Below, one piece after another: positions 1 through 64,000 of a stretch of 64,000 nucleotides of DNA. The stretch comes from Lophium mytilinum (taxonomy: Eukaryota > Ascomycota > Dothideomycetes > Mytilinidiales > Mytilinidiaceae), in the NCBI GenBank assembly GCA_010093605.1, contig MU004203.1, positions 512,391 through 576,390 on the forward strand, written 5' to 3'. The translations under genes were made by a program, and so were the position numbers. Within the stretch, counting starts at the first letter, position 1; each line of letters starts with the position of its first letter. Under the pieces are notes generated by a model that was given only the letters and a program-made list of their open reading frames with translations, did no database searches and was not told the origin of the DNA.

Positions 1-1
1 A

Positions 2-208
2 GGATCCTGGGGCACACAATGCTGCCATGAAGGACCTCGCCACTACGAAAAGTTGGAATCTCTTGACGAGGTAAGCTATCAATCATCGGCTTCCTCTGAT
101 CATGAACTCATCTCTGGATAGATTTGCTTTAGACCACAGCCAAGTCCCAATTCGGTACTTGGACACTGCCTAATAGGTACTTGCTTGCCGCTGTTTGCGG
201 TGCTCTAG
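2..208 (+). CDS. Possible 3' end of a gene cut by the left window edge
   Basis: Bases 2-70 read open as 23 codons with a coding-like composition, followed by a good donor (GTAAGC at 71) and an acceptor TAG at 119-121. The frame then stays open to a stop at 206-208. This would be the last part of a plus-strand gene that starts left of the window. No domain can be recognised in so little sequence, and the second exon does not look strongly coding. The alternative is plain intergenic DNA. Confidence 0.2.
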
Positions 209-1710
209 CATACTATCAGAAATCCTATTTATATATCAAAGTCCTTATACCACATACCAGGACCGCGTCAGGTTCTCATGGGCTTTCAAGGGAATACGAG
301 TCTACTGAAAAGACCTGTCATGACTGTTTCTGTACTCTTACTACTTGATTCAGACATTACGTGAAACATTTTGGCGAAACACGGCAAAGTCGCTCTGCGG
401 AGGCCGGACTCGTACGCGCGACATTGGATCACATTCGATGTCTCAACGAAGCGACACGTGGGAGGAAGGATAAGGTCCCTGCGTATGGATCCGGGATCAC
501 TATCTGGAGTCTCATGATGTCTTGATACGCGAGAACAAAGGTTTGCCGCATTCATGGGAAGTGCTGTTTTATGTTGAGCTGATCATAGGAGTCTGTTCGG
601 AGTTTAGCCTGAGAGTACTGATATTCACGTTGAAACAAATACAGGACTATTTGAATCAAGTTGAAAGGTCTGTGAGCAGACCATGTGACCGCAGTACGAT
701 GATGCATGGAATTCGACAAGCATAGGTCTTACGGGTTCCAGAAACCCGCAAGCAACAATCGTCATGTCTAGGTTTCTGTTCGCAAGATGAGGACCTGGCC
801 GGTAGGATTCCGGGAGATGTATTTATGCTAGCGCAAAGGGGGTATACCGAACCTTGTAAACCTTTTTGTTTCTCAGTAGCGCCGATATGTATGCAATGTA
901 GTATACTTCGATGTCCTCAATATCAGTCCCGAATGCAACCCCTCATACTAACTAGATGGGTGTTTATTAGCGGACCAGATTCCGCCATTTGAATTCCTGG
1001 CACGGTAGCACGTGATGCACCTTCTGCATCCATCCCGCGGCCGATGCCAACCCCTAGCCTCGCATCTCTCATCACGACAGCGGACTTCGACGCCCAGCTT
1101 CCACTCCAAGACACCAAGCTTCCTACTCCAGTCCTACCAAGATTTGTCGACTGCTTGGCAGTCGCTCCAATGGCCCTTTCGCAGTCGTCGGCGGCGCCGC
1201 ACCGCTCACCTGCTCCATGCAGCTCCATGTCGTTAATCTGCGTGCCAGGCCAGACAGCCAATCAAGACCATGTTTCAACTATGCATCTCAACCCACCACG
1301 GTGGCGGCTGATAGGAGCATTCTCGCATGCCCCGCGCGCGCCGGCCAAGACCTGCAGGCACAGGGACGACCGTCCTGGGCATTGTTGCACCGATGATCTT
1401 AGCCCTGTTATGGGAGGTCTCAATTGATTGCAGGGAGTTGCATGTTGTCGCATTGGCAGGTTGCCCAGCAGCCAGATGGCGACATGGTGCTTTATCCGTG
1501 GCCACCAGCGCGGGGAGTATTTATCTTGCCTGGTACCCGGTCGCTGCTGCTGTTGCTTTGAAGTTCATCGCGCGCTCTGAGCTCTGAGACACGCGTTGTC
1601 CTGAGCTGTTGAGATTCTTGTGCGGCTTCATTTTTAGACGTGTCTCTCGCTTTGCATCGTTACAGAGTCTTTCTTCTCGTTCCCGTTATCAATCGCTTTC
1701 ATTCGATAAG
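209..1710. other. Noncoding stretch upstream of the tripeptidyl peptidase
   Basis: Only short overlapping open frames on both strands are present, none with a recognisable domain or a convincing start. A TATA-like TATTTAT lies at about 1519-1525, roughly 190 bases before the start codon at 1711, followed by a T/C-rich leader, as expected for a fungal promoter. No other structure was seen. Confidence 0.5.
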
Positions 1711-3656
1711 ATGCGTTGCTCTAGATTGGTCGCCGGGCTTTTGGGCCTGGTGGGAGCTGTCAATTGCTTGACTACCTCCCATGTTGAGATCATGGAGAAG
1801 CTGCGCGGAGTGCCCGAGGGCTGGAAGGCTGCGGAAACTCCGAATCCGAGCAGGAGGATGCACTTCCGTATTGCTCTGACCAAGGTACGCTTCAATTGAT
1901 TGCGCAACCTCTCGCTAGCCTTGAAACCATGCTTGTACATCTATACTAACCGATTCCTCAGTCGAATCAGGCGCTGTTTGAGCAAAGCCTGATCGAAGTG
2001 TCGACTCCAGAACACGCAAGATATGGGCAGCACTTGAAGAGGGACGAGCTCAAGGACATGCTACGACCATCTCCCGAAGCTACCGTCGCCGTCATCGAGT
2101 GGCTTCGAGACTCTAATGTCCGCAGCGAGGACATTGAAGAAGATGGCGAGTGGATCAACTTCGTTGCATCAGTATCCACTGCTGAGAAGATGATGGATGC
2201 CAAGTTCACCACCTACCGCAGTCTTACCCGATCAACGGTCAAGAAGACCCGAACTCTTCAGTACTCCGTCCCTAAGGAACTCCACAGTTTCATTGACATG
2301 ATCCAACCTACCACCCGGTTTGGTCAAATCCGCGCCAATAGGTACCAGTACCTTAGCAAGGAGATCATTGGTGCTGCTGGCACCGGACTCAATGTAACCC
2401 AGTGCAACACTACTGTCACTCCAGCTTGCCTTCGAGACCTGTACAAGTTCGGAACCTACAAAATCGACCCCAAAGCTGGAAGCAAGCTTGGTGTTAATGG
2501 TTTCTTGGAGGAGTACGCTCTTTTCGCTGACCTGGCGCAATTCAATGCTGAGTACGCACCATGGGCAGTTGGCAGCAACTTTACTTGGACCTCAGTTCAT
2601 GGTAAGAATAACGTGCCATTATTGAAAGCCATATACTAATATATCGTAGGTGGCGTTCTACCACAGAACACTCAAAACGACAGCGTGGAGGCCAATCTCG
2701 ACATCCAATATACTGTGCCCTTGACAAGCCCGGGCACTGCGACAAATTTCTACAGCACTGCAGGCCGGGGCGAACTCATTCCTGACCTCGACCAACCCAA
2801 TCCAGAGGACAACGAGAACGAGCCTTATCTTGATTTCTTCACTTTCCTTACCGGATTGAAGGATGAGGAACTCCCCCAAACGCTCACCACATCGTACGGC
2901 GAAGACGAGCAGAGCGTACCAGAGCAGTATTCGAAGACGGTGTGTGACCTGATCGGCCAATTGGGCGCACGCGGCGTTTCGGTCCTTTTCTCTAGTGGTG
3001 ACACAGGTGTCGGGTCGGCGTGCCAGACCAACGACGGCAAGAACACAACGCGCTTCCTGCCCACGTTCCCCGCTTCCTGTCCCTATGTCACCGCAGTTGG
3101 GGGCACCCACTATGTCGAGCCCGAATCCGCGATCTACTTCTCCTCTGGTGGCTTCTCAGACCGGTTCCCTCGCCCTTCTTACCAGGACAAGGCTGTAGGC
3201 GATTACCTCAAGATCCTCGGTGATCGTTGGTCAGGTTTGTACAACCCAGCTGGGCGCGGCATTCCCGATATCGCGGCACAGGGTACACGTTTCCGTGTGA
3301 TCGATAAAGGCGTTGAGATCTCGGTCGGTGGCACCAGCGCGTCTGCACCCACGGTTGCGTCAGTTGTGTCGCTGCTCAACAACGCCAGGCTCTCGGCGGG
3401 CAAGCCGCCGCTCGGCTTCCTGAACCCTTTGATATACAGCAAAGGCTTCAAGGGCCTCAACGACGTCACTACGGGGGGCTCGACTGGCTGCACGGGACGT
3501 GATATTTATTCGGGACTTCCAGCGCCGTTTGTGCCATATGCCAGCTGGAACGCGACAAAGGGGTGGGATCCGGTCACTGGATATGGCACGCCCGACTTTG
3601 AGAAGCTGTTAAAGATTGTGCTGGGGGGAGGGTATGGGGGATACAGGAGGAGCTGA
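1711..3656 (+). CDS. Secreted tripeptidyl peptidase, sedolisin family S53
   Basis: Three exons: 1711-1884, 1962-2601 and 2650-3656, giving 606 residues. The first intron has a CTAAC branch site and CAG acceptor; both joins keep frame. A hydrophobic signal peptide opens the protein (about residues 1-20), followed by a pro-domain to about residue 190 and the S53 catalytic domain. The catalytic Glu and Asp lie in EANLDIQY (E285, D289), the oxyanion Asp in SSGDTG (D389), and the nucleophile Ser in GGTSASAP (S501). The C-terminal [11 protein letters not shown] carries the calcium-site region typical of the family. Members release tripeptides from protein N termini at acid pH outside the cell. The next gene, an S10 carboxypeptidase on the same strand, would complement it in acid protein digestion. 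Length fits fungal SedB-type enzymes. Confidence 0.93.
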
Positions 3657-4818
3657 GAAGTGATAGAGGAGGTGTGAAGCATGTCCTCGGACTTATTTTT
3701 CTCTTGTGACACACACATACGCATTATTGACTTCATCGAGCATGGCAATCTTGTTTATTTGCGATCTGAATTGGCGTTGAATGCACAAGCTTCGGGCGTG
3801 AGGCTCAAGGCGCGCTATCGAATCTTGATTCGAGATCGCAACGCCACAGCCGGCGGCGCCGTTGAGATCTCGGCCTAAGGTTCAACCTGCATTGTACTCC
3901 CTCCCCATCACTTAACCTCATCGAAATCTTGCAAGTCATCCCATTAAGCTACTGACGAAGGATTGAGGAATCGCTCTCGATGCGCATCATGGATTCGTGT
4001 TTCTAGAAGGCCATCCATGCTCCGCACAGCCCCCGCGTCGCGAGAAGCTTTGATTCCTCCGAGCTGCCCCTTACGGATAGGTAGCTCACCCTTGCAGTGC
4101 TGCTTATCGGCTTAGGCGCCGGCCCGCAGCGCTGTGCCCACTGGTGGCTGGGGAGATTGCTGACCTTGTCTTTCCCCTCCTGCTCTGTCGGGGTTAAGAG
4201 CATCGCACCCGGCAGCCTGTTGGGGCAGGTCGGCCGTCGACAGTGGGTAGGATGCCATCACCACTTTCATCTCGTCTTTTGTTGCCTTTGGCGGGGAGAG
4301 GCCGTTGTCCGAGCGCGATGAAGAGCCCGAGTCTTCTGTTCAAGTGCATGCGTTTGTGTTCTAAAGCATGAAACAAATTCCCCGGAGATGCAGGTGGTTA
4401 AGGTGGTGATCCCCGCGTCTCCATTTCATTCACCCCTGACCCCAGCATCATCTGGACAGGCACCGAGGTCATCGAGCTCCGCCGCCACTATCTGCGAGCC
4501 CTGGAGTCGTGGGGCCCGCCGTTCGCTGTGGCGGAAATGATGCTGTTCACTTTTCTCGTATGAGCAGGGCCAGCTACTGTAGTGCGGTACTCGGCCTGCC
4601 TATCGTGGCATCGGCTTCGCCCGCAAGCACGGTAAAGCCGGTAAGCCGCCAGGCACAGCAAGTGTTGATAAACAGCGCCCTGTCCTACTTGCAGGTGACG
4701 TCGCGCTCTCTTACTTTCCTGCGTGCGTCCTCTCTTTCACCCTCACCACATCAATCACGCGTAACTACGTGTGTCTTGAAGCCAATTGAAGCCAATTGGT
4801 TGCTCTGAGCTGCAAAAG
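3657..4818. other. Noncoding stretch between the two proteases
   Basis: About 1.16 kb holding the 3' flank of the S53 gene and the promoter of the S10 gene. Short open frames occur on both strands but none shows a domain or a plausible gene structure. The last 150 bases are rich in pyrimidines before the start codon at 4819, as in other leaders in this window. Confidence 0.5.
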
Positions 4819-6952
4819 ATGCGCTTCTCTGCTCTCCTCGCCGTTGCCGGCATTGCTGGCTCGGTGGCTGCTAGAAGCCCGCTTCATGTGGGCAAGATGA
4901 TGCAAGACCGCTCGCCGGCGCGTCCGAGGTTTGGCTTCCCTAAGAATCCTACTGAGGGAAGAAAGGTGGAGAAGAGGGCTACTATCCTGCCGCAGAACGC
5001 GAATACTACCAGTAAGTCTATCTCCGGTGTTATTGCCCGTTGATTACAATACTTACAAGTCTACAGAGTATGCTGTGGATGGGACCGCTCTCCCGGACGT
5101 CGACTTCGACATTGGCGAATCCTACGCTGGCCTCATGCCCATCTCCTCAGCTGCCAATGCATCCGAGCTCTACTTTTGGTACTTCCCGTCCTCGAACCCG
5201 CTCGCAGAGGACGAGATCACTATCTGGCTGAATGGTGGCCCCGGTTGCTCTTCTCTCGAGGGCTTCCTGCAAGAGAACGGCCCTGTGCTCTGGCAATACG
5301 GCACCTTCAAGCCCGTTCAGAATCCCTGGACCTGGGTCAATCTGACCAACATGGTCTGGGTAGAACAGCCCGTCGGTACTGGGTTCTCTCAGGGCACTCC
5401 CACTGCCACCAACGAAGCGGAAGCTGCTGCTCAGTTCCTCGGCTTCTTCAAGAACTTCGTCGATACTTTCGGGCTCCAAAATAAGAAGATTTACATCACG
5501 GGCGAGAGCTACGCAGGTGAGATGAATTGTATATATTTATATGTAAAATATAACAAACTAACATAACAATCTAGGGATGTATGTACCTTGTAAGTGATCC
5601 CCGGACACAGATAAAGGGTTTCCCAGCAACTTTTGGTGTGAAAAACTACTTGGGGAGTATTCCGAGACAACCACTGGTAGCCACTGCTTGGGGTACTCCC
5701 ACAGAGTTTCGAAGACTCGAGGGCGATGTCAAACTTCAAGCAGTGTAGATTAGACTGCCTCTTGACTGATTGCCTGCTCAGCATTCAGGCTACCCCGAAC
5801 AGTGGTGTTGAGTGGGCAAATCGGACAGTGGTGTCTTGGCATTCCCTGAAGGAGTGGCTCACGCAACATAACCTGTCATCAATATCTGTTTTCTCACTCT
5901 GTTTCTGAAAGATTTGCTAACTTTATTGCCACCTTTAGATATCGCGGATGCCATGTTCAACAAGAAGGACAAGACGCACTTTGATATCCAGTCCATCATG
6001 ATCTACGACCCTAGCACCAGCTACGACGTTGTTCAGCAGCAGAGTAAGTGTCCACGCGTCTCTCATTGCCTGAAGTCGATCTTAACACGCTCCAGTTCCC
6101 GCCGTCCCCTTCGTCGACGCCTGGGCGCCCCTCTTCAACCTCAACAAGACCTTCACGGCCGACATCCACAAGCGCGCTAAGAAGTGCGGCTACACCGACT
6201 TCCTCAACCAAGCCCTTGTTTTCCCACCCAAGCACCACCCGCTCCCCTCGCCCCCCTCTGCCTCAGCCCCTGGCTGCGACCTCTGGGACGACATCCTCAA
6301 CGCCGTGCTCCTGACCAACCCCTGCTTCGACATCTACGCCATCGCCACCACCTGCCCGCTCCTCTGGGACGTACTCGGCTTCCCAGGCTCCATCCCCTAC
6401 CAACCCGAAGGCGCCACCATCTACTTCAATCGCACCGAAGTGCAAAAGGCCATCAACGCGCCCGTGCAGGAGTGGGAGGAGTGCTCCAACGGCGTGCTCG
6501 ACACGGACACCTCGCCTCCCTCAGGTCTGTCCGTCTTGCCCAAAGTCATCGAGCGCACGAAGCGCACCGTCATCGTGCACGGCGAGCTCGACTACATACT
6601 GATCGCCAACGGCACGCTCATGATGATCCAGAACATGACGTGGCACGGCAAGCAGGGGTTCCAGAGCAAGCCCAAGGACGAGTTCTTCGTGCCGTACCAT
6701 GACGAGGCGAGTCTGGCGACGATGGCGGCGAGTGGGATTATGGGGACTACGCATACGGAGAGGGGGCTGACGTGGGTCGAGACGAGGCTCAGTGGGCATA
6801 TGGTGCCGCAGTATCAGCCGTCTGCTGCGTATCGCCAGCTGGAGTTCTTGTTGGGGCGGATTGATTCGCTTACGGAGAAGGGGAGCTTTACGACGCAGCC
6901 GGGTGGGCATTATGGGGGGAAGGAGAGGAGGGAGATAGAGGCTGGAGCTTAG
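4819..6952 (+). CDS. Secreted serine carboxypeptidase, family S10
   Basis: Five exons: 4819-5011, 5067-5516, 5575-5589, 5939-6043 and 6096-6952, giving 539 residues. All joins keep frame and rebuild the family signature GESYAGMYVPYIA across three exons. A signal peptide (residues 1-20) is followed by a basic pro-segment ending in KR. The catalytic triad is visible: S212 in GESYAG, D420 in HGELDYI and H489 in LSGHMVPQ. The substrate-binding [10 protein letters not shown] motif is in exon 2. The enzyme should cleave single residues from protein C termini at acid pH. Oddities: exon 3 is only 15 bases and codes for part of the active-site loop, and intron 3 is 349 bases because a short inverted-repeat element lies in it. 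Its neighbour upstream is an S53 exopeptidase on the same strand. Confidence 0.92.
5681..5805 (+). mobile_element. Short inverted-repeat element (MITE-like), copy inside an intron
   Basis: A 125-base element lies wholly inside intron 3 of the S10 carboxypeptidase. Its ends are inverted repeats: the left end begins CCACTGCTTGGGGTA and the right end reads TACCCCGAACAGTGG. It matches the reverse complement of 7148-7272 over its full length (about 97 of 125 positions by hand count, no gaps). It has no coding capacity. No clear target-site duplication was seen. Weak outer repeats at about 5645-5663 and 5838-5857 hint that it may sit inside another, older insertion. The remaining intron keeps good splice sites. 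Confidence 0.75.
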
Positions 6953-7147
6953 AGAGATGAAAGACGGGAGGTCGGAAGACAGCTTAATGTGTAACTATAG
7001 TCTATGACAACGGCGGAAAAACGAAAAGAGAGTATATGATCTGAAAGACTCACAATGCTACCAAAATTACGTGAGCCATACAATACTAGGCTATAAGTCT
7101 GGGCACACGAATGTAACAGGACGCGGCTCTAGCTTGCTTATTCGACA

Positions 7148-7272
7148 CCGCTGTTGGGGGTAGCTTGGCTGCTTAGCAGCTAGTTAGTCTAGAGGCAGTC
7201 TAATTTGCACTGCTTGACACTTGATATAGGCATTGAGTCTTCGAGAGCCTGTTGGGGCACCTCAAGCAGTGG
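7148..7272 (-). mobile_element. Short inverted-repeat element (MITE-like), second copy
   Basis: A 125-base element in reverse orientation to the intron copy at 5681-5805, of exactly the same length. The ends are CCGCTGTTGGGGGTAG on the left and CACCTCAAGCAGTGG on the right, which are imperfect inverted repeats. The middle contains the shared words TCTCGAAGACTC, CAAGCAGTG and TTAGACTGCCTCT (read on the minus strand). It lies 200 bases downstream of the S10 carboxypeptidase stop codon and has no coding capacity. Confidence 0.75.
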
Positions 7273-7374
7273 CGAACCAGTGTGCCCAGGCTTGTGGCCT
7301 GTCACTGTAATATTTCTCAACCGGTCGCATCTGTAAGGTCAGGTGATCTAGCTACGTAAATATGCACGTGAACC

Positions 7375-7560
7375 CCTGTGACCTCCATTGCAATTCTTCT
7401 GACGTTGGCTATAAAATCCCCTTCCATTCCTCCTCTTTCTTCCTCCGCAGGGACAGTGAGAGGGGCCTGATCTTGAAATAGAATCGACGAACACCGCATG
7501 GCCGCGGGAGCAAAACCATTGAAAACACGATACGCTATATGGTGTGTGGAGTCAAGCTGA
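7375..7560 (+). promoter_or_regulatory. Duplicated promoter/leader module, copy 1, with tiny open frame
   Basis: A TATA box (TATAAAA, 7410-7416) is preceded by GTGAACCCCTGTGACCTCC and followed by a C/T-rich run, the sequence CGCAGGGACAGTGAG, and an ATG at 7498. The ATG opens a 20-codon frame beginning MAAGAKP and ending at 7560. The distance from the TATA box to the ATG is 88 bases, identical to copy 2. No larger gene can be built downstream. It may be the promoter of a lost or very small gene. Confidence 0.45.
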
Positions 7561-8095
7561 TGGAGGCGTGTCGGGACTGGAGGTAGTGTGAAGCTCACTA
7601 CGCCCTCGGCCCATGGCGGGAGAGCGAGGTGCTGGGTACAAAAAACTGGTCACTGGTGCTTCTGATGGAGAGAAGAGAGGGAGGGGAGTTTGGGCGTCAA
7701 AATGTCCAGCTGGCACTTCAATGGGAGGAGCTGGCAACGGCACAGCGCACTGATGATCGTCAGGCTCATGAAGCAGCAGTGGTGAGTATTATAGGAGAGG
7801 GTGAGCGAGTCACATTGGAGTCAAAAAGTGATGAATGAATAGCATAAGTTTACGCCTTCATCCTTTGTACGTCTACGACGGGGTAGAAGGTAATTTCTAT
7901 CCTCAGGTTTGCCATAAGGCTGGGCCAGATAGGGGTTTCAATACGGCATTTCGGCTTCCCTTAGAGATGAGAGGAAGGGAGGGACGGCGCCCAGTAGCTA
8001 CGGAAATCCCAGCATACTAGCCTGCCAGGTGTGGTTGGCTGGAAGAAAAGGGTGCGGGGAAATGATTGCTATCCCACAGCGGGCGATTGGATAAT

Positions 8096-8266
8096 GTGAA
8101 CCCCGTGACCGTCCCATGACCTCCTTGGCGAAACTCTTCGACAGCGGGTATAAAAGCCCCTCCCTCACTTCTCTTTCTTTTCTCTCAGGGAAGTGAGTCG
8201 GGAGTTGGAAATTGAAAGCTACAGAGTTCTCTCGTTATGGCCGCAGGAGTAAAACCCCATACCTAA
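8096..8266 (+). promoter_or_regulatory. Duplicated promoter/leader module, copy 2, with tiny open frame
   Basis: The same order of parts as copy 1 at 7375: GTGAACCCCGTGACC, TATAAAA at 8149-8155, a C/T-rich run, CTCAGGGAAGTGAGTC, and an ATG at 8237 that starts MAAGVKP and stops after nine codons. The TATA-to-ATG distance is again 88 bases. Identity is strongest around the TATA box and around the ATG, the two places expected to be conserved if the module drives a transcript. Confidence 0.45.
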
Positions 8267-9625
8267 TTCATCGATGGTAGGGTGATTGGGACTGCAAAAC
8301 CACTCTAATAGAAACCCTTGGATTGTGTGGGGGATTGGGGGTGCAACATTACCTTCGCAGCTTACAATGGAAGAAAGAAAGAAAGGGTGGTGTGTTGGAA
8401 AACCTTGAGGGATTTTTCTCGATGAGAGAGGCTGGGCAGCAGATGTGATGATGACTATCTCGACTATCTCCAGCGTCTTGATTGCAGTGAGCGATAACGT
8501 GGTCGGTTGATGAGAAAAAAAGAGATAGGTAAATAGTAGAATAGCGGAATCGGAGATCGATGGGAGGAAGAAAGAGTGGAAATGGTGGCGAACATCATGA
8601 GTGCACTACAACTACATCACGCTCCATGATCGAAGAGGGGCAGGATGTTAAACCCTCCTCTCTGATCTTCCATGTCGTAACGGCCTTTCTATTTTGATCA
8701 GCGACCGTCCATTTCCCGCCTCCCTCCTCTTCCATCCTCCATCAAATGCTTGTCGAGTACCTTTTTGATGAGAGGTCGAAGAAGCGGCTGCTGCACTGAA
8801 GAAGGAGGGCTAGACAGGGTTTGAGAGGTATATATACGCGCATAACTGGGATGAGTAAGCGAGTCACGTGAGCTACTCCTATGGACTTCAGACTTCACAG
8901 AAGAATAGTATGATGAATATACAAGCCAGACCACGATATAAAGATGTCTACTTCAAGCAGCTTAAAGGCCTAAGTTAAGAGTTCTCAAAATATGATAACC
9001 GTTGCAGCAAGATATTGTCACGTGTGTGCAGATGAGCTTGACTAATTACAGCGTTGATGAGGTTGCTTAGGTAACTAGCGTTTCTACCGCGACGCGATCA
9101 CGAGTGGCGATTCGGTCCGAGAGTATATCTCTCCTACACCATACCGCAGATAATTTCATGCGTTGCGGTCTAAATAGTTCCATGCGATCTTTGTCAATGC
9201 CTTGGAGGACTCTAAACGGACCCACCCGCCTGGCACCAACAGGACTCACATCACAACGCGGACAGCTTGGTGTCGGAAAGAAGCATTGCTCGAATCACAT
9301 GTCGCGATTTATGACATTACGCTGATTTTCTTCAACCGCTTGAAGGTCTTCGGACGGCGTCACCTACCCAACGACATGCTTACCGCGAGGACTCGCACGA
9401 TCACGCGCATTGGCGTGAGGATTGAAGAGAAGCAGCGTCTCATTTCCATGTCACGCCTACAACATTACTAGACGCACTTCAGACGGCCTTGATATGCCGG
9501 AAAAGCATTTATATTTCGTAGGAGCGTCTGTTTTACAGTTCTGGATCCTGGTGCTTACAAACGCCAGCCATCGAGGTCTTTTCCACACGAATGCCCATAG
9601 CTCTCTCTTCATTCCTGATGTAATT

Positions 9626-10291
9626 TCAATCCTCCACACCTGTATTCTTCTCGTGGTCCGCATCTAGTATAGTAACCCTTTTCTCTCCTCGTTCAGGTCC
9701 CATATACAGCTCATTGTATGCCCCTCGAAAGCTTGAATATCTGGAGAAGGCCCATGTAATCCTCATCTCATCCTCAGCCTGTCTAGCCCACTTCTCTCTC
9801 TGCTCCTCAATCACCACCCTCATTCTATCGTCTTGATGGGCCGTGGATATAAGAAGCGTAACCTCTACCAACAACCGAGCAACCTTAGGCTCGTGCAAAC
9901 CTCGGAAGAACACACTCGCCATAATATATCCATATTCTGGGAACTCCTCGTCATATCGTTTAAGCCAGGCGTACAAGCTCGATGGGGTGCTCCCATGAAG
10001 ACCCATGTAGATGGAGAGTCCAGGATGCCTAGCGAGGACGCGAAATTTGAATTTAGCGATATCCACGGGCTTGGGCATGACCTTAGGGCAGAAGGAGGCA
10101 AGATATGGGGTTGGCGCAGGTGTGTGGCACCGCAGAGGCGGGATGTGGAATCGAAGAGCGGACTGAGGATTTTCGGGGTGTTGCTCAGGAAGCTCGGAAA
10201 TATCTGAGGCGAGCGATGTCTTGTTCTGTTCGCCGCTGTAGTCTGGATGCGGACACACCTCGGACTGACTGACAGCAGGCGTAGCTTCCAT
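9626..10291 (-). CDS. Hypothetical protein, 221 residues
   Basis: A single open frame with an ATG at 10291. I recognise no family. The N-terminal 70 residues look disordered, with several Pro and Gln residues. From about residue 70 the sequence is more regular and globular, starting KPVDIAKFKFRVLARHPG and continuing with YAWLKRYDEEFPEYGYIMAS and a charged helix rich in Glu, Arg and Lys. No signal peptide or membrane segment is visible. It is transcribed away from the gene at 10654, with 362 bases between the two start codons, so they may share a promoter region. Probably a lineage-specific fungal gene; the length and composition make it more likely real than not. Confidence 0.5.
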   Translation of the reverse strand: MEATPAVSQSEVCPHPDYSGEQNKTSLASDISELPEQHPENPQSALRFHIPPLRCHTPAPTPYLASFCPKVMPKPVDIAKFKFRVLARHPGLSIYMGLHGSTPSSLYAWLKRYDEEFPEYGYIMASVFFRGLHEPKVARLLVEVTLLISTAHQDDRMRVVIEEQREKWARQAEDEMRITWAFSRYSSFRGAYNELYMGPERGEKRVTILDADHEKNTGVED

Positions 10292-10653
10292 ATCGATCGA
10301 GGTTGAAAGTAGGATAGGACTGAACTGCTGAAAACGTGTTAGAGAAGGCTTTTATGTGCGCGGTTTCTACATGATTCATTGGAGAACCAAGGTTCTAAAC
10401 TAGGAGGTATGGTTTTCCTGATTCAGATCCGTAAGTTTTGGTATTGTCAACCACGGTACCCTTTCGCGAATCCAGGCCCCACTCATCTAGCCACACACTT
10501 TCATCGCCGTTTCTTCTTAATTTCCATGCCTGTCTTTTACCGTACCTCAGCTAATTCTCTAACACACTCAGTACACCGAACTAGTCACTGAAGTTTACTT
10601 TCTGCTCTTTAGGCACTCCAACTACCTACAGAAATATACTCAACGTCCAAACA

Positions 10654-12108
10654 ATGACGTCTCCAAGCAGCTCTAGAAACGTGTACACTTTCAGTCCGTC
10701 GTTAGATGCTATGGCCCCCGTAGATACATTGCTCCCCAGCGTGCCCAGCTTCGCGTTCAACTCTTTGGACGAAGGCTTCGAACTACATCCTGGGAACTTG
10801 TACCGCAAAAGTTTCAGAAGTACCTTTGACACCAGCGGACTTACAACGCCTCCGCCGCCTCCCAGCCACAGCAAACGGAAGAGAATCGCCACTCGATGGG
10901 GTCCGCGGCTTTCTGATCTCACTCCTCAAAGAGCGAAAAGAGCTGTACCTGAACCTACTAAACGCTTCCGAGATGGAAGCCCAGTGCGCTACAAGTTACC
11001 GGCCATGCTAGAGGACACACGTTTTCCTTCTCTTATCCCCCGACAAGCAGGACCTCTTGCACCAGAACCTACGAAGTGTTCCCGGAGTCGAAGCCCAGAT
11101 CTATGCGAGGAGCAGGCCTGCTCACCAACCTCTCCCGCGTACTCGCCATTCTCTTCCTCTACTCCCTCAAGAACGGGATCAGATATAGCAATACCGCCTC
11201 AGCGCTACGATGAACGGGCTTTTACGCCAGCGTACGCACCAACCTCTCCTGCGTGCTCAGCTTGTCCTCCCTCTACTCCCCCGAAAGCGGAATCTGATAC
11301 GCCAATACCCACCCAGCGACTCCTAAGTCAAAGCCCAGTGCGTTACGAGTCATCGATCCTTTCGCCAGAGCATATACCGCTCTCCCCTGTTTTCGCCCTA
11401 AGCCCGGTGCGATACGAAGAACCGGGCTACTCGCCAGAGTACCCACCATTTTCTCCCATCTCTCCCCCAAGCCCAGGCCGCTACGAAGGCTCGGCCTATT
11501 TGCCGGATTTCCTTGACATCGTTCCTTCAATAGAACACAGTGACCCGGCTGATTGCATTTGCTGCGAGTCACGCCTCGTGGGAGAGATGTTGTCGTCGGG
11601 ACAGGCCTCGGGTGGTACGTGGTCGATAGAGAATCGGGACACGGATAGGTCGTCGCATACGCTGTTTCACGAAGAGGAAATGACGCTGGGTCGCGAAGAA
11701 GCCACCTATTCACCGCCTAACGCTAAGGATCCGGACGATCGGGCTACGTACACTCCGGCTCCACGCGTGCGTACTAGCACGGCTGAGAGGGCGGGTAGGC
11801 GGGACGCCGCTGAGGTGATGGCCTACGTTGCCCAAAGATGCTTGCGGGAAGATTTATCGGACGTGGAGGATTCATCGGACGGGCAGGGCTCGACCTGTAC
11901 TGCTAAGAGCCACTCGGTGGATAAGGAGGATGTTGTTCGCGCCGAAATAGCAGTGCTGAATGAGGAAAATATGAGAAAGCCTATCGTAGAGAGCGACCAG
12001 AGGCTGGCCATGTTACAGACGCTCGTGGAGAATGAAAGGAAGGTTCGGGCGAAAGCGTTGGAGGAGTATGAAGGCGCTATGGGGAGGGGCTACGTTTGGA
12101 GAGGCTGA
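10654..12108 (+). CDS. Pro/Ser-rich repeat protein with C-terminal coiled coil
   Basis: A single open frame of 484 residues. Residues about 55-280 are rich in Pro, Ser, Tyr and Arg and carry a loose repeat built from SPxRYEExxYSPEYxPxSP-like units; at least five Arg-Tyr pairs are spaced 20-40 residues apart, each followed by a (Y/F)(S/T)P stretch. The motif recalls RNA polymerase II CTD-type YSPxSP words but is irregular, so I infer only a disordered, potentially phosphorylated region. A DCICCE cysteine trio lies near residue 300. The last 90 residues are charged and predicted to form a coiled coil (EIAVLNEENMRKPIVESDQR and onward). No known family recognised; function unknown. A shared divergent promoter with the gene at 10291 is possible. 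Confidence 0.6.
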   Translation: MTSPSSSRNVYTFSPSLDAMAPVDTLLPSVPSFAFNSLDEGFELHPGNLYRKSFRSTFDTSGLTTPPPPPSHSKRKRIATRWGPRLSDLTPQRAKRAVPEPTKRFRDGSPVRYKLPAMLEDTRFPSLIPRQAGPLAPEPTKCSRSRSPDLCEEQACSPTSPAYSPFSSSTPSRTGSDIAIPPQRYDERAFTPAYAPTSPACSACPPSTPPKAESDTPIPTQRLLSQSPVRYESSILSPEHIPLSPVFALSPVRYEEPGYSPEYPPFSPISPPSPGRYEGSAYLPDFLDIVPSIEHSDPADCICCESRLVGEMLSSGQASGGTWSIENRDTDRSSHTLFHEEEMTLGREEATYSPPNAKDPDDRATYTPAPRVRTSTAERAGRRDAAEVMAYVAQRCLREDLSDVEDSSDGQGSTCTAKSHSVDKEDVVRAEIAVLNEENMRKPIVESDQRLAMLQTLVENERKVRAKALEEYEGAMGRGYVWRG

Positions 12109-12185
12109 GAAAGCTGCAGTAGTAGGTCGTAAGTTGGGGCACATGTATAGTCTACTGCTCAGGCTTCGCTACTGCTTGTCTGATG

Positions 12186-12311
12186 CCACTGCTAGGAGTG
12201 GCCTGGCTAGCAAGTTATTGAATAATCAAAGGGTACCATAATCTACACTACACTACTTTTTACATTTTGGTGAGGAATCTAAAAGCCTAATGGGGGTATC
12301 TCAAGCGGTGG
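12186..12311 (-). mobile_element. Short inverted-repeat element (MITE-like), third copy
   Basis: A 126-base element starting CCACTGCTAGGAGTGG and ending GTATCTCAAGCGGTGG, so the two ends are imperfect inverted repeats of the same kind as those at 5681 and 7148. The interior is more diverged but keeps AGTAGTGTAGTGTAGATTA (minus strand), comparable with AAGCAGTGTAGATTAGACTG in the intron copy. It lies 77 bases after the stop codon of the Pro/Ser-rich gene. Confidence 0.6.
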
Positions 12312-12895
12312 CTACAAAGGTATGGGGAGTGCCTATTCTTAAGATCTAATGCTCTATGAGGAGGGATCTTTCACGTTGCCCAGAACGGATAGTACATAGT
12401 CGTGAGTGGGATCAATCTCTTTAGCGGATGAAAACCATGAGGACGTATGCTTTCCGTTGTGGACACTGTCTTTACGGTAGCAACAGTAGTAATCTTTAAG
12501 CGTCGCATTGCACAGCAACCAGTCTCTTCCACAGCTGGTCGTATCTTTTGATGGTCTTCGCGACGTACTGCTAGTTGTGGGAACCAAATACTACGCTGAT
12601 TGGAAATGCTTGTGGAATGCTAAGTGTCGAAAAGAGAAAGCCAGACTTGTCTTTCCCTTCGTGATGCGTGAGGGTTTGAATCTGGGCCAGCGCGTAACAA
12701 GGATTTGGCTGGGAGACTGCATGGGCATAGAGGGCGTTGAGGCTGTCGCTGTAGCAGTCGTAAAACGCTGAGGCCAGCGGAAGTAGATATAATACATGCT
12801 TTACTACCCATTTTTTAGTAAAGAGCACACATGGTGTGGAGAAGGGGGAGCCTATTCCTGAGTAGAGAGATACAATTGATATCTTGGATATTGTC

Positions 12896-13195
12896 AGGGT
12901 GGTTAGTAACCCGTCCAATCCTTGATTGGATTGAAGGTCGGTTTGTCAAAACTCTTACAGTCCGATCGAGCAATTCAAAGCTTTGTCAATCCTAAATCCG
13001 TTTAATCAACTCCAGCCACCTCTTGCTTAGCTCGGAGCGGAATGAATCATACCCTTTTAAGGTCTTGGCTGGCGATTTATTGATCGGTTTAATCGGCTGT
13101 AACCCGGCCAATTCAATCTATTCCCGAACTAAGTTTAGGTCACTATAATCCAATATTATGGCTAGTGATCAATCGGACGGTTTATTGACCACACT
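12896..13195. mobile_element. Unrelated short inverted-repeat element of about 300 bases
   Basis: The left end reads AGGGTGGTTAGTAACCCGTC and the right end, reverse complemented, reads AGTGTGGTCAATAAACCGTC; about 19 of the first 25 positions agree. Inside are several CAATC/GATTG hairpin-prone words, and the region is richer in A and T than its surroundings. There is no open frame. It looks like a noncoding DNA transposon remnant (MITE). No target-site duplication was found, so the ends are approximate. Confidence 0.45.
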
Positions 13196-13537
13196 AGACC
13201 GTACCGATCTAAGATAGCCTCATAAATCTGGAATCGACTGGACAAGAGAAAGAAGAGGTATTGCAAAATATACCTCTTACTTATCAGCAGTCTAGGTTGT
13301 GTCTTCGTCCTGGGTGCACCATGTGCTGAACCTGGAGCATTCCTTGGGGAAATGGCATTTGCAGAAGGAGAATCTTCGGGAGTATCGGTCGGAAGACAGG
13401 GCAGGAAAGAGCACCTGCAAAAGGCCACGAATGCGTAATCCCAAGGAGCCGAGCGAAAAGACAGTGTGGGAGCTGAGAGAGAGCTCTAACGGACGATCGG
13501 GTAGCGACTTATTCTCTATCTGCTTGTCGTGGGTATT

Positions 13538-14131
13538 TTATGGTTCGTGGGCGGTATCGTCGTCTACTCTGCATTCGAGCTTCTGGTCCGGTAGTGGTCC
13601 CCGACGTGGTATCTGGGAATTCTGAGACTCAACGGCTGTCGCTTTTCCCTTCTGGATCATCGTGAGCGACACGAAAGAAAAAAAACTGCTCCGTAGCGTC
13701 ATCCATGCTGTGTTGCAATCCAGAGGATGAGCCCTTAAGATTAACGTCAGAGAACTAGTTCTACACCATGTCGGAAGATCAGATTGTATGTCAAGGCAAA
13801 ACGTATATTTGCAGTCCCAGGTGGAAACACATCTGTACTCCCGCCAATCCCACTCATTGAACTCGCACTTCGAATTGAGTGGGCGCGGATCAATAAGGTG
13901 ACCTTGTGTCGCCGAAGATGACGCTGATTTCTTAGAAACGGCATTATACGCGGGTAGCAGCTTCACAACCTTAGATGGAGACAACTGCAAAGGAGCTTCG
14001 GTAGCCGCAAATGCACATGACGGGCGCTCCATAGAAGAAACAAGTGCAGTCGGCGAACCACTGGTGGTGGTAGCCTGCGTAGGTCTGTTGCGCTCGAATG
14101 GGATGCAGCCCCAGCAGTTGGCCAGCTCCAT
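13538..14131 (-). CDS. Doubtful open frame, Cys-containing, possibly an exon
   Basis: A 197-codon open frame. The first 125 residues look coding, with a Ser/Thr-rich part and a Cys/Trp-rich patch (CEFNEWDWREYRCVSTWDC). The rest does not look like protein. A GTGTTTCC donor near 13831 and a TAG acceptor near 13759 could remove the poor part. Upstream, TGACAG before AAGCGGCACATGG suggests an acceptor, so the real start may lie further up on the minus strand. No family recognised. It could be a short gene, a 3' exon, or chance. Confidence 0.25.
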   Translation of the reverse strand: MELANCWGCIPFERNRPTQATTTSGSPTALVSSMERPSCAFAATEAPLQLSPSKVVKLLPAYNAVSKKSASSSATQGHLIDPRPLNSKCEFNEWDWREYRCVSTWDCKYTFCLDIQSDLPTWCRTSSLTLILRAHPLDCNTAWMTLRSSFFSFVSLTMIQKGKATAVESQNSQIPRRGPLPDQKLECRVDDDTAHEP

Positions 14132-14449
14132 GTGCCGCTTTCTGTCATTAACGGTTAGCCAGCCAGCATCATAGTACTTGTCATCTGTGTAGTTTCACGG
14201 ACGAAAATGAGTGTCTGCGTCTCCAACCATGCACTCAGAGAAGCGGCGGTGGTAATCATTTGAGCCATCCCTGGATAATGTTAAGCCTTGATAGGCCTCG
14301 AAATTGGTACGTCTTTCGAGACCAGCTCGCTCCCCAGATGCGGTGATCAGGATATTTCCACACTTGTTGTTATTGGAAAGCTAATCATTAACAAGGCAGG
14401 AGCATCCGGCACCTGCATGTGGGCGAGCTGTCTGGCGGAAAGGATAATT

Positions 14450-15677
14450 TCATGTTGCGTTTGAACCGGCATACCGATTCTGGTCGTCCGGAAAGCTGGC
14501 CTGAAATTTCGACACTGCTAGAGGGGGGAAGTCGGGATTCGACCCGGAGGCGCTCAATGCAGAAAACGCTTGGGTATAAAATCCTAGATCGATGTCGCCG
14601 GACGCTGTGTTGACTGTACTTTGCGTGTCAAGCCAGGGGGAGCATGCCTGCGGCACAGAAAGATCTGTGGGATGAGGTAAGGCCTGACCTGAATCGTTGG
14701 TGCTGATTCCGAAATAATCGGAATGAATCATATCGTCGCCAAATACTCTAGTATCGTGAGAGTTGTGATCTATTCTGGGAGAAGGACAACAGGCCGAGTT
14801 CCCCGGCATTTTTGCTAGTTGAGTGCTTTCTACAGCCGTGCAAGGTTGATAGCCCAATGAGGACGGCTGCCTGACGGCAATGTCATCGAGCACGCCCCTA
14901 GACATGTCAGGGCGCTCTCCATGCGGCTCTGGGCTTGCTTCTTGCCTTTTCACTCGTCGCTTGTCCCCATTGACTACTTTTCTTAAAGCTTCGACAAACT
15001 CTAAAATTTGCTTGGAGAATCCTTGTCGATCGTACACGGTTTGTAGCTTTGGGCTTTGGGATTCCGCATCGTCTTGTAAAAGTCTTGATAGCACTAAAAC
15101 GGTCAGCAATATTCTTTCGATTGTAGATTACTTTGCTGACCCTTCGGTGCTGTTTCTGGCATTTATCACAAGCCTGAGTTTGTCGCTTTCGTATGTAGTT
15201 ATCTCTCTCCGGGGTATTCATTCGCCGCCTGGACCTCACTTTTGAACGGCGGCCGGTGGCGAGATTCCAAGCTCCCATCATCTCGTCTTGTGATGGTGGA
15301 TCAAAACGATGATTGCGTGTCGCCTCATTTATGCCAGCTTCCGCACATGGGGAGACACAACTTCCAGCCAACAGGTGGAAGGGAACTTCTAACGATGAAC
15401 CAAGCTCAACGTTTGTATCAGAAGTACTAGGGGTAGAATGCTTCTCCGGTTCTGCGGTCTGACGGGGAAATGGGACAGCTGTCCCGGCATCGTTGGCCTG
15501 ATTAGAGCTGGTGTAATTAGAGGTCTGGAAGACGTCCTTCTCGGCTGTACTACTGGATGCTCCATCTTCTCTCCTCTCCGTCATGAAAAAAGCTATAGAG
15601 GCTTCCATCTGTCTTTCCGTATTGGTTACGACACCTGGGAATGCTTCTTTCAGAGCCTCATAGTTCGTCCGATCCAA
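14450..15677 (-). CDS. Possible transcription factor-like protein with CxxC motif; model uncertain
   Basis: Two coding-looking blocks on the minus strand. Block one (15677 to about 15132) gives an N-terminal disordered region ending in RRRMNTPERDNYIRKRQ followed by ACDKCQKQHRRVSK, which resembles the start of fungal Cys-rich DNA-binding regions (R/K-rich lead, then CxxC and HRR). Block two (about 15046 to 14450) gives a long Ser/Asp/Gln-rich tail. A donor GTAATC at 15131 is good, but the best-looking acceptor (TTTTAG near 15109) puts block two out of frame. A weaker acceptor CCAAAG before 15046 keeps frame and would give 380 residues. The later cysteines of a normal Zn2Cys6 cluster are missing in this model. 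It may be a diverged finger or a gene damaged by a frameshift. Confidence 0.4.
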
Positions 15678-16615
15678 GAGGCGGGAACCATATCAAACTA
15701 GCAGATGGACGACCCTTGTCTGCCGAGAACTTCGAAGAGCGAGAGATCCGATATCCTGGCGCTGTTGTCATGTTTTCTTCTTATAATCGTGAAGCGTATA
15801 CGATTAGAAGCTCGACAGATGTTTGTGTTGATGATCTGCGGAGAAAGACTGAACAGATAATGCGCGGAATAGTAGCTGCAGATGGCACAGGAAATGAGGA
15901 TGCAGCGTGGCAGCTTGATCAAATTTGAGTTTTGGCAGGCGAGATTGGGAAGCTGATTCTTTCGACAGTGGAGATTGAGATGCGGCTTATAGGGGAAGCA
16001 AATCTATGAAGTAAGCTCCGGGATCGATTTGGGGATACTGTAACAAAAAGCGTGGGTAAAGCCTACACCTAGATGTAGTCTTACGTGGCAGACAGTGTTA
16101 ATCAAGTTTTGATTGTGCAGAGTTTAAGGCAACAATGCTGAAACGAAGCATCGCGTAAATGACCCAAACCCGACTCCGCATATGCGCCAAGGACCGGTGA
16201 GCGTTGAATCTGCGTATCGGGTGTCACGATGCGGGTAAGAATGCGGAGTCTCCTCTTGAGGACCATGTAGGGCTTCCGACTATCCGTGGCAATTCCTAGC
16301 CCGGTCATCAAAGGTAGGTGTTAGCATTCGAGCCTTCCATTCGAAGAAACCCCCCGATATATACACTAGAATAAACAAGGGTAAAAGGGTGGTATCGTTG
16401 TCATTGGCTGCTACGTCGGATCATCTGCATGAGGTTAAGAATCCCACTTGATGTGGAGGACATGCAAGAACGTCGAATGGTCGTAACATTAGGAAAGAGA
16501 CACAACGGAATCAAGGTTCGAATTGCTCAGTTACGGACCAGGGCAGGCTAGTGGGCAATTCGTAAATGTGTAGGTGATTCCTAGAGCGCTCCAATTAATG
16601 CTAGTCTCTGATCCC
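15678..16615. other. Noncoding stretch
   Basis: About 0.9 kb between the CxxC gene's start and the 3' end of the Nop13-like gene. Short plus-strand frames (for example 15641-15928) overlap the promoter of the neighbouring gene and show no domain. I see no repeat or RNA gene here. Confidence 0.45.
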
Positions 16616-17923
16616 TCAATCAAACGTCGTCTTCTTGCCCTTCGACTCGACGATCGCCGCAGATCCTCTCTGGGCATTGGTATGGGCGGCTCCAGGGGCA
16701 ATAGTCCTAGCATCAACCTTGTGATACTCCCGAGGAGGACCCCAAGAACCTTTACCACCACGCGGCTTGCTGTTGGCGAACCGCCTGTTTCCACCATCCT
16801 CTCCTGCGTCCGCCCCATTCTCTCCCTTCTCCCCGCCCCCCTTCCCGCCATACCGCTTCTTGTATCTGGTCTGAGCATCTTCGGCGAACTCAACGCGGAG
16901 GGCACGGCCGTTGATCTGGTTGACGTACCACTTCATTTTCTTCTCTTTCTTGGGCCGTTTAGCCTTTTTGTTCTCGGTAATTGTTGCGTCGTCGTCCCCA
17001 CTTTCCTCGCTCTCGTCGTCGCCATGGCCCTTCGACTTGTATGTCCAGCCAACAACCGCCGCTTTTGCAGAATCTAGATCCTCAAATGTCACCCATGCGT
17101 ACCCTTTGCACTTCCCAGAGTCCTCAAAAGTTGCCATGAATACGTCAGTCACCTCACCACACTGTGCATAGTGCTGCGTGAGTTCCTCCTTCGTCACATC
17201 GAAGCTTAGGTTTCCAACAAATATTCGATTGTTTGGTGGCTTGCCATCCTTCGGTAACAATGCGTCTAGAGGATCCGTCTTCGGGCGGCCTTCAAAGCTG
17301 TTGGCATTCTTGATGAGCAGCCTTCGCCCTCCCATCAGTGTCTCGCTCAATGCTATAGCAGTTTCCAATGCCTCCAACGTCGAGAGGTCAACGTATGCAA
17401 AGCCCTTGTTCTGCGGCTTGAGGGTCTGCCCAGGCCTGGTCTCCTTGCTAGGTGGGGGCATATTCACTCGTGTGATTTGATCGTCGGTGATGTCGGAACG
17501 CTCGATGATGAAGGCGCGGAGTGTTTCTTTCGTAGCCGTCCAAGGGAGATTTCCGACCCATACCCCGTGCTTGGAGCGTTCGAAGTTCGGATTGCCTTTC
17601 GGCGCCCCATCTTCATCCTCACTGTCTGTGTCGGCAGGCGCAGGAGCTGCAACCATTGGCTTTCCCTTCTTCGCTCTCCTCAAGGCCTTCTTCGATGGAG
17701 GCTCGGGGAGGCTGACATCGATCTCGATTTCACCCTCTGGAAGGACATCTCTCTTGCGCTTCCGGGGTCGAGAGTCTGGAAATTCGGGGCTGGCCGCGGT
17801 TTCGTCGACGTCTTTGGCGGGCTTCGGTGATTTCGAGGAAGCCTTCGAGCTTTTCTTCTTCTTGTGCTCTTTTTCTGCAGATCTCCTGCTCTTCGCGGGT
17901 GGTTGGTTGTCGGACGCTGCCAT
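16616..17923 (-). CDS. NOP13: Nucleolar RNA-binding protein with two RRMs, Nop13-like
   Basis: A single exon of 435 residues. I chose the ATG at 17923 (MAASDNQPP) because the frame upstream of it is not protein-like. The N terminus is lysine-rich with KKKK and RKRKR clusters suited to nucleolar import. RRM1 (about residues 125-225) begins HGVWVGNLPW (RNP2) and has KGFAYVDLS (RNP1). RRM2 (about 240-355) begins NRIFVGNLSF and has KGYAWVTFE, with an acidic/lysine insertion before its last strand. The C terminus is Gly/Arg-rich. This order matches yeast Nop13, a pre-ribosome-associated protein. It is divergently arranged with the zinc-knuckle gene at 18240, with 316 bases between the starts, and both probably act on RNA. 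Confidence 0.85.
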   Translation of the reverse strand: MAASDNQPPAKSRRSAEKEHKKKKSSKASSKSPKPAKDVDETAASPEFPDSRPRKRKRDVLPEGEIEIDVSLPEPPSKKALRRAKKGKPMVAAPAPADTDSEDEDGAPKGNPNFERSKHGVWVGNLPWTATKETLRAFIIERSDITDDQITRVNMPPPSKETRPGQTLKPQNKGFAYVDLSTLEALETAIALSETLMGGRRLLIKNANSFEGRPKTDPLDALLPKDGKPPNNRIFVGNLSFDVTKEELTQHYAQCGEVTDVFMATFEDSGKCKGYAWVTFEDLDSAKAAVVGWTYKSKGHGDDESEESGDDDATITENKKAKRPKKEKKMKWYVNQINGRALRVEFAEDAQTRYKKRYGGKGGGEKGENGADAGEDGGNRRFANSKPRGGKGSWGPPREYHKVDARTIAPGAAHTNAQRGSAAIVESKGKKTTFD

Positions 17924-18239
17924 TGTGTGCTGTGGATGTTTAGTTGTGTTTCGGCAGAGCGTGAAAAAATAAAAGTTTTGGTGGAGACGCGGGAAAGACT
18001 CGATGCCAAGAGTTCCGACCTCACTCGAATAAAAATTACTCCACCACCACAAATCATAACAGCAATGACTCTGCTACTTTGCTCATAACCCTACATCCTC
18101 TTCACTTGGATATACGCCCTTTATTAAAAGCACATACTTCTCCTCCAGCCTGAGTTACAACCTTCTCTCACGTTAATGCCCTTGGCCCCGCGTCCTCCCC
18201 GCCGAGTCTCCGCGACTGTCGAACTCTCTGGCCTTAATC

Positions 18240-21085
18240 ATGGACGCTGAAGGAGATGGTATATCTCCAGAGGACTCGCGAACTGCTAGCCTTGGACGCA
18301 AGCGAACCCGCCAATCATTCGACGACGAACAAGCTTTGAACGGCGGTCAAGGCACTCAGGTCTCTGCCTCGAAGCATAATGTCACCAAAAGAGTTAGGAC
18401 AGACTACGGTGGCCTGCGGATAGCGAGCGATTCTCGTATAGATACGGGTCTTTCTATGGAGCTATTGTCTGTACCCGACGAGGCATTTGAGCAAGATGGC
18501 TACGCTGGACTTCCACATGATTCAGAGACGCAGCTGGCGGAACTAGGACAGCAAAGCAAAACCACAAATGGGACACCGACAGCCAAGCATGTTCATCAGA
18601 GCCGAGCTTTCTCGGCTGCATCCTCGGATGTCGCAATGGAAAATACAGACGAACCAGATACTGTGGAACTCATATCTTCCAATGTGGTATTGCCGACTGC
18701 GCTTGAAACAATTGCCCCTGGAACAAATGACACTTCAGCATACGAGCAGACCCCAGGACAAGAGACTGGGACAGTACCAGGGTATTCCGTGACAGATGCG
18801 GATCGTAGCGCTATTGAGAGACGGGAAACGAAACGTACATACAATTCCCTTCATTTGGACAACTCGAAAGAGCTTGCGACTGGGATCAAGGTCAATGTTT
18901 CCTTCGATCTTCCAGATGTAGCTGTTCACCCTATGGAAAAGCCGCAAGAGGCTCCAAGATCAGCATTCGAACACCACATCGCCCGACACGCACTGAGAGG
19001 GCTCAAGGCAATATACTACCCAGTTGGCGATCAGCAACAAGATCATACTGGGGAAGACCGTTTCCAGGCGTTGCTTTGCTATGCTTGGCACAAGTCGACA
19101 GCTGCGATTGAGAGCCTCCAAGACCACCCTCTGACCGTTTGGGGCGAGGCAAAGCCAGTCACAGTCAGCGTGCTTGACTTTGTCTCCGAGGATTGGGCAA
19201 TTGCAGACGACTTCTCCAACACCTTCATCAAGGCCAGAATCGATGCCATCATTGATCGCCTCCATACAGGGGACTTGAGACGGGAGGATTACGGTCCCTT
19301 GCGACATTTCGCGCCCAGAATTCAGAAGCAAGCTAAATGCGAAAGGAGACGCGAAAAGAGACACCAGGCTAAGAGACACATTGATGCTAATCAGGAGGTG
19401 CAGTCTATCACAGACAGTTTGGCCATTCCAAAAGACGCGGCTAGTGAAACCGACGCTGCGCTAGTCGATCGTTCGACAGAGCCTGTTTATTGGTTCCAAG
19501 ATCCAGCAGATGCTGTGCCTCGCTGTCAGATGTGCATGCAACAAGGGCACTCCGACGAAGAGTGCCCTTCAAGAACGTGCAGACATTGCCACGCGCACAA
19601 CGAGCACTTCTCCAACGCATGTCCGACGAGGAAGAGATGTGCAAAATGCCATCAAGCGGGCCATGCCGAAGATGAGTGTTACTCTTCTTTCTCCGTCAGG
19701 GTTATCCCATGCGATCTGTGCCAGCGCCAAGGCCACGCGGAAGAGCAGTGCTCCCTCCTATGGCGTACTTTCTTTCCTGAGAATGTGAGAGACCTGAAGA
19801 AGGTTGGCCAGCTCATCCGAAGCTGCTACTATTGTGGCGGGGTCAACCACTGGGGTGACGACTGTCCACTAAACCAAGCGTCGTCGGTAATGCTCTCGAA
19901 TGCCGGTTCGACCACGTTTTCAAGCAGAGAGGCTGCCTACTTTCTCCGCGGGCTAGAACAAGCAGAAGATAACGGCATAGCTATCAGGGGTAGAGCAAGC
20001 ACTGCGAGAGATGATATTAAAGATGAGAACGAGAATATTTCAAGACATGCAGACCCGGGAAATCTCCAACAAGCATACCAAAATCGGTTCACAGGAGCTG
20101 TCGCAGCAAACGTAAAGAAAAAGCCTCGGATGCCCCGCCTTGGGCGCCTTGACGACCTGATATTCCACCCGGGGAATGAGAGCATTAAAGAAGAGGACGC
20201 GCACGGGATCAACAGTCTCCGGCTGAACATCCAGCCAACAAATGGAAGGACCAGTAACGAGAACGCAAACGGGCCGGCCACAAACCCCCATGGGCTTTCC
20301 AACCGCTCAAATGGCGACTCTCTCGAAGCGCAGCGTGCATACAGGCTAGCCATGATGTCGCCGGAACAACATGCGAACGTCCCAGATGTCCAAAATGCTC
20401 AGAAGCGCAAAGGAAAATCATCAAAGAATGCGAACCTCTTACCACTTGGAAACGCTAATAGGCTAGGTGACCCAAATGCGCAACAGCTGAATGGGAACAG
20501 TAACGATGTTGGCGTCAATGAAGCCGGTCTAGGTCTAGACACGAATGGCAACGCCAATAGGCTAGGTGGCCCAAATGCTCAACAGCTGAATGGGAACAGT
20601 AACGGTGTTGGCGTCAATGAAGCCGGTCTAGGTCTAGACACGAATGAGGAGAAGGGGCCATTGCCTCCGAAGAAAAACAGGAAGAAGATTAAGAACAAGG
20701 ACAAATGGACGATGGCTGGGCAACTGCTCAATGCCGAAGGGCACCCAATCACTGCCGAAGGTGAAGGCAGGAGGAAAGGGAAAGAGAAGAATAAAAGTAA
20801 GAAGAAAGGAAAGGAGGCTGGGCTGGCTGCGGCTTCGGCACTGGTAGAACGGGCTGCACGTGTGAGATCCTTGACGAACCTAAAGTCGGGGATTCAGACG
20901 CGAGCAATGGCTCAGCGATGATGACGATGCTTGACCAGAAGATACCGGAGGAACAGAGACGACAGAACCATAAGGCCAAAGACAAAGCTCGGCGAAAAGC
21001 ATTTGAGGCTAATAAGATGAAAGCTAGCATAGTAGAGGGCCCACGTCGAGCAGCCTTGTTACTCGAGAAGCGGAATGCGAGATAG
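18240..21085 (+). CDS. CCHC zinc-knuckle protein (Air1/Air2-like region), 3' end ambiguous
   Basis: The main exon reads from 18240 to a stop at 20919-20921 (893 residues). Residues about 425-545 hold five CCHC-type knuckles, for example CQMCMQQGHSDEEC, CRHCHAHNEHFSNAC, CAKCHQAGHAEDEC, CDLCQRQGHAEEQC and CYYCGGVNHWGDDC. Such a knuckle array is typical of Air1/Air2, the RNA-binding subunit of the TRAMP complex, though this protein is much longer. The C terminus is basic. A 99-base direct duplication (20448-20645) encodes a 33-residue repeat. After the stop, another frame stays open to 21085 and encodes a highly charged, coding-like tail (LDQKIPEEQRRQNHKAKDKA and onward). An intron 20860-20915 (GTGTGA to CTCAG) would join the two in frame; a frameshift is the alternative. 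Confidence 0.75.
20448..20645 (+). repeat. Tandem direct repeat, two 99-base units in coding sequence
   Basis: Two neighbouring 99-base units (20448-20546 and 20547-20645) differ at only a few bases and encode GNANRLGxPNAQQLNGNSNx followed by VGVNEAGLGLDTN. The unit length is a multiple of three, so the reading frame is kept. The low divergence points to a recent duplication within the Asn-rich linker of the zinc-knuckle protein. Confidence 0.9.
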
Positions 21086-22432
21086 CCTTCAAGTCGACTC
21101 AAGCAATACGTGGCTGAATCGTTGGTGGTATTGCTGAACATGGTTGGATTCGGACGACGGACATTCTCTTCGCAATTCACGATCTTCACTCCTCACACTA
21201 TCCTACAACCGCCTTGCTCTTCTATACTACTCCAGGCTCCAAGGCCCGAACACCCTTATCACGTTGTTAACAGATGGGTTATGTTACTTCCAGCAACCAT
21301 GCTTGTGCCACCTCATCGGCGCCACAGCCCCCTCGTGCGTTCTTCCACATCGACTCGGGCCCACACAAAGGCGCGACATGGCTTTAGCGCCGGAGGCTAA
21401 GCGGGTGGAATGGAATGCATTACTTGTGCTTGTGCACTGGCGCCTACGAATGGGTGCAGACGGGCTTTGTGCGAGGTGTGAGGTGGCATGGATATGTAGA
21501 GAAAATGAGTTGAAAGCAGATTCTACATACTTACGCATGCCTACCCATCCATTGTCAGCACTCCGATCACCATGAATCGTGATGAGTATTCAACGTGACC
21601 TAAACCGTACATGTCATGCCTGGCCTCCCGATACGAGGCGGCTCTGTCTCGAAGGCATATCCATGCTTTGACTGGGTGAAACACGCGACCTTGGCGGTGA
21701 GAGGACGACGAGCTGATAGGATGATGGGATGGAATCATGTCGCACCGGTGAGCGGGCCGTCACGTGGAGGCTTCGGATCAAGCGCCAGTGGTGAAGAGTG
21801 AGAGCAGCTTCCAAGCCTTTCTTCGCCGCAGCTTACCGATACGCCTGCAACGCCTCGCGGATGGTAGGCCGAGCCTTCACCGGAGGCGGGCATGGGCGAG
21901 GGGGCCAGTACAATGCGTGGGGCGTGGCCGTATTGGGGCAGCACCGTCTAGATGGATTTACGACCATGGTTCTGTACTGGTTCTTTGGATGGAAGATGCA
22001 AGCAAAAAGTCTACCATTTTCTAGCAATAGATACTTTGAAGCCTTCCATCAATTAATAGCACTCCCGTGCAAACCGTATCTTGTTTCGGGCTCTGCCGGT
22101 GGACTGCTGCGAGAAGCTCTCTAGGCCGCAGTACATCGCCACGGTTTAGCGGCGGGCGGTCTACGGCTACCGCCCGCCCCGTGCTCGTTGCGTGGCCCAG
22201 TTGTCGACGGTTGCCTGTGAGCTCTCACCGACGCCATCCCCTCCTCTCCAACCCCAACCTCACCACACTTCTCTCCCCTCTCTCTTTCTACTCAACACCA
22301 CGCACTCCTTCCAACAACACCTGCTGCCACCTAGCTGACAGCCTCTCTCGACGAGAGCGTGGAGCCGACCAGACCGCTTGCCCCTCAACTCGAGACGTCA
22401 CTCAGCCAGCCGGGCTGACTCCATTCGCCATC
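21086..22432. other. Noncoding stretch and promoter of the NBR1-like gene
   Basis: About 1.35 kb with no convincing gene. Bases 22200-22400 are strongly pyrimidine-rich, as in many fungal leaders of well-expressed genes, and end at the ATG at 22433. Open frames at 22067-22660 and 22378-23073 overlap the first exons of the NBR1-like gene in other frames and are shadows. Confidence 0.5.
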
Positions 22433-25400
22433 ATGGCCACCAACGTCCCCGTTACCCTCGACACCCTCATCACCATCAAGATTGCTATCCAGGGCAGCAA
22501 CCGCAAGTTCAAGATCCCGCTGAGAGACCTGGGCGCCCACGTCCTGCCCGACAAGGTGCGTTGTCCGCCGTGCTGCCGGCTGTTGCACCAGGCTACGCAA
22601 GCTCTAGGCTGCTGCCCAGCTTCGAGCAAGCTGTGCATCAAGCTCCCCATCATCAACTAAAGCTGACCTGCGTGCCTCTTCTAGCTGCGAGCCCTCCTTG
22701 CCATCCCCGCTGGCCAGGAAGTTGTCTTCGAGCGCTACTCCGACAGTGCCGGCGCCTACATCACTCTCGACTCAGAGAACGCGCAGGTGTACAAGACGCT
22801 ATTCCGTGCCGCCAAAGCGAAGCTCAAGCTGCGTCTGAGGGCCATCATAGTCGCCCAGGACGCCGAGCCGTCCGCGTCCGCACCCGCCCCGGTTCCAGTG
22901 CCCGCGGCTCAGGCTCCGTCGTCCCGCTACAGCCTCGACGCCCCCTCCTTCACCACTCTACCCGGCGTGCCTGCACTGAGCCCGCCGACCGTTGTCCGCT
23001 CGTGTGTCCCGCCGCGTCCCGCTGGAGCATACAACTACAGCCGTATGGCTGCCTTCAACAAGGCCATGAGTGAGATGAACCAGCTCGCGACCCCGCAGCA
23101 GCCTGCTGCCGATAAGGCCGATGCTGAGGGAGAGGCTCCCGTCCCCCGCGCGTTTACCGCTCGCGAGAGTAAGTCCAGTGCCTGTATCGCTATGTGTCCA
23201 TGTTGCTGACTGCTGCCAGACTTCTTCACCAACCTCAACGACATGCCGCGTGCGGCCGATCTTGCGTTCCGCATGAAAGATGCTGCCCCTCCCCCACCGC
23301 CTTCTAATGCCTGCTCCTGGGTTGTATATTGCAACAACTGTGATAACCCGATGGCGAATGAGCATTTCCACTGCAGCATCTGTGACCGCGGAGACTATGA
23401 TCTTTGCGCGTCTTGCGTTGATGCCGGCATCCACTGCCCGGGTGCCGGCCACTGGATGGTTAAGCGCTTTGTGAAGAACGGCACCGTCGTCAACAGCACA
23501 ACCGAGCGCATTGGACCCAAGGCTAAGGTTGAGCCGGAGAACGACATGCCCGGAGCCTTTACCGAGGAGAAAAAGCCAGAGATCGAGGAGCAGGATTTGC
23601 CAACCCGAACCTGCAACTCTTGCGTCAAGGGTAAGGTTGGTCGGACTCGTTATATGCAAACATATCTAACGCTATCTCCAGTGTTCCCCGAGAACGAATT
23701 TGTCACTTGCACTTCCTGCGACGATTACGATCTATGCATGGACTGCCACGTGAGCACGAAGCATGGCCATCACCCTGGCCACGCTTTCAAGGCCGCGACT
23801 CCGGACACTAGCCTTACAGCTCTTGCTGACTTCCTTTGCTCTGAGGGCCGTAATGTTCGGCACGCAGCTGTTTGTGATGGATGCGAGAAGGTATTTACAC
23901 ATATCCTGTCTATATCTGCACTTGCTAACCGAAGCAGTTCATCTACGGTGTCCGCCACAAGTGCCTCAACTGCCCCGACTGGGACTACTGCTCCACTTGC
24001 ATTAAGAGCGCCAAGTTCATCCACCCTCAGCATCGCTTCGTTCCCATCTACGAGCCACTGCCAGAGCCCCGTGCCTCGGTCGTCCGACACTACGGCATCT
24101 ACTGCGATGGACCTCTCTGCAAGGACAAGGAGAGCCAGTCTTACATTGAGGGTGTTCGGTACAAGTGCGCCGTCTGCCACGACACGGACTTCTGTGCCAA
24201 CTGCGAGGCTATCCCTGCGAACCGTCACAACCGCACCCATCCTCTCATCAAGTTCAAGACTCCCGTCCGCAATGTCAGCGTGACTACCATGGGAGAAGAT
24301 AGGAACGGTTCCCCGATGACCACCATGGGTGATCTCCCTGCCAGGCGATCCACTGCGACGGAGACAGTCCCGGTTGCCCCGTCCGCTAACGCCGCAACCC
24401 AGGTACAGACCATCGTTGACATGAAGCCTGTCGAGGCCCGCCAGTCGAAGCCCAAGATCGAAATCAAGGACCTCCTTGCTGAGCCCATTCAGGAGAAGAT
24501 TCGAGTTCAAGACCTTCTCTCCACTCCTCCCCAAGTCGCTGAGCCCGTCGAGGAGAAGGCTTCCCCAGTTCAGGTATCGAGAGCGGAGAGTCCTGTCAGT
24601 GAATTGGCTGCTTACTTCGTTCGTGATACAATCCAGGACGGTACCAAGGTTGCTCCAGGATCTCGTTTCATCCAAGTGTGGACTCTTCGCAATCCCGGCC
24701 CTCGATCTTGGCCAGCTGGCTGCAGCGTTCGCTACGTCGGCGGCGACAACATGCTCAATGTTGACAACAGCCACCCATCCAGCGATTCCGACCTTGCCGA
24801 GGCCACCGAGAGCAACGTTATCGGACGTGCTGTTGAGAAGGGCGAGGAGATCTCTTTCCGCGTCTTGATGAAGGCACCCCAACGTGAGGGCACTCACATC
24901 TCCTACTGGCGACTCAAGGCTCCAAACGGAACACCCTTTGGACACCGCCTCTGGTGCCATATTGATGTTTCAGATGTTGCCACTGCTCCTGCCAGCCCGC
25001 CAACCCTTGCTCCCGTCACCCCCACTCCCATGAGCGCCGCCATCAAGTCGGATTACGAGTTACAGCTGTTCCTTCTCGAGACGCAGAACAAGAAGCGCCT
25101 CGAGGCCGCCCGAAAGGAGGCGTCTGATAAACTTGCCGCTACGGAGCCGATTGCCGCCGACACGCTCAGGGATCGACTGGAAACTCTTCGCACAAGCGCT
25201 GATCTCAATGAGGTCACCAAGATGAGCGTGAATCAGCAGCAGGAGTATGGCACGTCTCTGATGATTCAGGAGGGCGAGAAGAAGATCTGGGCGTTGGTAG
25301 CTAAGTTCCGAGAGGTCAAGCAGGCTCTCGACGCTGCTGCTAATGAATCTGCCGAGAAGGCGGAGCTTGAGAGGCAGCTTGCCTCGATTCAAAGGGGGCT

Positions 25401-25767
25401 TCAAGTGCATACTGCTGCATTGGCCAATAGCCGGGAGGCGATGGCCGGGCTCAAGGCGGAGTCCAAGCCGAAGGAGCAGGAGCCGGAGGCCGCGTCCCCA
25501 CCACAGGAGCCAACTCAGGAACTGCGATCTAAGGGCAGCGTTATGATTTTCCCCCAGCTTCCGAAAGAGTCGCCAGAGTCGAGCACGCACGAAGCTCAGG
25601 CCAAGAACGAGGTTGAGACTGAGGAGAAGGACGCTGAGGAGGGCTCGGAAGAAGACTTCTTTGAGGATGCCGAGAGCGTTGAGATGTTAGAAGGCAGCAG
25701 CGACGACGGCTTCTTGACTGATGAGGAGTATGATATCCTCGATGCTAGCGATGAGGAACAGGTCTAG
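22433..25767 (+). CDS. NBR1-like selective autophagy receptor
   Basis: Five exons: 22433-22555, 22685-23168, 23220-23630, 23682-23890 and 23938-25767, giving 1018 residues; all joins keep frame. Residues 1-90 look like a PB1-type domain. Four ZZ-type zinc fingers follow (about 236-285, 330-378, 400-450 and 465-530), each with CxxC pairs such as CNNCDN and CSICDRGDYDLC. Residues about 630-745 form the NBR1 four-tryptophan (FW) domain, with VWTLRNPGPRSWP and YWRLKAPNGTPFG. A coiled coil (770-900) is next. The acidic C terminus ends with EEYDIL (core Y1007-L1010), a good LC3/Atg8-interacting motif. In fungi with this receptor it carries cargo such as vacuolar hydrolases to autophagosomes or endosomes. 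Two fungi-typical features, several ZZ fingers and a single terminal LIR, are present here. Confidence 0.9.
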
Positions 25768-26329
25768 ACATTTCAGAGTCTAGGGTAGGGGATGACTGGC
25801 CGGCGAATCAACTTGGTGCTGGAAACAGAGATGATCATCTCTGCTTCTGCTCTCTTCCAGCCACCACTCAGAGCCTGGAAGCTATGTAGCACTCACATCT
25901 CTGGCGTTTGCGGTTTTCCGATGTCTGGCTTATTCCCTAACTTGCCTTTCGGGATTGGGGGAGCTTAGGGACAGGGGTTTTGGGATAAGACACTCTTTTG
26001 ACACTACTCCATTAGGCGATCATGGTGCTAGGCTACTGGCGCTTTGGTCGTCTCATCACACATACACACGTTCACTGAGGGGAGGGGGGGGGAGTGGTTA
26101 GGGGAGATGCGAATTGGTTTTCGATTTCCTTATTGATTGAAACTCGAGTAGTTCTTTCTTAGTGGTTGCAATAGGAATTGTTTTGAAATTGACTTGAGAG
26201 TACGTGATCAACAGTGAATGAAAGACGTTAGAAGCGTCTACGGATTACGATGCAAAACGAGGCTGTTTCACCGCTTGTAGTCAAGTAGGAGCATGTGGAG
26301 CAGTGAAGCTAATGCCGGCACTTGCAGCG

Positions 26330-26360
26330 GCTCATGCTCGTGCTCGTGCTCATGCTCGTC
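26330..26360. repeat. Short microsatellite, (GCTCRT)n
   Basis: About five units of GCTCAT/GCTCGT in tandem in noncoding DNA. It is too short to be more than a simple-sequence repeat. Confidence 0.7.
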
Positions 26361-26612
26361 CCCGGACTCGATCCTGCATGTCAACTCGATGTTGCGTGTC
26401 AAGGCGGAGGCGGGACATCAATGGATATGAGGTCATACACCCGTTTGAAGCTAGAAACGTGGCAAGCAGCCCGACGCCGTGAATAGAAAGTTAGTATAGA
26501 TGCTATACCCAGGCACGTCCAGGTTCGCTAGTCTAGAAATATAAATGAAGGGAGTTAGGCGACTACTTTACGGTGGCGAGAACGCGCGTCGTTTAATGAA
26601 TCGCGATAGGGA

Positions 26613-26737
26613 ATAGTGGTGCGTGCTGGGGACATGATAGGCTCACACTTGAAGTGTTGCAACGAATTCTCATAGCCGAGTGTAAAGATAGAACAGCTCT
26701 ATCTCATTCGGATGTTGAAGGGTACCCCAAGCAGTGG
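26613..26737 (-). mobile_element. Possible diverged copy of the 125-base inverted-repeat element
   Basis: The right end, GGGTACCCCAAGCAGTGG, is an almost perfect match to the reverse complement of the family's left end (CCACTGCTTGGGGTAC). If the copy had the usual 125 bases it would start near 26613, where GTGCGTGCTGGGGAC is only a weak partner. The interior does not align clearly with the other copies. It may be a truncated or old copy. Confidence 0.3.
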
Positions 26738-27669
26738 CATACACCCATAACCGCTTCGTCTGGTGTTAGAGTGCCACCTTTTTCATGCCCCCGTGATATG
26801 TCAGGGTCAGCCTCGGTTCGGGGCGTGGCAGAAGCTTGTTTTCAACGACGACCATCCCGCATCTAGACGGGAAGTAAACGGATTGGGTGTGCAGGGCCCC
26901 TGGTGGTGGAAGTGGAGAGGGTGTGGATGGATGAGGCGAAGCGCCGGGAGCGAGTGGGCGCGAGACGGGATGACGTTGCTGAGGAAGACGAGGGTGTGAA
27001 GCTTCGTGTTTGCGAACAGACACTGTGAGTACAGAGCACGAGCTCTGGTCCTGCTCATGGAGCGTGAGGCTTGAGATTTTCTTGCATTTCACGTGCTCTG
27101 TCGTACAAAAGCACAGTACCAAACATCCCTCATCTCCTGCCTCTCTCTCTCTTTCAAGCAAAGCATGACAAGACACCCCACGCTCGAAACAACAAGGCTA
27201 CGCGGCAAGTACCTGACCCAGTTTCATGATAGGACACGCCACGAGGCCATGGCGTCCGCACATCAGTGGGCGAATGGCCGTGGCGCCTGCGCTGGAGATC
27301 AGCTGCCACTTCCCCGTTGGCATTCACGGGGCGGCAGATGGTTGATTCGGTGCCTGCATCTGCCATCAGTACCCATGGTACCTAGGGAGGTAGTAGCCCT
27401 GGAGCTGTAGCCACCTGCCCACCAGCCCAACGTCATGGCCACTGCCAGCACGGCAAGAGCACGCTGAGGCCGCTGTATAACTCAGGCTGTCATCTCTTAC
27501 TTCTAACACACTATACAAACTCCCTCAAACTTCTGCACTTCAACGCACCTTTCTACACTTTCAATCTAGCGATTCCTTTCCTATAGATCCTACAACCGTA
27601 CAGTGCATCTTCGTAGCCGGTCCTCAAATACCCTTCATTCCTACCCCATCGCCGGCATCCGAAGTCGAC

Positions 27670-29254
27670 ATGAATTCCCTCACGCGTATCCCACTGATCA
27701 GGAACCCGAACTACAAGCCGGGAGGCCTGAAGTCGTATGCCTACCTCCTGAACAAATGTGAGTTACCGTGGCTTCTCGGAGCACTGCACAAGATACTTCT
27801 CTTGATGCCCTGGCAGTATCACTGACAATCTCCAGACCAGTTTGCTCCCACCCTCGAAGGCCCCTTCCAGATGGTCAACGAGGTTCTCCAGAGGGGCAAG
27901 ATTCTCGAGCAATTCGGCGTGGACCCTGCGGACCAGGAGAGCTTCGCCCGTGATCTCCAGCAGCTCACCAAGGAAGGAGGCAAGTTCAACTTGAAGAAGC
28001 TCATCGGCGGCAAGGCGAAGGTCAAGCCGCGCCAGCTGGTGAAGAAGGATACCACTACGGGGAAGCCCGGGCTTGTTGGTGCACAGGACCAGCAGAACGA
28101 CTCTGAGTAAGCCCTCAAAGCTGAGTTGAGACTCTAGATTTCTTTCTAACGCAGATGCAGGTATCTTTGCCCCGTGCAAATCGGTACTCCAGCCCAGACC
28201 GTCAACTTAGACTTTGACTCCGGCTCCTCTGATCTCTGGGTACGTTCAACTTCCCCAACTCATCATACACCACCCTCCTAACAAGCTTGCTTAGGTCTGG
28301 TCCACTGAGCTCGACAAGCAAACCCAGGCCTCTGGCGCCAAAACCCACCATATCTTCAATGCCTCCAAGTCCTCGACCTACAAGAAGTCCTCAGGCTCCA
28401 CTTGGAAGATCTCCTACGGCGACGGGTCCTCTGCCTCAGGCATCGTGGGAACCGACAACGTAACCGTAGGCGGCCTAACCATAAAAGCGCAAGCCATCGA
28501 GCTCGCCAACAAACTCTCCACCGAGTTCCAGCAAGGCGCGGGTGACGGCCTCCTCGGCCTCGCCTTCGGCAGCATCAACACTGTCAAGCCGAAGCCCGTC
28601 CAGACCCCCGTAGAGAACATGATCACGCAGCAAGACATCCCCAAGACGGCCGAGCTCTTCACCGTCTACCTCGGCAGCTGGCGCGACGCCGACGAGGACG
28701 ACAAGGGCGAGAGCTTCTACACCTTCGGCTACGTCGACCAGGACATCATCACCAAGAACGGCGGCAAAGCCCCCTACTACACCCCCGTCGACTCCTCGGA
28801 CGGCTTCTGGAAGTTCAACTCTGCGTCGGCTACCGTCAACGGGAAGACCATCGCGCGTGCTGGCAACACCGCCATCGCCGACACGGGCACCACCCTCGCG
28901 CTCGTCGACGACGCGACGTGCAAGGCTATCTATGCGGCCATCCCCGGCGCGGTGTACGACAACACGAACCAGGGCTGGACTTTTCCCACTGGAACGGCGG
29001 CGGCCAAGCTGCCCGTCGTGACGTTTGCGGTCGGCGGGCAACAGTTCGCAGTGCAGAAAGAGGATCTCGCGTTTGCGAGCGTCAGCAGCACGATGGTGTA
29101 TGGGGGCATCCAGTCGAGGGGTGATATGGACTTCGATATCCTTGGTGACACGTTTTTGAAGGGCATTTATGCCATCTTCGATCAGGGGAACACGAGGTTT
29201 GGCGCTGTTGCAAGGATTGAGAAGAATCAGAATGTGTCGGCGCCGCCGCAGTAG
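27670..29254 (+). CDS. Pepsin-type aspartic protease (A1) without visible signal peptide
   Basis: Four exons: 27670-27757, 27836-28106, 28161-28239 and 28295-29254, giving 465 residues. I chose the acceptor at 28160 because it yields [13 protein letters not shown], the usual start of the mature enzyme. The two catalytic aspartates are D139 in [10 protein letters not shown] and D342 in [10 protein letters not shown]; the flap region [10 protein letters not shown] is present. Residues 1-120 resemble a pro-segment ([14 protein letters not shown], then LLNKYQF). What is odd is that the protein starts directly with this pro-segment: no hydrophobic signal peptide precedes it, and no upstream ATG in the leader could supply one. 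Either an upstream exon was missed or this member is not secreted by the classical route. Confidence 0.87.
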
Positions 29255-30134
29255 GTGAGGTGGGCGATTGGGGATGGGGTGGGTGGAGTAGGCGCTTTTA
29301 ATATGGTATGATTGACGAGTATCAACGAACGAAAGGGAATGGGATGGATGGCTGGGTTTCTGGGTCATTGTACTAATGCTTGTATACCTTTCCTGTGGCT
29401 TTGAGAATGGCGAAGGGAGGTAGTCCATGGGCACAACGATATCGAATCCTATATGACTTTGACACAATGGCAAGGCCGTGACAGACCTCATCTCACGTGT
29501 GCGCGCTGACTCACCTCGCTTGCTCTATCACACAGCTTCGGCCTCGCCTCGCGGGACTGGGGAGTGGATCAAATTTCCTATGGCGTGCCACTTGATGAGT
29601 GGGCTCTGTGAGGAACGTCAAAAAGAAAGGTGTGCAATAGTAGTTGGATCAAACTGCATGGCGTAGAATGCAATGTGTGCGGTGGAGGGGTTGGATCAAC
29701 GTACAGCAACCCTCGGCGAGATGCTGATGGCCGTTGTCTCAAGATGACGCGCCGTTCAGTAATTACCAGAAATCATGTTTGTAGTCTATTGAACTATTGA
29801 CGAGAAGGAATAGATGATGAGGATGGACATCAGTGACAATAGGGACGAAAATTGCCCTCATCGTGTGTCTTAGTCGGTCTAGTTTGGCGTCATTTGGAAC
29901 GATGAGTGAGAGCATTGCACGCCAGATGCGTCCAGAGACTCCTCCACGACTCTCACGCCACATGTGGTGATGAAGGGGTTTCTTTGAAACATGCCTCCAA
30001 CACCTCTCTCGTATCCAGCATAGAGCTCTGCAGCTTTTCATAGTTTTGTATTCTAGTTGTAGCTATCAAAAGTGACTTTCACTCGACTCTGCCGTACGCA
30101 CGTGCTTCCCTGTGATGAAGAGCCTCTACTCTTC
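29255..30134. other. Noncoding stretch between convergent genes
   Basis: About 0.9 kb between the 3' ends of the aspartic protease (plus) and the antiporter (minus). Nothing beyond short, domain-free open frames was seen. Confidence 0.5.
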
Positions 30135-31568
30135 TCATACTGACCCATTCTCATACCTCTCATCCACCTCCTCGTCCGAATCTTCATGCACCATCCCCCC
30201 CAGCCCATCTGTCTCGGCCCCAATCAACGGCGCTCTCTCGCCCTCATCCCTCGCTAAATGCCCCACAACACTGATTGCCAGCGTACTCAATCCATGCACC
30301 ATAACACTAGCCAGCACAACCGCACACACGACTGGCCAAACCAGCAGCACCGCCCTCTTCTTCGTTTCCGGGAGATTATGCGGCGGGTGCGGCAGCGGTA
30401 TCGACGCATCCGTCTCCAGCTGCGCCCGCGCTTCCATGACCAAGAACAATGCGCCAACGCCCATCGGCCCAAAGTGGCCGGTGAAGAGGGCCTCGTTAAA
30501 CGTCTTGATAGCTGGCATCCAGCGGTACAGCGCCAAGACGATAGGAAGGCGGCGAAAGACTAGGACGAGCACGATAAGGCCGACCAGTTTGCCAGGCGTA
30601 ATGCCCACCAAGTCGGAGCCAGCGGTGAAGGCGTGCCATGGGATAAGGGCGCCGAAGAAGACGAAAAAGGTGCTGTTGAGGAGAAGGTCAATGACCACTG
30701 GCAAGTTCTTTTCGCGGATGGGCGAGTTGCCAGCGTGGCCGAATCCAACGCCGGCGCCAAATGCTACGAGGAAGTCGTCGACACCGAGGGTGCTGGCGGC
30801 GCCAATGGAGAAGATAGCCAAGAGGAGGTAGAAGACGAGGTAGGATGCTCGGCAGACTATCTTGCGATTGTTTGAGAAGCGAAAGAGGCGGTTGGCGGCA
30901 TGGCCGAGGAATAGGCCGAGGATGATGCCGACTCCGCATTGGTAGAGGATGTGGATTAAAAGCCATTTTTTGAAGATACCGCCAACGGTGGCGCTTGTCA
31001 GGATGCTGATCCCAACGTAGAGGAACGGGAAAGAGACACCGTCGTTGCAGCCGGATTCGGCAGACAGCAGTAGGCGTAGGCGTAGAGGGACTCTTTCGGA
31101 AAATTGGGAATTGGATAGGACGCTGGCTGCGAGCACGGGGTCCGTAGGCGTCAGACATGCGGATATTATCAAAGCCGTGGGAATATCAGTTTCGAAGATC
31201 CAGTAGACGAAGGCAGCGCAAACGATCCATCCAAATGCCATGACTGGTCCGAGCAGCATTGTTAGACTTCTCCAGGTATTCTTAAAGTAGTCGTTTGGTA
31301 GCTCCAGGCCAACGGCGAAGCATTGGATGCCAACGATGAGTCTTGTGATTTCTTGAATCACATCATCCGTGAAGCCCCATTGTTCAGGGCGGAGGACGCC
31401 CGCGCATTTTGGACCAAATAAAATGCCAAATAAAGTTGCTAGAGGCGGTTCAGAGAGGTGCAGTCGATTTCTAATAAATAGAGAAAAGAGCGCATATGTA
31501 AGAAGGAAGATTGGAACGGTGAGATAGGTCAGATGTGGCCCAGAGGGCTCGAGCTGACTCCAAGCCAT
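30135..31568 (-). CDS. Plasma-membrane Na+(K+)/H+ antiporter, Nha1/Sod2 type (CPA1)
   Basis: A single exon of 477 residues. I start at the ATG at 31568 (MAWSQLEP), which matches the usual fungal start; five more codons upstream are open. About twelve hydrophobic segments are visible. Family signatures include LTPTDPVLAASVL and the ion-site stretch SAESGCNDGVSFPF with its Asn-Asp pair. Such antiporters export Na+ or K+ in exchange for protons and support salt tolerance. The C-terminal cytoplasmic tail is short here (about 40 acidic residues ending in EDSDEEVDERYENGSV) compared with yeast Nha1, and nearer to short Sod2-type proteins. The 462 bases upstream to the F-box gene hold the promoter and nothing else I could recognise. 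Confidence 0.9.
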   Translation of the reverse strand: MAWSQLEPSGPHLTYLTVPIFLLTYALFSLFIRNRLHLSEPPLATLFGILFGPKCAGVLRPEQWGFTDDVIQEITRLIVGIQCFAVGLELPNDYFKNTWRSLTMLLGPVMAFGWIVCAAFVYWIFETDIPTALIISACLTPTDPVLAASVLSNSQFSERVPLRLRLLLSAESGCNDGVSFPFLYVGISILTSATVGGIFKKWLLIHILYQCGVGIILGLFLGHAANRLFRFSNNRKIVCRASYLVFYLLLAIFSIGAASTLGVDDFLVAFGAGVGFGHAGNSPIREKNLPVVIDLLLNSTFFVFFGALIPWHAFTAGSDLVGITPGKLVGLIVLVLVFRRLPIVLALYRWMPAIKTFNEALFTGHFGPMGVGALFLVMEARAQLETDASIPLPHPPHNLPETKKRAVLLVWPVVCAVVLASVMVHGLSTLAISVVGHLARDEGERAPLIGAETDGLGGMVHEDSDEEVDERYENGSV

Positions 31569-32030
31569 GATGGAATACTGCAAAGACGAAGTACCAAATC
31601 AGTACAGAACCTGATGCAATGTACTGCAGGGAGGGGGCTTAGGTTGGGTGGAAGCCAAGGTAAGAAGCTGATGGTGGGCGCTAAGACCAAACAATGGATC
31701 GATGACGGAGGCGGAGGCGGGCCGTCCAAAGAACACTAGTATAAGAGACTAGAGCTAAAGCTGAAAGCCATACAAGACTTTCATCTAGATCTTAAGTGAC
31801 TACGCCCGAAGACACCTTTTCTGTTCTTGTTTGAAAGCTTATAAGATTGCGTTCAGTGCGCTCAGTGACTCACAAACCCTCGTTACATGCAGCAACAGGG
31901 ACGTTTGGTAAAAGCCTCAACCTAACTTTTCTCACGATCCTACAGTGTCGAGCAGCCCTTGCTTGAACTGACCGCGAACCGAACGTTGCTGACAGTGGGG
32001 GGAATACGGCTGAGTAGAGACGATCAAGAA

Positions 32031-33437
32031 TCAGGACCTCCAAGACGGGGGTGGTGGGATGAAACCACTGAGTCCTACCGAGTATCCGGACCACTCCTCA
32101 ACCTTGAAGTCGACGTCTGGTCCAAATTTGTCTTCCAGATGCTCCTTCCGGTACCATACATCGTTGGCTTCGGCTTCACGAGACATAACTTTTCTCGGGG
32201 GTGCTGTGACCTGAACTTTTCCGAGCAACGGAAAATCGGTCTTGTGCGACGAGGCCAATGTAGACAGGCATGGCACGATGTCATCGTCACATGCGCGTAT
32301 GACCAGCTTTTTAAGCGAAGTCGGAAGAAGCTCAGTCCAGGGACGACTGGAACTCTGAAGACCTGGCGTTGTCGTCATGAAAGCTGTTTGTTCACAGTCC
32401 AGAGTAGCCAGCTTGCGGAACGGTCGAAGGTCTCCAAGTCGAAAGTTCCCGGCTACGAGCATGTGTACTAGCAATTGGACTCTGTGGGGGTCCCATCCAG
32501 ATTGCAAGCCCAGCTCCAAGTGTTCGAGTGTTTCGCAGTGTCTACTGAGCACTTTGATCAACTGACGAGCGTCGAACTGATCGATGCTTAATCTTGGAGC
32601 GGCCCTGTAATGATGGGTATATTTGAACGACTTCAATGCTTTGCAGCTTGTGATGAGAGCTGTGATTGCCTCGATGCTAAGGATGCTCCACTCTAGGTTA
32701 ATGGAGGTGATTCCGAACGCTGCTATATTTTGCTCGGCAAAAGCGTTGAAATTGGCGGCTGTCCAGAGGCCATTCTGGCTTTGGCATTGATAGGCTTCGA
32801 ATATGCGCAGTGATGGCAATCCGAGAAATGGAGCTAACGTTCCGACTTGAAAGCCTCCCTCTCCAGCCCCATTCTCAACACAGAGCCTTGTAAGGGAATG
32901 ATACATCGCAGGAAGACCATGTCTAGCCTTTTGAGCTTCGTTGGAGACAAAATGCCAACGAAGACGGGTGGATGGTGGCATGGCAAGGTGGAGCTCACGT
33001 AGGTTGGGCAACTGGGAAACAAGGAGCATCACCTCCGCGTCTTCGACACCTCGGATGATCGATTCGTACCAGTCGGGCTCAGAGTTGAGAGAGACATACC
33101 GGCCCGCATCAACAAACAGCTGAAGATCTTCGCGGCGGGGTGGATCTGGTTCGTTTAAGAAGGAGTAGATATCTGCAGCCGTTCTCCATACTCTGATCTT
33201 GGCAGTCCGGGTGTAAGAAGCGAGCATAGGATCTCGAAGAATTGTGCGAAGGAAAGGTCGGAAGGAATATGCTTGTTGAAACAGCTCGTAGGAGTAGAGC
33301 CCATAGAGAGTAGCCTTCGTAATGTTGCGAACCCTTCGAGATACGAGCGACAGATTGCACAAGTCAGTCTTGTGCCCACTCAGGTTAGACACGACCTGGT
33401 CGACAAGCTCGTTGGGCAGATCAAGGAGTTCCGGCAT
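32031..33437 (-). CDS. F-box protein with leucine-rich C-terminal region
   Basis: A single exon of 468 residues. The N terminus LLDLPNELVDQVVSNLSG is a clear F-box (about residues 4-45, with LSLVSRRVRNI). The remainder contains scattered leucine-rich stretches such as LPNLRELHLAMP, LPSLRIFEAYQC and LEHLELGLQSG, consistent with irregular LRR-like repeats for substrate recognition. F-box proteins link substrates to Skp1-Cullin ubiquitin ligases. Many such genes are expanded and lineage-specific in filamentous fungi, so a precise substrate cannot be given. It lies 342 bases downstream of the mS35 gene on the same strand. Confidence 0.8.
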   Translation of the reverse strand: MPELLDLPNELVDQVVSNLSGHKTDLCNLSLVSRRVRNITKATLYGLYSYELFQQAYSFRPFLRTILRDPMLASYTRTAKIRVWRTAADIYSFLNEPDPPRREDLQLFVDAGRYVSLNSEPDWYESIIRGVEDAEVMLLVSQLPNLRELHLAMPPSTRLRWHFVSNEAQKARHGLPAMYHSLTRLCVENGAGEGGFQVGTLAPFLGLPSLRIFEAYQCQSQNGLWTAANFNAFAEQNIAAFGITSINLEWSILSIEAITALITSCKALKSFKYTHHYRAAPRLSIDQFDARQLIKVLSRHCETLEHLELGLQSGWDPHRVQLLVHMLVAGNFRLGDLRPFRKLATLDCEQTAFMTTTPGLQSSSRPWTELLPTSLKKLVIRACDDDIVPCLSTLASSHKTDFPLLGKVQVTAPPRKVMSREAEANDVWYRKEHLEDKFGPDVDFKVEEWSGYSVGLSGFIPPPPSWRS

Positions 33438-33779
33438 ATCGGAGTGTATTGAGAGTGTTGACCTTGCTGGTCGACGTGCACCGAGGATGTCTATGGATCG
33501 GATAAGAACTTGGCCCGTGCATAATGTATCATGGCTTCATTTCAATTTCTCTACTCATCGCAAACTTGGAAAAATCTTGCATATTACTACTTTCATTGAT
33601 TTCAAACTCTTAGTTTGCAGCGTATTGAATATGGGGTCTATAGGAAGATCCATGTGATATCACTACAGGTTCCAGAGATAGTGGATACGACGGTGTATGT
33701 GTTTTACAAATTTACAAACTTGCTGTACATGAAGTGACGTCCAAAATCCTATTATACATCCTGCATCTATGCAAATCAA

Positions 33780-34995
33780 TCATGACGGCAGTCGTTGCTT
33801 TCCCCTAGCAGCCTCCACCATTTCTAGTTCTGGAATCTGCATCTGACTTGAAAGCACCCTTTCCACAAGCTTCGCACCATCCAGCAGGTTGCCGCTCTGC
33901 TTCAACCCCGAATCTAGCTCCAGCTGCTGCAGCCTCTTTGACTCCAGATACTGCTTCCTCTCCGGAGTCAAGATCCATTCCTTGGGGAATTCAAATCTCG
34001 CCTTTGGTTTGTGATGGCGGAAGTCGAAGGGTACATCTATGAAAGTGTCTTTGCCGTCGCGTGCCTCTTTGACGAGATTGTTGACGGTTTCTCGTAGGTA
34101 CCGCTTATTCTGAGCCTGTGTTCCAAACATCTCGCAGCTCATCTTCACGATGTTGGTCGAAGGGTTGTATCGTGGCCCAGCAAGTTTGATGAGCTTGTCC
34201 GTTTGCAATTGGGTAAGGCCCGGCATGTCGGAAGTGCAGAATTCGACGACCACCTTCTTCGCAGCCGGGTGCTCTTCGCCTAGGTAGGTAGTGTAGCGGA
34301 ATCGTAGTGGCTGTGCGGCCGATGGGACCTCGAATGGTCTGGCAAGCTCTTTAGGTTCCGTTAGTGTTTGGTGTGGTGTGAGCGGGTGAATTGCATTTCT
34401 TACTGCTCAACATTGGCAACTCCCATGCAGCGAGTCTGGCGTACTCCCTCAGCTCCCGGTGTTGCTCCAGTTCTCCGTGGCCCAAAGCAGATATGTCGTC
34501 GCCGAAATAATCCTCGTCGCCCAAATGCTCGTCTTCACCAGAGTCCCAGAAGTCGTTACCTACCCTCGGCTCCGGCGCTCTTGTGATCATGTTGTACTCT
34601 TCCTCATCACTAAGCCCTTCGTCCTCGTTGTAGTGCTGGTCCATTAATTCCTTGTTCTGCTCAGAGGATTCGTCGGCAGCGTCGTCGAACCCCTCGGGAA
34701 TAGCGTCTAACTCCTTCGTCAAGGCATCGGGATGCACAGTCGATAGCGCGTCAAGAAAGCGCCGCACGGCCTCGTCCTCAAGTTCGTTTTGCGTGTCTGC
34801 ATCCAGCTCAATTCCCTTGGTGAAATCCTCGACCCTTTCGTCCCTGGCATCGTCCTTGGGATCTTCTTCACGACGTGGAGCAGTGGTGGAGAGGCGCCGC
34901 TGCCAGGGGATCGCAGAGAGCGGTGTATAACGGGGGGTGGTGGGTATAGGACATCTTCGGGCGCAGAGCACCAGTCTCCTCGCTATTGCTGCCAT
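33780..34995 (-). CDS. RSM24: Mitochondrial ribosomal small-subunit protein mS35 (Rsm24)
   Basis: Two exons on the minus strand: 34995-34404 and 34348-33780, giving 386 residues. The join restores LAAWELPMLSKLARPFEVP, which matches the family at this place. The first 35 residues are rich in Arg, Ser and Thr and end in RRLSTTAPRR, a typical mitochondrial presequence. An acidic middle region follows, then the conserved domain with VVEFCTSDMPGL and KLAGPRYNPSTNIVKMSCEM. The protein is part of the small subunit of the mitochondrial ribosome. It is divergently arranged with the Alg13 gene; only 181 bases separate the two start codons. Confidence 0.88.
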
Positions 34996-35176
34996 TGAGT
35001 GGGTTGATGGATGTCGTCTGGCGCTCCATCATTTTCAAACACGCGAACCCGTCGGCAACTTCGGAGCCTTTTCGCCGACTGCCAAGCCATTTGACTCGTG
35101 ACATCCATCATTGCTTCTTACCAAACAATGCATCCTTCTTTGACCAAAAATCTCATTTGTGCAGTTCGTGTCCAAA
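34996..35176. promoter_or_regulatory. Compact bidirectional promoter between mS35 and Alg13 genes
   Basis: Only 181 bases separate the start codons of two divergent housekeeping genes. The region must hold both promoters. I see no clear TATA box; such TATA-less compact promoters are common between fungal housekeeping genes. Confidence 0.6.
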
Positions 35177-35897
35177 ATGCCACCCAAGGGCAAGCAAGCG
35201 TCTAGCAAGCTGTGTTTTGTGACCGTTGGGGCGACAGCTTCCTTCAATTCCCTAATATCTGCTACGTTGCATCCGCAATTCCTCGACGCATTATCGAAAG
35301 CGGGTTATACGAACCTCCTTTTGCAGTACGGCAAGGAGGGGAAACCAGTGTTCGACAAATTAGCTTCCAAGCTCGATGGCCCAAGCGGACACGGCATTGC
35401 GATTGATGGATTTGACTTCAACCGCGATGGGCTGGATCAAGAATTGAAAGCGGCGAAGGGGCTACCAGAGAATGCCGAGGGCGTTGTCATCAGTCACGCA
35501 GGTACCTACTTTGTCTCCCTTCTCCCACTCTGACGAAACTAAGTGGGGTATTCTTGTCCTCCATCCAGGCTCAGGCACCATATTGGCCGTTTTGAGAATA
35601 GACGTACCGCTCATCGTGGTACCCAATGAAGAGTTGCTCGACAACCACCAAGAAGAGCTCGCCAAAGTATTGGAAGAGCAGGGATATGTCATATACGGAC
35701 GTTTAGAGTACGCTGAACGACCCATTCGCCTTCTGTCAGCACTAATCACGCGCTCTAGAGATCTGCCCGCAACAATTGCCAAATCCGAGGAGTTACGCAT
35801 TCGACACAAGTCTTGGCCACCCGTGAATAGCGGAGTGCATCGCCAAGCGCGGGGCCTTGCCGGTGTCATGGATGAAGAGATGGGATTTCTGGACTAG
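35177..35897 (+). CDS. ALG13: UDP-GlcNAc transferase catalytic subunit Alg13
   Basis: Two exons, 35177-35501 and 35569-35897, giving 217 residues. The start is the ATG of MPPKGKQ; upstream codons are open but contain no ATG. The protein has the C-terminal half-fold of family 28 glycosyltransferases: CFVTVGATASF near the N terminus, VVISHAGSGTILAVLR across the splice join, and VPNEELLDNHQEELA. Alg13 works with the membrane anchor Alg14 on the cytosolic face of the endoplasmic reticulum to add the second GlcNAc to the dolichol-linked precursor of N-glycans. Length fits fungal Alg13. Confidence 0.9.
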
Positions 35898-37471
35898 GAC
35901 TGCCGCAACCTCTGCCTGCCAGGACTTGGATTTCCCGGAACCGTTCCAGTTGCTGTATCACTCCTGGATTGTCACATTTCTATGTCTTGGATACAGTTTT
36001 TGAGGGCCATTAGATTTGGAGGACTCTGGACAGCCGCAATCGTTTCGTTCATTCTAAAGATATCTCGTTCCCTAGCCCACCATTTGTGCCGCGGTTTCAA
36101 AAGAAGCTAAGGAATCCTGGCAAATATGGCATCATATCAACAACATCTCGTGGCACACTCCACGCGTATAGGTGGAGAAACCGAATCGTGATTGAGGGGA
36201 TACTGCAGGGGTGGGGGTTTGGGGATGTGCATGCTCCCTCTCGGCATTTCGAGGCTTGTCCACCTGCATGTTCTTGGGAAGCTTGTATTATCTTCGTGCG
36301 CCCTCACCAATCGGAAAGCATTGGCATTACGGGCCGTTCCCTCGTACAGGGTTCTAACCCCACCTCATATCACCCTGGTTAGTCACCAAACCGCGAATAG
36401 TCACGAAGCCCGCTGACGCGTTGACAGTACCTGCAGTGGCATCTCGGTCTATTCATATGTGTGTCATCTGACTTTCCAACTTCTTCTCCTGGATAAATCT
36501 CCGTAGAGGGCATCGGGAAGGATTCATTCCAGCTTACCTGTGACTTTAGCGAGATATTCACTAGAGGCGAAGCAACTTAGCGGTCGAAGCGGGGTTCAGT
36601 TCAGCATGCATATTATCACAGCACATTATGCAGTCTTCATAGCAATAGCGTGTCATACCTAGTGCTTGACACACCGGCAGCATGCCCTGGGCGATATCTC
36701 TTCAGTACGCTTCATCGACATCTCGACAGTCTTTGCTCAATCGATGGCTGACAGTTGCATTCGTGTGCTTTTCGGACTCTCGTTTGACTTGATATCTTGC
36801 AAGCTTTCCTTTGCTATTACTGATGATGACCGGCATATTGGAAACGAGGGGAATCCCTACCATATCCCCCTGTTACTATGTTTCGCGAGCTGCACGCCTA
36901 TTGCTGCCAGGAACCCGATTAGAACACCAATGACCGCCTCTCATGGCTTCCCGGCATCTAGGTATGGAAGTTTTCAGAATATTATAAGGGTATTTCTCGG
37001 AGTCTCTCGGTGTCGGGGCTCGTCGGTCCCGAATAGATAGCCATTGAGGTCATCAGTGAGCTTGACGATGCACAGATATGGGTTATACCATTTGCTAAGC
37101 TTTACGTATGCATCTCTTTTCACTTACTCTCACATCCTGATTCGGTCCGCGAAGTTTACCTCCCTCTCTCGTGCTTTGATTCGATGATCTGTGTAACAGT
37201 TCTTGCAAACTATGGCACCAAAGTGCTTGGTTCTCATGCTAGTAACTTCGCACAGAACAAGATGCTCGCGCAATTGGAATTGCGGATTTGTCTTTGTGCC
37301 GTGCTAGCCATGGAGTGCCAGACCCGCGGGCCGTAGCAGTCCGCCTTAGACCATGACAAAATAGAGGTAGGCAGCAATTGATCACACATTTCATGTGTAT
37401 TTATCCCGAGTGCCGCCAGTTGTTTTTGCTCCCTTTTATCTTCTCTCACTTTACCAGCACTCATTACTGCA
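35898..37471. other. Noncoding stretch upstream of the oxalate decarboxylase
   Basis: About 1.57 kb. The largest open frame (36666-37040, plus) has no domain and an unlikely composition. A TATA-like TATTTAT lies near 37397-37404, about 70 bases before the ATG at 37472. One site near 36433 (GTACCTGCAGTGG) resembles an end of the 125-base element, but no partner end was found. Confidence 0.5.
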
Positions 37472-38936
37472 ATGAAGCTCCACCAGGTGTCTGCGCTTTG
37501 TCTGGTAGCTGCACTCTTAGATTCAGCCGCCTCCGCTCCTGCCGTACCATCTGGAGCTCTGCGTGGATCAGAAGACCTACTTGGCTATGATTCGAACAAC
37601 AAGGTGCCGCAGCCGCCAACAGTGATACCGCCAGATGAGTTTGAACTGGCCCCGGGACAGTCAGAAGATGCCGACCTGGGGGTTCCCATTGACCTTACGA
37701 ACGTCAAGAACCCCCAGCCTATTCGAGGCGGCAAGACAGGCCCTACGGATCCAGGCCCTCGGTGAGTTTGGTTCTTATCAACATTCGAACGTGCTGAACT
37801 AACAAACCTCTCCACAAAGCACTTATGCGTATGATCGTCTCAACAGCGACATGTATGCTCCCCCGGCGACCGACGCTGGAGACTTCACCAACGGCAAATG
37901 GCCCTTCGCGCTCTCTCACAACCGACACGGTCTTGCTGGAGCCGGTTGGGCGCGACAGCAAAACACCGACCAGCTTCCAGTTGCTACCGCCATGGCCGGC
38001 GTCAACATGCGCCTATCACCCAATGCATACCGCGAGCTACATTGGCACAAAGCAGGCGAGTGGGCGCTCATGCTGAACGGTAGCGTCCGCATCCAGGCAG
38101 TGAATGAGAACGGTGAGACTTTCATCGACGACCTGACGGCAGGCGACGTCTGGTTTTTCCCCGCGGGCATCCCGCACTCGATCCAAGCTTTCGATGACGG
38201 CTGCGAGTTTCTCCTCGTCTTCGACCAAGGCGACTTCAGCGAAGACGAAACTTTCCTCGTCTCCGAGCTCTTCGAGCGCAACCCTCAGAGCGTGGTAGCG
38301 AAGAATTTCAAGACCTCTGTGCAGGACTTCAAAGACCTTCCCGACGGCCAACTGTGGATCTTCCCCGGCACACCCGCGCCGAAGAACATTTCCGCGCAGA
38401 ATGTGACGGGCCCCGCTGGCGCTATAGCTCAGAGTGACTCGTACAGCTACCACTTCTCGGAGCAGCAGCCTTACGAGGTCGATGGCGGCAGCATCAAGAT
38501 AGTCGACCCGGCCACCTTCCCCATCGCCAAGGGGTTTTCCGTCGCCCTCGTTACCATCAAGCCCGGAGCGATGCGCGAGATGCACTGGCACACATCCTCC
38601 GACGAGTGGTCATACTTCCTCGCCGGCAGCGCTCGACTAACCGTCTATCAAGCACCGGCATCGTCCCGCACGTTCGACTTTTCCGCTGGGGATGTGGGAT
38701 ACGTGCCTTTCCCGAACGCACACTACATCGAGAACACAGGGTCAGATGATGTGGTGCTCTTGGAGGTTTTACAGGCGGAGACATTTAGCGATATAAGTGT
38801 CGGGCAGTGGCTAGGGTTGACGTCGGGGCAGATCGTGAAGGATCATCTGAAGGTGCCGGACGGATTTATTGCAAAGCTGTCGAAGGTCAAACAGTATATA
38901 GTGCAGGGGAGTACGAACTTGACGGATGTGCAGTGA
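37472..38936 (+). CDS. Secreted oxalate decarboxylase (bicupin)
   Basis: Two exons, 37472-37761 and 37820-38936, giving 468 residues. A signal peptide (about 1-21, ending in AASA) leads into a pro-region and two cupin domains. Cupin 1 carries ELHWHKAGEW (H171, H173, E177) and H216; cupin 2 carries EMHWHTSSDEW (H352, H354, E359) and H398, giving two complete manganese sites. The lid of cupin 1 reads FSEDETF, with Glu (E238) where the bacterial enzyme has SENST, so decarboxylase rather than oxidase activity is likely. The enzyme turns oxalate into formate and CO2 and would let the fungus tolerate or use oxalate, and raise the pH around it. A TATA-like box lies about 70 bases upstream. Confidence 0.92.
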
Positions 38937-39515
38937 ATTAGTGCATCAGCAGCTGGGAAGGGTCTGTAGTAGTGTACATACGTCATGAAGGGTGGTGATC
39001 AAGTTGTTCACGGGAGTGTGCGAGGGTGAGGGTGATTTAATAGGTCACAGGACGTTCGTTTGCAATAGCTTCTCATTCTTCTTACCCGGGGGGGGGGGCC
39101 ATTAAGTCCACTCGATATTTCAGTCGGTGGCAAATACTACATTACAAATCATGTCATAACTCGACATGGCGTGCTACTTAAAATCGATGATGATGCTCGG
39201 TACCAGAGTCGTTTGACACGTGTCTTATTTTTGATGCGACGTAGTTACATCTTGACCGAATACTTGATGATGCATCGAAGTCTTCTTGATGGTTGCATGA
39301 GACTGCCACCAAGCCATTGCTCTAGTCCCATTTTGCGATAATGTAGATCAGTGCGAATAGCTCAATCTCCTGCACATTCAGTCTGCTGCTGATATTGTAG
39401 ACAAAATGTCCAAAACGAACACACCGGCCCCAAACCCCCTCAAAGCATTCCCGGGACAATTATCGAAAACACAACCTCTTTGGACAATGACGCAGAACAA
39501 ATGAGCCTATATGGG
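38937..39515. other. Noncoding stretch between convergent genes
   Basis: About 0.58 kb between the oxalate decarboxylase and the minus-strand hypothetical gene. It contains a run of about eleven G residues near 39088. Nothing else was recognised. Confidence 0.5.
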
Positions 39516-40325
39516 CTACTCAGCAACCGTAGGCTTCGTACACCAACGCCACTGCTCTGCCGACCCCCATCTCGTAGCTACCCTGATAGCTCTCTCCTTC
39601 TTCCTCTCCCACTGCTTCCTTTGCGCCTCCGCACGCTGCTCCTTCTGTCGCTTCCTTTTCTCTGCATATTCCTCCCGTTGCCGCCAGTTGGGGTTATAGG
39701 TTTGCGGTGACATTTTGACCGGCGAGGGAACTGTTCTATCTGATGAGACATCCATAGCGTCTGCGCGGATAGCATGTTCGGGCGGTCCATAGTATGGCTC
39801 GTAAAAGGTCACTTCGTGCTTTTGCGTGCGGATGTCGAAGCCGTTGGTAAGCAAGGCGCCGCGTATGAACGGGTAGGAGGTGGTGTAAACGCCGGAGTCC
39901 TGAGTTGCGGTGGGGATGGGGAGGTTGGTTTTTAAGCAGGCTTCGAGAGTCGATGGGACCTGGGTCTCGAATCGACGTGTCGTATTTGAGTTGTGAGGAG
40001 AAACCCACGAGTCGCGTAGTGCAGCAGGATTGTATGTGCTGTTCCCGTCGAGCACTTTCCACGTCGCTGTAGGAAGAGAGGGCGCTGAGTTGCGTCGTGG
40101 TATCTCCCTCTGGACTACGTCGCTTTCTACATCGCTGTCTTTGTCTGTGGGAAGCTCTGAGCTACCTTCTGGCTTTCTGCCGTAAAGCTCTGCTATGCCG
40201 CGGTCTACGCTGAGGGTTCTGCGGCCCAAAGGCCGGGTCCGTTTCCGCGAGCAGGAATGGTCCATTATGTACAAGCATAGCTCGTGATACTTCGGAGAGT
40301 TGTATGGTATCTCGTATGGTGACAT
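39516..40325 (-). CDS. Hypothetical basic protein, 269 residues
   Basis: A single open frame from an ATG at 40325. I recognise no family. The N-terminal third is rich in Arg and Ser. The centre has a Thr/Pro-rich region with DSGVYTTSYPFIRGALL and a Tyr-rich patch (TFYEPYYGPPEHAIRADAMD). The last 50 residues are a strongly basic, helical stretch (WRQREEYAEKRKRQKEQRAE and onward) likely to be a single alpha helix or to bind nucleic acid. The plus-strand neighbour is a RING-finger gene, with 638 bases between the starts. Composition and length favour a real gene, but nothing shows its role. Confidence 0.5.
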   Translation of the reverse strand: MSPYEIPYNSPKYHELCLYIMDHSCSRKRTRPLGRRTLSVDRGIAELYGRKPEGSSELPTDKDSDVESDVVQREIPRRNSAPSLPTATWKVLDGNSTYNPAALRDSWVSPHNSNTTRRFETQVPSTLEACLKTNLPIPTATQDSGVYTTSYPFIRGALLTNGFDIRTQKHEVTFYEPYYGPPEHAIRADAMDVSSDRTVPSPVKMSPQTYNPNWRQREEYAEKRKRQKEQRAEAQRKQWERKKERAIRVATRWGSAEQWRWCTKPTVAE

Positions 40326-40963
40326 TGTAGTGCTGTGTAGGTGTGGGCGTTGTTAGGGGTTTTTGGTGTGGCTACCTGGAGGCTTGAGGAAAGTTGCGTT
40401 GTGAAGGTGAATGTGGGTTTTTTCAGGTTGGAGGATGTATCCCCTTGGAGCGCTCTGATTCGAATTGGGTGGTCCAGGAATGATCCTGCTGAACCCGAAC
40501 CATGGGACGACCGCTGGTCATGTTACCATCACTTTCCAGGAGAAGACTGCACAAATGGTAGGCTCAATGGAAAGAAAAGAAGAGGAGGTGTTCACATACT
40601 GACCGTAGTATCGACCGCAGACGTCTTCGGCACTGTCGATTGCATTAGCCAAACTCAACTTTGATCGAAGCTGTGCACGAGGGGAATCAGCGGTGCAGGA
40701 ATTGGGTCGCTTAAGCTGTGGATGAGATATTCTCTGAACCTTGGTACGTACCCAAAAGGAATCATTACACCCCCCATTCCTTAAAAGATTTACTATTTCA
40801 TGAAGCATCATTTCGAATCTCTGAACCTCAAACCAAAAATCCGGCGACACGCCTTTTCAATAAACCACAGCTTTATCAATGCGCTTGACATTCAATCCAC
40901 CCCAAGAAGGTTCCTGAGCCTTGTTCTTTCGAGTGAGAGCTACCACAGCCGTTATCCCAAATC
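40326..40963. other. Noncoding stretch between divergent genes
   Basis: About 0.64 kb between the start of the hypothetical basic protein (minus) and the RING protein (plus), presumably holding both promoters. Open frames here have no domains. Confidence 0.5.
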
Positions 40964-41626
40964 ATGGCATCAACATTTATGGCATATTTGGACTCAAATC
41001 TGCGAGTTCAGTCGGACGGGCTCAGTGGTGGTGTTCTCGAAAAACAGATCTTCCTGGACCTACTTCACAATCCACTTCCCAACCTCCCTGCGCCTAGAGA
41101 CCCGAATTGCTCGATATGTCACGATACGATGACCGACCCAAAGCATGTCAAGGTTTGCAATCACGCGTTTTGCTGGAAATGCTTGGAGCGCTGGCTAGAC
41201 GAATGCGAAAAGAACACCTGCCCGATGTGCCGCGACAGTAATAAACTCTTTAACACAGAGTTCGAAATTTTTGTCGCCAACCTGCTGCCGAAACGCCAAG
41301 AACGGTACCAGGGACCTTGGCCAGTCGACATATTCCAGGACAGGAGAGATGACATAGCCAGAGCGGGGGGATTAGAAGCCTTCCGGGTTATATTCGACGA
41401 ATACGTAAGATATAAGAACGCTGGCGGCACACACCTGAACAACAACCAAAACTGGTCACTTACTAGCCACTTTTGGGTGAGCAACGTGAGGTCGCTGGTG
41501 CCGTGGAATGAAGCCTATGAATCCTTTCGCAGAGGCCATGATCTATGGAACCTTAACTACGAGATGGTTAGGCCAGTGGATCTTAGAGGGCGCCATGGCT
41601 CCATCAAATTGATGATGCCATATTAA
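40964..41626 (+). CDS. RING-finger protein, probable E3 ubiquitin ligase
   Basis: A single exon of 220 residues. A C3HC4 RING finger spans about residues 49-88: CSICHDTM, VCNHAFCWKCLERWL and CPMC provide all eight zinc ligands in the usual spacing. The short N terminus has no membrane segment. The C-terminal half is rich in aromatic residues and has no domain I recognise. RING proteins of this size commonly act as E3 ubiquitin ligases in cytosol or nucleus; the substrate is unknown. It may be one of a lineage-specific set, as small RING genes often are in Dothideomycetes and relatives (inference). Confidence 0.8.
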   Translation: MASTFMAYLDSNLRVQSDGLSGGVLEKQIFLDLLHNPLPNLPAPRDPNCSICHDTMTDPKHVKVCNHAFCWKCLERWLDECEKNTCPMCRDSNKLFNTEFEIFVANLLPKRQERYQGPWPVDIFQDRRDDIARAGGLEAFRVIFDEYVRYKNAGGTHLNNNQNWSLTSHFWVSNVRSLVPWNEAYESFRRGHDLWNLNYEMVRPVDLRGRHGSIKLMMPY

Positions 41627-42517
41627 AGCCACGACTTTTGGATCCGGCGGATAACATAGCTTTATCCCAGGCTGGCGAAGGTGACGATGCAGGGGGAGTG
41701 GGAGAGGTGTATACGGAGGGCATCGAGAAACTTGGACGTGGATGCAGCTCTCGCAAGATTGAGATTTCGCTCGAGTCGTAGCTCAGTTATCGTCAAAGGT
41801 AACCATCGAAAGTGATTGCAAGTCTAGAAATCAAAGGCTTTGCTTTGGAAACTGCAGTTTGGTTCGGTGCATGTGGCGATCGAAGGAGGTAGAACATGTC
41901 CATGGCTTCCAAGACTGATGGATGATGATTATGCTATACAGTCATGACTGATGACTGATTGGATTGGGGCATAGAAGTGTTGAACGAGCATAACTTGGTC
42001 GATTTCGTGATAGATTCTTCATGCTGTGCTGTTGCGGTGATGATAGCCGGTTATTGGGAAATGGCTATGAGTCGACATCGGCGATGCAATTGATGAAGGT
42101 AGATGGAGATTGATAAATTGGAACGAAGTCATTACGATCACTGAAGCTACGATGAGAGGAGGAAAGTGAGGCAATGCGGATACAGAAAAGGAATATATGA
42201 TCTTGTCACCGTAGAGGGTCCTGGCATGCTCTCGACTAACAAAATGGGGACAAACGAAACGTCACGCAATTGATGCAAATGCCACGGAGATGTAGCTGTT
42301 GCAGTAGTAAGTAGGATGAAAGATACAAGCTGGTGTGACAAAGGGGAGAACTCTGGGCATGCCGCCCTCATAAATCCTTAGGTACCGCCCTTTCGGCCGC
42401 CCCACATAGCGAACCTCATAGAAGAGAACATCCTCGCAACGAGTCACCACTATCACGCAAGCTTAAGATCAACACCTCCACCATGGACCGCTCATCACAC
42501 TCCCTTCTGCACTCACC
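41627..42517. other. Noncoding stretch upstream of the dehydratase/racemase
   Basis: About 0.89 kb. Part of the sequence near 41760-41790 contains TAGCTCAGTTATCG, similar to a tRNA A box, but no B box follows. The last 60 bases are C/T-rich with an out-of-frame ATG at 42483 before the true start at 42518. No gene was found. Confidence 0.5.
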
Positions 42518-43881
42518 ATGGGTTCCCTCACCACCACTCCACCCCTCACGCGCGCCTCCGTGATCGAAGCCCACGGCCTGATCAAACCCCACGTCCACCT
42601 CACCCCAGTGTTGACCAACACGACCCTCTCCACCCTCGCATCGACACCACAAACACCTGAAGCTCTCAAGGGAACTCCATATGAAGGGCAAACACCTGCG
42701 AAACCGGAGATAAGGCTATGGTTCAAATGCGAGAACTTTCAGCGGGTCGGCGCATTCAAGGCGCGGGGTGCGTTCCATGCGCTGGCGAGACTGAGTGAGG
42801 AGGAGAAGGCGAAGGGGGTGGTTACGCATAGTTCTGGTGAGCTCATACATTCTCGTTTGAGTGCTGAGAGGCTTCTTGGAGGGGTGAGCGCATTGGTGGC
42901 AGTCTGGGTTGAAGCATGCTGCACTCCCAATTATCACCCTTCACCAATTCCTCGACGCCAATTCCCCACCTCAGAAACCTCGATACTACTCACTCACCCA
43001 CGCAACACTAACCACGATTCCTCTCAGGCAACCACGCCCAAGCGCTCGCCCTCGCGGCTCGCACTCACAACATCCCCGCCCACATCGTCATGCCCACCAT
43101 CTCCACCCCCTCCAAAATCGCCGGCACCCGGTCTTATGGTGCCACCATCCACTTCAGCGGCAGCACCTCCGAGGAGCGCGAAGCCGTCGTCACCACTGTC
43201 ATCGCCGCCACCGGCGCCACTCTCGTCCCGCCATACAACCACCCCAATATCATCCTGGGCCAGGGCACGCTGGCTTTGGAACTCGAGTCCCAAGTCGCCG
43301 AGCTCTCGAACGGGGCGGTCAAGACCCTCGATGCCGTCATCGCGCCCTGTGGTGGCGGCGGGATGCTCTCGGGCGTCGCGACGGCACTGGCCCCGACGGG
43401 CGTGCGGGTGTATGGGGCGGAGCCGTCCTTTGAGGGTGCGGATGACGCGAGGAGGGGTGTTGCGGCAGGAAAGCGGGTGGAGAGCGTGAAGACGCTCACG
43501 ATTGCGGATGGGTTGAGGACGCCATTGGGAGATGTGACATGGAGTGTTATTAGCGATCCGGCGAAAGTGAAGGGCCTGTTTGCGGTGACGGAGGAGCAGA
43601 TTAAGGCGGCATTGCGTTTAGTACTAGAGCGCATGAAGGTCCTTGTAGAGCCAAGCGCTGTGGTAGGGCTGGCGACTGTGCTGTATAATGAGGACTTCAG
43701 GCGGATTGTGGAGAAGGAAGGGGGTGAGAAGGGGTGGGATATTGGGTTGGTGTTTAGTGGGGGGAACACGACGGTGGAGGCGATTGGGAAGCTGTATGCA
43801 GTCGATGAGAAGAAGGCTGAGAGGGCAGAGGGAGTTCTAGGGGCACACGGAGAGAAGGTTGCGGAGAACGTGGCTGGGTGA
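42518..43881 (+). CDS. PLP-dependent serine racemase / threo-3-hydroxyaspartate dehydratase-like enzyme
   Basis: Two exons, 42518-42836 and 43028-43881, giving 390 residues. The join restores [13 protein letters not shown], a PLP-contact motif of fold-type II enzymes. The Schiff-base lysine is K81 in GAFKARGAF, and the glycine loop for the cofactor phosphate is CGGGGMLSG. The set of motifs fits the serine/threonine dehydratase family near serine racemase and L-threo-3-hydroxyaspartate ammonia-lyase; which activity dominates cannot be told from sequence alone. The intron is long for this window (191 bases). Its 3' end faces that of the HAD hydrolase, 168 bases away. Confidence 0.85.
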
Positions 43882-44049
43882 GTCGAAACATCTATGATGC
43901 ATAGCGGACCTGAGCGAGAGTGTAGTCCACAGATCGAAGATACTATAACCCACAATTTCCGCTCATTGGAGAGATCAAATATGTATGTACTGGGATTGAA
44001 CCCTATGGACGTCTACTACGATATGAACCATGCAACGCTCCGTTGCCAC

Positions 44050-45434
44050 TTATGTCCTGTCCCTAATATTTCCCTTCAGCACCCCCTCCACCTGTCCCCT
44101 CGTATCCGGATTCTCATCGCCACGACCGATCTGCCCCTCAAACCCCTCTTCCAAAACCTGAATCAGCTCGTCTAACCTCCGCACCACCAGATCTGTGTGC
44201 TGATGGTCCGCGACATCCCGATTCGCTTCATTCGCCAGCAGCACCGTCGCTGCGCCCGCGAGATGACCTGCCGTCATGTCGTCGATGCTGTCGCCCACCA
44301 TGATGAGGTGGGATGCGTCGCCTGGGACCTCGTCGGGAGATTCCGATGATGGTGGGAGGGTAAGGTTCCATTGCTTAGCGATGTGCAAGATACCCGCTGG
44401 CGAGGGCTTGGGCGGGCGGAAGTCGCGCGTTATGATGGGCTCGAAAGTGTGGGAGGGCAGGAATGTTGTTAGGAGGTGGGACACGGGGGTGCTTGGGTGT
44501 GTATCAGCGTTTGTGGTCGTCACATACTGCATCTTCCAGGAGATTACAGAGACGGGAACGGAGATGAGGGAGCGACAAGAGGGGAGTACATACTCGAAGT
44601 TTCTGGTACATATGCCCTTGCGAATACCACGAGAATCGAGATAGTCCATGAGTTCTACAAGGCCGACTTGTGGTTTCTGGACTTTCATGGCGTTGCGCTC
44701 GATGTCGCGAATTTTCTCCATGGCGGCTTCTTGCTCGGCTTCGGGGAGTGTGTAGATATGATCGAGGATGTCGGTTGGCTTTTCGATACCCAGGGCAGCT
44801 CTGTCGACGATTAGTGAAAGCGTTCGTTGCGCTCATATAGCGCGGTGGAAAGGGGGATGGGGAACTCGTGACACTCAAAGGCAACGAGATGGTGTCCAAG
44901 TGAGGTGTTCTTACCTCATTTGGCCGAACATGTAGTTCTGAGGCTCGCCTTCTTGTGTATTGATGATTAGCAGGGTTCAATGTTTACGGACAGAGTGTTA
45001 TGATAGGAGACTTTTCAAGATATTTCGACTCGAGGAATTGGGAAATAGACAGCCTAGTGAGTAGCTGATTCCATCATCTGACTGAGAACATGTAGAAGGT
45101 TCGACAATATGAGTGAAGGATGACTGAATGATGAAAGCTCGAAAAAGATAAGATGAAAATGACTCAATCATTAAAATTGCCTACACAGAGTCCCATCAAC
45201 ATCGAAAACAACCCCCTTCAGCTTCGACCGCGTATCCGCCTCTTGTGCTTTCTCAGTCAAACTTAAGGGTGCAAATCGCCGTGGCTGGCTCGGACTGCCT
45301 TCCCTCGACATTGTGGCTGAGAATTGGCGCTTCGAAACAGAGGTTGAAAAAAGTGAAGGACCCTTGTATGAGATTCGACAAGAAGCTATACATGAAACCC
45401 CCTTTGTAAGTAAAACTGTGTTTCGCAGAAGCAT
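44050..45434 (-). CDS. HAD-superfamily hydrolase, probably mitochondrial
   Basis: Four exons on the minus strand: 45434-45185, 44948-44915, 44800-44594 and 44491-44050, giving 310 residues. The joins rebuild DVDGTLCEPQNYMFGQMRAA and CTRNFDTPVSHLL in frame. HAD motif I is DVDGT (D78, D80); the later motif GDSIDDMTAG supplies the metal-binding aspartates. The first 45 residues are rich in Arg, Lys, Ser and Thr (ending FSTSVSKRQFSATM), which suggests a mitochondrial presequence, with M42 a possible internal start for a cytosolic form. The closest general class is the phosphoglycolate-phosphatase-like branch; the substrate is not evident. Exon 2 is only 34 bases, and the first intron is 236 bases. 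Confidence 0.8.
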
Positions 45435-46615
45435 AGAGATCTGAAATTGTTGGTGAAGAGTAGTTGCGTTTAAGAAAAGTGTATGACGATCGGGAGTGGG
45501 ATGCGGAAGTACGCGCTTGGTATGCCGTCTTAGAATACGCTATCCTATGTAGGGCTTAGCTCGCTGCAGCATTCATTCTACGACATGTCTTGTTTTGCTG
45601 CAACACGAACTCACACAGCTACTATACGACGTCTTTCTTCCGTCTTTCTTCGGGCCACCAATTAATTCAACAACTCTACTCTTCACTACTCTAGAGTACA
45701 GCTAATTCACATGATGATGAGAAATTGGAAGTGGCGATCATGATCATGTTGATATTCATTCGCTGCTTACTTTCAAATGTGCGACGCATAGCGAAGCTAG
45801 AACGACATTGCAATCCTGGAAAACAGCTTTGGAAAGAAGTGATGAGGACTATCGTGAGGGTTCAAAGGAATCACCAACGACACCAGCCTTCCACCATTTG
45901 CTGGTCCGGACCTCGATTTTGATCTCGTCACGGCTTCGCTTATGGATACTTTGGTGAGATCGAATGGACAGGGTGCACCGAGCCATGATACGTGATATTT
46001 GGGAACCTGTGACACTCACGAACCGCAATGTCTTAGTTGTCTAGCTACTAGAGTGGCGAGCTTCTTATGGTCCATATCGAAGGTTTAGTCAGTGGAAACG
46101 GGATATAGCACCTGCGGGATGAGGTGATAAGACCGTTTTTGGGGGCGAGGACAACGAAGGTTTAGAGAAGTGATGGGAGGGTATTGCGCATTTGATCCCA
46201 GGTATCGGGCGGCGACCTTCGGAGAATGAAAGTGGTTCGTATGGAAGGGAATGATGTAAGGGACGAGAGAACCAAGCTCGCTTCAGGTTTCCAGATTGTC
46301 ACAGCGCATTAGAGAACAATCCGATGGCCTGGGTTGGGTTGATGTAAGTGACTTGAATGTGAGACATGAGACGAACCGATGTGAAAGAAACACCGTGAGT
46401 TAAGATATCTCTAAATTATGCCACAGACGATTGGGTGAATGTGGGAATAGGCAGCGAATGTTTAGAAGTGCTAACCCCTTAATGCGACAGGTAGAAAGAT
46501 AGAAGTAGCACTCGTGAACTCAAAAAGCAGTACAATAGAGCAGAATATAAGATAAACTGCATCAGCTACAACATGCCAGCTCCCTCGGAAACATCCTTTT
46601 CGCGCGCCGGTGATG
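45435..46615. other. Noncoding stretch
   Basis: About 1.18 kb between the HAD gene's start and the 3' end of the 2EXR-like gene. Only short open frames without domains are present. I see no repeat. Confidence 0.5.
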
Positions 46616-48019
46616 TCAACGGATACACACCCCATCCTCGTCAAAATCGTCCAAGCCAAGCGGTTCTTCTTCGGAATCTCCTGCAACCGAATCGTCCTCG
46701 TTAGAATCTATATTTTCATCGTCGGACTGCGCTCCGTAGGATTTGTTATCATCCGAACTTTCATCGGAGTCTTCCTCTTTTGGCGGATTTAGTATCCAGT
46801 CAGAGTTTCCTTGCAGGGCTTTTCGCTGAGGCATCGCGAATTTTCCGGATGCCCTCGGATTCTCCCGAATCTTCGTTTTATAGACGTTGTAGTGGTCATG
46901 AAGAAGGACGCGATACCAGGCAGGAATGATCTCCTTTCGAATATCATTGAACGTGACCTCAGCCGCTGAAAGTCGATCCACGTCACTTGGAACGTCGAAA
47001 CAGGTGGTAAGATCTGAGTCAACTCCCTTAGTAGTACGAGGGCGACAATCGCATTCGGCTGAATCTTCACCAACGAATTCGTCTGGATCTTCATATTCCC
47101 AGCATGAGCATTCGTTGCTGTGCCCTTCTTTCACTACTTTCATTTGCACGACTGAGACATTCCAACCTTGCTCCCGAAGCTGAAAAACAACAGGTGAGAG
47201 ATTTCGAAGTTCTGGAGTGCGTGGGGTTGGCTCTACTTCCAACGTGAGGGTAATAGCCTTGCACTCTAATTCGAAGAGAGGGCTTAAGCGGAGTCTTGTT
47301 TCATCGCGCTCGATCGGCTGCTCGAAGGAAGACGACTCGAGAAAAGATTCGTAAGTGCAGAGGCGAGCACGCCTTAATTCCTTGGAAGGGCCCTCGTAAG
47401 CATTATTATCCATGGCATATTTTGCTGCATTGGCCATCCTATGATCAGATTCCACTGAGATGGAGAAGCGTCGCAAGTGACTCGATGGTAATACACCCAA
47501 TCCGAAGGGGTCTGTATGCAGATATTCGCCCAGCACTGTATACGAAGTAAATCTGAATACAACGTTGTTGTAGAATGCTTCTAGGGCCTCTCTTGCGAAA
47601 AGTCTCCCAACCCACGAGGCATACAGGTAATGCGGACGACCCATCATCTTCCTCAGATTCTGCATGCTAGGCTCGTGAAATGAGATTGTAACACAGTCCG
47701 GAAGAAGTTCTCGGTATATCATGTCGCGAACCTCACGAGGGAGAGCTGCATGCATGCTGGTTGCAAGGTCGTGGGAAGCGACGCGAGTGTAGGCGTAAGC
47801 TTGTCGTAGTAGCTTCCTATCTTCACGTAAGCGGGTGTCCATCTTGGCACGTGAAAAAGTGGCCACATACAAAGATATTGGGGCTTTCTGCTCAGAGGCT
47901 ACGCTCCTTGCAATGTCTTCGTGTCGGTCTGCTTCTTTCAAGAGCTCAGCTGCTTGATTATGAAGTTCCTGTGCCATTTCTCTCCAAGTATCCTCTCTTC
48001 GAATAGGATTAGATGCCAT
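46616..48019 (-). CDS. 2EXR/F-box-like lineage-specific protein with acidic tail
   Basis: An open frame of 467 residues. Residues 1-60 form a charged helix (EMAQELHNQAAELLKEADRH). Near residue 92, ALPREVRDMIYRELL is the signature found at the start of many filamentous-fungal proteins of the 2EXR/F-box-like group (LPxEVRxxIYxxLL), followed by LYASWVGRLFAREALEAFYN, also typical (leading to the ...ExFYxxNxF pattern). The C terminus is very acidic (EEDSDESSDDNKSY and onward). These proteins are numerous in Dothideomycetes and of unknown function. An upstream minus-strand frame at 48112-48303 may be a 5' exon, but the visible splice sites do not join it in frame, so I keep the start at 48019. Confidence 0.65.
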   Translation of the reverse strand: MASNPIRREDTWREMAQELHNQAAELLKEADRHEDIARSVASEQKAPISLYVATFSRAKMDTRLREDRKLLRQAYAYTRVASHDLATSMHAALPREVRDMIYRELLPDCVTISFHEPSMQNLRKMMGRPHYLYASWVGRLFAREALEAFYNNVVFRFTSYTVLGEYLHTDPFGLGVLPSSHLRRFSISVESDHRMANAAKYAMDNNAYEGPSKELRRARLCTYESFLESSSFEQPIERDETRLRLSPLFELECKAITLTLEVEPTPRTPELRNLSPVVFQLREQGWNVSVVQMKVVKEGHSNECSCWEYEDPDEFVGEDSAECDCRPRTTKGVDSDLTTCFDVPSDVDRLSAAEVTFNDIRKEIIPAWYRVLLHDHYNVYKTKIRENPRASGKFAMPQRKALQGNSDWILNPPKEEDSDESSDDNKSYGAQSDDENIDSNEDDSVAGDSEEEPLGLDDFDEDGVCIR

Positions 48020-48111
48020 TGCCTGAATTGGTCGTGATCAAAGTGGTGGTCGAGAACTTACATGTTTTGCGCCATACGATACTCGTCCCTGAGTCTGAAA
48101 GTCGTCAGGCT

Positions 48112-48303
48112 TCACTCTTGCTTAGAAGTAATGGGACCGTACCTCTGAATCTTCTTCATTGACGACGCCATCCTCTGCTCGCGCGTTGGAGAGTGCTGGC
48201 TAGTCATCCCGACGGTGTCATCCTCTTCGAATGTCGACGCCCGTTGCCTCTTCATAGAAATCTGTGTCCCGTCATTGTAGGCCGGAGACCGCTGGTGCTT
48301 CAT
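48112..48303 (-). CDS. Short upstream open frame, possible 5' exon of the 2EXR-like gene
   Basis: A 63-codon frame beginning MKHQRSPAYNDGTQISMKRQ, with a good donor (GTACGG) after IQR and an acceptor TTTCAG near 48098. A second exon of 33 bases (RLRDEYRMAQN) with donor GTAAGT near 48063 and acceptor TTCAG near 48023 can be drawn, but the final join is out of frame with the MASNPIRR frame. Either my splice sites are wrong, or this is an upstream frame of the same transcript. Confidence 0.25.
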   Translation of the reverse strand: MKHQRSPAYNDGTQISMKRQRASTFEEDDTVGMTSQHSPTREQRMASSMKKIQRYGPITSKQE

Positions 48304-49512
48304 CCTGTTCTATTTGACGTCTGATGGTTGTTTTGTGTTAAAGTTGGAGAGATGTGAGGATGAACAGAGATGCGGACGCGCGGAGACGCGATTTATATTG
48401 GTCGAAAACGCGACGTCACGCTTCCAATTCAATTAGAACAGGGGTAGTTCTAAGTCGTTTCCCATTGGTCAGCTCCATTCACACATCAGACTTTCTGTGT
48501 TCTAGATTTTGCTCCCTTCTAGTCTGGTCACTACTGCAGGTGGCTAGATTCTGGTTCCATCAAGGCTAAAAATGGACCACTTCTGCTCTTCGAAAGGACA
48601 ACGAACGTACAGCTTCGTAGAGTAGATGGGGTCAGATCATGATATGTTTGGTTCTCTACAGCTCTGCATCTGCTCCAATCTATTCTAGGCCACCATTATA
48701 ATCGTTGTCCATTCCTAACTCTAAACACCACCCTCTCTAAGATTTGTTACACAAGATCTCCACCCTTAAATGCTAAAGAGCATCATCGCGGACGACAATT
48801 TGAGCCACTCCCCCTCCTCTCTCCCATGATCGCTTTTTGTACCTTGGACTGATCACGACCGAGGCATGGACGTCTTGGACACTACGCTTTGCTTCACCCC
48901 CTTACCCCTTTGCCGAAAGAGAAGAAGCCCAGGAGTACCGTTCTATAGCTCTGCAGGCATGGGAATTGGGGCGTTACGTCAGCGTAGCACGGGATTGACA
49001 CTGGACCAGAACTTTTAATATTTGAATGTACTTCGAATCCGTCCAGGAGAGCTTGTATGAGTGTAGTGAGAAAAAGGAGGTATACCAAGACAGCACAGAG
49101 GTGAAGGCTATGATGGGGCATTGAAGATATATTTCGACTATCCTATCATACAGCACGACGTTCGGGGGAATCTCTTTGACCATGACCATAACTCCAGACG
49201 TATGCATGAGTGTCTGTATCTCCATGCAAGTCCGCCACCTGTAACATGACTGCTTTATTAGAGATGCCGACGTCCCAGTCAATTACGAATCCTTGTAATC
49301 GTTCTCTTTGGGTATTTCTCTGGCTCCTCGAAGTATCCTTGTAGCTGCTGCAAAGCCCTTCTGTCTACGAACCTCGCCAAGATCGCCAATAGACGTGCTC
49401 AGAGAAGCCGCAACCGACACACCCATAACCATTCACTCATCCTCGGTTGTCTCACCTACGTAGATCCAGTAAGCATAAAATCAGACCTCATATCTAGGAT
49501 CGCGAGAGGAGC
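48304..49512. other. Noncoding stretch
   Basis: About 1.2 kb between the 2EXR-like locus and the 3' end of the Iec3 gene. Only short open frames with no recognisable domain are seen on both strands. Confidence 0.5.
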
Positions 49513-50739
49513 TCAACTACCCCCGCCGCTCCCTCCTTGTCCTCCACTTGCCCTACTCTTCTTCCGCGGCCCCTTCACCGCCGCCTCGCCATCATCCCGC
49601 TTCCGTTTCGGCGGCCTCGAACTCCCTCCCTTCGGCCGATAGGGCTCGTCATCCTTATTCTTCCCCCTTTTTGCGCCCGCTGCCCCTGCCTCGGGGATGT
49701 ACCCAATCTCGTCGTCCAGCGCATCTTGCTCCGTCTTCGGGCCCGGAGTGCTTGTCGACACGGCACTAGGCCGCTTCCCGCGATGCCCACCACCACCAGG
49801 TTTCGCGCTCGATTTCTCCGATGCGTTCTCGGCGTGGTGTGGGTCCTTGTCTTGCAGGAAGACCTGGGGTTGGTTCTTGCGCAGCCAGTTGTATACAGAG
49901 TCGGGGTTGCGCAGGGATAGCTCTTTGTCGGTCGGCAGCTGTGCGTGGGTGGCTAGACGGATGGGGCGGCCATCGTGGGATTGGGGATCGTAGACGGATG
50001 GATCCATGAGAGCGGCATCCGCAGCCAGCAGATATTCCTCCTCATGGTTCGGCGACAGGTATCCGGGTGCGTTCTCACCGAGGTGGAGGTCGTCGAGGCG
50101 CGCGGGGGGCTGGGAGGTGTGCGGTGTTGCTGCGGCGAGCTTGGATAGAGTGCGCGGGCCGAGGGCGAGGGTGCGCGAACTGAGGGTCGTTTCGATGCGC
50201 GCAAAGCCTTCGGGGGAGAGCTGGCCGGCAACGAGCTCTTCGCGAGCTTCGCGCAAGGCGTTTTGGATCGCGATGGGGTCCGGATCGGTGTCGGCTTCGA
50301 GGGAGGGCACGACGGATTCGCTGGGGGAGGGCGAGCGCAGGTCGAAGCGGAGGGGTCCGGGGATGCGCGCCGCGTCGTTGATGTCGAGGAGTAGGTCGAG
50401 CATTTGGCTGTAAAGAATCGTAAGTTACCTGGCAATGGGGTCTTGCGGAGAGGGAGGCGCACTCGTTCTGCTCCTGCAGCCGACGCGCCAGGGCAACAGC
50501 CTTGCACTCGTCTTTGATGAGGTTGTTGCTCAGCGTCATTTTCTCCTCAAATGCAACGCGCATTTTGCGGTATTTGCGCCTGCATTGGGTCAGTCTGGCC
50601 GTGCGCGGAGGGATGGCTGGTCGGCGCACCTGTATGATCGCTTGACGGGCGGCTTTGGTTCTGCTGCTGGTGTAGCTTCAGAGGCAGGACCCGGAGCAGC
50701 AACGGCCTGCGCCTCGAGCTGAGTCCTGATGTCGGCCAT
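49513..50739 (-). CDS. iec3: INO80 chromatin-remodelling complex subunit Iec3
   Basis: Three exons on the minus strand: 50739-50630, 50579-50463 and 50407-49513, giving 373 residues. Both joins keep frame and rebuild the Iec3 domain: SYRRKYRKMRVAFEEKMTLS, then NLIKDECKAVALARRLQEQN and DQMLDLLLDINDAAR, a conserved helical, coiled-coil-like segment (about residues 35-95). The rest is largely disordered and ends in a Gly/Lys/Arg-rich tail with PKRKRDD, suited to nuclear import. Iec3 is a fungal-specific subunit of INO80, first described in fission yeast, that helps evict and slide nucleosomes. A short inverted-repeat element (50902-51002) lies 160 bases upstream of its start codon. Confidence 0.85.
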
Positions 50740-51529
50740 GATGATGGAGGGTAGAGGTGGGGCCGGAGAAGTGGGTGTCGTGGTGAGAGTGTAGTGGTAG
50801 CTGTAGGGTTGAGGTTATGCGGCTCTGCAACAACCATGGAATTGGGGCGTGGAGGGCAGGAAAGAAGTGGTAATTTTCTTTCGAAGATTGCCTGCTGTCT
50901 ACCAGTGTTTGGAGCACTTCAACTACTCTCCCAGTAGTCCAAGATAAAGAGCATCATTACCTGCCACTTTGTGAAACTGCATTGAAGTACCCCGAGCAGC
51001 GGCATATCCGCATATATATCACTTACCGAAGTTCCTCGATGCCCTAGAGGCAAGATCACCACGCGTTCGTGCACGAGCCTACTCTGCACTCACTACTCCC
51101 CCAAAGCTCCCACATCTCTGCTGCCTCACACACCACACAACCCGAATACCAGCCGCCTCGTTAGACTCTACCACATCTTCACTCTTGCTACCCAAGTTCC
51201 CACCATCACCAGCAGTTGCCGTCCGCCAGCTCCCCCGACGCCGGACAGGCCGGAATCTTCCTGACATAGTTAGTATTCAGCTAGCCCCCCTCCATTCAAC
51301 GCTGCGCCTCTGTCCTCCGAGCGTCATCTGATATCTAAGCAGGCTCGTAAAAAGCAGTCTATTCAGAATTCGCCCGTTCCGCGACAAACTCCAACGCCGT
51401 CTCTAGGCCACTCTGGCTTCTCCGGCCACCACCGCCAACACGTCACCCCTCATCCTCAACCGCACCCACCTTACCTTCGAAGGCGACCCGCGCCCCCAGA
51501 GGCTGAGTGCAACCACCGCCGAGCGCAAG
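50740..51529. promoter_or_regulatory. Divergent promoter region between iec3 and the ORMDL gene
   Basis: About 0.79 kb holding both promoters and one short inverted-repeat element at 50902-51002. The part from about 51090 is C-rich on the plus strand and probably forms the ORMDL leader. Confidence 0.5.
50902..51002. mobile_element. Short inverted-repeat element (MITE-like), short copy near iec3 and ORMDL
   Basis: A 101-base element whose ends are CCAGTGTTTGGAGCACTTCA and, at the right, TGAAGTACCCCGAGCAGCGG; reverse complementing the right end gives about 15 matches over the first 21 positions. Both ends match the family consensus seen at 5681 and 7148, but the interior is shorter. It sits between two divergent genes (iec3 and the ORMDL gene), so it could affect either promoter. 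Confidence 0.6.
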
Positions 51530-52234
51530 ATGGTCCTAGACGCAAAGAACGTGCGAAGGCGGCGGTCCAGCAGTCTGGTCTACACCGAGCCCGCCGAGTC
51601 GGAGGAGCAGATCAGCGACCAGTCCGTCCTGCCCAACCTCAATGCCAACTGGGTCAATGCGAAAGGTGCGAGCGAGTCCCTACATTACAGATCCTTATAT
51701 CCCCCAACTTGCTCCATGCGCGGAAGTTACTCCGGTGTAGTGGGAAGCAAACATGCTAATATGCCGTGACATCTAGGAGCCTGGGCCATTCACGTAGTCC
51801 TCATCATTATCGCCAAGATCCTCTTTGATATCGTCCCCAGCATGTCGCAGGAAACGTCGTGGACGCTGACCAACATTTCGTACATGTTCGGCTCCTACCT
51901 CATGTTCCACTACGTGCGCGGCGTGCCTTTCGACTTCAACGCGGGTGCCTACGACAACCTCAATATGTGGGAGCAGATGGACAACGGCGACCAGTACACC
52001 CCAGCCAAGAAGTTTCTGCTGAGTGTGCCCATACTGCTGTTCCTGATCAGCACGCACTTCACCCACTACAACTTGACATACTTTGTGATTAATTTCCTAG
52101 CCACGGTGGCTGTTGTGTTACCAAAGCTACCCGCGGTAAGTTTTGCCCGACTGTATAGAATCTAAGAATCCCAAGCTAACGATGTTCGAATTTAGGCCCA
52201 CCGGCTACGAATGGGCATCTTCAACGACCGCTGA
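51530..52234 (+). CDS. ORMDL-family regulator of sphingolipid synthesis
   Basis: Three exons: 51530-51665, 51777-52135 and 52196-52234, giving 177 residues; the last exon encodes only AHRLRMGIFNDR. The family core is clear: NANWVNAKGAWAIHVVLIII across the first join, then TSWTLTNISYMFGSYLMFHY, WEQMDNGDQYTPAKKFL and HFTHYNLTYFVINF. Four membrane segments fit ORM proteins of the endoplasmic reticulum, which bind and restrain serine palmitoyltransferase. The N terminus has RRRRSSSL, matching the basic-directed serine cluster that Ypk1-type kinases phosphorylate in yeast Orm1/2 to release inhibition; this suggests the same control. Confidence 0.92.
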
Positions 52235-52884
52235 CGAACGATAGCCCCACGCGCCCCGCCTGTCCCTATTCTATATCCCGGTCTTGGCCCTTCCGCTCTC
52301 CCTCTCCTCATTTCTTGCATTGTACGCATAGCTCATAATCAAACTCAGCCCCTACGGCACGGTGTCTTTGGAAAGCAATGGGAAGTCTCTGGCATGCTAC
52401 GGCGTTGGTAACCTGTCTATCCGTTCTCCTGAGCGCGAGCGCGTCTTGTCTGTTCTACCACCCATCAAAAAAACGGTTGCGTCATTGCAGACTAAAAAAG
52501 GTGGGTATATTGTAAGAAGGCAACTCGGGTGGGTTGAGGCTATACAAAACAGTTTCTCCTCTAACTCTCTCTGTTATTTCGTGGCTTTGCATTGCCATAC
52601 TTTTGCTTCTGCTGTTTTGGTGATTCCCCAAGAATATTAACCCCTGCCCCCAGACCATGTCTTTTATATCCCCCTTCTCTCAACCTCCACTTCGGTATCC
52701 CACTATCCTGACCCTGGCATATATCTCTCAATCTTCTCGCTCTCTCCGTTATCTCGGCCCAGCACTTGCCCAGCCCCGGCACAAGGACACCAATACCACA
52801 GCTCGCCGCGCTCCCTCATTCTCGCCTATGAACACAAGGCCCCAGAACAACAGCCCTGGGAGCATATTGAATTCTTCATAATAT
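52235..52884. other. Noncoding stretch at the left edge of the small membrane-protein cluster
   Basis: About 0.65 kb after the ORMDL stop codon, with a T/C-rich 3' flank. Open frames at 52362-52640 and elsewhere have no domain. Confidence 0.45.
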
Positions 52885-53169
52885 CTACTCTAGGTAGAGC
52901 TCCAGCAACAGCAGAGCGCAGTGGTAAAACAGTACGCAAAGCAATGCCAACCTAATGCAACCTTGTATCCACCAGAGCAGAGCGAAATTGCTCGAGATGT
53001 TGAAGCGGTTCGTAATAGTGTTGTACGCGAGTGAGCAGAAGGGTATGGTGGCATCGACATTGATGGTGCCGTCCGTGTGTCGTGGTTCAACATTTCTGAA
53101 AGGAAAGGGGAAGAGGCGGGCGAGGACGCTGTCGGGGCGTTGGAAGTAGGTTAGGGTTATTTCTGTCAT
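52885..53169 (-). CDS. Small membrane protein A, 94 residues
   Basis: I start at the ATG at 53169 (MTEITLTYFQ); the open frame continues upstream but is not protein-like. Residues 1-68 hold a polar, Thr/Asn-rich region with two possible N-glycosylation sites (NRFNIS and nearby). Residues about 71-90 are a membrane helix (CIRLALLCVLFYHCALLLLE). The tail is four residues long. No family recognised. The start and the spacing of hydrophobic residues recall the protein at 58808-59209 (MTTVTLAYTL), so the two may be distant relatives. It is the first of seven minus-strand small genes in a row. Confidence 0.5.
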   Translation of the reverse strand: MTEITLTYFQRPDSVLARLFPFPFRNVEPRHTDGTINVDATIPFCSLAYNTITNRFNISSNFALLWWIQGCIRLALLCVLFYHCALLLLELYLE

Positions 53170-53484
53170 GTTGAGCTGGTGGTGGAAGATGGGAAGGATG
53201 TTGAAGGAGGATTGGAGACCGCGGAGGCTGGGGGAGGACGAGAAACTGTATATGCGTGTGGGTAACAGTGGGCGGAACCGTAGCTTCGTGGCTGTGGCTT
53301 CGGGCAGATCCGTGGATGGTTGGTTGTCTACAAAGGGCGAGCCAATAGTAAAGCGGGAACCAATCAAAAGGCAAGTCTTGAATTCATGCCGAATCAGTCT
53401 ATTATTATATCTGGCTATGCTGATTCATGATGCCAGTCGAGTCTCGATCCGTCTGAGTGGAGAAGCGTTTCTAGCTCTTCGCGA

Positions 53485-53610
53485 CTGATTGGAGTGGTGT
53501 ACCCCCATAAGTTTCCAAAATCTAGGCGCGATGTCAAGTTCCAGGCAGTGCAAATCAGACTGCAATTCAACTGACTGCCTAGTAACTGCCTAGATTGTTC
53601 TTCTCAGTGG
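53485..53610 (+). mobile_element. Short inverted-repeat element (MITE-like), copy in the small-gene cluster
   Basis: About 125 bases aligned with the intron copy at 5681-5805 in the same orientation. Shared words include GCGATGTCAA, GGCAGTGCAAATCAGACTGC, and AACTGACTGCCTAG, and the right end is TTCTCAGTGG. The left end is eroded, so it is approximate. It lies just downstream of small membrane gene B and upstream of A. Confidence 0.6.
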
Positions 53611-53662
53611 TGTGAAGTGAGCGAGATCGAAGCCAAACAGGACCAAGTCCGTCACCCCAACT

Positions 53663-54121
53663 CTACGTTTTATAAACTGGCGGCATATCCTCCTCGTAAA
53701 CCGGAAGCTCGCTGTCCCTCCCCTGTGAACTCGTCGCCTGTACCACTTTCTCCCTCGAACTCGTTGCTGGCGTCTCTTCACGAATCTCCTCTCTCAAATG
53801 CGCCTCCTGTGGTTGCTGTAGTACCTGTACTTGCGGCGGCGGCGGTACCTCTGTCTGCTCCAGTGCCTCCATTTGCTGAGAGAGCATTTCCACCAGCGGC
53901 CTGTTTCTGACACCGCGCTCATAGCCAAACTCGTGATACAGCTCCTGGGCTTGTCGTTTCGTTTTGGCTACTTCTTTGCGTCGGATGAGGACGCATTTCA
54001 GAAAACAGATGCAAATAACAGCCGTGGTCAAGGCGGAGAAGACGATGATGGCGATGACGCCGTCGTGCCGGCTGGTTGGGGGGCCGGTACCGCCGTAAAT
54101 AGGATGGGACGAGGTGGGCAT
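53663..54121 (-). CDS. Small single-pass membrane protein B with two C-terminal PY motifs
   Basis: A single exon of 152 residues with no signal peptide. Residues 1-21 are short and polar; 22-46 form one membrane helix (VIAIIVFSALTTAVICICFL and onward), immediately followed by RRKEVAKTKR, which should hold the tail in the cytosol. The tail contains RPLVEML (74-80), a Pro/Gln stretch, an acidic helix, and ends with LPVY (139-142) and PPVY (147-150). PPxY and LPxY motifs are ligands of WW domains, as in Rsp5/NEDD4 ligases. No database family comes to mind. Protein D (55884-56402) shares the plan and the RPLxEML word. Confidence 0.65.
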   Translation of the reverse strand: MPTSSHPIYGGTGPPTSRHDGVIAIIVFSALTTAVICICFLKCVLIRRKEVAKTKRQAQELYHEFGYERGVRNRPLVEMLSQQMEALEQTEVPPPPQVQVLQQPQEAHLREEIREETPATSSREKVVQATSSQGRDSELPVYEEDMPPVYKT

Positions 54122-54798
54122 GGTGGGCTTCGGGAGGATACGTGTGGAGATAAGAATTGGTGAATGAGGGAGATGGCGAAGACGAGAGTGGTGTGTGTGG
54201 GGTGCGCTTGAGTCGAGAGTAGCAGTAGTATCTGATTCCGGCTGATGTGGTCTAGAGAGCTATCGGCGTTGTCAAAACCGTCGGCATTGGAGAACTCCAG
54301 GCGTTGCTAGGCAAGTATACATGGGCCAAGAGCAAGTGCTTTGCTAAAGTATAAACTATGCAGGTGCAACTGTAAAACAACACATATTTGTGGACTGCCA
54401 CCTGTTATTTAGGAGAGCCGAGTTGTACCGTGGTACTGCTTGGTGCTGGAACGAGTATGCGGCTATGCTCCACAGATCAATAGGATAGTAAGCAAAACTG
54501 TTTTCTATGATCCCTGCTCATTTATTTGCGGATGCCTATGTCCTTTTACTCTACTCATGAGATATAATTCCGTAGATAATGCTTGTGCGCTTGGACCCGG
54601 CGGGAACTACGTTCCCATGAGGACAGTCGACTCTGCAGAGTCCCTGCAACTTCAGCATGAATTCATCGCACAACTCGCATCGTTATAGCCTAATCGCTAG
54701 ACCTCAGCATTACTAACTATCCCAATGAAACAGGCGGGCATCGCTCACCAATGCCTCCCTTCGAACTCCTCCAAGTCCCCGAGCGTTACTCAAACTTG
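54122..54798. other. Noncoding spacer between small genes B and C
   Basis: About 0.68 kb holding the promoter of B (read to the left) and the 3' flank of C. A plus-strand frame at 54440-54688 has no domain. No repeat was found. Confidence 0.45.
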
Positions 54799-55362
54799 CT
54801 AGAACGGCAGCCTACTCATATTATACAACCTCTCATCCTCCTCATCTCTGTCCCGCGCATCACTATTCCCTCCCCTTAGAGCTCTCTCAACCTCCCTTTC
54901 CCTGTCCCTGCCCAATGTAACCCTCATTAACCTAACCCTCTCTACCGCATCCCCGCCCCTTACACGCGCCTCCTCCGGTGCCGCTAATTCTTCCAGCGTC
55001 ATATCATCACTCAGCCTGTTCACATCCCTCTTTCTCTTTGTGAACCCTTTCTCTACATCCAGTCCGCTCTGTTTGTGGCTTTCCCTGGCTTTGCGGCGGC
55101 GGCGTCGGCTGCACATACAATCGATGATGCAGGTTGAAATCCCAGCGAAGACGCAAAAAGCGACAATGTAGACCCAGACGGCCGATGGGGTTTTCAGCCA
55201 GGCGTAGTGGCTTGCGGTTGGCGTGACGTACTGGGCATGAGCGTCGAAGGTTGGGGTGGGAGCTGGGATGACGGTGCCCGTGAAAGTCGAATACTTGGTC
55301 TCCACGAAAGCTAGGGGAGGAGAGCCTACGCTGGAGGGGAGGGCGGGCGATACGGTCGTCAT
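54799..55362 (-). CDS. Small single-pass membrane protein C, 187 residues
   Basis: Single exon from the ATG at 55362 (MTTVSPALPS). Residues 1-58 are Pro/Thr/Ser-rich and likely outside the membrane. Residues 61-82 form one membrane helix (AVWVYIVAFCVFAGISTCII), followed by DCMCSRRRRRK, whose Cys residues beside the membrane could be palmitoylated and whose Arg cluster places the tail in the cytosol. The tail is charged, with EELAA (124-128), a word also in D (123-127), and ends DERLYNMSRLPF without a PPxY motif. No family recognised. Same strand and plan as B, D, E and F. Confidence 0.6.
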   Translation of the reverse strand: MTTVSPALPSSVGSPPLAFVETKYSTFTGTVIPAPTPTFDAHAQYVTPTASHYAWLKTPSAVWVYIVAFCVFAGISTCIIDCMCSRRRRRKARESHKQSGLDVEKGFTKRKRDVNRLSDDMTLEELAAPEEARVRGGDAVERVRLMRVTLGRDREREVERALRGGNSDARDRDEEDERLYNMSRLPF

Positions 55363-55883
55363 CTTGATGATGTGGTATGTTGGTTCAAGAGCTTGTGTTG
55401 GTAGTGGTGTGTGGGAGTTGTAAGTGTTGTTGGAGAAATAGTTTGGAATGGAGGGGAAGAGGGTGTGATTTATAGGGCTTCTGGTGAGTGTAAGAGGGTT
55501 GGAATCACCGTTCCGATGAATTGAGATGCTCGGGAACCATGGATCCGCGAGAGAGAGCACCATGTCTCAACAAATCCGTTTCCTCACACATCAGCTTTTC
55601 TCGAACCAATCGGATGGTGTGTGCATCGAATTTCAGATCTATCTTCGCTGTCTTATAGCCAGTTGATGATCCTTATCTGTGGCTGTCGTCTCGTGGTCAC
55701 GGCTAACAGAGGTGAACCTAGACCTGTCGTGGTATCATTCCAATTCCTCAAGCTACGGAATCGTCGACTCGACACCTTTCCATTCAGCGGAATCTTCAAT
55801 TTCAAGCCCACCCCTCCAGAAGTGTACCAAGTAAGAGTAACCAAAAGCATCAGCTACCGGTCTGCCTGGCCATCGCGCTAGGT
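55363..55883. other. Noncoding spacer between small genes C and D
   Basis: About 0.52 kb containing the promoter and CA-rich leader of C on the minus strand. No other feature was seen. Confidence 0.45.
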
Positions 55884-56402
55884 TTAAGAAATGGACTGTC
55901 TATGCTCCCTATACGAAGGCGGACGCTCCTGCTCTCTGCTCCCCTCTTCTCCCGCCTCGGCTTCTGAAGGATCTTGCTCCATCACAAGCATCTCCTCCAA
56001 TGGCCGCGGAGCCTGCGGTACCGCAGCTAGTTCTTCCATCCTAACAGGTGAGGGAATCCCATTCCCTCCCTCGGTTTGCTCGCGCTGTCTTCTCTGCGCT
56101 CTAACCCTCCCCTGTCGCTTTACGTGTCGTACCCACACAGAGATCCCAAAGCCGCATGACACACAAGCAACAACAAGCAATACCGCGCTGGGGGCCGCGA
56201 GGGCAGCAGAAAGTAATACGACGTGTCCGGCTGCCCACGACGACTTCTGGGCCGAGATTGGAGGCGGAGGTAAAAGGGGAGGTTTGGATGCCATTGGTGG
56301 TGGGAACGAGAGGACGGGTGGTGGTGAGCTCTCGGGTGGTGGAGGATAGTATTCAGGGTTGTCCGACTCCGGAGGATAGTCGCGGGCAATTCCAATGTCC
56401 AT
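55884..56402 (-). CDS. Small single-pass membrane protein D with C-terminal PPSY motif
   Basis: Single exon from the ATG at 56402 (MDIGIARDYPP), 172 residues. Residues 9-50 are extremely proline-rich (PPPPESSPPP, PPLLPPPP). One long hydrophobic segment at about 59-90 is the membrane helix, followed by RHVKRQGRVRAQRRQR. The tail has EELAA (123-127), RPLEEML (133-139), an acidic helix, and PPSY (161-164) eight residues from the end. The RPLxEML word and terminal PY motif are shared with B, and EELAA with C, so B, C and D look like old tandem paralogues. Function unknown; a link to WW-domain ubiquitin ligases is inference from the motif. Confidence 0.65.
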   Translation of the reverse strand: MDIGIARDYPPESDNPEYYPPPPESSPPPVLSFPPPMASKPPLLPPPPISAQKSSWAAGHVVLLSAALAAPSAVLLVVACVSCGFGISVWVRHVKRQGRVRAQRRQREQTEGGNGIPSPVRMEELAAVPQAPRPLEEMLVMEQDPSEAEAGEEGSREQERPPSYREHRQSIS

Positions 56403-56957
56403 AGTAGTGTCTGGGAATAGTTTGACAGTGGCACGTTTCGAATCTAGTAGCTCGGTGTTGGAGATGGCTGGAGTGTGGAGGGATATGTGATGATGGATTG
56501 TGGCAGAGAGGAGAAGAGGGCGGCAAGGTAGGCGTTTAAAAAATAAAAAGGGAGGGATGGCAGTGTGCGAGGCGTTGGTGCCTTGGTTGCGAAGATGGCC
56601 ATGGGTTTCGAGAGCGTATGGGGAAGAGGTTGGCCCATGTTTCGCTCGAATGAAGGACCAAGGCGTCCATATCGAGCAACCAAGGTGCAGTTGACCTATC
56701 AAAGGCAGGTATATCAATTTCTAAGGCTACATTCCCAATTCCATATCTTCTACCCCCCATTATTTCGTTCTGGTCGTCGTTTTCTCTTCTTTTCCCACAA
56801 AGTCTACGTCTACTATTGACAGCGTTCTTTCTAGAGATTGACGCTTCCCACTCGGCGATCCAAAATATTGTTGTTGGTGCGGCAAATTATTAGAGCCTTA
56901 TTGTACTTAGCGATCTAGTCACGGAAATGTTGCTTGGGAGCGCTCAAAGCACTTGTC
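56403..56957. other. Noncoding spacer between small genes D and E
   Basis: About 0.56 kb holding the promoter of D and the 3' flank of E. Open frames are short and domain-free. Confidence 0.45.
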
Positions 56958-57281
56958 TTAGAGCGGATAAGTCGGCAAACACCTCTCCACCTCTTTCTCC
57001 TTCCTCCTCATCAAGCACTTTAGCGGAATGGTCGGAAATCCGGACTGGTGCTCATACCCCTTAGCCCTTTCCTCGTCTTTCACGCGCTTGTGAATTTTCC
57101 GGCGGCGGACACAGAAGAAGACAGCGACAGTAGCGCCGATGATGGCGATAAGGATGCTAATTAAGAGTAAAATCATCCCGGGATTGACTAGGAAGAGGAA
57201 CCTGTTGTCGGCGAGTGTCTTTTCATGGCGAACAGGTAGTTCGGGCTCGTGTAGGACGGGGAGGAAGTCTGTCCGGGCCAT
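56958..57281 (-). CDS. Small single-pass membrane protein E with terminal LPTY motif
   Basis: Single exon, 107 residues, from the ATG at 57281 (MARTDFLPVL). Residues 1-33 are polar; 34-58 form one membrane helix (GMILLLISILIAIIGATVAV and onward); then FCVRRRKIHKR gives a basic stop-transfer. The 45-residue tail is rich in Lys, Arg and Glu and ends ERCLPTYPL, with LPTY at 102-105. Much shorter than B-D but the same plan. No family recognised. Confidence 0.55.
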   Translation of the reverse strand: MARTDFLPVLHEPELPVRHEKTLADNRFLFLVNPGMILLLISILIAIIGATVAVFFCVRRRKIHKRVKDEERAKGYEHQSGFPTIPLKCLMRRKEKEVERCLPTYPL

Positions 57282-57928
57282 TTTGGCTTTCAGTGTGGGT
57301 AAGTGGTCGATTTGAGGCTGAGAGAGTCTTTGTGAGAGGATTGCACTTTTAACTGCGACTTTGCTGCTGGAGAAGTTTGAGAAATGTGTGTGTTCCAGTC
57401 TGCAGAGGGCAGCGATTCAAGATATATAAACTATCTGCGGCATCATAGCCCAACTTGGGGCTGGTATCATGATTTTCATCATGATTCGTGGCGGCTCTGA
57501 GCCTTTGGTCACCACGTATACAGAGTAGCAGAACCGTGGTTGAGTATCGTGTATTCGCTTAAAAAGCGCACATAACGGAATGGCAATGAGAAATTCAATT
57601 AAAATAGAGTAGTGAGTAGTTTCGAGGCTTTTTCGATTTTGGGTTCGATTCGACAAATCCATATTCCCTCATCGCTCCTGTTTTCTTGCTTTCTCGAAAA
57701 TCAACCTAAGCTAGCGTACGTACATCAATCATATCCAAGCAACACCTCACCCTTTTCCATTTGGTAGGCAGCGAGGACAATGTTCCGGCGTAGATTCCAA
57801 CACAGAGGCGTTTAGCCATGATTCAGCAGGTGGAAGCTTTGCGTTAATACGTGATTCGCCGGCTGGAAACGTTAGCGATGAGTTCACAGCTCAGCCGTAC
57901 TTGGGATGTTTACGCTTATTTGATGGTA
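57282..57928. other. Noncoding spacer between small genes E and F
   Basis: About 0.65 kb with the promoter of E and the 3' flank of F. A minus-strand frame at 57417-57662 has no domain. Confidence 0.45.
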
Positions 57929-58219
57929 TTATGGCTTGTATGCCGCTGGCGGAGGCGCTGCTGATCCAGCGCCCTGCAGCCCGATGGTGTTGGTTCCTTT
58001 GTCGGCTTCCTGGGTCTCTTCGTGGGCTTCTTCGATGCCTTCGGGCACTCGCTCTTCATCCTGCGTATTCTGGGAACGTACGTTTCGTAAACGACGACGA
58101 GAGCGGCTTATCGCGGTGCGGATGACGAAGATCAAGCTGCCGGTGAGGAAAAAACCGAAAATGACAGAGAGAGCGACCCCGGCGCTTTTGAGGTCGTCGA
58201 TTGCGCCGCTGAGCGTCAT
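57929..58219 (-). CDS. Small single-pass membrane protein F, Pro-Tyr rich C terminus
   Basis: Single exon, 96 residues, from the ATG at 58219 (MTLSGAIDDL). Residues 1-13 are polar; 14-33 form one membrane helix (GVALSVIFGFFLTGSLIFVI), followed by RTAISRSRRRLR. The tail is acidic (about residues 54-74) and ends APPPAAYKP, a spaced Pro-Tyr word that resembles but is not an exact PPxY. Same strand and plan as B-E. No family recognised. Confidence 0.55.
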   Translation of the reverse strand: MTLSGAIDDLKSAGVALSVIFGFFLTGSLIFVIRTAISRSRRRLRNVRSQNTQDEERVPEGIEEAHEETQEADKGTNTIGLQGAGSAAPPPAAYKP

Positions 58220-58807
58220 ATTGGTATTCTGGAGGTGGTGATAGGTTGTGAGAGGTAGTCGAAAGCGTTGTAGTAAGTTTGAGCGAGGTAAGAAGGGAAG
58301 AGCGTTGAGGTAATTGAATATGATGGAGACGTGGAAGGTAAGATGTGTGGCAGATATAGAGGAAGCAGACACACTTTGAACAGCTTATGATTCTCTGACC
58401 GACGTATGCTCTAGTCGATGAAACATGGTACAGCAGCCGTACCGGATGCCACCATCCAGGTTAGCTCAGCGAACGGGCTGGGAACGTGATTCACTTCCGA
58501 ATCATCATAACCAGATTCGCGTCTTCCCATACTTCATGCCCGAGCCACACTTTCACGCCACACTGAAGCATCTCAAGCAATGGCAGGAAAGCGGCAAAGT
58601 TTAACAGAGTGCGCTACAAACTCGACTCTTCCTCAATGTCTTCTTGTCATGTAGCTCATTCGCGGAGAGGTGCCCGTGCCGTCCAAATCCAGGCTTCAAA
58701 TCCGCTGATGATCCTGTCTTCTTTCCAACACTCTTGCTTCTCCAGCGCGTCCTCAAGCTCTTCATTGTACTGCTATCCAGCTACAGTGTAAGTTGCCTGA
58801 GGTCGTG
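58220..58807. other. Noncoding spacer between small genes F and G
   Basis: About 0.59 kb. At 58565-58583 the sequence GCATCTCAAGCAATGG resembles the right end of the 125-base inverted-repeat element, but no left end could be paired with it. Confidence 0.4.
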
Positions 58808-59209
58808 CTAAAGTGGCGCTAGAAACCACTCGACCATCCAGCAAAACCACTCCCATATCGTACCCGGCAGATCTGCAATGCCCATGAACAGGATGAATCC
58901 AAGTAGTTGGCGTCTCAGAGCCGGCAAGCGATGCGTATTATCCAGGATGAATGCTCGTGTGTAGAGTTGGATATCGTTCCCCTGAATGATGGCCCATGCT
59001 AAGGCGCCGGTAAATATATACACTTGATACACTCTATCCCAGGTTATCCAATTAAAGGAAAAGAACTCGCCAAACATGTCGCAGACTGTTTCGACTCGTA
59101 AAGGCAGCGTGACGGAGAGAGACACCTCGAGGGGGGGGTTTTGGTCGAGACGTCGGATGAGGCGTCGAATGAAGTTGGGTAGCGTGTATGCGAGAGTAAC
59201 GGTAGTCAT
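58808..59209 (-). CDS. Small membrane protein G, 133 residues
   Basis: Single exon from the ATG at 59209 (MTTVTLAYTL). The N-terminal 50 residues contain two Arg-rich helical turns (FIRRLIRRL). Hydrophobic segments at about 60-77, 102-118 and 119-133 suggest two or three membrane helices, with a Trp-rich end (IWEWFCWMVEWFLAPL). No PY motif. Its start resembles that of A (MTEITLTYFQ). It lies at the right end of the minus-strand run. No family recognised. Confidence 0.45.
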   Translation of the reverse strand: MTTVTLAYTLPNFIRRLIRRLDQNPPLEVSLSVTLPLRVETVCDMFGEFFSFNWITWDRVYQVYIFTGALAWAIIQGNDIQLYTRAFILDNTHRLPALRRQLLGFILFMGIADLPGTIWEWFCWMVEWFLAPL

Positions 59210-60263
59210 TCTTGATCTGCTATGAATAGCTGGGGAGTGGCTTGAAAATACTCGAATGGACAAAATGTGTGTATGAGATGGGACCGGCTTGATATCGATG
59301 GTCGGCCGGACAAAACGGATGACTGAGTGAGATGTAGAGATGTTTGGATGGGGACCATGAAATGGATTGAGAAGAAGGTACCGTATACCTAGGGACACGC
59401 GTGGAAAGCAATCGCACCTGAGTACTGTACAGCGCCAGGAAAGTGCGGTGTGCGCTTTCTTGCGACTGCCATAGATGGGCACCTCAACCCATTCTGGGAG
59501 GCCCCCAGTTCGTTATCCATAATCGCCGGTAAAGCTCCCGAGTCACTTTAAGCAACCGGATGGGAGACTTTACCCATCTGGGCCAGTGATGTCTGCCAAA
59601 CGTAACTTTGTCGCGAAAAGGCCGAGATAGACATCTCCCTGCGACTACCGCCGTTGCCTCAGCATGATTTTAGTGAAGCGAAAGGGGTATAGGTGCATAG
59701 CTATGAAAGCTCTTTGGGTTTGCTCAGCTGTCTCAAACAATGTCGTTTGAAAAGTGAACCGATTTGCACTTCAGTTCCGTATGCCCGTGGCACATCTTGA
59801 GGCGTAGGACTCTTTTTAGGTTTATTCTAACCAGTTTAGGGCATCAGTTCAGGTACACCTTCTTCCCACCGTCTAGACTACTTCAGCCCTCTCTCAAATA
59901 TACGATCGAGAAGGGGAGCTCATCACTCTTTAGGTCTGGTATGCTCTAGAACCCTCCAGGGACATAGTTGCTCGTTTGATTTGAGATAATTTTCACGAAC
60001 ATCGAAGTCCGGAACACCGCAAGGTCTAGGAAGTATACATATCGGTATTGTATCCATATTACTTACCGGTAATGCACCTCTGTACCCATGGGTCACTGAC
60101 AATAGTGTCGCCACGAACCAGACTTTACGAAACTTATCTGAGTCATCCAAATATAGATACCTTGTAAAACGCACCTGTTTCTCCCATCACGACATCTGCC
60201 ATCTCTGAAATCCATAACTGTCCACACACAACAGCCCAAACGAGATACCCCCAAAAGCCCAAA
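59210..60263. other. Noncoding stretch between small genes G and H
   Basis: About 1.05 kb between divergent small genes, so it should hold both promoters. Short open frames show no domains. Confidence 0.45.
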
Positions 60264-60536
60264 ATGCCAGCAGCCCCGGAAGGTTTCGGCGAGCCTCGAA
60301 CTGAAACCGAACGCCAACATCAAGAAGAACGCATACGCCGAGCAGAACACCTCCACCAAGCTCAACTCCAAGAACAGGGGCGGTACGTGCCAATCCTATG
60401 TGCAAAATTACTCGCACTCGCCTTTCTTGTAGGCGGTTTTTGCGGACTCGTCGAAGGGTTTGTCGCCTACTTGTTTGGCAGCAACGACAACACTCGTATA
60501 CCAGCAACAATGTGGAAATCGAAAGAGACGTGGTAG
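60264..60536 (+). CDS. Small membrane protein H, 90 residues, plus strand
   Basis: Single exon from the ATG at 60264. Residues 1-40 form a highly charged helix rich in Glu, Gln and Arg (TERQHQEERIRRAEHLHQAQ). Residues about 44-70 are hydrophobic (PILCAKLLALAFLVGGFCGL and onward) and form one membrane helix or a hairpin. The tail is short and polar. The topology is the reverse of B-F, with the charged part at the N terminus. No family recognised; it is the only plus-strand member of this run of small genes. Confidence 0.45.
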   Translation: MPAAPEGFGEPRTETERQHQEERIRRAEHLHQAQLQEQGRYVPILCAKLLALAFLVGGFCGLVEGFVAYLFGSNDNTRIPATMWKSKETW

Positions 60537-61119
60537 GTTGGACGAGCTCAGAAGGAGATAGGCTGCGAAGCCTCGATTGCTATATCTCGGGGCTAGATTG
60601 CGGGTCATATGGTAGCAAGGCTATTGGAAGAAGACGTACCAAAAACCGGGCGAGATTGGAAGTCACCAAAGTCATTCACTATGATTTGCATTTCAATTTA
60701 TCGTTGGCTTACGGAGCTGCTGTAAAATAGCCACGTGAATGTACAGATCTGAACTTCAAACAGCGCCGCGAAAGTGGAGAAGCGATGTGAATAATGATGT
60801 TGATTGCGTATAGTAAAGGATGATCACGCACTCCTCGATCGCAGCTACAGCATAGGCGAGGACACAAGGGACGGTGGTATGAGTATGGCGCCGTCTCGCT
60901 ACCGCGTGTCTGGATCTCGATGGGGGTATACAGCTTGACGATCTTCGGGTCTGCTGCGCATTATGAAGCGAACATGCGGAGTCTTGGGGTTTGTTCAGAG
61001 GTTCTTGACGACGATAGACTCAAAAACTTCATGCCGATTAATATGACAGACGAAGGTAGTATTACACGTTCGAATGTTCATTCCCAACATATCCGTCCTC
61101 TCTCTTACGAAGCAGACGG
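60537..61119. other. Noncoding stretch
   Basis: About 0.58 kb between the small gene H and the 3' end of the PAN-domain gene. Nothing was recognised. Confidence 0.45.
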
Positions 61120-62076
61120 CTACGCTCCAGCAACCGGCGTAAGCTTCACGTTATCAATCCAGGTATCCTTCTGGTTTCCCACGTCCTGTGCAAAGCTAAT
61201 CGTAAATCTCACAATCCCCGTCGAGTACTGCGCGCCCGCCGGCACCGCAAAATCGCTCCCCGTAAACGTTACCATCATATCTGAAGTCCACCCTGTCACT
61301 GGAACTGCCGCGACTTGTACCGCTGCATTAGGTCCAGCGCCCAGGAAAGCTTTGACGCTGGACTGCCCACTGTAGAGATTGCGCCGCGCGGTAAAAGACA
61401 GCCGGTACATTGTCCCCGGGCACAATATCAAAGACTGCACGAAGGTCTGATCTAAGTTGGGGTTCGTGTTGTCGATGCGCCCCCGGATCACCCATGCTTT
61501 GTCGCTGCCTTTGTAGCTGCTACCAAGGTATGCGCGCTCGACGTAGCCGTCGGTGCCGCCGGGGAGAGGCATCCAGGGGGCCATGCCGCTTTCGAAGGAG
61601 CCATTGACAATGGGGTCGGTGGTTGTTGGGCAGGCGGCGGTCGTCGTAGTTACAGAGCTAACGGTGAGGGTGGACGTGGCTGTGGTAGGGGAGCACGCGG
61701 GCAGATCGGTGCTGGAAGAGGTTGATTCGGGCACGAGGACAGCGTCGCAGGTCCCTTCCTCAGCGAAGGGCACACCCATGCTTTTCTTGAGGTAGCACAC
61801 TTGACCTCCGGTGTAGGCGAGATTGACACAGGCTGGGTCGGCTGCGCATGCTGCAACGCACTCGGTGAAGCTGAGGTCCCAGATGGGGCCACCGAGGTTG
61901 TTGGTGGATTTGACGACGTCGGTGGAGATAAGGAATTTCTTCCCTTCGGTCATGTAGGTAGAGCCATCTGCATAGCCATGGCAACTAGAAGAATCGCGTC
62001 TGGAGAGAGGCCCAAGTGCAAATGCGCTGGAGAAAGAGAGGAAGATCGCTGTAGCGAACGTGAATTTGGATAACAT
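61120..62076 (-). CDS. Secreted protein with PAN/apple-like and carbohydrate-binding-like domains
   Basis: Single exon, 318 residues. The signal peptide is clear (MLSKFTFATAIFLSFSSAFA), followed by a dibasic RR. Residues about 32-110 form a Cys-rich PAN/apple-like module (FTECVAACAADPACVNLAYT and CYLKKSMGVPFAEEGTC). A Ser/Thr-rich linker (about 115-152) is likely O-glycosylated. Residues about 155-318 begin NGSFESGMAPWMPLPGG, as in CBM4/9-type or related beta-sandwich domains. Such two-module secreted proteins are common in filamentous fungi and may bind cell-wall or host glycans. Function beyond binding is not evident. Confidence 0.75.
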   Translation of the reverse strand: MLSKFTFATAIFLSFSSAFALGPLSRRDSSSCHGYADGSTYMTEGKKFLISTDVVKSTNNLGGPIWDLSFTECVAACAADPACVNLAYTGGQVCYLKKSMGVPFAEEGTCDAVLVPESTSSSTDLPACSPTTATSTLTVSSVTTTTAACPTTTDPIVNGSFESGMAPWMPLPGGTDGYVERAYLGSSYKGSDKAWVIRGRIDNTNPNLDQTFVQSLILCPGTMYRLSFTARRNLYSGQSSVKAFLGAGPNAAVQVAAVPVTGWTSDMMVTFTGSDFAVPAGAQYSTGIVRFTISFAQDVGNQKDTWIDNVKLTPVAGA

Positions 62077-63422
62077 AATGGGGGATGAGTGAGAGACTGA
62101 AGTTGGATGCCGCAGAAATGAAAGCGAGTAGAAAATCTAGGGATCAAAAAGGTTGAAGACGAGATTGCCTTTATGGTGTTCTTCTCAGCGCGTCAATCTC
62201 CTCGCCAAGAAGATCTCGAAGGCGCTGTTCAAGAACTATCGATACACCTTTGTGGCCTCGACTATCATCGTGGGTATCGACCCACCCTCGCGTAGAAGGT
62301 ATTGCTGTTTTGTTCATACTATCAGCCAGCCTTGTCGACGCCGCCGTGTTTCTGACCGCAGCCACCTTTTATGCCAAGCCGAAGAGGTCGAAGGAAGCAT
62401 TTCAGGGGTAGAACTATGTAGGGATCTTCACCGTCCGACGAAGACTTCCTAAGTAAATCATCTACAAGCTTCTTGCCTCGCACACACAGTCCCCTTTCAA
62501 TACTCGACTTTACGTCGAAGGGAGTGGCTGTACGGTGAAATGGCGATGAAGTTGGTGGCAGGGAGAGAAGAAGTCGGAGTCTCCGAGCGCGCCAAGTATG
62601 TGGCGCTGAGCTAGAAGAGTCCCGCGGTCTTAGCTTAGGTAAGACTAATGAAGTGGCGCTATGGTAATTGTGGCCATGCACTAAATACAGCCTTGAATTC
62701 TCTAAGGGGAAGAGGCTACGTACACATGTAGGTCTAGAGAAGTCTTTAGTTGTAGTAGTAGCCCTAATAGTGTGACTATGCCTAAGTGAGCGTGTCCGCA
62801 GTTTCACCCAATCCTATTCATCATCCAATCATATTGTTCAAAGCTTCCCGCCTCGGTTTCATCTCACCGGTCGCTGTAAACCAGACACCATAGAAAGACA
62901 ATAAAGGGAGTTTGACAGTGAGTATTCCAACACAGTGAGTTTCACCATCGTTTTCGTACCAACTCTTGACTCGCTCCTCGATCGGCTGAGAGCTGGGACG
63001 AAGCTAACCAAGTACTTTCGATACCCGTGCGAATATCTGCGGGATCATTAGCGCAGAAGTTTTTCTCGTTGAAGAGATTAATAGCATGTTTCGAGCTGGA
63101 GGTAAGTCCGGGATCGCTGGAGTATTTCTTTGACTCTCCATTATTGGGCTCGTCCAGTACGCTCAGCCGCACTACTCTTGTTGTTTAGCGTACATGAACG
63201 AGATCCTTAGCTGCACGGTTGCTAGAGCTTGAAAGCACATAGTGCATTCCTCAAGCTAACTAAAGTCATATCCTCGAGTCTCGCCTTTTTACAAGTGCAA
63301 AGTCTTCGTCGTTCCTGATCAGATATCATCTCGCAGCTAGAGGAAATTGCGCTCCCAATAAGCGATGACGTGTCCTTCATGACTGATTTCCTTCGCGACC
63401 TATACCCAGGAGGAACCAGTGT
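62077..63422. other. Noncoding stretch
   Basis: About 1.35 kb between the PAN-domain gene's start and the 3' end of the right-edge membrane protein. Open frames such as 62322-62807 on the minus strand have no domain and an unlikely composition. No repeat was seen. Confidence 0.45.
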
Positions 63423-63995
63423 TTATCCAGCCACAGAGGACGGTCGTCTCTTGTTTTTCACGGCAAGCATGCCCTCTCGTACATACGACACCGCTATGGC
63501 TGTTGCAGCAGGTCCGACACAAAGTACCCCCATTGTCATCATCGTGGCAGCACTTGCCAGCGATATATCCATTCTACCAACCCGCTTCAGATCCCAGAGA
63601 GTTAAGAAGGAACCTGCGACCATGGCGGTGAAGATGATTTGGAAATCGACCTGGAAGATGTAATGCAGGGCTTCAGACATTGCTATCTCGTTGCCTAGCG
63701 GGACACGCCACAACGCATGTTTGAGACTCATTTGTGGGCTTGACGATAATAGGCAAATCGTCACCACAGCAATGTGGGTACTAGCTGTGATGGCGAAGCA
63801 GGTGATGTAGATGAGGTCGAGGTATTTGAGCGTGCCGGGAGACTGAGAAGCTGTGGCCTTAGGAGTGGCGGGCTCCTTCCCCATAGTAGTAGAGATGAAA
63901 AAGAGGAGAACATTGACAATAATCGGGCTGACCTGCCAAAGAGCGATGGTGCCTTGGGTGATGTTCAAGCCTGGATCTGGAAACGGTAGATACAT
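63423..63995 (-). CDS. Multi-pass membrane protein, probably 3' part, at the right edge
   Basis: A minus-strand frame of 190 codons ending at 63423. Four hydrophobic segments are visible: about residues 20-36, 58-84, 112-133 and 145-172, with a possible DFQIIFTAMVAG motif in the third. The frame has an ATG at 63995, but only five bases remain before the window edge and no stop intervenes, so more of the protein may lie to the right. I do not recognise the family; the multi-helix plan would fit fungal integral membrane enzymes or transporters, but this is a guess. Confidence 0.5.
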   Translation of the reverse strand: MYLPFPDPGLNITQGTIALWQVSPIIVNVLLFFISTTMGKEPATPKATASQSPGTLKYLDLIYITCFAITASTHIAVVTICLLSSSPQMSLKHALWRVPLGNEIAMSEALHYIFQVDFQIIFTAMVAGSFLTLWDLKRVGRMDISLASAATMMTMGVLCVGPAATAIAVSYVREGMLAVKNKRRPSSVAG

Positions 63996-64000
63996 AAAGA

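Follow-up and report, generated by a model that had tools for sequence, protein, structure and literature searches.

Five neighbouring small genes on the minus strand of a Lophium mytilinum contig (g2 to g6) share one protein plan, and the tails of three of them (g2, g4 and g5) end in the motif L/PPxY (PY), a feature overlooked by the earlier note on this DNA. PY motifs are ligands of WW domains in ubiquitin ligases of the Nedd4/Rsp5 type, and the layout thus resembles that of yeast Rcr1/2 and fly Commissureless (Comm). With a ubiquitin-ligase tag on three tails, the encoded proteins may serve as adaptors through which other membrane proteins are marked for removal. Our preferred though tentative reading is that g2 to g6 are single-pass adaptors of the Rsp5 type that have diverged from one another, with putative ligase binding, a possible though far from secure assignment. 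The coding signal of the frames, the plan, the motifs and their concentration at this locus are direct observations.

The five genes lie within a row of eight in the window, which is the whole stretch of 64,000 nucleotides analysed. All eight open frames described earlier were recovered at their coordinates, seven on the minus strand (g1 to g7) and one on the plus strand (g8), and each has its own spacer of 0.5 to 1.1 kb, as had been stated (493 to 1054 bases, calculated from the coordinates). The protein lengths of 94 to 187 residues given before hold at the upper bound; the lower bound fails, and the true range is 90 to 187 because g8 is shorter. A membrane helix, claimed for every protein, was predicted in seven of the eight and is not clear in g7, with a KD19 maximum of just 1.40. 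For g3, an in-frame ATG upstream at 55563 would give a 254-residue form, and the extension likewise scores as coding.

Table 1. Small genes of the row, with positions in the window and features of the predicted proteins.
Gene	Position	Strand	Length (aa)	Features
g1	52885..53169	-	94	hydrophobic C-terminal segment, about residues 56-89; plan unlike that of the five; no PY motif
g2	53663..54121	-	152	one helix, basic cluster; tail end LPVYEEDMPPVYKT, two PY motifs
g3	54799..55362	-	187	one helix, basic cluster, charged tail; no PY motif
g4	55884..56402	-	172	proline-rich N terminus, one long hydrophobic segment, basic cluster; tail end RPPSYREHRQSIS, one PY motif
g5	56958..57281	-	107	one helix, basic cluster; tail end CLPTYPL (PY motif)
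g6	57929..58219	-	96	one helix, basic cluster; tail end PPPAAYKP
g7	58808..59209	-	133	no clear membrane helix; other plan
g8	60264..60536	+	90	charged N terminus, one hydrophobic segment in the C-terminal half; other plan

The eight frames are probably genes, because of their first-ATG starts with A at −3, their own-frame scores and an excess of hydrophobic ORFs. All eight chosen starts have A at −3, and seven of them are the first ATG of their frame. When the first-ATG rule was applied mechanically, A at −3 was found for 7/8, compared with none of the three other ORFs of at least 90 residues in the region and 57 of the 180 first-ATG ORFs of the whole window. In seven genes the own frame was the best-scoring of the six, for which the expectation from Markov ORFs is 0.116 each, and the codon scores of six exceeded those of 99% of Markov ORFs, that of g1 being equalled by 0.1%. 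Start context and codon scores both argue against the frames being chance ORFs within spacer DNA, a reading we consider highly improbable. It gains some ground when the codon scores are set against wrong-frame ORFs of real genes, where g1 to g8 reach percentiles of 95, 92, 91, 73, 97, 98, 88 and 83, or 92, 80, 81, 39, 92, 91, 77 and 33 for synonymous choice alone. The codon score of g4 is weak, with an antisense ORF scoring about equally, and g8 has the weakest coding evidence of the eight. Between 52181 and 60760, ATG ORFs of at least 90 residues number 11, where the Markov model gives 3.74 on average (maximum 9 in 500); those that exceed KD19 1.9 number seven, where it gives 0.10 (maximum 2). 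A harsher control, the remaining 55 kb of the window, also contains seven ATG ORFs of 90 to 260 residues that exceed KD19 1.9: ORMDL, an ORF at the window edge (63423) and five that overlap longer frames. These five are probably chance, which speaks for the chance reading.

The plan ascribed earlier to g2 to g6 (53663-58219) was borne out, with one helix, a basic cluster next to it and then a tail; the short N terminus that formed part of that description applies to three proteins (11, 20 and 27 residues) and not to the other two (53 and 57). Within 15 residues past the hydrophobic stretch all five have 7 to 8 K/R, and within the 15 before it 1 to 3. By the positive-inside rule, the N terminus would thus probably be outer or lumenal and the C-terminal tail cytosolic. 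In RCR proteins, too, the basic side of the membrane helix faces the tail. A MAFFT alignment placed the C-terminal tyrosine of all five proteins in one column; that of g6 aligns there yet lacks L/PPxY. An AlphaFold2 model of g2, based on the five-row alignment, showed a helix at residues 17-64, with block means of 89-95 pLDDT over residues 21-50. The helix is predicted with confidence over the membrane segment, and the PY motifs fall in the low-confidence tail, where blocks past residue 60 have 42-61 pLDDT (whole-model mean 61.4, pTM 0.29).

Within the window, PY motifs at the C terminus are confined to the five-gene set. Among 176 ATG ORFs of at least 60 residues, [LP]PxY occurs in the last 20 residues of three, namely g2, g4 and g5, and the chance that three random draws all fall in the set is 1.1e-5; the motif is absent from 19 longer ORFs (6958 residues together). 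When the final 20 residues of each of the five tails were shuffled, at least three tails were positive in 7e-5 of 200,000 trials, a value that becomes about 0.02 when some 300 noticeable motif classes (our own estimate) are allowed for, the motif having been noticed before testing. The four motifs observed were reached in none of the 200,000 trials, and whole-tail shuffles gave 4e-5 of 50,000. Against the adaptor reading, L/PPxY was not found in the tails of g3 and g6, a wider pattern allowing VPxY, as in Rcr1/2, added no further tail among the five, and the motif carrier g4 is the gene with the weak codon score.

The sole recurrent specific motif found sits in the predicted cytosolic tail and suggests a role within the cell, in sorting or in binding a ubiquitin ligase, in preference to recognition outside it. 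This bears on the proposal of the earlier note that the row is a tandem array under diversifying selection, serving surface recognition or signalling (for example allorecognition). A run of diverged one-helix genes would suit such a system; the segments before the helix, however, are 11 to 57 residues long and contain no Pfam domain above cut-off. Together with the position of the motif, this leads us to regard the proposal as improbable.

The tandem array as such received modest support, in the form of paralogy suggested for two pairs. Out of 28 protein pairs compared by block shuffles, g2/g3 reached z 3.7-3.9 over 147 alignment columns and g3/g5 z 3.0-3.6 over 57. Two further pairs passed p 0.05 and do not fit a five-gene family: g1/g2 (z 3.0-3.1), which match over 13 hydrophobic residues, and g7/g8 (z 2.2). 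Once the first 15 or 25 residues of the tails were removed, g3/g5 alone of 10 pairs stayed similar, by 13 charged residues. Other resemblances were discarded: g3/g4 (p 0.047) and g4/g5 (p 0.013) passed a coarser shuffle and failed the block shuffles, a common tail motif RPLxEML was seen by eye in g2 and g4, whose tail similarity lay within the shuffles (p 0.13-0.17), and g1/g7, with their alike starts MT(E/T)(I/V)TL(T/A)Y, fell short of p 0.1. A search for direct or inverted repeats as signs of recent duplication gave just 20-26-base matches at 71-81% identity, and shared words of 6-8 bases in the 450 bases upstream of g1 to g7 were no commoner than in random segments.

These limits on kinship lend weight to another explanation, in which lineage-specific small genes (orphan, partly de novo) that are unrelated adjoin by chance, and in which the PY motifs arose by coincidence or work independently in each protein. 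Proteins with one helix and a basic cluster can readily arise, the stretch lacks larger genes, and g1, g7 and g8 follow other plans; the mere two pairs beyond block shuffles over long alignments, the misfitting pairs, the short repeats and the random-level promoter words are all as this explanation would have it. It accounts poorly for five neighbours on the same strand with one plan, for three of them holding all the C-terminal PY motifs among the 176 ORFs, and for the g2/g3 score. We consider it unlikely, though still to be taken seriously; on our preferred reading all five would descend from a common ancestor.

That the proteins belong to no recognised family, as noted before, was confirmed: none of the eight passes the curated cut-off of any Pfam or NCBIfam family. 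Nor did profile or sequence searches link them to a known adaptor (Pfam and NCBIfam for all eight, PDB with g1 and g7). Pfam listed no SPRY or Gla domain match for any of them, and no match at E up to 10 to RCR (which we take to be PF12273), a profile run without a positive control; in this g2 to g6 differ from Rcr1/Rcr2. A Bcl-2 assignment of g7 (17.3 bits, E 0.0073, Pfam cut-off 31.4) was rejected: a PDB search up to E 10 brought up no Bcl-2 chain, and the structure model, with a mean pLDDT of 45, was of no use. Also below cut-off were g5 as NCBIfam DsbI (E 0.00015, 21.2 bits, cut-off 212), as NCBIfam BC85_0335 (E 0.00078, 19.1 bits, cut-off 65) and as Pfam MHYT (E 0.014), g4 as Dendrin (E 0.02) and g6 as FAM176 (E 0.023), besides weaker matches; those of g5 and g6 span the membrane segment, and all were set aside. 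To gauge the noise we also scanned, with an E limit of 0.1, ten long and supposedly spurious frames that were unmatched in hydrophobic content. One of them turned out to be a true exon (Ino80_Iec3, E 7.5e-14), and the other nine gave one match at E 0.099 and none below 0.01. A six-frame Pfam scan of 52166-61119 for hidden spacer genes (E up to 1) returned a lone weak match, BRCA2DBD_OB2 at E 0.08. One scan of prokaryotic genome contigs found no relatives of g2, as expected for a fungal gene, and no report of a fungal array of this kind was found in the partial literature searched (titles and starts of abstracts).

Among known systems, the yeast Rcr1/Rcr2 genes are a dispersed pair, in contrast to five genes in a row here, and Bsd2 has several helices as opposed to one in g2 to g6. 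In the available text of one study, PY tails are a common feature of Comm, the PRRG proteins and Rcr1/Rcr2, all of them short membrane proteins; Rcr1/Rcr2 carry PPSY and VPEY motifs in an overall structure like that of Comm, and Rcr1 binds Rsp5 via its PY motifs (PMC5578492). The layout of g2 to g6 is the same, with L/PPxY in g2, g4 and g5. As far as that text goes, Comm and PRRG proteins also have LPxY and PPxY in the tail, in PRRG in the order LPxY then PPxY found in g2; Comm lacks a signal sequence, and Comm, PRRG3 and PRRG4 have a cysteine close to the cytosolic end of their helix that recurs in g2, g3 and g5 (3/5). The present proteins differ in their fungal host and in that no Pfam domain, Gla or other, exceeded its cut-off. 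According to the same text, Rcr1 does not need Rsp5 for its activity in chitin deposition, Comm does not depend on Nedd4 binding to regulate Robo at the midline, and yeast Rcr genes failed to mimic PRRG4 in its fly assay, so that PY motifs do not fix function; conservation outside the motifs is remarkably low among Comm-like proteins, and family searches could therefore miss them (PMC5578492). The accessible part of a second source lists Bsd2, Tre1/2, Ear1, Ssh4 and possibly Rcr1/2 as Rsp5 membrane adaptors. By this account they are PY-motif proteins of the membrane, recruit Rsp5 to cargo and help decide which transporters remain at the cell surface, and Ear1/Ssh4 carry a SPRY domain (PMC2810449), a difference from the eight proteins here, for which Pfam listed none.

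In favour of the adaptor reading we count the PY concentration, the shuffle tests, the K/R asymmetry, the aligned tyrosine, the AlphaFold2 helix and the Comm/PRRG/Rcr precedents. On this reading, the L/PPxY motifs near the C terminus would be docking sites for the WW domains of the fungal ligase of Nedd4/Rsp5 type (HulA in Aspergillus), and the g2 to g6 proteins would thereby serve as small adaptors in the membrane. A membrane cargo would be selected by the helix or outer segment and the tail would bring the ligase, after which cargo and adaptor could be ubiquitinated and sorted to the vacuole; differing N termini may give differing cargo preferences. That the locus is dedicated to tandem single-pass ubiquitin-ligase adaptors, grown and diverged like a receptor array, so that each adaptor with its own outer or membrane segment has its own cargo, is a bolder proposal and quite unlikely. 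Were it true, the fungus would possess a modular, fast-evolving way to change which transporters are removed from its surface. A row of five candidates, three with the motif, would suggest that the adaptor layer is able to expand locally in filamentous fungi, and the combination of one helix, a basic cluster and a C-terminal PY motif offers a simple search rule among unannotated small proteins.

All eight short open frames reported in the earlier note (g1 to g8, numbered in window order) were found in the sequence, g1 to g7 on the minus strand and g8 on the plus strand. Between 52181 and 60760 there were 11 ATG ORFs of at least 90 residues, where 500 Markov simulations gave 3.74 on average and never more than 9. 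Of these 11, 7 had a 19-residue hydropathy window (KD19) above 1.9, for which the Markov average was 0.10 and the highest count 2. Real sequence is a stricter control than Markov sequence: the rest of the window contained 7 more ATG ORFs of 90-260 residues with KD19 above 1.9, namely ORMDL, one ORF at the window edge and five that overlapped longer frames, so that 7 of 14 fall within the 8.6 kb of the array. A membrane helix had been proposed for each of the eight products; this fails for g7, which reached a maximum KD19 of only 1.40.

Features of the array and its surroundings (percentiles are codon scores relative to wrong-frame ORFs of real genes)
Feature	Positions	Strand	Length (aa)	Percentile, codon score	Percentile, synonymous choice alone	Remarks
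g1	52885-53169		94	95	92	
g2	53663-54121		152	92	80	tail end LPVY and PPVY
g3	54799-55362		187	91	81	no L/PPxY motif found in tail
g3 extension	55363-55563	-				in frame, 5' of g3, ATG at 55563
g4	55884-56402		172	73	39	tail end PPSY
ORF antisense to g4	55891-56349	+	152			G at -3, KD19 1.26
g5	56958-57281		107	97	92	tail end LPTY
g6	57929-58219		96	98	91	tail end PPPAAYKP, no L/PPxY
g7	58808-59209	-	133	88	77	
g8	60264-60536		90	83	33	
ORMDL gene						one border of array; Pfam E 3.2e-44
Gene at other border	61120-62076	-				other border of array; sub-threshold PAN_4 match, E 0.00086
Ino80_Iec3 frame	50075-50677	-				E 7.5e-14
Adjoining frame	49513-50424					later part of Ino80_Iec3 profile

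By profile matches, the window encodes sedolisin-type and S10 peptidases, an aspartyl protease, an Iec3-like protein, MRP-S28 and ORMDL, a gene content that suggests a filamentous ascomycete. The frame at 50075-50677 was initially thought spurious; with the adjoining frame it makes up a single Iec3 gene in two frames, which probably carries an intron.

The starts chosen in the earlier note had A at -3 in every case, and a mechanical first-ATG rule preserved this in 7 of 8, the exception being g3, where an earlier ATG has G at -3. The other three ORFs of the region of at least 90 residues had G, C and G, and window-wide A was present in 57 of 180 first-ATG ORFs (a total that includes ORFs of 59 residues; the 176 used for tail motifs are of at least 60). 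The codon model, trained on stretches from 19 longer ORFs, 17 with at least one Pfam match above cut-off (46616-48037 had none and 61120-62076 a sub-threshold one), is weak, with 4 of the 19 below zero in leave-one-out. The frame itself scored best in all but g8, as did 11.6% of 1154 Markov ORFs (P = 2e-6 for at least 7 of 8). Six frames outscored 99% of Markov ORFs, while 14% scored as high as g4 and 4% as high as g8; separation was weaker against wrong-frame ORFs of real genes. The frames are thus probably small genes, likely so for g1, g2, g3, g5, g6 and g7. Start context, hydrophobic segment and tail motif make g4 a probable gene, against which counts the antisense ORF of similar codon score (-0.072 versus -0.083), and g8 is uncertain. 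The extension of g3 had a coding score of 0.035 versus -0.125 for the best other frame, so that its product may be 254 residues long.

The five products g2 to g6 share a real common plan, as had been claimed: a hydrophobic stretch is followed by 15 residues with 7-8 K/R and a net charge of +5 to +7, and preceded by 15 residues with 1-3 K/R. By the positive-inside rule this asymmetry points to a cytosolic tail. Every fourth KD19 window was listed, and none above 1.6 lay outside the main stretch in these five, so that by hydropathy no separate signal peptide is evident. Neither g1, g7 nor g8 has this plan. In an AlphaFold2 model of g2 from a five-row alignment (mean pLDDT 61.4, pTM 0.29), residues 17-64 formed a helix whose block means were 89-95 within residues 21-50. 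A second, weak helix followed at 74-88, and confidence in the tail was low.

Similarity between the 28 pairs of proteins was judged on shuffles in blocks of 8 and 12. The pairs that stood out were g2/g3 (z 3.7-3.9) and g3/g5 (z 3.0-3.6). Two further pairs reached p 0.05: g1/g2, through a hydrophobic match of 13 residues (z 3.0-3.1), and g7/g8 (z 2.2). When each tail was cut back by its first 15 or 25 residues, one of ten tail pairs, g3/g5, was still similar, via 13 charged residues. A common ancestor of g2, g3 and g5 is therefore plausible from sequence comparison; common descent of all five would go beyond the pair evidence. The g2 and g4 tails both have RPLxEML ahead of the motif described below, with tail similarity not above shuffles. 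The flanking g1 and g7 start alike, MT(E/T)(I/V)TL(T/A)Y, and their alignment likewise did not exceed shuffles.

L/PPxY (PY) motifs, ligands of WW domains in Nedd4/Rsp5 ubiquitin ligases, occurred in the last 20 residues of 3 of 176 ATG ORFs in the window, only g2, g4 and g5, and were absent from the 6958 residues of the 19 longer ORFs. If three of the 176 were picked at random, the chance of all three falling in the five-gene set would be 1.1e-5, and shuffled C termini reached three of five motif-bearing tails in 7e-5 of trials. These values are optimistic because the tests were made only after the motif had been spotted. In addition, ORFs that share a window are not independent.

No Pfam or NCBIfam model matched any of g1 to g8 at curated cut-off. 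A PDB search with g1 and g7 gave no credible match. For g7, Pfam Bcl-2 appeared below threshold at residues 37-80 (E 0.0073, 17.3 bits, cut-off 31.4); it had no PDB support and is probably a chance match, and such fungi are not known to have Bcl-2 proteins.

The PY tails are a specific, testable lead which the earlier note overlooked. PMC5578492 groups Rcr1 and Rcr2 of yeast with Comm and the PRRG proteins as short membrane proteins with such tails. It also describes Rcr1 activity in chitin deposition as independent of Rsp5 and Nedd4 binding as dispensable for control of Robo by Comm at the midline, and it reports that in a fly assay the Rcr genes of yeast failed to act like PRRG4. None of g1 to g8 matched the profile of a known family at cut-off, and the list of their Pfam matches, which ran to E 10, did not contain RCR. 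The layout of g2 to g6 resembles that of Rcr and Comm, and three of the five share the motif. Taken together, layout, motif and the lack of a family profile lead to the best, though tentative, reading that the five-gene set might work like Rcr/Comm adaptors.
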